Part shown: positions 1-30,497 of the stretch, piece after piece
Layout: each line of letters begins with the position of its first letter
Numbering within the stretch: the stretch's first letter is position 1
Origin: a virus
Length of the DNA: 30,497 nucleotides
Virus record (IMG/VR): IMGVR_UViG_3300030118_000662
Location: 1 to 30,497 of that record
Strand: one strand, 5' to 3'
Notes under the pieces: generated by a model
Database searches by the model: none
What the model was told of the DNA's origin: nothing
The model's input: only the letters and a program-made list of their open reading frames with translations
Program-made: the position numbers and the translations under genes

Positions 1-1
1 T

Positions 2-388
2 ACATATTCATTAAGTGGAAATAATATAACACCATCTGTAACTGTAGGAGATACTACAACATCAGGAAAGATTGGTGGGATTAATGTTGGCAGCCTCACT
101 AATGGTGTGCCAGCTATGATTCAAACAGATACTACAGTAACCACTAGCGGTTCAGCCTTCTCAAAAACCGAATCTGTAACTATGGGAGATGCTACACCAT
201 CAGCCGTAACTCCTAGTTCGGGTATTGCAGCATTACCAGTATTAGGAGGACAAACTACTATTGGTTCAGGCGGTACAGCTGGCTCACTTGCTTTAACGTC
301 ATTGAGTTCTGGTGTTCACACCTGTACTGCTGGTGGTTCGGGTACAAGTTGTATCGGTTCTACAAAAGTTACTATTACAATTGACTAG
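2..388 (+). CDS. Partial Thr/Ser/Gly-rich protein, 5' end outside window
   Basis: The reading frame is open from base 2 to the TAG at 386-388, so the gene begins before the window; the ATG at 107 is probably internal. The visible 128 residues are rich in Thr, Ser, Gly and Val, with repeated short T-T-T and G-G-T stretches and no long hydrophobic segment. The C-terminal part has two cysteines (HTCTAGG and TSCIGST) that could form a disulphide. The composition suits a beta-rich secreted or structural protein. It is the first of three overlapping plus-strand genes, the next starting inside its last codons. I do not recognise a family with certainty; similar runs of genes occur, from memory, in marine cyanophages. 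Confidence 0.6.
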   Translation, partial: TYSLSGNNITPSVTVGDTTTSGKIGGINVGSLTNGVPAMIQTDTTVTTSGSAFSKTESVTMGDATPSAVTPSSGIAALPVLGGQTTIGSGGTAGSLALTSLSSGVHTCTAGGSGTSCIGSTKVTITID

Positions 389-812
389 ACTTTGGATACT
401 AATTATAATTGTATTACCTACTAAACTGCTTGCAACACCTGTAGTTCCGCAGTTTCGTTCGGGATCGCAAACAACTTCATCAACAAGTGAAAGTATTATT
501 AACGAAACAATTACCAGTTACCAATATAGAACTGGTTATAGTTATGCCGCTTCTGGCCATAATATTAAAAGTGAAACTGGCAATATTAATCCCACAGCAT
601 CACTTGATAATGCACAAACTATTGGAGGCGTAAATTTTAGTTGGACTTCTCCAAACTTAGAAGCAATACCTCGCTGGTCAATTCATACAGATGGAGCAGC
701 TTTTTCAATACAAGAAACTCTCATAACTCCCGGATTAGACACAGTTACAAATATTTCAAGAACAATAACTACTTCAACAACTACAGAAACTACAAGTACA
801 TTTGGGCAATAA
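381..812 (+). CDS. Putative secreted protein with signal peptide, TTG start
   Basis: I place the start at TTG 381, which gives 143 residues opening with a classic signal peptide: MTRL, a hydrophobic core WILIIIVLP, then TKLLA before TPVVPQF. An ATG at 312 is in frame but would put a long unrelated segment ahead of the signal peptide and overlap the previous gene by 77 bases. The TTG choice leaves an 8-base overlap. The mature part is rich in Thr, Ser, Asn and Tyr and ends in a threonine-rich tail (ISRTITTSTTTETTSTFGQ). From memory, marine cyanophages carry similar proteins. The function is unknown; a secreted or virion-surface role is inferred only from the signal peptide and composition. No clear Shine-Dalgarno is visible. 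Confidence 0.6.
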   Translation: MTRLWILIIIVLPTKLLATPVVPQFRSGSQTTSSTSESIINETITSYQYRTGYSYAASGHNIKSETGNINPTASLDNAQTIGGVNFSWTSPNLEAIPRWSIHTDGAAFSIQETLITPGLDTVTNISRTITTSTTTETTSTFGQ

Positions 813-1390
813 TTTTAACACTTTTACCAGTAAAAGTTTTTGCTAATACAACTGTAGCAAGTCCACAAAGTCAATCTACTGGTGTCGTTAATAATAATGC
901 TACAATGATAACCCCCTCTAGCCTTCCTCAAAATAGGTATTCACAAGGAATTGTTTGTACATCTCCAAGTTTAACAATTACACCATATTTAACTGATGCT
1001 TGGTCATTTAATAGACCTATTGAAACTGTTACCAGACAACCAATTTATGATGAAGATACAGGCGAAATAAAATATTATCAGGACACCCCAAGGTTTGAAA
1101 AGGACAATTACAATCTAAATTATGGCATCAGTATGCAATTTAATATTCCACTTGGAAATGGTGGAGAGTTGTGTAAAAAAGCTGCACAGGTAAATATAGA
1201 AGCACAAAAGCTTTTAATTAAAAAAACACAATATGAAATTAGTTTATTTCGTCTTGAACAATGTGCAAAGCAAGCAAAACTTGGAGTAAGTTTTGTTGCT
1301 AATAGTCCTAGTGCTATTACTTGTAAAGATATAGTTATAACAACGCCACCAAATCAAGTATTACCACATAAACATTTAATAAAGAAATAG
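800..1390 (+). CDS. Putative secreted protein with signal peptide, non-canonical start
   Basis: The frame is open from well upstream (ATG at 641), but residues 641-799 are low-complexity Asn/Tyr/Ser sequence antisense-like to nothing and out of frame over the previous gene. A signal peptide appears only at the junction: WAIILTLLPVKVFA followed by NTTVASP. The nearest start-like codon is ATT at 800, giving 196 residues and a 13-base overlap with the upstream gene. The mature part has a Thr/Asn/Ser-rich N-terminus and then a conserved-looking C-terminal domain with GISMQFNIPLGNG and four cysteines, two in an amphipathic helix (LFRLEQCAKQAKLGV) and one in AITCKDIV. I recall a similar C-terminal pattern in cyanophage proteins of unknown function. 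The gene ends inside the arm of a hairpin. Confidence 0.6.
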   Translation: MWAIILTLLPVKVFANTTVASPQSQSTGVVNNNATMITPSSLPQNRYSQGIVCTSPSLTITPYLTDAWSFNRPIETVTRQPIYDEDTGEIKYYQDTPRFEKDNYNLNYGISMQFNIPLGNGGELCKKAAQVNIEAQKLLIKKTQYEISLFRLEQCAKQAKLGVSFVANSPSAITCKDIVITTPPNQVLPHKHLIKK

Positions 1391-1418
1391 ACAAGCAACG
1401 GGCCTTATACTTGTCTAT
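1387..1418. terminator. Bidirectional hairpin terminator between convergent genes
   Basis: ATAGACAAG (1387-1395) and CTTGTCTAT (1410-1418) are a perfect 9-bp inverted repeat around a 14-base loop. It lies between the plus-strand gene ending at 1390, whose TAG is inside the left arm, and the minus-strand gene ending at 1428. T-rich DNA follows on the plus side after a short gap and a T-rich stretch follows on the minus side. The position between converging operons is what a shared terminator would have. The stem is AT-rich and the U-run is not immediate, so it could be weak. Confidence 0.55.
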
Positions 1419-1427
1419 AACTTAAAT

Positions 1428-2051
1428 TTATTTTACTTTATTTTTTTTCTTAGTCAATTTATTAAATATTTGTTTTACTAATGGTTTTACAAGATTAATA
1501 AGAATCGGAGTACTAGCGGCAACCACAGCAATAGCAGCAGCATTAGTAATAGAAGGGACATTTGGAATGTACTGTTCTGCAAAGCTCGTATTCTCATACA
1601 AAGTTATACATTTATTTCCATCTTCGTTTAATTTATGGCCAATGACACGTTCTAGTCTTTTATCGTTACGAAAGTCTCCAATGCGTTGATCTTTTTCTGG
1701 GTCAGGACATTTAATAAAAAATTCCTCTACTTCTGGTTCAGAATTATTTGTTATAGGTTTTGTTTCAGGGATTTCAGGTTCGCTCATATTTATTGGTGTA
1801 TCTTCTGACATTATTAAATTATTCGGCTGATAGTCCATTGGATTAAAACTTGGAAATGGTGCATCGCAAACTGTAAAAACACCATTAGGGTCTTCAAGTA
1901 ATAAATTTCTATTGCCTGTATTTTTTATATCTCTATGTTGATATGTACAGGCAGGAACACTAATTGTTAAAGGTATTAAATCAACAGGCTTACTAAAATC
2001 AATTATTGTTTGAATTGCAATTTCAGGAATTTCTATATCTGGTAAATCCAT
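1428..2051 (-). CDS. Hypothetical protein with acidic Pro/Glu region and C-terminal membrane segment
   Basis: This 207-residue protein is unrecognised. The N-terminus (about 1-60) has Ile/Pro/Asp-rich sequence and two cysteines. A linker around residues 85-115 is rich in Pro, Glu and Ser (SEPEIPETKPITNNSEPEVE). A third block has the pattern KCPDPEKDQRIGDFRNDKRL. The C-terminus holds a hydrophobic stretch (AAAIAVVAASTPILINLV) and then a strongly basic tail with KLTKKKNK, which looks like a membrane anchor with an inside-positive tail. It starts in a TAATG overlap with the 70-residue membrane protein upstream, so the two are probably made together. It is the last gene of the long minus-strand run and ends just before the convergent terminator. 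A host-envelope or lysis role is possible but unproven. Confidence 0.65.
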   Translation of the reverse strand: MDLPDIEIPEIAIQTIIDFSKPVDLIPLTISVPACTYQHRDIKNTGNRNLLLEDPNGVFTVCDAPFPSFNPMDYQPNNLIMSEDTPINMSEPEIPETKPITNNSEPEVEEFFIKCPDPEKDQRIGDFRNDKRLERVIGHKLNEDGNKCITLYENTSFAEQYIPNVPSITNAAAIAVVAASTPILINLVKPLVKQIFNKLTKKKNKVK

Positions 2052-2263
2052 TAAAAAGGTATAGCTGGACTTGTCATTTCTGGAATTGTTAATGGTATTT
2101 GTTCTTCAATTTTTTCTTGTAATTCAGACATTAATTTATTTTTTAAATTACGTTGAAACTCTGCACTGGTTACATACTTATATGTAAAGAAACCTGTTCC
2201 TACAATTCCCAAAGTTAAAATTGTAGATACGATAGTTAAAACGTCAAGAATTTTTCTTATCAT
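2051..2263 (-). CDS. Small single-pass membrane protein
   Basis: This 70-residue protein has a short basic start (MIRK), one transmembrane segment at about residues 5-31 (ILDVLTIVSTILTLGIVGTG), then an amphipathic, charged helix (FQRNLKNKLMSELQEKIEEQ) and a proline-rich end. The layout of one N-terminal membrane helix and a coiled soluble tail is common for small phage membrane proteins, including holin-like and spanin-like ones, but no diagnostic motif is present. Its stop overlaps the next gene's start as TAATG. Its own ATG shares the CATG palindrome with a small plus-strand ORF that starts in the opposite direction. Confidence 0.7.
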   Translation of the reverse strand: MIRKILDVLTIVSTILTLGIVGTGFFTYKYVTSAEFQRNLKNKLMSELQEKIEEQIPLTIPEMTSPAIPF

Positions 2264-2393
2264 GTTTAGAGAAGCATTAATTAAAGCAAGTGTACCATTA
2301 ACATTTATGGTATTTTTCTTAATTATAGGATTAGCACCACTCTATGTCATGTATGGAGTAATTGATAAAAATATTCCAGTTAAAATTAAGTAG
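2262..2393 (+). CDS. Candidate 43-residue membrane protein on the opposite strand
   Basis: An ATG-initiated ORF of 43 codons encodes MFREALIKAS, then a strongly hydrophobic stretch (PLTFMVFFLIIGLAPLYVM), then a polar basic end (DKNIPVKIK). This is a credible single-pass membrane protein with a basic N-terminus. It starts in the CATG that also provides the start of the minus-strand gene at 2263, and its 3' end overlaps the end of the small minus-strand gene at 2386 by 8 bases. Without it, 2264-2385 would be a gap in an otherwise gapless region, which supports it. There is no clear Shine-Dalgarno, and it is short, so chance cannot be excluded. Confidence 0.45.
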   Translation: MFREALIKASVPLTFMVFFLIIGLAPLYVMYGVIDKNIPVKIK

Positions 2394-2565
2394 CTTTTGT
2401 TGTTTTAATTGTTTTCTGTAAATCTTCACAAATAGCAATTCCACCTTCTAGTTGTAATAATTTTCTCTCACAGGCAATCATTACATTTTTTGCATCATTA
2501 AAATTTTTTTGTATTTTTTCATATTCTGCATTAAGAAGTTTTAGTTTTTTATTAATTTCATTCAT
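2386..2565 (-). CDS. Small coiled-coil protein, 59 residues
   Basis: The ORF starts MNEINKKLKLLN and continues as one long predicted helix with hydrophobic residues at heptad spacing (LKLLNAEYEKIQKNF), two cysteines (MIACERK and AICEDL) and a basic Thr/Lys end. No signal peptide or membrane segment is present. Its start overlaps the stop of the secreted His-rich ORF upstream as TAATG, which supports translation. Its role is unknown. The combination of a small coiled-coil protein with secreted and membrane proteins next to it would fit an envelope or lysis cassette, but this is only context. Confidence 0.6.
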   Translation of the reverse strand: MNEINKKLKLLNAEYEKIQKNFNDAKNVMIACERKLLQLEGGIAICEDLQKTIKTTKAT

Positions 2566-2741
2566 TAATCATGACTATGAGTTTGTTGATATTCTAAAAA
2601 TACCTGTTCTTTTTCTACATTAATTTCTTCTTCTGGATGGTATCCATGGCCATAAACATGAAAGTTTGCAGAAAATGCAAGTAGTGCTGCAAAGGCAAAT
2701 AATTTCAATTTTTTATTAATAACTAAATTTATTATACTCAA
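2565..2741 (-). CDS. Small secreted His-rich protein, TTG start
   Basis: The frame encodes 58 residues from TTG at 2741, which overlaps the TGA of the gene upstream (TTGA). The N-terminus is a signal-peptide-like sequence: KKLKL, then FAFAALLAFSA, then NFHVYGHGYHPEEE. A second TTG at 2708, immediately before the Lys-Leu-Phe stretch, is an alternative start giving a shorter signal peptide. No lipobox cysteine is visible. The mature part would be only about 30 residues, acidic, with histidines in HVYGHGYH and THSHD that could bind a metal. The stop overlaps the next start as TAATG. The function is unknown; the periplasm or envelope is the inferred location. Confidence 0.5.
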   Translation of the reverse strand: MSIINLVINKKLKLFAFAALLAFSANFHVYGHGYHPEEEINVEKEQVFLEYQQTHSHD

Positions 2742-3199
2742 GACGGCTTATTAGGCCAATCTGAGTGGGTACTGTTCTCCACAAGTTCCTTATATGTAGC
2801 TGTTTTTGTTGTCGGCAGATCTCTTAATGCCTGTCTGTATGTTTTCCACTCTGCTTTTTTTGTATCTGATAATGGAGAGTCATCACTTTGTGTCCAATCT
2901 GAGTTATGTAATAATCCATTTCTATTTTCTTTAAACCATCTTTCGTAAGTTGCATCATTTGGCTCTTCTTCGGAAGCAGCTTTAGTTTTTGCTGTTTCCC
3001 AATCAGTAAGAGCCTGATTATAGGGAGTAATATCAGTTATTACAGTATTTTCAGAACCATCTAAATATTCAACTTCTCCTTTATCGTCATACCACTGAAT
3101 TGCATTAATTTTAGTGTCTAACCAATCTAAATTATCAACGTAATAACCTACGCCATCTTTTATAACTGCTTTATCTTCTCTGACAATAGTAAGTCTCAT
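2738..3199 (-). CDS. Tail fibre assembly chaperone-like protein (Phage_tail_APC type)
   Basis: This 153-residue protein ends with the pattern RNGLLHNSDWTQSDDSPL, KKAEWKTYRQALRDLP and a final W-P-x-K-P-S. That set is characteristic of the phage tail assembly chaperone family (PF16778 type) found beside fibre genes. The N-terminal half (MRLTIVREDKAVIKDGVGY, then IQWYDDKGEVEY) is the version I recall from marine phages. A strong Shine-Dalgarno (GGAGG) lies ahead of the ATG. The family is thought to help fold, trimerise or attach fibre proteins, and its place directly downstream of the fibre genes agrees with that. Whether it stays in the virion cannot be told from sequence. Confidence 0.75.
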   Translation of the reverse strand: MRLTIVREDKAVIKDGVGYYVDNLDWLDTKINAIQWYDDKGEVEYLDGSENTVITDITPYNQALTDWETAKTKAASEEEPNDATYERWFKENRNGLLHNSDWTQSDDSPLSDTKKAEWKTYRQALRDLPTTKTATYKELVENSTHSDWPNKPS

Positions 3200-3523
3200 T
3201 TATTCCTCCAATAAAGTTGTTTCGTTTACAGTTTTAAGTGTATCTATACTGTTAAGTGTATCTCTTGGCACTTCTATTGGCATACCTATTCTAGTACACA
3301 ATTCATTTCTAAATGATTCGACAGCAGCACCAGACATTCTTGTATTTTGTGAATTTTCAATTAATAACATAGGCAACCAAGCTACTGCACATGCCCATTC
3401 TTCGATCTGTTTACCTGATTGTGGGTTAGTTCCTTGAACTTTAGTAAACCAAGCACATTGTAAACCTATACAGGTTTTACCCATTAATGGACAAATATCT
3501 CCGTTTTCAACTTTAATAGTCAT
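3200..3523 (-). CDS. Conserved phage protein with Cys cluster
   Basis: This 107-residue protein has four cysteines in its first half (D-I-C-P-L, K-T-C-I-G, Q-C-A-W-F, W-A-C-A-V) within CPLMGKTCIGLQCAWF and EEWACAVAWLPMLLIEN. The spacing would allow a small metal or Fe-S site. The second half (NTRMSGAAVESFRNEL) is predicted helical. I recall very similar small proteins near tail genes in many marine phages, with no assigned function. It starts in a TAATG overlap with the fibre gene upstream, and an AAGGA Shine-Dalgarno is visible. Metal binding is inferred from cysteine spacing only. Confidence 0.65.
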   Translation of the reverse strand: MTIKVENGDICPLMGKTCIGLQCAWFTKVQGTNPQSGKQIEEWACAVAWLPMLLIENSQNTRMSGAAVESFRNELCTRIGMPIEVPRDTLNSIDTLKTVNETTLLEE

Positions 3524-5139
3524 TAGTCCTTTTCTGCAATTATAACGTCTAAATATTTTATGGCCAAATTTATAGATGTACCGCTAAATGTATGATTATG
3601 TGCTGACCCTGTATAAGTATGGTTGTGTGACGAGCCTGTAAAACTATGACTATGAGCATTTATTGAGTGGCTATGTGCAGAACCAGAAAAAGAGTGTGCG
3701 TGATCGTCAATCGTGTGAGAGTGATTTGAACCACTATAACTATGGCTGTGTGCTGAACCTGTGAAGCTATGACTGTGTACGTTTATTGTGTGGCTGTGAT
3801 TACCAATAGTGTGAGCGTGAGAAGATTGGCTTATTCCATGATTGTGAGCCTGTGTACTTCCAGTTGTACCCATAACATTAGAGTTAATTGTTCTGTTTCT
3901 ACCTCTATCTGTTGTTCTTGGTGCTTGGTGGTTGTCATTAAATGGAAAGCCTTGAGATTCGTGTGAGTTTTGGTCACTGTTAGTCGTTAAAATAGAGTGC
4001 CTGTGATTAGGCATACGACCTGTACTTAAAGTATGGTTATTAACACCAATTGCTATGCTATTGCTATTTGTACTCTGAGAAGTGTTGTTAGTATTATTAC
4101 CTCCGTTTGCTATAGAACCTCCCTGAGTTGCGTTAGCAATAGAAATATTAGTGATTGTTGTTGAATTAGTATTATTTCCGTCATCTCCTACTGTTCCACC
4201 TTGTGTAGAGTTGTTTGTATTATTACCACCATTAGCAATAGACCCTCCTTGTGTCGTAGAAGAAATCGAGCCACTTTGTGTTGTATTAGAAATAGAACCA
4301 GAAACACCTCTGTTTGCAAGAGCTGTTGTAAAATCCACAGAGCCACCAGAACTTGCTGATCCAGAGACTACACGCAATGCTCTTTCGTTTGTATCAGTTG
4401 TGTCTTTAGTCCAACCTGTAGGTGCAGACGTTTGTTGAAATAACATACGAGTGCCCGAAGGAAATGCAGTTGCAGCTCCACTAGTAATGTAACCAGCACC
4501 ATTGGTAAGTTGATTATTATTTGTGACGTTAGTTGCTGAAGCTGCTATGCCATTAAGTTTTGATAACAAAGCATCCGTAAAAGCGTTTGTGTTGCTGTTT
4601 GCTTCGTAGGCAGTTTTTATTTCTGAATTACTTTGATCTGCGGTTGCATTAGCTTCAATGCCATTAAGTTTTGTATGATCTGCGTCTGTAAATACGTTGC
4701 TATCACTGGCACTTTCAACTAAAGTTCTTATCTCTGACGCTGTTTGATCTGCTGTAGCTCCATCTTCTACATTTAGAATAGTTTGTGCTTCAGAACGAGT
4801 TAAAAATTGTACATCGCCAGTTCCAGAAAGAACACGACCTAAAATTCTATTTGGTAATATTTGCGCTAATTTTGAACTAGATACTGCATTATTAGCAATT
4901 TTATCTGTTGTTATAGCGTTGTTATCAATAGTAAAAGTTGCACCGCTATTGCTGACAGTTATATCTCCTTTATCTCCATCACTAACACCAGCAGCAGCAC
5001 CTATTTCTTGAATAGAACCATTGTCTTTTTTTGTAAATAATTGACCTGTATCTGTTCGTACTGCTACTTCTCCTGCTACTAAATCACTGGCACTGGGGTC
5101 GCTTCCTGACCCGTTTTTTAGCTTGATTTGATTAGCCAT
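3523..5139 (-). CDS. Tail fibre / receptor-binding protein with HxH needle
   Basis: This 538-residue fibre begins with a short beta domain (IKLKNGSGSDPSASDLVAGE, then AVRTDTGQLFTKKD) like the N-terminal domain of phage tropism determinants. A helical Asn/Thr/Ala-rich shaft follows with repeated DGATADQ, EANATADQ and TDALLSKLNGI segments. A collar-like motif appears at about 230-250 (MLFQQTSAPTGWTKDTTD). Residues about 270-355 are Gly/Ser/Asn/Thr repeats (GGSIANGGNNTNN occurs twice). Residues 432-516 carry eleven HxH motifs, and a short cap (INLAIKYLDVIIAEKD) ends the chain. The cap and collar are typical of T4 gp12 or gp37-like tips, so this is probably a distal host-recognition fibre. It is preceded by a strong Shine-Dalgarno in a hairpin loop. 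Confidence 0.85.
   Translation of the reverse strand: MANQIKLKNGSGSDPSASDLVAGEVAVRTDTGQLFTKKDNGSIQEIGAAAGVSDGDKGDITVSNSGATFTIDNNAITTDKIANNAVSSSKLAQILPNRILGRVLSGTGDVQFLTRSEAQTILNVEDGATADQTASEIRTLVESASDSNVFTDADHTKLNGIEANATADQSNSEIKTAYEANSNTNAFTDALLSKLNGIAASATNVTNNNQLTNGAGYITSGAATAFPSGTRMLFQQTSAPTGWTKDTTDTNERALRVVSGSASSGGSVDFTTALANRGVSGSISNTTQSGSISSTTQGGSIANGGNNTNNSTQGGTVGDDGNNTNSTTITNISIANATQGGSIANGGNNTNNTSQSTNSNSIAIGVNNHTLSTGRMPNHRHSILTTNSDQNSHESQGFPFNDNHQAPRTTDRGRNRTINSNVMGTTGSTQAHNHGISQSSHAHTIGNHSHTINVHSHSFTGSAHSHSYSGSNHSHTIDDHAHSFSGSAHSHSINAHSHSFTGSSHNHTYTGSAHNHTFSGTSINLAIKYLDVIIAEKD
3592..3846 (-). repeat. Array of eleven HxH-encoding repeats
   Basis: Residues 432-516 of the fibre contain eleven His-x-His motifs (x is Ser, Ala or Asn) separated by either 4 or 6 residues, with spacers of the types TINV, TIDD, SINA, SFTGSA, SYSGSN and TYTGSA. 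In the T4 gp37 tip, HxH motifs from three chains each coordinate an iron ion along the needle axis; that is established for T4. The pattern seen here would allow eleven stacked sites in a trimer. The DNA copies are similar but not identical, so length change by recombination is possible. Confidence 0.85.
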
Positions 5140-5140
5140 G

Positions 5141-5160
5141 AGCTATAACCTCCTATAGCT
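5141..5160 (-). promoter_or_regulatory. Shine-Dalgarno presented in a hairpin loop
   Basis: On the minus strand AGCTATA and TATAGCT form a perfect 7-bp inverted repeat around the 6-base loop GGAGGT, which is a full Shine-Dalgarno. It lies between the TAA of the upstream fibre gene, which overlaps the stem by one base, and the ATG at 5139. The start codon is one base after the stem. The hairpin would hold the ribosome-binding sequence exposed in its loop. It could instead be incidental; the stem is AT-rich. Confidence 0.6.
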
Positions 5161-6779
5161 TAGTAGGTGCCACCATTAACATCAAAATTGCTAGTACTGC
5201 CATCTTCTAAAAAAGTAACTAAATCAGAGAGAGCTACTTGTTTCATTGTGCCATTGTCATTAATTACCATGCGATCTGCAGTGGCTAAAGTTGTTGATGT
5301 GGCAGAGGTGTTTCCATCTACAATATTTAATTCTGCAGTAGTAGATGTAATTCCGTCTAGTACATTTATTTCAGTAGCAGTTGATGTAACTCCGTCTAAA
5401 ATATTTAGCTCTGCAGTTGTTGATGTAACTCCATCTAACAAATTTAATTCAGCAGTGGTTAATGTTGCTCCATCTAGTATTGCTACTTCTGTTCCTGTTA
5501 AATCAGCTAAGGCACTAGCTGTACCACTAGACATTGTTGCAAGTTCTGTTAATTCAGAATCTAATGGTTGTTTATTGTCTAATTGTGTTTGTATCGCAGA
5601 AGTAACACCGTCAACGTAATTTAATTCTGCAGTAGATAACGTTGCACCATCTAATATCTGAACTTCTGCAGCTGTTAAATCAGCTAAACTATTAGCTGTT
5701 GTCTGAGCCATTGTAGATAGCTCTGTTAATTTATCTGTATGTGGTTCTACATCTGTTCCAATAACTAATCCAAGATTTGTTCTGGCACCTGATGCAGAGG
5801 TACTTCCTGTACCTCCATCAGATACAGCTAAAGTTCCTGTTATAGAACTTGCTCCTAAATCAACCGCAAGTTCTGTTGATTCTATAACTACACCACCATT
5901 AGATTTTAAATCTAAAGAAAGTGTGTTTCCAGACTTATCTAAACCATCTCCTGCAATAATTTGACCAGCACCAGAAAACTGTGCAAAAGTTAAATTATTT
6001 GTGCCAACAACAGCAGACCCTTTGTTATTAGTGCAAACAAATCCATTTTCAGCATTAACAGTTCCCTGTTCTACAAATACAAAAGCACCAGCTGCATCTG
6101 CACCAGTATCTAAATCGTCAACTCTTGTAGGTGCACCAGAAGAATTAACTTTATAAATTCCATTTTCAGTTGCAGTATTTTGATTTTTAATTAATATCCT
6201 GTCATTTGTTGATAGAGTTATTCCATCAATTGTTTGTCCATTTGCAAATGCAGAAGATAATGTACCATTGGCTGTAGTTGTAGCCACAACAGAATCTTTA
6301 ACATCTAAACCTTGAGCTACACCATCTACATATCCTTTGTTAGCAGCATCTGCATCTGCAGTTGGGTCTGCCAAGCCTGTAATCTTTTGTGAATTAAGAC
6401 TTACAGCACCATTTGGAGCAGTTAATTCATTTAATCTATTTGTTCTTACACCGGTATCAAAATCAGATATTTTTGTATGAGCTATTGAGGGTATATCAGC
6501 AGCAACTAAACTTCTAAATGTAGGTGCTGCTGCACTTCCTGTTGTTGGACCACTTAATATTGTATTCGCATTTCTAGTGTCTGTTTTATTAAAGAAAGCT
6601 CCTGCACCACCAACAGTAATTATTGAACTTGCTGAAGGTGGGGTTGAACCATTATCCCCAAAACCATAATATAATTTTAAATCAGCTTCATTAAATGCTA
6701 ATTCAGAGGGAGATAAACTAGATGGTGCACCAGCCGAGCCACTTGCAGCTCTTTTTTTAATTCTTATAGTGTTTGACAT
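5160..6779 (-). CDS. Tail fibre protein with tandem AELN-LDG repeats
   Basis: This 539-residue fibre starts with RIKKRAASGSAGAPSSLSPS and ELAFNEADLKLYYGFGDNG, a tropism-determinant-like N-terminal domain that probably attaches it to the tail. The middle (about 120-270) has segments of the kind KITGLADPTADADAANKGYV and DRILIKNQNTATENGIYKV, known from phage fibres. A GTLAVSDGGTGSTSASGART motif follows. The C-terminal third has paired TELxTMxxxTAxxLADLT units and tandem 13-residue AELN-LDG repeats, which should form a trimeric beta shaft. The end is DVNGGTY. It lacks an obvious chaperone or tip domain, so it may be a proximal or shaft component that pairs with the next gene. Its 3' end resembles that of the 75-residue gene upstream. 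Confidence 0.8.
   Translation of the reverse strand: MSNTIRIKKRAASGSAGAPSSLSPSELAFNEADLKLYYGFGDNGSTPPSASSIITVGGAGAFFNKTDTRNANTILSGPTTGSAAAPTFRSLVAADIPSIAHTKISDFDTGVRTNRLNELTAPNGAVSLNSQKITGLADPTADADAANKGYVDGVAQGLDVKDSVVATTTANGTLSSAFANGQTIDGITLSTNDRILIKNQNTATENGIYKVNSSGAPTRVDDLDTGADAAGAFVFVEQGTVNAENGFVCTNNKGSAVVGTNNLTFAQFSGAGQIIAGDGLDKSGNTLSLDLKSNGGVVIESTELAVDLGASSITGTLAVSDGGTGSTSASGARTNLGLVIGTDVEPHTDKLTELSTMAQTTANSLADLTAAEVQILDGATLSTAELNYVDGVTSAIQTQLDNKQPLDSELTELATMSSGTASALADLTGTEVAILDGATLTTAELNLLDGVTSTTAELNILDGVTSTATEINVLDGITSTTAELNIVDGNTSATSTTLATADRMVINDNGTMKQVALSDLVTFLEDGSTSNFDVNGGTY
5304..5459 (-). repeat. Four tandem 39-base units (13-residue AELN-LDG repeats)
   Basis: Residues 441-492 of the fibre consist of four contiguous 13-residue units of consensus T-T-A-E-L-N-x-L-D-G-V-T-S. 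A further related copy (STAELNYVDGVTS) and two GTEVAILDGATL-like segments lie just upstream. The DNA units are 39 bases and well conserved, which makes this a likely site of unit gain or loss and of assembly collapse. Confidence 0.85.
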
Positions 6780-6782
6780 AGC

Positions 6783-7010
6783 TTAAAAATTTCCCCCATT
6801 AACAAGTGATAATTTAGTTGTGGTGTTGTCTGCTTTAAATGTAGCACTACTCTGGTCATAGTACACTACTGAACCATCTACTTTATTTGTTTCATTAAGA
6901 TCTATACCTTTAGGACCTTGTGGTCCTAAAGTTCCAACAGTAACGACAGTAGTGTCTCCTTCATTAACTGTAACAGTATTTTTAGTTGTAGTTATGTTTA
7001 CTGATGTCAT
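6783..7010 (-). CDS. Small fibre-associated protein with collagen-like GPQGPKG
   Basis: This 75-residue protein has a Thr/Val beta-rich start (VNITTTKNTVTVNEGDTTVV), a short collagen-like motif TLGPQGPKG, and a C-terminal segment KVDGSVVYYDQSSATFKAD that ends in LSLVNGGNF. Similar small proteins in marine phages sit between baseplate-like and fibre genes. It begins in an ATGA overlap with the gene upstream. Its C-terminal VNGGNF and the following TAAGCTAT bases closely match the end of the fibre gene just downstream. A linker between the 113-residue protein and the fibre is a reasonable guess. Confidence 0.7.
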   Translation of the reverse strand: MTSVNITTTKNTVTVNEGDTTVVTVGTLGPQGPKGIDLNETNKVDGSVVYYDQSSATFKADNTTTKLSLVNGGNF

Positions 7011-7348
7011 GCTGTATATCCCTCTGAAACAAATATACTACCTTCCAAATAGTATTCCTTTAAACTAGATGGATTAGTAAGAGCAACGTCATATTTTAAA
7101 ACACTTGGAGTAAAAGTTGTTGTTTGTGTATCTGTTAAAGCCATATCAATAGTACCTGTTGCTCTATTTGTATATGTAATAGTCCAATCTGCATATTTAT
7201 TTTCTCTGGCATCATCCCAAACTTGTGCTGCAACAGTATATCCAGTTAAATCAATTGCATTATTATTTGAGTCTTTAAAAACAAGTTGAATACTATGATC
7301 TGACCTTCTTTGTACGGTCATATCATAAGTAGCAGGAGATATTGCCAT
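7007..7348 (-). CDS. Small tail/baseplate beta-sandwich protein
   Basis: This 113-residue protein (ATYDMTVQRRSDHSIQLVFK, then NAIDLTGYTVAAQVWDDAR, then the end KEYYLEGSIFVSEGYTA) resembles the BppU N-terminal-type or Ig-like domains that attach fibres in many phages. Nearly every segment is beta-forming and there is no membrane or signal sequence. It lies between the S74 fibre and the collagen-motif protein and overlaps the latter by ATGA. The family match is by pattern memory; attachment of fibres is inferred. Confidence 0.7.
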   Translation of the reverse strand: MAISPATYDMTVQRRSDHSIQLVFKDSNNNAIDLTGYTVAAQVWDDARENKYADWTITYTNRATGTIDMALTDTQTTTFTPSVLKYDVALTNPSSLKEYYLEGSIFVSEGYTA

Positions 7349-7386
7349 AGTTTTATTTTAAATATAACTGAGAAAATTTCATAATG

Positions 7387-9006
7387 CTATTTTGCTTCTA
7401 ATGCTTCTACTCTTGTAATAAGTTCCTGCAAAGCGGCTACTGTTACAGTTACTAATTTTGATGAATCAAGTTGTTGATAAATTGGGTCATCTTTTTTCAT
7501 GCCTGCAGCATCATTATCTTCTGGTTGTACTGCATCTTTTTCTCCAATAACTGCTTCAGGACAAACTTCAGCAACTTCATGTGCTAAAAATCCATCATAA
7601 GTAACGTAAGATTCAGGACTGTCTGTTTTAGCTTGTATAAAATTATATCTTTTTGGCTTAAGTTTTTTTAATCTATCAATAGCACCAGTTAAATCAACAA
7701 TATTTTCTTTAAGCCTATAATCAGATTCTCCTGCAATAACAATACCTGAACCATCAGATTGTATTCTTATACTGCCTTGTTCACTACCATTTTTACGGAA
7801 AGTTATCATCTGTCCACCATTACTATTGGTATTCAAACTCATTGTTGTATTGGCATTATGTCTACTTACATGAATACAATGTGCATCTTCTATAGATACA
7901 CCAGCAACATTATTACTGCTATTAAATCCGGGAATATCTGTTGAGTCTTGATTAATTCTAAATGCACCTGTACTTCTTATTGTCATTCGTACAGTATTTG
8001 ACCCACCATTAGGTTGTGTGGCAAACGTTAATTTTCCTGCTGTATCTCCCTCTGTATCTCTTTTTGCAAAAATATGAGCAATGTCATTTGAACCATTATT
8101 AGCATCAAAACCACCCACAATTTCACCAGCACTCACAGTGCCAGTATTTCTAAAAGAAATAAATGGCTTTCCAAAAGTACCTGAACTATCATTACCGACA
8201 ATTTGTACTACTGCATCTCCAACTGCTGCAACATTCTGTTTACCCATTAAGATTTTTCCTGCACCAGACAATGTCATTATTGAATTACTATCGTTTCTAA
8301 ATGATATTTGATCTGGCGAACTTGATCTTGAACCACCATTTAACTGAATATTTCCACCCAATGCTGAACCAGAGCCACCTGAAATATTTAACTGTGATGT
8401 ATTATTTTCTCTAAAAATTTGAGATATTCCATTCATTGTAGTGACACTAGAGTTTGTTCCCAAGTCTGATCTAGTTAATAAAGTACTTGTAACGTGTGGA
8501 ATAGTAATAGTTCTTGCACCAGCACCACCAGCTGGTGTAGCTTGTTGTAGATTTAATGTCCCATTAGAGTGGGCAAATTGTACAGTATTACCACTATTAA
8601 GCAATAATCCACTTGTATTTACTGTTGCTCGTCTTGTACCATTTACAGTGAAATCAATAGTGGTTGTAGATGCTTCTGAATAAAGTCCTGTATCGGAATC
8701 TCCAAAGCTCATTGCTGGTGCAGAAGCGGATTGGCTAGTTCTTTCTAAAGAAAGCAGACCTGTCATAGTAGTACCGCCTGCATTCATAAAACCTAAGTTT
8801 GATTGTGTTATATCTCCAATTGTTGTTATGCCATTACTTGCCTTTATTTTTAAGTTATTACCATCAAGAAACATAGTTCCTGTAGTTGCATAAGATGGTG
8901 TACCTGAACCACTATTAGTTGATAGGACTGCAGCAAATACAGCATTTAAGTCTCCTAAGACCTGAGCACCTGTACCATCATCAATCGTATAATCTTGTCT
9001 TGCCAT
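7387..9006 (-). CDS. Tail fibre with C-terminal S74 self-cleaving chaperone
   Basis: This 539-residue fibre has an N-terminal attachment region (MARQDYTIDDGTGAQVLGD), a beta-rich shaft with GLYSEASTTTIDFTVNGTRR-like segments, and a C-terminal intramolecular chaperone of the S74 endosialidase type at about 428-539. The signature is SDYRLKENI, then AIDRLKKLKPKRYNF, then the DGFLAHEVAEVCPEAV segment, ending in a coiled coil (LQELITRVEALEAK). In that family the chaperone trimerises the fibre and then cuts itself off just before the conserved serine, which here is Ser428. The mature fibre would be about 427 residues. The gene lies directly downstream of the tail-tip gene J, so it is a good candidate for a central or side tail fibre. 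Confidence 0.85.
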   Translation of the reverse strand: MARQDYTIDDGTGAQVLGDLNAVFAAVLSTNSGSGTPSYATTGTMFLDGNNLKIKASNGITTIGDITQSNLGFMNAGGTTMTGLLSLERTSQSASAPAMSFGDSDTGLYSEASTTTIDFTVNGTRRATVNTSGLLLNSGNTVQFAHSNGTLNLQQATPAGGAGARTITIPHVTSTLLTRSDLGTNSSVTTMNGISQIFRENNTSQLNISGGSGSALGGNIQLNGGSRSSSPDQISFRNDSNSIMTLSGAGKILMGKQNVAAVGDAVVQIVGNDSSGTFGKPFISFRNTGTVSAGEIVGGFDANNGSNDIAHIFAKRDTEGDTAGKLTFATQPNGGSNTVRMTIRSTGAFRINQDSTDIPGFNSSNNVAGVSIEDAHCIHVSRHNANTTMSLNTNSNGGQMITFRKNGSEQGSIRIQSDGSGIVIAGESDYRLKENIVDLTGAIDRLKKLKPKRYNFIQAKTDSPESYVTYDGFLAHEVAEVCPEAVIGEKDAVQPEDNDAAGMKKDDPIYQQLDSSKLVTVTVAALQELITRVEALEAK

Positions 9007-9027
9007 ATTAAAGGTGTTTTTTACATT

Positions 9028-12000
9028 CTACACTCCTTTACCAAAACCACTAGCAGTATATGAAAAGTTCCTAGCAACACTTGCAGTATTGTTATTTTTG
9101 TCTTTTATGGTTAGTCTAAATCCTGTCCTTGTAATATTTGAAATTTGCACTGTTTCTGCAAATTGCAAATCATTAACTGTTACACCGACAACTGGAAGAT
9201 ATGTTCCACCTGTAAAACTGCTTGAACCTGTAAAAAATGGACTTTGAAAAACTACATCTTTAACTCCATTTGCTGTTACTAGGGCATTTCCATTTGAATC
9301 AACATCTGAAAATTCAGTTCTTGATTCGAATTGTAATTTGTAACCAGCTTCAATAACATTAATATTTTGTGCTGGATCAGTAGATTCAAGTTCAAGAAAA
9401 AACCTAAAAAATCTACCTGTAAAAACACCACTTGAAAAAACTTGTGAAGGAGCAAATGCTGCAGCGCCATCAGCTTTTATACCAACAGAAAGTTTAGCTT
9501 CAACATGATCTGCAGATGGACCAGAAAAATTACCATCAAGTGCATAATTTTCCCAAGTAACACCATTAGGTGGTCCAGTAATTAATTGTGTAATATTTGA
9601 ATTATCAATAACACCAACAACAGTTAATATTCTGTCAATTAAAACTGGATAATCAGCTCCTAAATCTACATCAGTAGCAAATGTATAATTACCTGTTGTA
9701 TTATTTGATGTAAGTTTTAATTTGTTAGTAGCAAAAACAGTTACACCATTTTTTGTACCATTAAAATTATTATCTTCTTCTTCATGTATTTCAGCAATTT
9801 TCTTTGGTATTGAATCGGGTTTAATAATTAAAACTGATACTGCATTTTTACTAAATCTATTGCCATCATCAGCAAATTTTACTAAATATTCTCCAGACAT
9901 AGCAGGAACAACTGCTTCTGTGCTAGAACCAGCTATAGCCTCAACTAAATTAGCTGAATTATTCCATGAACCAGAGCCATCTGTTTTACTGTTGTGCTTG
10001 ATATAAACAGAACCACCATGTATAACATCAAGATCGGTTGACTTATTCCATCTTAATCTAATATTTTTATCGTCAACTGGTTCAAAACCTAATCCACTTA
10101 CATTAGCAGGAGGTTCAGATAAACCAACTGCTTCAAAAGTTAAACTGGTAAATTGTGCTGATGGTAATTCTAAAGCATTCAGAGAATATACTCTAAATTC
10201 ATATCGACCACGTTTTGTATTTTCTAGAGTAAGATCTGGACTATAAACAGTTTCAGTTACCCAGTTTCCTTGTGACCTAACTCCCGTTGTTGTATTTAAA
10301 ACACTATATCTATATTGGACTATATATTTTGATACACCAGTTACATTTGGCCATGATAATAAAATAAAGTTGATTGCCTTATTTCTGATAGCAACTATTC
10401 TTTCAGTTGCCTGTAAACTTGCTGGTTGACTTGGAGGTTGATTTACTAAGGATATATTTCTAGGTTGCAACTCTATACCCTGTTCAATATTCGCATATTT
10501 ACCATCATTATATTTAACAGCAGAAATTGAATAGTTTATACCATCTTGTTCTTCAATAGTTACAACCCTGAATTTTTGTGATTGTAATAATGAGCTTTGT
10601 GCTAACCAAATAGTATTGTTATTTACTTTTTTTGTTGAGGTATCAGAAAAAGCACTTGTTACTTTTAATTGCTTTGGATTTGTTTGTTGTAATGTAAGAC
10701 TGTCAGAAACATTAATATCTCTTGTCTCAATAGTTCCATCTGACATTATTACACTTATTTGTTGATCACTTCCAATTAACTTTTCTAATAATGTAGTTGT
10801 ATCATCTAGGGTTAATATTGTATTTGTAGCATCTATTGTATTAACTCTTCCTCCTGCACGTTGTAATGATTTAACAGGGTCAGCAATTTCAATGACTTGG
10901 CCGGGTCTTACAATTGCTCCTGCTTCTATAGATGTAGAAAAACTAACTATTTCAGACTCTTCTTCTTCTGCAAATACAATTGCTTTTGCTAATCTTAGTG
11001 CTTGTTTTTCAGATGTACAACCAAATGCTTTTACAGTCTTTTCGATAAAACCAAACTTATCTGTTCTAGCTTTTTGAACTGGATCTGTTCCGTCTAATCC
11101 ATAAACTGCATAATCAATTTCTCTTGTATCATTATTAAAAAAACTTACTTTAATAACTGTATGTCTTTGTTTTGAACTTGCTCCCGAATAGTTAAACCCA
11201 GATTCAGTAACATTTGACAAATTAAAAAGATATGTAGCATCAGTAGGTTTATCCTGAGTTATTGTTAGCGTTCCACTTGACCATATTGGCATACATCTCA
11301 TAATTCCAGCTAATTCATTAATTAAGTTATATGCTTCGTTTGAGTTTTGAATATTTGCATTGCAACTAAATCGTGCTTCTCCATCCACAACCTCATTTGA
11401 ATATCTGCTAGCAGCAACAAAGCTTTGTATATCTATAGTGCTTGATGTTCCACTTGCAGTAAAACTATTAGTGGGGTCTAAAAAGGAACCAAATCCATAT
11501 CTTGAATTAGTCATTAAATCAAGCAAAATCATAGCTGGACAAGTTGTCCATTGTGCATGACCCATAGTTCCACCAAATACATATCCAAATGGATAATTTA
11601 TTCTGCCATCTGCTAAATCAACATTTGGTGTAATTTTATATGTACACGTTCCAGTTATAGTACTGCCTGCATTATTAGAACTAACGGTGTATCTAAATGA
11701 ATTTCCACTTATAGTTTCAATCGGATTAAATCCCTGAATAGAACCATTACCACCAAAAACTGTTATAAAATCTCCATTTCTTAAATTATGGTCTGAACTT
11801 GTGGTTAAAGTAACTACTTGTGCAGAATAAGAAAAACTAGCACTTACACTTACAGCACTTACTCCGGGAATCCTAACTTTTATACCCCTTATACGATATG
11901 CTCTTTTTGGTATTCTTTGAAATTGCTCACTTGAAATACGCAACGCATTATATGCACAGTTTTCATATTCTCTTTTATCGTGAAAAACTTTTGTAAGGCT

Positions 12001-12858
12001 TGATAAGAAAAATTTATCTTGGAATTTTTCTTCATCAGCTGTTGCTACATCATCTGTTTTTCTAACTATTCTTACATATACCCTTGTAAAATCATTGTTG
12101 CCATCTAAATTTATTTTATATTCTTTTTGATACAGATCTCTACTTCTACCAGATATTCTTTCATTAGGAGAATTTTCAACTGTGTCATCAAAATCAGCAT
12201 CAGAACCTACAACAGTTGCATAATTTAAAGTTCCTGTACCGTTACTGCCACCATAGTATGCAAGTTGTATTTTTAATTCAACTGTTGAACCTAATATATC
12301 TCCATTATCCTCGAGTCTTTGTAATGCAGGAAATTCAATAAGCACCTTTACAGCATCTACTCTTGATTCGTCATTAATGCCATTATTATCTGAAATAAAT
12401 CTTGCTATCCCATCACTTACAGAACCATCTGGATTTTTATGTTTTACTTCTATTGGACTTGTAATTTGATTTGTACTTTCTAAATTCAAATCTTCAATAG
12501 CTGTTATAGGGTCTTGAGTTGCAGTACCAAATCTAGTTTTAAATGTAATATCTTGAAAATTAAAATCACTTTGACTTGGGTTTTGTACCTTTGACAAATA
12601 TTCACTTGAATCTGTTGCAACCGCAAAAGCTGGTGTTCCATCAAGAAATACATCACTTAAGGCAGAATTTGTATAATGACCAGCAGTCTTTGCAATTCCT
12701 TTTTTTGATGGGGTTGCAAAACCCTCTATCTCTCCTTCTGATACTAAATCTAATACTGTTGCAAATTGTTTGCTCTCAAGGGTATCTGGTGCCTTTACAG
12801 GGGTACGTGTACCCCCACCACCAAATAATCCACCAGCACCTTGAATTTTTTTTGTCAT
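9028..12858 (-). CDS. J: Tail tip attachment protein J (host specificity)
   Basis: This 1,276-residue protein is the largest in the window. The N-terminus (GGGGTRTPVKAPDTLESKQF, then VLDLVSEGEIEGF) is the signature of lambda gpJ-type tail tip proteins. Residues about 150-620 contain the conserved tip core, including IKVRIPGVSAVS and YGLDGTDPVQKARTDKFGF. Fibronectin type III-like sequence begins near residue 805 (QPPSQPASLQAT) and continues to about 1,000, and a Thr/Asn-rich C-terminus ends in FSYTASGFGKGV. gpJ forms the central spike and contacts the receptor. Its order after K and I matches lambda. Its start is coupled to gene I by an ATGA overlap. The fibre genes downstream probably add host range. 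Confidence 0.93.
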   Translation of the reverse strand: MTKKIQGAGGLFGGGGTRTPVKAPDTLESKQFATVLDLVSEGEIEGFATPSKKGIAKTAGHYTNSALSDVFLDGTPAFAVATDSSEYLSKVQNPSQSDFNFQDITFKTRFGTATQDPITAIEDLNLESTNQITSPIEVKHKNPDGSVSDGIARFISDNNGINDESRVDAVKVLIEFPALQRLEDNGDILGSTVELKIQLAYYGGSNGTGTLNYATVVGSDADFDDTVENSPNERISGRSRDLYQKEYKINLDGNNDFTRVYVRIVRKTDDVATADEEKFQDKFFLSSLTKVFHDKREYENCAYNALRISSEQFQRIPKRAYRIRGIKVRIPGVSAVSVSASFSYSAQVVTLTTSSDHNLRNGDFITVFGGNGSIQGFNPIETISGNSFRYTVSSNNAGSTITGTCTYKITPNVDLADGRINYPFGYVFGGTMGHAQWTTCPAMILLDLMTNSRYGFGSFLDPTNSFTASGTSSTIDIQSFVAASRYSNEVVDGEARFSCNANIQNSNEAYNLINELAGIMRCMPIWSSGTLTITQDKPTDATYLFNLSNVTESGFNYSGASSKQRHTVIKVSFFNNDTREIDYAVYGLDGTDPVQKARTDKFGFIEKTVKAFGCTSEKQALRLAKAIVFAEEEESEIVSFSTSIEAGAIVRPGQVIEIADPVKSLQRAGGRVNTIDATNTILTLDDTTTLLEKLIGSDQQISVIMSDGTIETRDINVSDSLTLQQTNPKQLKVTSAFSDTSTKKVNNNTIWLAQSSLLQSQKFRVVTIEEQDGINYSISAVKYNDGKYANIEQGIELQPRNISLVNQPPSQPASLQATERIVAIRNKAINFILLSWPNVTGVSKYIVQYRYSVLNTTTGVRSQGNWVTETVYSPDLTLENTKRGRYEFRVYSLNALELPSAQFTSLTFEAVGLSEPPANVSGLGFEPVDDKNIRLRWNKSTDLDVIHGGSVYIKHNSKTDGSGSWNNSANLVEAIAGSSTEAVVPAMSGEYLVKFADDGNRFSKNAVSVLIIKPDSIPKKIAEIHEEEDNNFNGTKNGVTVFATNKLKLTSNNTTGNYTFATDVDLGADYPVLIDRILTVVGVIDNSNITQLITGPPNGVTWENYALDGNFSGPSADHVEAKLSVGIKADGAAAFAPSQVFSSGVFTGRFFRFFLELESTDPAQNINVIEAGYKLQFESRTEFSDVDSNGNALVTANGVKDVVFQSPFFTGSSSFTGGTYLPVVGVTVNDLQFAETVQISNITRTGFRLTIKDKNNNTASVARNFSYTASGFGKGV

Positions 12859-13481
12859 TCTGTTTCTACTTGTATTTGGTTTGTATCTACAGAGGCAGAA
12901 ATAACCACTGAACCAGTTGTTATTTCTCCATATACTACAGGCAATGTAGTTCCGGGTCTAGCTGTATTTTGTATTCCACTAAAACTAAACGACAATCTTG
13001 GGTCTGTTTCGATTTCAGGTGCTTCAGGTAATGGGAATAATAATTCTTGAACACCACCAAGCATCAATGCACTTCCTAAATAAAATGCAGATTTACTTAA
13101 AAAACTAGCTGTTTTAAAAGAGGCTACAAAACCTTTTCCAAAAGTAAGTGACCCACTTCCTAGAGTCATAGGAAATCCAAACGATAAACCAATTAACAAT
13201 GCACCAAGTAATATTTTCCCAAATCCTCTTCCACCAGCACCAGTAATAACAGGAACTAAACTTACTTCTGAATTACCAATTGGAAACTCAAGTTCTTCCT
13301 CTCCTAATTCCTGCCCATCAACAATTACTTTATAGTATTTATCAGACATATATTTTTCAACACCAGCAAAATTATGCAATAAAAATCTAATAGCATCTAT
13401 AGGATTATTTAGTACAACCTCAAATTCTTTATGGCCAATAAAATCAGCCAAATCCCCATATAATTTAAGTGTTTTCAACAT
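12855..13481 (-). CDS. I: Tail assembly protein I
   Basis: This 208-residue protein matches lambda gpI-type tail assembly proteins: a ubiquitin-like N-terminal domain (LKLYGDLADFIGHKEFEVVL, IDAIRFLLHNF, VIVDGQELGEEELEF) ending in VSLVPVITGAGG, then a hydrophobic Gly-rich segment (GKILLGALLIGLSFGFPM), then a short C-terminal part (ARPGTTLPVVYGEITTGSV). In lambda gpI helps assemble the tail tip and is not found in the virion. It overlaps K by 17 bases at its start and J by ATGA at its end. Confidence 0.88.
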   Translation of the reverse strand: MLKTLKLYGDLADFIGHKEFEVVLNNPIDAIRFLLHNFAGVEKYMSDKYYKVIVDGQELGEEELEFPIGNSEVSLVPVITGAGGRGFGKILLGALLIGLSFGFPMTLGSGSLTFGKGFVASFKTASFLSKSAFYLGSALMLGGVQELLFPLPEAPEIETDPRLSFSFSGIQNTARPGTTLPVVYGEITTGSVVISASVDTNQIQVETE

Positions 13482-14172
13482 ATCTATACCTCTTTGCTGT
13501 TGATTTTAGCAACCACAAACTATAAGGTTCCCTACAACTTAGTCTACCCGCTAAATGATGCAGAACCATATCTCCTAAAAAAATTGCTACATGATTTAAA
13601 GTTGGATGCAAAATACTCATTAATAAAACATCTCCAACCTGTAAATTTTCTCCTAATCTTAGTTCTCTAAATCCTGTTCGCCAAGCATAACTCTCAAATA
13701 ATGGGTCCATAACAAATTCCTCCGCAGACATACTTCTGTCATAATCTTTCAAAATAATATTTTTCTCTTTTTTATAATAATCTCTTACTAAACTCCAACA
13801 ATCAGTTACACCCCATATCCATTTACGACCAATTAAATCTGGCACATATCCATCTGGCTGTTTATATATAAATTTTTTACTTCTAGGGTCAACAATATAC
13901 CAAGGCAATTTACTTTTTTCACAATTAATTTTATCTGATTCACTGAAAACTAGGTCTGAATTAGGATGGCTATGAATGACAGCAATAATATTTCCTAATT
14001 TACTTGCTTTTAAATAATCAGTTGGATTTAAAATAAAAGTTTGTTCTGGATTTGATGCAGTATTATCACATTCAATATATTTTTCTTTACCTTTTACATT
14101 AACTAATAAACCAACTGACTCTTGCGGTGCGCAAGTTTCAGCGTGTGTTAATGCTTTTTCTTTCCAATCCAT
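13465..14172 (-). CDS. K: Tail tip protein K: JAMM plus NlpC/P60 hydrolase
   Basis: This 235-residue protein has two catalytic domains. The JAMM/MPN metalloprotease-like part has Glu18, His67, His69 and Asp80 in the expected H-S-H-P-N-x9-D arrangement. The NlpC/P60 cysteine-peptidase part has Cys125 (GVTDCWSLVRDYY), His194 (LNHVAIFLGD) and a polar third residue nearby (HHLAGRLS). Both sets of key residues look intact. In lambda-like phages K is at the tail tip and its P60 domain is thought to cut peptidoglycan during genome entry. It begins in a TAATG overlap with L and ends inside the start of I. Confidence 0.9.
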   Translation of the reverse strand: MDWKEKALTHAETCAPQESVGLLVNVKGKEKYIECDNTASNPEQTFILNPTDYLKASKLGNIIAVIHSHPNSDLVFSESDKINCEKSKLPWYIVDPRSKKFIYKQPDGYVPDLIGRKWIWGVTDCWSLVRDYYKKEKNIILKDYDRSMSAEEFVMDPLFESYAWRTGFRELRLGENLQVGDVLLMSILHPTLNHVAIFLGDMVLHHLAGRLSCREPYSLWLLKSTAKRYRYVENT

Positions 14173-14753
14173 TAAATAAATGAGCCTAAAGCTGGAAATA
14201 AATCTCTAGTGCATTGTCTTTTTGGTGCTTTAACACCGATAAGATCAAATGCAGCAGCTAATTCAAATTCAACAACTTCTCTGTTTTCGTTGGCTTTTCT
14301 ATCAATTGAATAAATTTCTCTTGGAAACTCTGCATCTGGGTCTGGAGTTCCAAATGGATTTGTATTATTAGGAAAATTATCTGCATCTAAAAAACGTGCC
14401 AGTGTTCTTATTCTTGTTACTGTTGCCCCCATTAAATCATTGCCACTTGTATTTGTATTAACTAAAGTCAATATTGATGACATTGCTCCATCAATATTTG
14501 ATACAAAAAATTTAGGTCTAGGTAACTGTCCTTTTTGATATGCAAAACCTTCGGCAATAACTGGCAGTCTTTGATATGTTTGTCCGTTCCATTTTATATT
14601 TCCATTTGATTGTAAATTTGTTCCCCCATGAAATCTATATGTAGTAGATGCACCATGTAATGTATTGTCTAATTGCAATTCAAATAATTCTATAATTGCA
14701 GATGGATTAGGTTTTTGTATATCACTATAAACAGGTAAATTATCAATTGTCAT
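14172..14753 (-). CDS. L: Minor tail protein L, short form
   Basis: This 193-residue protein matches the lambda gpL family (IIELFELQLDNTLHGASTTYR, FHGGTNLQSNGNIKWNGQTY, FAYQKGQLPRPKFFVSN, NENREVVEFELAAAFDL). In lambda, gpL is 232 residues and has a C-terminal Fe-S domain with four cysteines. Here the protein stops soon after the first of these (KAPKRQC, then TRDLFPALGSFI) and no further cysteines follow. Because the stop is shared with the K start in TAATG there is no hidden continuation in this frame. The shortened end looks genuine and implies a tip without the Fe-S cluster. Confidence 0.88.
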   Translation of the reverse strand: MTIDNLPVYSDIQKPNPSAIIELFELQLDNTLHGASTTYRFHGGTNLQSNGNIKWNGQTYQRLPVIAEGFAYQKGQLPRPKFFVSNIDGAMSSILTLVNTNTSGNDLMGATVTRIRTLARFLDADNFPNNTNPFGTPDPDAEFPREIYSIDRKANENREVVEFELAAAFDLIGVKAPKRQCTRDLFPALGSFI

Positions 14754-15124
14754 GGTTCAAATACCTCTCTGAATGTTGCATTTATGGTAGCTCTATTGTT
14801 ATATGGTATTGTTTTACTCCACTGCTCACATACAACTTTTCTAGTTACACTTTCTCCTTCAGGAGCAAAGTTAAAACTAGATGCATTTCTATGTTGTAAG
14901 TCTAAGAAATCTTCTATTTTTTGAGCATCATCCTTAGATTTTTCAAATCGCAAAGTATATACTTTTGGATTTTGATTTTGCGGTAATCCAAAAACTACTC
15001 TCTGCTCAAACCCATCTGCAAAACGTGTAACTCTTGTTAATGGTGCAGATGTTTTCTGCATACCATAAGAGGCTTTAGTTCCCCCTGCTGAAGTTCCAAC
15101 ATCTAAATCATTAAATGTAGCCAT
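14750..15124 (-). CDS. M: Minor tail protein M
   Basis: This 124-residue protein fits the Phage_min_tail family (lambda gpM): TRVTRFADGFEQRVVFGLPQ, then KVYTLRFEKSKDDAQKIEDF, then a short C-terminal end (ATINATFREVFEP). The order tape measure, M, L, K, I, J matches lambda. gpM and gpL together form the tail tip platform. It starts in a TAATG overlap with the tape measure and ends in an ATGA overlap with L. Confidence 0.87.
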   Translation of the reverse strand: MATFNDLDVGTSAGGTKASYGMQKTSAPLTRVTRFADGFEQRVVFGLPQNQNPKVYTLRFEKSKDDAQKIEDFLDLQHRNASSFNFAPEGESVTRKVVCEQWSKTIPYNNRATINATFREVFEP

Positions 15125-16809
15125 TATGCAAGTAATCCTCCGGGTCTTTTTTGTTGTATTAATTCTGATTGTATAGCAACAGATAAAGCTCTTCCAAGTT
15201 CTCTACCACCTGATTCATCTCCTTCAACAGCAGAACCACTTGCATCTACATTTACAACTATATTAGTAGTCATTCCACCTAATTTATTATTTGGAATAAT
15301 TGTTCCAGCAGTACTAGGAACAAACAACTCTGGTCCTTTTTCTCCGACAATAGATGCTTTACCTACAGGTGGTCTACCTCCATTTGCAAAGCCGGGAAGG
15401 TTTGCAAATATTCCAAGTCCTGTACTTTTAAGCAATGTGTTTATACCCATTCTTAAAAGGCTGTTTGCTAAATCATTTATTATATTTTTTGCGGCTTCTC
15501 CTAATGCCATTGTGCCATTTATTGCTCCAACTAAAGCATCAGATATTTGAGAACCAATTGTATCTCCTATCTCAGCAAACGAATCTGCAATAGTTTTTGT
15601 TTTATTATTCATAGTGTCTAATTTATTATTTGTATCTCCAAGAATTTTATTTATTTCTTTATTTTTTTGTGCTTCTTTTACTAAAGCATTTGTTTTATCC
15701 TCTGTCACTTCAAAGTTTTTTTGTTTTAGTTTTTCTGTTTCAATATTTTGTTTTGTAAGTTCTTTTGTTTGTTCTTTTAAAAATTTATTAGCTTCTTTAT
15801 TTCCAAACAAACCAAGTTTTACATCATCCCCAAATTTTAATTTTGTAAGTCTAAGTGCATCATCTCTTGCTTGATTTTCTGCAGTTATAACATTGCTGAA
15901 ACCAATTTTACCAATATTTTGAAATCGTTTAAAAACTCTATCAATTGCTTGAACTGCTTTTGTTGTTTGGTCTAATACAAATTTAATTGTTGGTCCTAAT
16001 ATTTCACCAACAGTTCTTGCTAATGTTTGTACTGAATCAACAAGGGTAGATAATTTACCATTTAAAGTTGTAGCTTGTTTCGTTGCACCACCAAAAAATG
16101 CACCACCTTCACTTGTAAGATTAATTAATGCCTGATTAACGAGTTCAGCACCAATTTTTCCTTTACGCATTGCTGATTCAAATTCTTCTCCTTGCAAACC
16201 TGTTATTTTTTTAAGTTCAGTAGTAATGTCTACTCCTCTTTCTAATAACTGTAGTTCTTCTTCTCTCTGTAATTTACCCTTTGCTCTTATCTGTCCAAAA
16301 GCTAATGCAATGCCTTGAAGGTCTGCACCTGTTGCTCCTGCAACATTAGCTAATCTTTTTGTTGTATCAACTAATTCATCTGTTTCAAAACCAAAAGCTT
16401 TTAATCTTTTGGTTTGTTCAATTAATTCACTACTTGTAAATGGTGTTACAGCACCAAAATCTTGTATTTCTTTTATTATCGTGTTTGTTTTGCTAAGTGA
16501 ACCAGTTAAAACTTCTAAACTTTTTCTTTGTGTTTCAAGTTCTGCAGTTTGCACAAAAACAAATCTTGCTGTAGCAGCAATTGCTAATGCTTTTAATAAA
16601 GGTGCAATTGATCTTGTAAATGTTTTTACACCTCCTGCAGCACCTCTTGCAGCATTACCACTATTTCTAAATGATCGACTTGATCTATCTAATCTATTTT
16701 TTAATTTATCAGTATTATTAGATAATGTTTTTGTAATTGCATTAGTTTTATTTAATGAACTAATAGCATTTTGTGCATTAACTATTAATTCAACTGTCGA
16801 ACGAGCCAC
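15124..16809 (-). CDS. Tail tape measure protein
   Basis: The protein is 561 residues from a GTG start at 16809. The N-terminal part is helical and basic. Around residues 70-230 lies the tape-measure domain (SLEVLTGSLSKTNTIIKEI, FTSSELIEQTKRLKAFGFE, NVAGATGADLQGIALAFGQI, GKLQREEELQLLERGVDI). A Lys/Glu/Asn-rich coiled coil follows. The C-terminal end (FANGGRPPVGKASIVGEKGP, then ELFVPSTAGTIIPNNKLGG) is the usual tape-measure tail. This is short for the family; by the known scale of about 0.15 nm per residue it would set a tail of roughly 80-85 nm. It follows the G/GT chaperones, as in lambda (G-T-H). Confidence 0.93.
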   Translation of the reverse strand: MARSTVELIVNAQNAISSLNKTNAITKTLSNNTDKLKNRLDRSSRSFRNSGNAARGAAGGVKTFTRSIAPLLKALAIAATARFVFVQTAELETQRKSLEVLTGSLSKTNTIIKEIQDFGAVTPFTSSELIEQTKRLKAFGFETDELVDTTKRLANVAGATGADLQGIALAFGQIRAKGKLQREEELQLLERGVDITTELKKITGLQGEEFESAMRKGKIGAELVNQALINLTSEGGAFFGGATKQATTLNGKLSTLVDSVQTLARTVGEILGPTIKFVLDQTTKAVQAIDRVFKRFQNIGKIGFSNVITAENQARDDALRLTKLKFGDDVKLGLFGNKEANKFLKEQTKELTKQNIETEKLKQKNFEVTEDKTNALVKEAQKNKEINKILGDTNNKLDTMNNKTKTIADSFAEIGDTIGSQISDALVGAINGTMALGEAAKNIINDLANSLLRMGINTLLKSTGLGIFANLPGFANGGRPPVGKASIVGEKGPELFVPSTAGTIIPNNKLGGMTTNIVVNVDASGSAVEGDESGGRELGRALSVAIQSELIQQKRPGGLLA

Positions 16810-16833
16810 AAAACTAAGAATCTTTACTCTATA

Positions 16834-17363
16834 TTACCTTGTTTTATGTTTTTGACGATTTATTTCTTGTTTTTCTCTTTCATTTTTAACGTCAAAATAC
16901 GCTGCCCAGAATACTAACTCTTCTTCTGTAATAGATTTTCTTAATTCTTGTAATGTTTTACCAAGTTTTGCTGCGAGAAAAAACTCAAAATTGAGCCAAT
17001 GATCTCGCTTTATTAGTTTTTTGCTGGTGTTACATCAATATTTATATTCATCATAAATAATTCCAGATCATTTAAAACTGTTTCTGGCAAAAATCTTTTT
17101 AAATTTTCTGCATCTGCAGAAGCAAAAGCTTTTGTTCCATCTTCATTTTGGGCTAATTGACATAATAATCTTGTTGAAACTGCAAGAGCTTCATCTGTAC
17201 CAGTTGCAGCTTGTGCTTGTATTCTGTCGTATCTAGTTAATGGTGGAAAATATATATCCTTTAAATGAGTGCCATCAGGGTTTTTTAATTCAAACTTTCT
17301 TCTTTCATGCATTACAGATTCATATGCTTCTGTAATGAGGTCAACGGTTCTTTTTGCTGGCAT
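16834..17363 (-). CDS. GT: GT tail assembly chaperone (-1 frameshift product)
   Basis: The G frame (17363-17013) is joined by a -1 ribosomal frameshift at the A-AAA-AAC site (17016-17022) to a second open frame ending with TAA at 16834-16836. After the shift the sequence reads LIKRDHWLNFEFFLAAK, then LGKTLQELRKSITEEELVFW, AAYFDVKNEREK, QEINRQKHKTR: 60 extra residues for a total of 176. The E-E-L-V-F-W-A-A-Y-F segment is the usual T-domain pattern. This second frame has no convincing start codon of its own. In lambda GT recruits the tail tube protein to the G-coated tape measure. The shift is inferred from sequence. Confidence 0.85.
17013..17363 (-). CDS. G: Tail assembly chaperone G
   Basis: This 116-residue protein begins MPAKRTVDLITEAYESVMHE and includes LKDIYFPPLTRYDRIQAQA and RFLPETVLNDLELFMMNINI. 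The length and placing between major tail protein and tape measure fit lambda gpG. It ends in TPAKN, where the last two sense codons are part of the frameshift site, so the zero-frame product and the 176-residue GT form share the first 116 residues. gpG coats the tape measure during tail assembly and is not in the virion. A six-base-pair hairpin precedes the start. Confidence 0.85.
   Translation of the reverse strand: MPAKRTVDLITEAYESVMHERRKFELKNPDGTHLKDIYFPPLTRYDRIQAQAATGTDEALAVSTRLLCQLAQNEDGTKAFASADAENLKRFLPETVLNDLELFMMNINIDVTPAKN
17016..17022 (-). promoter_or_regulatory. A-AAA-AAC -1 frameshift site
   Basis: On the minus strand the last codons of G read GCA AAA AAC TAA, which contains the classic heptamer A-AAA-AAC in the correct zero-frame phase, directly before the stop. 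Slipping back one base re-pairs the two tRNAs on AAA AAA and opens the 60-residue T frame. The stop codon immediately 3' of the heptamer is a feature that often raises shifting efficiency. No strong downstream stem was confirmed by eye. Confidence 0.85.
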
Positions 17364-17386
17364 AGGGTTTTAATTGTATTACCCTA
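17363..17386 (-). promoter_or_regulatory. Hairpin between major tail protein and G
   Basis: TAGGGT (minus strand 17386-17381) and ACCCTA (17368-17363) form a 6-bp perfect inverted repeat around a 12-base loop, and the last A of the right arm is the A of the G start codon. It fills the short gap after the major tail protein. It could lower translation of G relative to the abundant tail protein, or act as a weak terminator. The stem is short. Confidence 0.4.
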
Positions 17387-17391
17387 ATATA

Positions 17392-17808
17392 CTATACAGT
17401 TGAGTTAATGGTACCAGTAGTAATAAACGTAATGGCTATTTCCTCTATCTCTCCCATTGTGGCCGAATGCTCTGCATTTGTAATAATAACTGATGCTGCA
17501 ATTTTCTTTGCAGCTGTATCTCTATCTGGAAACAGCTCAATCAAACCATCTCCATTATCTCCTGTTGCAAGAGCATCATCAATAAATGCTTGATAATCAC
17601 TATTGCCTGAAGCATTATAGAGAACTGTTGCTCCACCTTCTCCTGAAATCTGACCTCCAACAAATGTTTTAAATGTGTCTCCCATGACAGTTGTTTCTTG
17701 TGTATCTTTTGTTATAGAAAGATTCCATGCTCTGAGATCACTGACAATAGCTTCAGTTCCACCAGCATTATTAAACATTAGTTTGCCAACATCTCCCTTG
17801 GTAGCCAT
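17392..17808 (-). CDS. Major tail tube protein
   Basis: This 138-residue protein (MATKGDVGKLMFNNAGGTEA, LRAWNLSITKDTQETTVMGD, FKTFVGGQISGEGGATVLYN, ending IAITFITTGTINSTV) has the pattern of short siphovirus tail tube proteins, rich in beta and without the extra Ig domain seen in lambda gpV. Its place between the tail terminator and the G/GT chaperones is exactly where the tube gene belongs. It should form stacked hexameric rings. A hairpin follows it. Confidence 0.85.
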   Translation of the reverse strand: MATKGDVGKLMFNNAGGTEAIVSDLRAWNLSITKDTQETTVMGDTFKTFVGGQISGEGGATVLYNASGNSDYQAFIDDALATGDNGDGLIELFPDRDTAAKKIAASVIITNAEHSATMGEIEEIAITFITTGTINSTV

Positions 17809-17833
17809 AACAGAAAAAAGTATTTATTTTATA

Positions 17834-17986
17834 TTAACCTTTTTTTGACTTTTTTACATCTATTTCACAATTTTGTTGGCTCTCATAATATTTCCTACAT
17901 TCTGGATCCCAGTACTTTGCATCCCTTCTTCCTTTTACAGCCTCGATTGCATCAAGCATTGGTTCTGTTATTTCAAGTTTAGGCAT
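17834..17986 (-). CDS. Small hypothetical protein, 50 residues
   Basis: The ORF starts MPKLEITEPMLDAIEAVKGR and continues RDAKYWDPECRKYYESQQNC, ending EIDVKKSKKG. It is helical, with two cysteines and an aromatic cluster, and has no membrane segment. It fills the gap between the tail terminator and the major tail protein, and its ATG is only two bases after the terminator gene's stop. The Asp/Trp-rich middle and basic end look like a real small phage protein. I do not recognise it. Confidence 0.6.
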   Translation of the reverse strand: MPKLEITEPMLDAIEAVKGRRDAKYWDPECRKYYESQQNCEIDVKKSKKG

Positions 17987-17988
17987 AA

Positions 17989-18411
17989 TTAGAGTTCCTC
18001 ATATATTTCAAAAGTTATTCTTAATTGTGTTTGAAATTTACCCTCAGCAGTAGTTGTTAAAACTTCTGGACCAACGGCAGAATCAAAAATAACATTTGAA
18101 ACTGTAATGTTATTGTATAAGTCTCTTAGTCTTTTGCCAATGACTAAATTCTCTCCTAATCCAACACCTTCTTCTGTAAATATATCTAAAATTAATAAAC
18201 CTGTAATGCTATTTGTAGAGTTTTGACTTCCACCCATTGTTAAATAGTTTGATACTCCAAAACTTGTTTGACAATGCACAAACGACTCAACAGTTGACAT
18301 ATCAAAAGGCATATTATGAAAAACAACCGAAACTATTGGTGGTTCTTTTAATTCAGTAATAAGTCTTTGCTCTATTGTTTTACGAACATTATTTAGATTT
18401 ACAGCAGCCAT
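17989..18411 (-). CDS. Tail terminator protein
   Basis: This 140-residue protein starts with VNLNNVRKTIEQRLITELKE and has a beta-rich core (TGLLILDIFTEEGVGLGENL, VIGKRLRDLYNNIT) ending in FQTQLRITFEIYEEL. This layout, together with its place between the gp10-like neck protein and the tail tube gene, matches the lambda gpU or DUF4128-type tail terminator. The protein caps the finished tail and joins it to the head. The assignment relies strongly on order. Confidence 0.72.
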   Translation of the reverse strand: MAAVNLNNVRKTIEQRLITELKEPPIVSVVFHNMPFDMSTVESFVHCQTSFGVSNYLTMGGSQNSTNSITGLLILDIFTEEGVGLGENLVIGKRLRDLYNNITVSNVIFDSAVGPEVLTTTAEGKFQTQLRITFEIYEEL

Positions 18412-18413
18412 AA

Positions 18414-18752
18414 TTATCTACCAAATTTTTGTTGAATGTGTTGTTGAATTTGTTTTGCTATTAATTCTGGATAACCCCTTGTTGTACCTTTTGTTGTCCT
18501 GTATTGTCCTTGCCAACTTGGAGGTAAATTAGTTCCAAATGCAACAGGTTCAGCATATTCTACATTTGTTGAAACAACCCCTTTAAATGGTTTAATATCA
18601 CTATTCCATGATCTTGCTAAATTACCAGAAACTTTTGGTGTTTCGAATACAACTTTTTCTTCCCATAGCAATGTTGCACTTTGAACAACTTTAACTACAT
18701 CTTTATAAAATTTTTCGTCAACAATAGAATCAAGTCTTATTTCTCTTGCCAT
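18414..18752 (-). CDS. HK97 gp10-like neck protein
   Basis: This 112-residue protein has the HK97 gp10 pattern: a helical start (VDEKFYKDVVKVVQSATLLW), then PKVSGNLARSWNS and NVEYAEPVAFGTNLPPSW, ending IQQHIQQKFGR. The P-x-x-S-G-x-L-x-x-S-W core is the family's hallmark. These proteins act at the head-tail junction or tail completion. It starts in a TAATG overlap with the gene upstream, so production is coupled. Confidence 0.82.
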   Translation of the reverse strand: MAREIRLDSIVDEKFYKDVVKVVQSATLLWEEKVVFETPKVSGNLARSWNSDIKPFKGVVSTNVEYAEPVAFGTNLPPSWQGQYRTTKGTTRGYPELIAKQIQQHIQQKFGR

Positions 18753-19108
18753 TATGCTCTCAGATAAATTAAATATTTAATATTAGTATTATCTTGAACA
18801 TCAGTATCAATTCTTATAATTCTATATTCGATTGAACTTATTATTACTTTATCTTTTGTTGTTGGGGTAAATGTTAAAGCACTAGCTGCAACATTTACCT
18901 TTTTATCATTTTGAGAAACTAAATCACTAATTTCTACAGTAGAAACATCTTCAAGATGGCCTTTTATAGTAACAGATTGTTGATTCTTTACTACCTTTCC
19001 GTTAACAGGGTCATAAGAACTTACAATTGTTCTTTTTATTGTTATATCGCCACCAAATCTCATTAATGTTTTGTTAGCAACTTTTTGTAGTGATGATGCA
19101 ATACCCAT
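18752..19108 (-). CDS. Head closure-like protein
   Basis: This 118-residue protein (LQKVANKTLMRFGGDITIKR, then VVKNQQSVTIKGHLEDVSTV, then DKVIISSIEYRIIRIDTDVQ) has the beta-barrel look of phage head-closure or head-tail joining proteins. The segments around GxxTIKG and YRIIRI fit that fold. Its position after the adaptor and before the gp10-like gene agrees. The exact family is uncertain. Confidence 0.7.
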   Translation of the reverse strand: MGIASSLQKVANKTLMRFGGDITIKRTIVSSYDPVNGKVVKNQQSVTIKGHLEDVSTVEISDLVSQNDKKVNVAASALTFTPTTKDKVIISSIEYRIIRIDTDVQDNTNIKYLIYLRA

Positions 19109-19329
19109 TACAATTTATATGCAATAACAGTACCACTTGAAAGGGTAATACTTGTAATGACTCCTTCGATTTTACAGTTTGACTTTAAATCAATACTTGT
19201 TAAATCGCCAGTAATATTTTCTGCAACTAATGTTGCAATAGCAGAATCTTTAAGTGCTTGAACACAGCCAAATCTACCTGTAACTGCACTAGTGTCATTG
19301 ATAATAACTGCTGCTGGATAGTAAGTCAT
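19108..19329 (-). CDS. Small connector-region protein, 73 residues
   Basis: The ATG at 19329 is preceded by AAGGAG at good spacing, so I prefer it to an in-frame start at 19431 that would overlap the upstream gene by about 100 bases. The product starts MTYYPAAVIINDTSAVTGRF and ends TLSSGTVIAYKL. It is mainly beta and resembles a short beta-barrel. Many phages have a small protein of this size between adaptor and closure genes. I recognise no named family. It ends in a TAATG overlap with the next gene. Confidence 0.65.
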   Translation of the reverse strand: MTYYPAAVIINDTSAVTGRFGCVQALKDSAIATLVAENITGDLTSIDLKSNCKIEGVITSITLSSGTVIAYKL

Positions 19330-19330
19330 T

Positions 19331-19891
19331 TTAACTCCTTTTAATTGCAATGTTTCCGGGTCCGCTAATTCGCAAACCTGTAAAATACCTTTCAAACAAT
19401 GGTGGTACTCTATCAGCACCAACAGCACCATAGAAATTTGGTGTTGCTTCTATGTTACCTAGTTTTACAGTTTTGTAATCTTCTAGACCACTTAATCCTA
19501 ACCCATCTCTATTGTTATTCAAATATACAGCTAAAATACTTTGTGCTTCTTTTACTTGAAAAGGAATCTCTGTTGCAGTGTAATAATCAGTTGTAACTCT
19601 ATATGGAAATCCAACAGAATAAGTGCTTACGAATTTATCTGGTTTTCTAACTCCTACTCTTGGCCATTGTAAAACTTGTGTATCTGTAGCCTGTGCTCCA
19701 ATAAATCTTTCACGATCAACTCTAATAGCAGCAGTTACTAAGGCTCTATTTTTATTGTCATCTGTAGCAGAAATCCATGCTTGGACATCATCATCAATAA
19801 TTAATCCTTCAATAAATGTGTTTGCATCAGAAAGTGTTATATAACTATTCGCTGATGCTCCCCCCACTGTTGCGTCTATCGTGATTGCCAT
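19331..19891 (-). CDS. Head-tail adaptor (DnaT-like domain protein)
   Basis: The 186-residue protein begins MAITIDATVGGASANSYITL, followed by SDANTFIEGLIIDDDVQAWI and a helical core (RALVTAAIRVDRERFIGAQ, then TQVLQWPRVG). This is the pattern of phage proteins often labelled DnaT-like single-strand binding, but the place right after capsid genes indicates a head-tail adaptor (connector) role. A helix-rich C-terminus (PFQVKEAQSILAVYLNNNRD) also fits. The DnaT label should not be taken as function. Confidence 0.78.
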   Translation of the reverse strand: MAITIDATVGGASANSYITLSDANTFIEGLIIDDDVQAWISATDDNKNRALVTAAIRVDRERFIGAQATDTQVLQWPRVGVRKPDKFVSTYSVGFPYRVTTDYYTATEIPFQVKEAQSILAVYLNNNRDGLGLSGLEDYKTVKLGNIEATPNFYGAVGADRVPPLFERYFTGLRISGPGNIAIKRS

Positions 19892-19994
19892 TTTCTTTTA
19901 ATTTAGGCTTACGTTTTGTTTTTTTTAAAGGGACAGGGGCTACTTGTTTAGTAGCCTCCTGTTCTCTCATTCGTCTAAATGCGAACATTCCCAT
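19845..19994 (-). CDS. Small basic protein overlapping adaptor start
   Basis: An ATG at 19994 overlaps the stop of the decoration-like gene (TAATG). It gives 49 residues: MGMFAFRRMREQEATKQ, then basic VPLKKTKRKPKLKENG, then DRRNSGGSISE. The last 47 bases overlap the adaptor gene in another frame. The start coupling, and the fact that it fills the gap, support it. Small Lys/Arg-rich proteins of this kind are common between capsid and connector genes. Function unknown. Confidence 0.5.
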   Translation of the reverse strand: MGMFAFRRMREQEATKQVAPVPLKKTKRKPKLKENGNHDRRNSGGSISE

Positions 19995-20359
19995 TAACTT
20001 GCAGAACCTTTGAAAATTCCGAAATTAATTACAACTGCTTCAGATAAAGAACCAGCAGATACATTTGTAACTGTGATCTTAAATGAACCAGCCGCTACAG
20101 CACTTACTCCTAATAAATAGGAACCAGCAGTACCACCAGAAGCTATTGCAACAAAAGGAATATCTGCAGCAGCTACTTTATCGTTTGTAACTTCAAAAGT
20201 TGCTTCAGCAGCAGCACCTAAAGCTGCATCATTCATAGTGATAACACCTGATTCAGTATTAAGTGTTACTCCAGTAGTTTTGTTAGTTGCTTGGGTTACA
20301 GAACCACCAGTTGTTGGTCCAGTAAGTTTTCCAGCAGTAACCTCAAATAAAGATGGCAT
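19994..20359 (-). CDS. Putative capsid decoration protein
   Basis: This 121-residue protein is rich in Ala, Thr, Gly and Val with no cysteine and no charged clusters (MPSLFEVTAGKLTGPTTGGS, TNKTTGVTLNTESGVITMND, SGGTAGSYLLGVSAVAAGSF, KITVTNVSAGSLSEAVVINF). It looks like a beta-sandwich. It lies immediately downstream of the major capsid gene, with a good AGAGG ribosome site, where head decoration or stabilisation proteins are usually encoded. The call rests on context and composition. Confidence 0.55.
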   Translation of the reverse strand: MPSLFEVTAGKLTGPTTGGSVTQATNKTTGVTLNTESGVITMNDAALGAAAEATFEVTNDKVAAADIPFVAIASGGTAGSYLLGVSAVAAGSFKITVTNVSAGSLSEAVVINFGIFKGSAS

Positions 20360-20371
20360 AATAATTTACCT

Positions 20372-21403
20372 CTAGTCTTGAGTAGATACGTTAGTTGCTC
20401 TAACGATACCAATGTTCTTTGTCTCGTAGACTTTCGACCAGTTGCCTACAGTTGCAAGTTGTGTTCTGTTTGGATTAGTTGTTGTAACTGCCCATTTTGA
20501 ACCAACAGGATGATATGTGTAATGCAAGTCAATAGCCATTGCATCTGATTTAGCCAGAATGTCTCTGTCTGTTTCAGTTGTAAGACCAGCTTGCTCTCCA
20601 CTAGCTACAGCACCAGCAGTAAAGAAATATGTACTGTATTCAGTTGAAGAACCACTGCCTGTAGTAGAAACATCATCTGAAACAATAACTCTTAATCCAC
20701 AATATGTTGGGACTGTATCATTACCAGCAGTATAAGCACCTGTGATAGAACCACCAGAAGCAGTTGCAGATCCACCATTGCCATCTGATGCAAGAACATA
20801 GTCAACCATTTTTCTTTCAACAAGATCATAGTAAACTTTGCTATGCATACAAACTGCTGTAAGTTTGTCTCCTTGATCTCCCAGTATTGATCTAGCCTTT
20901 GCTACGTGTCTTGGAGATAATCCTGTTGGAGTATCACTAGAGCCACCATCAATAGTTAGACCAAAAAATGCAGCATTAGAATCTGTTGAGTTAACAGAAC
21001 CAAATACACCATCAAGACAAGCAAGTAAATCTTTTTGTCTTTGGTTTGCAATATATGCACCAATTTTTTGACCAATTGCTGCCATTGGATCTGCACCAGA
21101 AGCTAATGCAGCTAAATCTCTTGATTCAAATGCACGACCTCTGTGTAAAATAACACCAACTTGTTTGTCAGTTGAAATTTTGCCGGGTGTCAAAGAACTT
21201 GAATCTGATAAAACCTCAAAGTCTCCACTTAAGTTTGCAGAGAAAAAAGGTACATTAACGAAATCTCCACCTTCAGTAGCATTTAACTCAGCCATAGGCG
21301 CAACCACACCGCTTGCAAGAAATGAATCTCTAGCAGTAGTTTGCTCTATGACATATGGAGTAAATACCTCTGGAATGATGAGATCACTCCTAAGAACTGC
21401 CAT
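20372..21403 (-). CDS. Major capsid protein
   Basis: This 343-residue protein (MAVLRSDLIIPEVFTPYVIE, then VAPMAELNATEGGDFVNVPF, then DKQVGVILHRGRAFESRDLA, then ALASGADPMAAIGQKIGAYI) matches HK97-fold capsid proteins with an N-arm, spine helix and A-domain segments (LTAVCMHSKVYYDLVERKM, then VDYVLASDGNGG). Its place between scaffold and decoration genes agrees. No long N-terminal delta domain is present, which is consistent with a separate scaffold gene. No clear Shine-Dalgarno precedes the ATG. Confidence 0.87.
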   Translation of the reverse strand: MAVLRSDLIIPEVFTPYVIEQTTARDSFLASGVVAPMAELNATEGGDFVNVPFFSANLSGDFEVLSDSSSLTPGKISTDKQVGVILHRGRAFESRDLAALASGADPMAAIGQKIGAYIANQRQKDLLACLDGVFGSVNSTDSNAAFFGLTIDGGSSDTPTGLSPRHVAKARSILGDQGDKLTAVCMHSKVYYDLVERKMVDYVLASDGNGGSATASGGSITGAYTAGNDTVPTYCGLRVIVSDDVSTTGSGSSTEYSTYFFTAGAVASGEQAGLTTETDRDILAKSDAMAIDLHYTYHPVGSKWAVTTTNPNRTQLATVGNWSKVYETKNIGIVRATNVSTQD

Positions 21404-21480
21404 GTGTTCAAGAATAAAAAATTAACGGTTGTGGGCGTAACCCTATTTGACTTAGCGTAGCCTTGCCTAATATTTACATA
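21404..21480. other. Intergenic gap before major capsid gene
   Basis: This 77-base gap between scaffold and capsid genes is one of the longest in the minus-strand run. On the minus strand it contains imperfect hairpins (GGTT and AACC around eight bases; TTAG and CTAA around a weaker stem) and a T-rich stretch just before the start. A capsid-specific promoter or processing site could sit here, but I see no convincing -35/-10 pair. Confidence 0.35.
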
Positions 21481-22176
21481 TTAACGTGTTTTAGCAATAT
21501 CTCTCAACTTTTGCCAAGTTTCCTTACCATAAGTTTTAAAAATACGACCTTGTTCTGTAATATCCTCACTGTTTTTAAGAAATGGTTTTAACATATCCTC
21601 TGAAAAATTATCTGAAGATGGTCTTGAAATAGGTGCTCCTCCACCTGTAGGCATTTTACTTTTCAGTAAATATGGCTTTTCTTTCTCTAGTTTGTTTTTC
21701 ACATATTCTTGTACTGGCAGTTGTTCGTATCCATCTACAACAACTGGCACTCCATCTTTAATCTGTATTTGATCTTTTGGCACAAGATTATTTAATACCA
21801 ATTCAGGGTCATGTGTAACGTCAGACAATGCTTGCATTGCTGGTGCAATAAGTTCAAGCTCTCTGTTTCGAGCTTCTAGCTTTGCTATTCGTTCTTTGTC
21901 TTCTGCTGACTTGTCTCGATATTGTTGTTCTAATAAATTTTTTGATTCTTCGTATTTACCCTCTCTTTCTAAATCTTCTTGCTCACGTTTTTGTTTAAAA
22001 GCAAGTAATGCTTCATAATCTTCTGGAACAGATTTATCTGATACAGGCTTTTGATTTTTTAATTTGCCAATAAGCTCATAATTTTTTGCTTCTAGCTTTT
22101 TAACAGATTCCCTGAGTTGATCAATTTCTGTGTTGTTTTCTTGTGGCGTAACCACTTCTTTGTTTTCTTCAGACAT
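21481..22176 (-). CDS. Capsid scaffolding protein
   Basis: The 231-residue protein is highly charged and helical. The first two thirds form a coiled coil (TEIDQLRESVKKLEAKNYEL, then REGKYEESKNLLEQQYRDKS, then AEDKERIAKLEARNRELEL). A structured C-terminal part (PTGGGAPISRPSSDNFSED) is followed by a basic helix (TYGKETWQKLRDIAKTR), which is how scaffolds bind capsid protein. It directly precedes the capsid gene. No protease gene is seen nearby, so release rather than cleavage is likely. Confidence 0.82.
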   Translation of the reverse strand: MSEENKEVVTPQENNTEIDQLRESVKKLEAKNYELIGKLKNQKPVSDKSVPEDYEALLAFKQKREQEDLEREGKYEESKNLLEQQYRDKSAEDKERIAKLEARNRELELIAPAMQALSDVTHDPELVLNNLVPKDQIQIKDGVPVVVDGYEQLPVQEYVKNKLEKEKPYLLKSKMPTGGGAPISRPSSDNFSEDMLKPFLKNSEDITEQGRIFKTYGKETWQKLRDIAKTR

Positions 22177-22213
22177 AAATTAGTCGTAAACTAAATGATT
22201 TATTGTAATTATA

Positions 22214-22486
22214 TTACCATTTTACTTTTGCTGCCCAAAATGCTGCAGACATTTTTCCTCTTGCAATATTTTTTGCATGTCTAGCTAAAAAAGATTTGCG
22301 TCGAGCTTTACCTTTATCTGTTTTTGGATTTTTTCCTGCCCCAGATACACCTTGTTGACCAAATCTAATTAATTTTACTTTATCTCCTTCTTTTGCTAAT
22401 ACTGCATGGGATTTAGTTGGATGATTCGGAGTTCTTTTTGGTTTGTTAAAACCAGAAAAAGATTCTTTACCACGTTTAACTGTCAT
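22214..22486 (-). CDS. Small basic protein (marine-phage family, DUF6321-like)
   Basis: This 90-residue basic protein has a strong conserved-looking core: FNKPKRTPNHPTKSHAVLAK, then KLIRFGQQGVSGAGKNPKT, then KGKARRKSFLARHAKNIARG, ending KMSAAFWAAKVKW. I recall this pattern well from cyanophage and other marine phage genomes, where it is a small protein of unknown function. The conserved His/Arg/Lys residues would suit nucleic-acid binding. It starts in an ATGA overlap with the protein upstream. The family name is from memory. Confidence 0.7.
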   Translation of the reverse strand: MTVKRGKESFSGFNKPKRTPNHPTKSHAVLAKEGDKVKLIRFGQQGVSGAGKNPKTDKGKARRKSFLARHAKNIARGKMSAAFWAAKVKW

Positions 22487-22743
22487 TTTTGTCTTTTCCT
22501 AGTTTTATTATAAATATCCTTATCAACTTTGCGTGCAGGGCCACCTCTCATATAGCTGTTGACACGAGCCATTGACCATGCAGCCATACTTACATTTCTA
22601 CTTCCACTTGATAAATAGGCACCTTGGCCTTTTCTATATACAGAAGCTAATTCTCCATAGGTAAACCTAGTGCCTTCAGCTTTAGCTCTTAGTGCTTTTT
22701 TTGTTTTTTCGTTTAGTGGACTTCTTCTTTTTTTTTGTGACAT
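22483..22743 (-). CDS. Small basic protein (DUF5824/5872-like)
   Basis: This 86-residue protein has the pattern SPLNEKTKKALRAKAEGTRF, then TYGELASVYRKGQGAYLSSG, then SRNVSMAAWSMARVNSYMRG. The G-E-L-x-x-V-Y-R-K-G-x-G-A-Y and A-W-x-M-A-R-V-N-S segments are typical of a small family I recall from cyanophages and large viruses. Its function is unknown. It overlaps the gene upstream by 62 bases and the next by ATGA. Confidence 0.65.
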   Translation of the reverse strand: MSQKKRRSPLNEKTKKALRAKAEGTRFTYGELASVYRKGQGAYLSSGSRNVSMAAWSMARVNSYMRGGPARKVDKDIYNKTRKRQK

Positions 22744-22906
22744 CTTGGTTTACCCTAGATTTTTGTACAGCTTTAATGTCAATATACTCCCCTTTTCTGT
22801 AAGCCTCTGCAGTTCTCCTTATTTCAGCAGCTTTTGCAGCTCTGTTTTTAGACCCTTTCAGATAATTTTCTGGAATCTTACTCTTCTTCTTCTTTTTTCT
22901 TGGCAT
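22682..22906 (-). CDS. Lysine-rich small protein, 74 residues
   Basis: The protein begins MPRKKKKKSKIPENYLKGSK and ends with several Lys runs (DVTKKKKKSTKRKNKKSTK). The middle (NRAAKAAEIRRTAEAYRKGE) is a plausible amphipathic helix and not low complexity, which argues for a real gene. It is extensively overlapped by genes on either side in other frames. Such a positive charge suggests binding to DNA or to the acidic scaffold or capsid interior. Function unknown. Confidence 0.6.
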   Translation of the reverse strand: MPRKKKKKSKIPENYLKGSKNRAAKAAEIRRTAEAYRKGEYIDIKAVQKSRVNQDVTKKKKKSTKRKNKKSTKS

Positions 22907-22964
22907 TTTTCTTGGGTTTTGTTTTTTTAGCTTCTGACAGCTTTTGTAATAATGTTTTTGCCAT
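22878..22964 (-). CDS. Micro-ORF, 28 residues, Lys/Glu-rich
   Basis: The ATG at 22964 is coupled by TAATG to the micro-ORF upstream. The product starts MAKTLLQKLSEAKKTKPKK and ends in four Glu. An amphipathic start followed by a Lys-rich then acidic end is unusual. It overlaps the start of the 74-residue gene by 29 bases. The coupling supports translation, although at this length the product may not matter by itself and could simply carry ribosomes to the next gene. Confidence 0.4.
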   Translation of the reverse strand: MAKTLLQKLSEAKKTKPKKNAKKKEEEE

Positions 22965-23050
22965 TATTTTTTACCACTTTTTTTTACTTTTTTCTTTTTC
23001 TTGGGTGGTCTACCCATTTTAGAACCATAAGTTCCCTTTCCCATTGGCAT
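22964..23050 (-). CDS. Micro-ORF, 28 residues, Lys-rich
   Basis: An ATG at 23050 opens 28 codons: MPMGKGTYGSKMGRPPKKKK, then KVKKSGKK. The G-K-G-T-Y-G-S-K-x-G-R-P-P pattern recurs, as I recall, in very small proteins of marine phages next to capsid genes. It fills the gap after the head morphogenesis gene and is coupled to the next ORF. Strong basic charge suggests nucleic-acid contact. Confidence 0.5.
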   Translation of the reverse strand: MPMGKGTYGSKMGRPPKKKKKVKKSGKK

Positions 23051-23082
23051 AGTAATTAAAGCAACTAACAATAGTATAACTT

Positions 23083-24258
23083 TTAAATTGCTTTTGGATA
23101 TTTTTTAATTAAATCTTTTAAAGATAATTCTGTTCCATCATCACGAATTATCTGTCGTAGTGCATCTCTTGGACTTTTGTTCTTTTTATTTATCAGGTAA
23201 TTAAAAAAAGGTTTTTTGTTTCCTAATGCTTTTGTTTGCATATCAGGGTTTCTTTTTAACCAATTGGGATAACTTAAATCTTGCGGTACTCTTCCTACCT
23301 CACTTGGTTTTGTAGCAGGAAATCTTCTTCTTAAATCTTCATCATCAATAATAGGAACAGTTGTTGATCTGCAATTAAAATGTTGTGGTGGCATTGGACC
23401 TTTACCATAACGAAATCTTTTTCCATCTAGACTTCCACATAGTGCAGTTGTCCTTGCATCAAGTATGGCTACATATTCATATTTTTTGGTTACTTCCTGA
23501 TTTGATTCATATACAGCATGACTTGCCATTGTTTGTACTTGATTAACTGATGTTCTTACAATTGTAAGAACCTGATTATTTGCTAACCGCATGCCTGTAC
23601 CGCCAGCAAGTGCTTGTGCTCTTGCTGTCATTGCCTGATTTTTACCAAATTGCAATCTACCTCTTAACCTTCTAGCAATTTTAGGTATGGCTTCTCCTTC
23701 TGTTAATCCCACCCTTATTTCCCTTGATATAAATTCAGCTTGTGTTGATGCAATTCCACGAAATGCTTTTTCAATTACCTCCCCGCTTGGTAATGTTATT
23801 GCTGCACCTTTAGCAGTCGTGAGGTTAAATGTTCTGCCAACTTGCGATTCTAGAGTTGGCAGAGTAAGAACATTAATTTTTGTTGGGTCGGTTGTAACTA
23901 AACTTTTTGCAAAATTTGCAGAAACCTTAACTGTATTTACATTTGCAGCTCCTATAGGCAATACTTTTTGTAATTCATTTGATACAAATTCTGTTTGAAA
24001 TATGGCTAATGCTTGTAATTGATCTGTCATATAAGCTGTACCATCAACAGACCAACCTTCTAAACTTTCCTTAAACTGAACCAACATTGACCTTATCCTT
24101 GCAACTGTTGCAGGAGAACTTACTTCATCAATAACAGCTAATTTATTTGTTAAATCTAAAATGACATTATTGTAATTAGTAACTATTTGACGAGCAATCC
24201 GATTGCTATATCTATTTAGGTCAATAGCTTCTCTATAAAAACTTTCTGGAATTGACAT
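23083..24258 (-). CDS. Head morphogenesis protein (Mu F / SPP1 gp7-like)
   Basis: This 391-residue protein contains the Phage_Mu_F domain at about 233-303: IVRTSVNQVQTMASHAVY, then YVAILDARTTALCGSLDGKR, then GPMPPQHFNCRSTTVPI. These Asp/Cys/His/Arg positions are the family's hallmark. The N-terminal part is helical. Such proteins are minor head components that bind the portal and affect DNA ejection. It follows the portal gene with a gap of only three bases, as in SPP1 and Mu. Confidence 0.9.
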   Translation of the reverse strand: MSIPESFYREAIDLNRYSNRIARQIVTNYNNVILDLTNKLAVIDEVSSPATVARIRSMLVQFKESLEGWSVDGTAYMTDQLQALAIFQTEFVSNELQKVLPIGAANVNTVKVSANFAKSLVTTDPTKINVLTLPTLESQVGRTFNLTTAKGAAITLPSGEVIEKAFRGIASTQAEFISREIRVGLTEGEAIPKIARRLRGRLQFGKNQAMTARAQALAGGTGMRLANNQVLTIVRTSVNQVQTMASHAVYESNQEVTKKYEYVAILDARTTALCGSLDGKRFRYGKGPMPPQHFNCRSTTVPIIDDEDLRRRFPATKPSEVGRVPQDLSYPNWLKRNPDMQTKALGNKKPFFNYLINKKNKSPRDALRQIIRDDGTELSLKDLIKKYPKAI

Positions 24259-24261
24259 AAA

Positions 24262-25674
24262 TTACTCTTCATCTTCTTGCTCTGTCTCTTCTGGTGTTTC
24301 TTCTGGTTCATCTTTTTCTACTAATCCACCAGATTGTGTTGATTCAACTTCTTCTTCAACATCAAATTCATCTCCCAATACTTCTCCTTCATGTAATTGT
24401 TTAAGCAATGTTTCTTGTGTAATAGATCCTGATGTATAAAGTTGCAATAAAGCTTGTATCTCTTGTGGCTCTAATCTTTGTGATAAAAAGTCTCTATTAA
24501 CAAAGCAACTTCCTGCTTCAGCATTTATATATTGACCATGAAATTGCAAACAGTTATCAATCATATCTTGCATTTGTTGTGCAACAACCATCATTGTTGA
24601 ATCCCCTTGTGATCTATCAATTCTTTTTGCCTCTGCTGTTTCAGCAGATAACTTTTGTCCTAATACGGCAGCAAGACCTAATTCATTAATTTGATTTGAT
24701 AAAACATCAAGTCTTTTAAATTGTGCATCATAACTTCTCCCAGCTGGTTCTATATATTCTGCTCTGCCTTCTGCAGGAAATGCAATTGCTTCGCCCGGTC
24801 CAGCAGATACTTCTTCTGAATTTTGTGGAAATCCATAAAATGCAAGCATTGGAACTGCTGATATATGTAATTGGTTGTCTAAATCAGATTGAATTTGATA
24901 TGCCTTTAAATTAAGTTCGGCAATATCAGACATTGGTGGCCTTGATTCTAAAAGATTAAATCTATTTGCATATGCAACAGAAAATGGTATCTCTGGCAAA
25001 CTTGTTGTTCCCTCATCAATTTTTAAGAATTTATTATTTTTACCTTTTTGATAAATTTCAAAACCTCCTCTTGTTAAAAAACGTACTTGTTCTACAATTT
25101 TTTCTCCGTATAAACCATCTGGCATTGATACTTTTTCAAGCAATCTCAATTGTGTAAATTTAACCTCCCCATCTATAACTTCAGTTCTGTATCCTAAAAT
25201 GTCTCTCGGAGTATAGGTAACCCAATATGGCCTTCCACCTTGATTATTCTTTGGTGCATCAACTAAAACTCCAACATGTCCATATCTAACCATCTTTCTT
25301 GTAGTTTCATATGTCCAAACATTTAAATCATTTCCTTGCAAATCTACATCAAACAAATGCTCACGTATAGAGTCAGCAGTTTCATTTAATCTGACAGGTT
25401 TTCTTGTAAGCATTCCTGCCAACATTCTTTCTAATCTAAGATAAAACGGAGGACAAACAGACCTTGCTAGTCTGTTGTCATACGATTCATCAATTTCTCT
25501 AGGCTCTTGTGGTAAATAACGTCTGTGTCTTTTACGCATCTGATATGTGCCACCAAGTAAATCTTCTATTAGTAACCAATGTGGCTCTTGTGCAAACCAA
25601 GCAATGTTTGGGTCATTTATTTCTTTTCCTTGAGATTTAGTCTCTCTGTCGTAGTAGTTATAACCTGAGTACAT
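24262..25674 (-). CDS. Portal protein (DUF4055 type)
   Basis: This 470-residue protein matches DUF4055-type portals: HWLLIEDLLGGTYQMRKRHR, then RYLPQEPREIDESYDNRLAR, then RMLAGMLTRKPVRLNETADS, then GRPYWVTYTPRDILGYRTEV, and later QLHISAVPMLAFYGFPQNSE. The C-terminus is a strongly acidic tail with Glu and Asp runs, a common portal feature inside the head. An AT-rich 36-base gap and a TTGGAGC ribosome site precede the ATG. Twelve copies would form the channel that docks the terminase encoded just upstream. Confidence 0.9.
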   Translation of the reverse strand: MYSGYNYYDRETKSQGKEINDPNIAWFAQEPHWLLIEDLLGGTYQMRKRHRRYLPQEPREIDESYDNRLARSVCPPFYLRLERMLAGMLTRKPVRLNETADSIREHLFDVDLQGNDLNVWTYETTRKMVRYGHVGVLVDAPKNNQGGRPYWVTYTPRDILGYRTEVIDGEVKFTQLRLLEKVSMPDGLYGEKIVEQVRFLTRGGFEIYQKGKNNKFLKIDEGTTSLPEIPFSVAYANRFNLLESRPPMSDIAELNLKAYQIQSDLDNQLHISAVPMLAFYGFPQNSEEVSAGPGEAIAFPAEGRAEYIEPAGRSYDAQFKRLDVLSNQINELGLAAVLGQKLSAETAEAKRIDRSQGDSTMMVVAQQMQDMIDNCLQFHGQYINAEAGSCFVNRDFLSQRLEPQEIQALLQLYTSGSITQETLLKQLHEGEVLGDEFDVEEEVESTQSGGLVEKDEPEETPEETEQEDEE

Positions 25675-25710
25675 TTTGCTCCAATGTTTTCTTAAGTGTA
25701 ATAAATAATC

Positions 25711-27048
25711 TTAATAAAGCCTAATTCCTGTCTTACGACCAGCACCCATGTGTAATGGATTAAATAAACGCCAAGTAATGTAACCTAACGCATCATTCAT
25801 GTGATCGTAACCAGCATCTTTATCAGGTTCTCCCTTTTCAGTATAACTTTGAAGTTCAAGACACTCAATTAATTTAGTAGCACTTGAATGAATTTGTAGT
25901 TTAACTTGACCTTTACCATTTTCAAGTAATCGTTGTACTGAATTAACTCTATCTCTTACAGGTGGATTTGCTTTAGGAGATTGATTTGAAAAACCATAAC
26001 TTTCTAAAATTTGGATGTCGGTTTTCGAAGCGTTTGTGCTTCTGTTTCCTCCTGACGCATCAGGATAGACATATATTTTTTGGTTTGGATAGCGTCTTTT
26101 AATTTCTTGAGCAATTGAGTCGGTGTCATGAGATTCTTTAATTTCATCAACCACAAGTAAGCTGTCACCGATAGCAATACCAATTACGCAGTTCATATTC
26201 CCGATGTTAAAATCCAATCCAATTCTTAATGGTTCGTTTGTTATATCTGGCAACGTATCAGTGACATGGACAGTTCGGTTGAAACGATCATAAACTTGTC
26301 CTGTTGTTATATTACAAAACTCTCCGTTTAAATATGCTTGCAATAATCCCTTTTCGTAATTTTCTTCTAATCTTGTAATAAAGTCTTGTGGTAAATGCGG
26401 ATTATCATATGTTCGCATTTTAATTAATTTACGATCTGTTTTCTTTTGTGCTTCGTTACTGCCAAAAGTATTCCACATCCATCTAAATCCTTCAGGTGTA
26501 GATGCGACACCAAACTGTCTTTGATTTCCAGAACGTAATCTTGCAAGTATTCTTGGAAAAGCTCTATCAGCAATAGATGGAGCAACAGTATCTATTTCGT
26601 CTGCGAGTACCCATGCAAGGTTTAGTCCTATAATTCTAGACCAGTTCTCAAAACTTCTACACAATATTCGTGCGTCGCCATCTGGTAAATGCAATAGGTA
26701 TTCAGGAAGAGGAGACTGTCTTTGTGTATATGGGATTCCATAATCTTCTAAAAAAGTTTCGAAATCGTTTTGCCATATATCTCTTATTAATGGTGCAGTT
26801 GGTTCCATAACTGCACCTGTAAATCCTTGATTATTAATAGCTAGTTGTACAGCTTTTGCACATAAACTTCTTGTTTTGCCAGCACCATAACCAGCAGAAA
26901 GCCCAATAATTTGCGTATCTTGGTCATCAACAAATGCAAGTTGGCCGGGATGTAAGTCAGCTTTTATTTTTTCAATGATATCGTCACAACATAAATCAGC
27001 ACCAGTTGTTGACTCTAATATTCTGCCTTCCCTATCAATGATACTCAT
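25711..27048 (-). CDS. terL: Terminase large subunit
   Basis: This 445-residue protein has both TerL domains. The ATPase has a Walker A at residues 52-59 (AGYGAGKT), a Walker B at 146-153 (WVLADEID, catalytic Glu151) and a coupling motif near 182 (VASTPEG). The nuclease has Asp279 (IGLDFNIG), Asp330 (VYPDASGG) and Asp419 (HMNDALGY) in the expected RNase H-like order. It looks fully functional. It starts in an ATGA overlap with the small subunit. The enzyme drives DNA into the prohead and cuts it; the cleavage mode (cos or pac) cannot be told by eye. Confidence 0.95.
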   Translation of the reverse strand: MSIIDREGRILESTTGADLCCDDIIEKIKADLHPGQLAFVDDQDTQIIGLSAGYGAGKTRSLCAKAVQLAINNQGFTGAVMEPTAPLIRDIWQNDFETFLEDYGIPYTQRQSPLPEYLLHLPDGDARILCRSFENWSRIIGLNLAWVLADEIDTVAPSIADRAFPRILARLRSGNQRQFGVASTPEGFRWMWNTFGSNEAQKKTDRKLIKMRTYDNPHLPQDFITRLEENYEKGLLQAYLNGEFCNITTGQVYDRFNRTVHVTDTLPDITNEPLRIGLDFNIGNMNCVIGIAIGDSLLVVDEIKESHDTDSIAQEIKRRYPNQKIYVYPDASGGNRSTNASKTDIQILESYGFSNQSPKANPPVRDRVNSVQRLLENGKGQVKLQIHSSATKLIECLELQSYTEKGEPDKDAGYDHMNDALGYITWRLFNPLHMGAGRKTGIRLY

Positions 27049-27362
27049 AATAGTTGTGCAACTTTTGCCATTGTATTTATACAGCCAAGAGCTATGTGTG
27101 GCTGATTATTTCTTCTTGCATCTTGAGCTAATGTACTAAGTTGCGAAAGAACATCAGCTGTAAATTGCCTTCTGTCAACATCCCAATCTGTTGCCATCAC
27201 TTCGTTTGCAGCACTTATATACTTATCTACTGCTCTTGGTTTGACCCCCCATTCTCTTACCCCATATGCGACAATTTCTGATCGCATAGTATTACGTGCT
27301 TTTAAAGCAGCAACTTTTCTTACTCGCCACTCTACTTCTTTTTTAGTTGATCTTTTTGCCAT
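27045..27362 (-). CDS. terS: Terminase small subunit
   Basis: This 105-residue protein starts with a basic helix (STKKEVEWRVRKVAALKARN), has a helix-turn-helix-like part (RSEIVAYGVREWGVKPRAVD) and a helical end (QFTADVLSQLSTLAQDARRN, then PHIALGCINTMAKVAQLL). Size, helical make-up, an N-terminal DNA-binding segment and overlap with the large subunit by ATGA all fit TerS. It should recognise the packaging site. Its neighbour upstream is a glycosyltransferase, not another packaging gene. Confidence 0.85.
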   Translation of the reverse strand: MAKRSTKKEVEWRVRKVAALKARNTMRSEIVAYGVREWGVKPRAVDKYISAANEVMATDWDVDRRQFTADVLSQLSTLAQDARRNNQPHIALGCINTMAKVAQLL

Positions 27363-27365
27363 TTA

Positions 27366-28244
27366 TTATTCAAAAAGTCTTTTTAGTTCTTTTGAACCAC
27401 TTTTTGGTTGTTTCAGTTGAACTAATCGTAATCCATAATTATCTGTTTTTTGTAAATTTTCCCAATCTATATCTTTTCTTCTTATTAATTGTGTATCAAA
27501 TTTTTGCCAATTATTTTGAATATGATGTTGTGGTCTTTGAAATTTTCTTGTAGTTTCTACAACCTTTGGCCACATTTTTTCTAAACTTCTTGCCATAGTT
27601 AAACGACCATCTCCTTTATAAAGCTGGTCAGTATTACCTCCTTTCATTGTCATTGTGTGCATTTTTTCTATTAAAAATGCATTAAAATTAACAGTGCAAT
27701 ATCCTAATGCAAGTGCTTGTAAACACAAGTCAGTATCTTCGTTATATCTACCACGCCATCTTATATCCAATGAATTATCAATTAACAATGTGGAATATAC
27801 ATGAGCATTTAACTGAAATGGAGGTTGGTTTCGTTTAATAGCAAACGAAACGTAATTTAATCCTGCAATAGCAATATTTGTATATCTATTTGTAAAATCT
27901 TCGCAGCATCTTAAACCAATATTGCCATTAACACGGATACGAGTGTTTTTGTATTTTCTATGAATACTGCGTATATTATCATCCATTATCCAATGTCTTT
28001 TTGCTCCAATTGATTTGCTATGTTCCCAAACAAAATTACGAACAGGAATAGAGCCTTGTCCTAAATTTTTAAATGGTGTAGTAATTATTATTGACGGGTC
28101 GTAATGTTTGGCATATTTATCAAATTCTTGTGGTTCTATAACAAGTTTAAAGTTAACTTTGTCTTTTAATAAAAAGTTAGCTGTCAGGCAAGTATCAGCT
28201 CTGCCTTTTGATATTACATAAACAGGATATTTAGGCTTCTTCAT
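27366..28244 (-). CDS. TET-associated-type glycosyltransferase (TAGT), likely DNA base modification
   Basis: I start at ATG 28244, which has AGGTGG just upstream; an ATG at 28262 would add six residues. The 292-residue product has a GT-A-like fold with YPVYVISKGRADTCLT, VIEPQEFDKYAKHYDP, a metal-site motif HWIMDDN (Asp88, Asp89) and the distinctive RYNEDTDLCLQALALGYCT block (about 167-185), then MHTMTMKGGNTDQLY. This set matches the glycosyltransferases associated with phage TET/JBP base hydroxylases (TAGT). They transfer sugars to hydroxymethylated cytosine. No TET gene is seen within the window. The protein is next to the terminase and a ParB-like gene, a setting described for hypermodification loci. 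I am confident of the family, less so of substrate. Confidence 0.8.
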   Translation of the reverse strand: MKKPKYPVYVISKGRADTCLTANFLLKDKVNFKLVIEPQEFDKYAKHYDPSIIITTPFKNLGQGSIPVRNFVWEHSKSIGAKRHWIMDDNIRSIHRKYKNTRIRVNGNIGLRCCEDFTNRYTNIAIAGLNYVSFAIKRNQPPFQLNAHVYSTLLIDNSLDIRWRGRYNEDTDLCLQALALGYCTVNFNAFLIEKMHTMTMKGGNTDQLYKGDGRLTMARSLEKMWPKVVETTRKFQRPQHHIQNNWQKFDTQLIRRKDIDWENLQKTDNYGLRLVQLKQPKSGSKELKRLFE

Positions 28245-29550
28245 CTTCCACCTCAAATCCAACAGATGTCATATCTCTTCTTTCTTTTTCAGGAAACCAT
28301 ACGGATTCAGATGCCTTTTCTTTAAACTCAAATCCATTTTGTTCACAGAATGTTTTTTTATCTTCATATGATTCAAAATTAACTACTAGCTTTTTAGGGT
28401 CGTCAGATATTTCAAAATCTGGCATACCAATCCATTCTGCAGCATGATCTGTAGATTTAATTTCTGATGCTGGTCTTGTTACATACAACAAGTTCTGCAA
28501 CATCATTTCATCATAGCCGGTACCTAAGAGATCACTTTTTTCCATGATCTCTTTAAGAATATTAGATAAAGCACGATCATCTACCTCGCCTAAATGCGAA
28601 ACTTCATTATCGGCTGTTAGTAACTTAACAGCCTCAATACTATCTGATTCTAAATCTAATTTCAACACAGGCACAGAAGAAAGTCCTAAAGATTGTGCAG
28701 CTTTTACCACTCCATGTCCTGCAAGTATTGTATTATCATTGGCTACAATTACATTTCTGTATATTCCATTATCAGTAATACTTTGTTTTAAATGTTCTAG
28801 TTGGTCTGCAGGATGGGCTTTATAGTTTTTAGGATGTGGTTTTAAATCAGACACAGGCATTTGTCTAATTGTGTAAAAAGAAAATGTATTAAAGTCTAGT
28901 AAGTCAACAATATCTTGATGTAAATCATCAAGATTGGATATAGCACCCAACTCTTCAAGAACTTTGTTTTCATCCCATTCAGACTGTTCTGCAATTTTAT
29001 TATCAGCAATTACATAAGCTTTTTTTTGTTCATCAGTTAAATTTTCTACTATTCTTATGGGCACGTCATCAATTTGCATTTGCTTTGCAGCTTCATATCT
29101 ACCATGGCCAGAAAGAATAGTTTTTTCTTCATCACAAATTATTGGTTGTGTAAAACCAAATTGTTTAATTGACGCAATAATATTTTTGATTTGTTTATCT
29201 GGATGAATTTTTGAATTATTTTTGTATGGTTTTAATTCAGTTAAAGCACATTCTGTTGAAATCACAGCTCCTAAATCCTCCTTGCGTTTTTGCATTTTTT
29301 TAATGTATTTATTATTCATGTCGACATATTTTTCGTCAACATGAAATGCTATTGGGTCAGCGTACCAAGCCTTGATATGTTCTTTGCATCTGACTTTAGC
29401 TCTTTCTAATGTTCCACCAGCATCTTGTAATAACGAATATGATTTTTTACCGTCAGGCCATTTTGTGTGATGTGTCCATTGATGGTCAGAATCAAATTCA
29501 AAAGTATACAGAAGACCATTAAATTCAACATCAAAAACTGAAGCTCCCAT
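28231..29550 (-). CDS. Protein with two ParB/Srx-like domains
   Basis: This 439-residue protein has an N-terminal region of unknown fold (1-95), a first ParB-like domain at about 98-215 (PYKNNSKIHPDKQIKNIIAS, then ILSGHGRYEAAKQM, GHGR at 148-151), a second at about 226-330 (HPKNYKAHPADQLEHLKQSI, then ILAGHGVVKAAQSL, GHGV at 278-281) and a C-terminal domain (WIGMPDFE, then VNFESYEDKKTFCEQ and SVWFPEKERR). In the family the G-x-G-R arginine is part of the active site; it is kept in domain one and replaced by Val in domain two. Similar phage proteins occur beside DNA modification genes. It starts at the UXS stop (TAATG) and overlaps the glycosyltransferase by 14 bases. Confidence 0.82.
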   Translation of the reverse strand: MGASVFDVEFNGLLYTFEFDSDHQWTHHTKWPDGKKSYSLLQDAGGTLERAKVRCKEHIKAWYADPIAFHVDEKYVDMNNKYIKKMQKRKEDLGAVISTECALTELKPYKNNSKIHPDKQIKNIIASIKQFGFTQPIICDEEKTILSGHGRYEAAKQMQIDDVPIRIVENLTDEQKKAYVIADNKIAEQSEWDENKVLEELGAISNLDDLHQDIVDLLDFNTFSFYTIRQMPVSDLKPHPKNYKAHPADQLEHLKQSITDNGIYRNVIVANDNTILAGHGVVKAAQSLGLSSVPVLKLDLESDSIEAVKLLTADNEVSHLGEVDDRALSNILKEIMEKSDLLGTGYDEMMLQNLLYVTRPASEIKSTDHAAEWIGMPDFEISDDPKKLVVNFESYEDKKTFCEQNGFEFKEKASESVWFPEKERRDMTSVGFEVEDEEA

Positions 29551-30497
29551 TAATATGCAGCCTCCTTATTCCAAGTAAGTTTTTTAAATGATTTAAAATA
29601 ATCTATTGTTTCTTCAAGACCATTATCAAGTGAAACTGTTGGCAACCAATCTAAAGTTTCTTTTGCCAATGTTATATCGGGATTTCTTCTTTGTGGGTCA
29701 TCTTCTGGTAGAGGTAAATTTACATGGGGCAATGCAGAATTAATTTTATTAGATATTCGCATGGCTAATTCATTTACTGTTATTTCTACTGGATTGCCTA
29801 AATTTATTGGTTTTGTGCAATCTGAATCCATAAGTTTTTTTAGACCAGCAACCATATCATCTACATAACAAAAGCACCTTGTTTGTGTTCCTGTTCCATA
29901 AACAGTAATTGGTTTATTAGCTAACGCTTGTGTAATAAAGTTACTTACTACTCTGCCATCATTTTTTAACATTCTTGGTCCATAAGTGTTAAATATACGA
30001 GCTATACGAATTTGTACATTATTAATTCTCTTGTAATCTGTCATAAGTGTTTCGGATATTCTTTTGCCCTCGTCATAACAAGCACGAGGTCCAATAGTAT
30101 TAACATTGCCAAGATAATATTCTGGCTGAGGATGTATTTGTGGGTCGCCATAAATTTCAGATGTACTTGTAAAAAGCATTCTTGCACCAGATCTCTTAGC
30201 CAATCCGAGCATATTATATGTACCAAAAAAGCTAGTTTTTATGGTCTTTATGGGATTTATTTGGTACTGAACAGGACTTGCTGGACAAGCTAAATGCCAA
30301 ATGCGGTCAACTTCTAACAGAATGGGCTCAATTACATCATGTCTTATCAGTTCAAAGTTCTTGTGACCAATCAGATGGGCAACATTTCTTTTTTTGCCAG
30401 TATGGAAATTATCAAGACAAATGACCTCTTGATTGTCTTTTATTAACGAGTCGCATAGGTGTGAACCAAGAAATCCAGCACCACCAGTAACTAAGTG
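29550..30497 (-). CDS. UDP-glucuronate decarboxylase (UXS-type), partial at window edge
   Basis: The frame is open to the window edge, so 315 residues are visible and only the extreme N-terminus is missing; the ATG at 30212 is internal. The NAD-binding motif [12 protein letters not shown], then [29 protein letters not shown], the [17 protein letters not shown] segment, and the catalytic Tyr-x-x-x-Lys (YDEGK at 141-145 of the visible part) are the hallmarks of UDP-glucuronate decarboxylase (UDP-xylose synthase) of the short-chain dehydrogenase family. It converts UDP-glucuronate to UDP-xylose. Its TAA overlaps the ATG of the ParB-like gene, so it is coupled to the modification cluster. A cell-surface sugar role is the alternative. 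Confidence 0.87.

Follow-up and report, generated by a model that had tools for sequence, protein, structure and literature searches.

Programmed -1 frameshifting in the gene for the tail assembly chaperone is textbook knowledge for tailed phages, as set out in the available part of one report (PMC5009743; Xu, Hendrix and Duda 2004 as described there). According to the same available text, λ requires the frameshift product GT at a low level, 30:1 (PMC5009743). The heptamer A_AAA_AAC is found at this same gene in several other viruses. In the available parts of the respective papers, it is reported for Caulobacter phage phiCbK (PMC3556154), for haloarchaeal virus HCTV-2 (PMC5009743) and, next to the stop codon, for Acinetobacter phage Loki (PMC5313236). 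For Dragolir, the assignment of A_AAA_AAC is tentative (PMC6003738).

The locus studied here lies in a window of 30,497 nucleotides, which is the whole stretch of viral DNA that we analysed (positions 1 to 30,497 of IMG/VR virus record IMGVR_UViG_3300030118_000662). The feature is encoded on the minus strand, which a preliminary description of this DNA had left unsaid, and its parts and neighbors are collected in Table 1. The last codons of G read GCA AAA AAC TAA, which places the heptamer in the 0-frame register, as tandem -1 slippage requires. Between 17034 and 16837 the -1 frame has no stop, and AUA and AUU are the only codons in it that might serve as starts. Slippage is predicted to add 60 residues, LIKRDHWLNFEFFLAAKLGKTLQELRKSITEEELVFWAAYFDVKNEREKQEINRQKHKTR, to the 116 residues of G, giving a product of 176 residues. 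The preliminary description had given the coordinates and the motif, had put the heptamer in phase and directly 5' of the G stop (17015-17013), and had described the 60-residue extension as having no start of its own. The coordinates and the motif are right, the phase and the position of the heptamer are confirmed, and no ATG, GTG or TTG occurs in the -1 frame across 17034-16837. The preliminary description had also stated that gene callers miss the extension, and related genomes agree with this. In MED4-184, P-HS2, KBS-S-2A and CRP-823 this place is left unannotated, S-H1 has a fragment only, and T is annotated as an extension of G in none of the MED4-184, P-HS2, S-H1 and KBS-S-2A records.

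Table 1. Coordinates of the predicted frameshift feature and of the adjacent tail genes in the window
Feature	Position	Strand	Basis or remark
Major tail protein, next gene upstream	17392..17808	-	phrog_10528, 9e-29
Gene G, 0-frame product of 116 aa, predicted tail assembly chaperone	17013..17363	-	ORF; ATG 17363 to TAA 17013
Slippery heptamer A_AAA_AAC	17016..17022	-	in phase with G; kept in relatives; frozen synonymous choice
G stop codon	17013..17015	-	distance from the heptamer varies among relatives
Hairpin, probable frameshift stimulator	16973..17008	-	-15 kcal/mol; frozen codons; re-paired arms
T extension, -1 frame, 60 residues and TAA 16836-16834	16834..17016	-	no ATG/GTG/TTG; dN/dS
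Tape measure protein, 561 aa, next gene downstream	15124..16809	-	phrog_9959, E 5e-33; Pfam TMP_3, 4e-21

G and T are placed between the genes for the major tail protein and the tape measure protein, like λ G/GT. G matches phrog_20784 (E 2e-26), a family of unknown function, and T matches two families labelled 'tail protein', phrog_337 (E 5e-6) and phrog_14766 (1e-5). T also aligns with gp69' of Bcep176, which is annotated as a joined 'lambda T equivalent', at 39% over 41 aa with a weak E of 0.08. Pfam Phage_TAC_13 was matched by one relative (0.004). For λ G and T themselves, the searches used gave no significant sequence similarity and weak family matches only. A PDB sequence search with the G profile returned nothing relevant, and the AlphaFold model of G (pLDDT 59) was too poor for a fold search. 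Rfam and tRNA scans of the window gave no matches.

The terminase of this phage is 71-73% identical, and the capsid protein 67-76% identical, to those of MED4-184, P-HS2 and MED4-117, which are Prochlorococcus phages, and of S-H1 and KBS-S-2A, which are Synechococcus phages. Because of this identity to cyanobacterial siphophages, the host is probably a marine picocyanobacterium, and the phage is most likely a siphophage of picocyanobacteria. Elsewhere in the window, the ORF at 28231-29550 encodes a protein that matches ParB-like and DNA methyltransferase families, and it adjoins an ORF at 27366-28262 that matches the beta-glucosyl-HMC-alpha-glucosyltransferase family. These neighbors hint at DNA modification. 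In addition, three ORFs of 538-539 aa (3523-5139, 5160-6779 and 7387-9006) have tail-fibre or decoration family matches, with no detectable similarity among the three despite their near-equal length.

The 34 ORFs of this 34% GC window contain 31 in-phase A_AAA_AAN sites, and the heptamer was therefore rejected as evidence by itself. The site at 17022-17016 is the only one of the 31 that carries a protein past its stop (58 codons). G contains another A_AAA_AAC, at codon 27, but there the -1 reading hits a stop after one codon, and this site was rejected as well. Since the heptamer alone is not rare in the window, it is conservation across relatives that makes the observation real. A comparison of the -1 frame in relatives had been named as a check in the preliminary description, and it was run in two ways. 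A scan of viral contigs with G gave 80 relatives that were kept, and a second scan with the T alignment gave 80 loci with 54 new distinct sequences, some contigs being common to both scans. An in-phase A_AAA_AAC or A_AAA_AAA together with the -1 extension is present in all 80 relatives of the G scan, in one of which the extension is cut off by the contig end. The same combination of motif and frame is found in all 80 loci of the T scan, and neither the frame nor an in-phase motif of this kind is lost in either set (160/160 over the two overlapping scans).

The choice among synonymous codons at this site is frozen. In the G-scan set including the window, the slip motif is A_AAA_AAC in 55 of 81 sequences and A_AAA_AAA in 26 of 81. 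A_AAA_AAT and A_AAA_AAG are absent at the slip site across the relatives, though AAT and AAG are common elsewhere in G; in the rest of the gene, Asn is encoded by AAT 280 times vs 115 times by AAC, and AAG accounts for 111 of 486 Lys codons. At the slip site, the synonymous codons are ACA in 39/39, GCA in 67/67, AAA in 68/68 and AAC in 46/46. The reading frames were also compared by dN/dS, computed on 68 distinct sequences. The -1 frame (T) has a dN/dS of 0.19 and G one of 0.13, while the T region read in the other two frames gives 0.91 and 1.80 and contains about six stops per frame. The -1 frame is protein-coding and under purifying selection. These values also count against a single G-T gene that was split in this record by mutation or by an assembly error. 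Homopolymer errors do occur, and nothing more specific favors such a split; the same frame relation recurs in well over 150 separately fetched contigs and in cultured phage genomes, which leaves the chance of a split gene close to nil. In a distant relative, Marine virus AG-345-A17 (L085, 2122-2671), the T-like frame lies at +1 (or -2) with respect to G, which would reflect a different type of frameshift or an error in the sequence.

The preliminary description had pointed to the stop codon beside the heptamer, and most relatives do not share this arrangement. Heptamer and stop are adjacent in only 3 of 81 sequences (the window, L025 and L075), and elsewhere the stop comes 1 or 7 codons later. 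The adjacency of heptamer and stop is incidental and lies outside the conserved signal. The shifting stop also bears on whether T might be a separate protein, made without frameshifting by termination and reinitiation at a non-AUG codon, the AUA beside the G stop. Coupled reinitiation is common in phage operons, and in the window an AUA codon does overlap the G stop region. However, the -1 frame lacks the usual start codons ATG, GTG and TTG, no start is conserved among the relatives, and the stop moves between 0, 1 and 7 codons while the slip site stays. Reinitiation would further leave the frozen heptamer and the hairpin at fixed spacing without a role. We consider it very unlikely.

The hairpin, which had been missed in the preliminary description, starts exactly 7 nt 3' of the heptamer. 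Its outer stem pairs GCGAGA (17008-17003) with UCUCGC (16978-16973), and its inner stem pairs 16997-16992 with 16987-16982. The predicted energy corresponds to a z of -3.0, and 1 of 200 dinucleotide shuffles was equally good. The rules given for bacterial stimulators are a hairpin of 17-140 nt that starts 4-10 nt after the motif, with a G-C first pair, at least 3 more pairs and at least 7.6 kcal/mol (PMC4066793). The hairpin here lies within these rules, having a 7 nt spacing, a G-C pair followed by 5 pairs, a length of 36 nt and a predicted energy of -15 kcal/mol.

The codons that form the arms are constrained as well. In the 3' arm, Leu is encoded by CTC in 68/68 sequences, whereas this codon accounts for 5 of the 406 other Leu codons of T and for 25 of the 1000 in G. 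Near it, the Glu codon is GAG in 68/68, vs 105 of 565 elsewhere in T. The Arg codon of the 5' arm and the opposite codon at the Phe position occur as CGA/TTT (57), AGA/TTA (7) or AGA/TTG (4), with no mixture, and in the AGA/TTA-TTG combination the pairing is moved by two bases to give an 11-bp stem. Where the 5' arm carries GGG (Gly), Leu is encoded throughout by CTA or CTT and never by CTC. S-H1 and KBS-S-2A have other arms, which are still complementary, 7 nt after A_AAA_AAC, and the structures predicted downstream are weaker in the CRP phages. In a single fixed register, the covariation analysis found no pair changed on both sides. Independent contrasts, on a tree made without the trait's own columns, number only 2-3; all of them are in the predicted direction and they are not significant. 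The support for the hairpin comes from the frozen codons and from the differences in register or between clades. Read in this way from the sequences, the hairpin is a probable frameshift stimulator.

A sister clade of Prochlorococcus phages replaces the slip heptamer with A_AAG_GAA (MED4-184 (L083), 2839-2854, and L167-L246). The clade that includes MED4-184 is one supported group on the tree, and NNA_AAG_GAA followed by one codon and then TAA is seen in 79/79 readable loci. T keeps the same -1 relation to G, and the hairpin lies at about the same position, where it is re-paired with CTT or CTA as the Leu codon instead of CTC. Among four-base slip motifs, A_AAG performs best in E. coli (PMC4066793). 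A limited literature search turned up no paper in which AAAGGAA is called a slippery site; judged by its class name, the 'threetwotwo' motif class proposed in PRFect would seem to include it. We infer that the MED4-184 clade slips at A_AAG_GAA. Compensating codon changes re-pair the hairpin while the motifs, the non-canonical A_AAG_GAA and A_AAA_AAC/A_AAA_AAA, differ between clades. We lean towards the view that the hairpin is the constant part and the slip motif the exchangeable part of one phage family's signal. A_AAA_AAG, which is efficient in E. coli, is never used in the sequences compared here.

The same clade is informative about slippage by RNA polymerase on the A run, with one A inserted in some of the transcripts. 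The heptamer of the window contains six consecutive As, and one extra A would lead to the same frame, but six As make a short run for a slipping polymerase. In the sister clade just AAA stands before GG at this place, and the frame relation is still kept; the hairpin is located at the distance expected of a ribosome stimulator. Polymerase slippage is extremely improbable as the source of T.

In the preliminary description, the locus was read as a -1 frameshift of the λ G/GT type. Conservation of the site, purifying selection on the -1 frame, synteny and the conserved hairpin all support this reading, and we hold genuine -1 programmed frameshifting in this tail-assembly chaperone gene to be very probable on comparative sequence evidence. 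In our model, most ribosomes would read G and stop. In a minority, tRNA-Lys and tRNA-Asn would be on A_AAA_AAC when the ribosome meets the hairpin 7 nt downstream, and a tandem -1 slip there would yield the 176-residue GT besides G. By analogy with λ, the tape measure protein may be coated by many copies of G and few of GT, with the T segment serving to recruit the major tail protein so that polymerisation starts. We infer the slippage, its rate and the chaperone roles. A_AAA_AAC is described as inefficient in E. coli, where A_AAA_AAG is among the strongest motifs (PMC4066793), and the host here is probably cyanobacterial. A weak slip site would be compatible with a low, λ-like level of GT.

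These results restore T, a tail-assembly protein that is probably essential and that annotation omits in a group of marine cyanobacterial siphophages, including several cultured genomes. In addition, the relatives provide well over a hundred natural variants, with three slip motifs, the stop at 0, 1 or 7 codons and varied hairpin registers. This set would allow a direct test of the parts that set frameshifting efficiency on cyanobacterial ribosomes.

Among the closest known systems are MED4-184, P-HS2, MED4-117, S-H1 and KBS-S-2A, which share the G-T layout of this phage and whose terminase and capsid are homologous to its own. MED4-184, S-H1 and KBS-S-2A also have a hairpin at about the same spacing; S-H1 and KBS-S-2A carry A_AAA_AAC as here, and the MED4-184 group carries A_AAG_GAA. 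In Roseobacter phages CRP-823, CRP-811 and CRP-406 (L086, L250 and L251), A_AAA_AAC TAA ends a chaperone or hypothetical gene, and the -1 extension is unannotated. In Moraxella phage Mcat9 (L249, ~683-760), the G-like gene ends with A_AAA_AAC TAA, a hairpin of -23 kcal/mol follows after 8 nt, and T is annotated as a separate tail protein. The window thus resembles Mcat9 in having A_AAA_AAC directly beside the stop and a strong hairpin (8 nt downstream in Mcat9). phiCbK, Loki, HCTV-2 and Mcat9 belong to other phage groups than this phage. A hairpin is predicted here, whereas the available parts of the phiCbK, Loki and HCTV-2 papers describe none for those sites. Like λ G/GT, the locus consists of a short gene ahead of the tape measure gene, with a -1 frameshift close to the 3' end of that gene and a short C-terminal extension that lacks a start of its own; as in λ, the major tail protein comes first, followed by G, T and the tape measure protein. 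Unlike λ, the locus has A_AAA_AAC as the slip site and the stop beside the heptamer. The preliminary description had called this a variant solution. The site does differ from G_GGA_AAG of λ, but the variant is not new, as A_AAA_AAC is known from phiCbK, Loki and HCTV-2. The locus is a well-supported new example of a known phage frameshift, and not a new kind.
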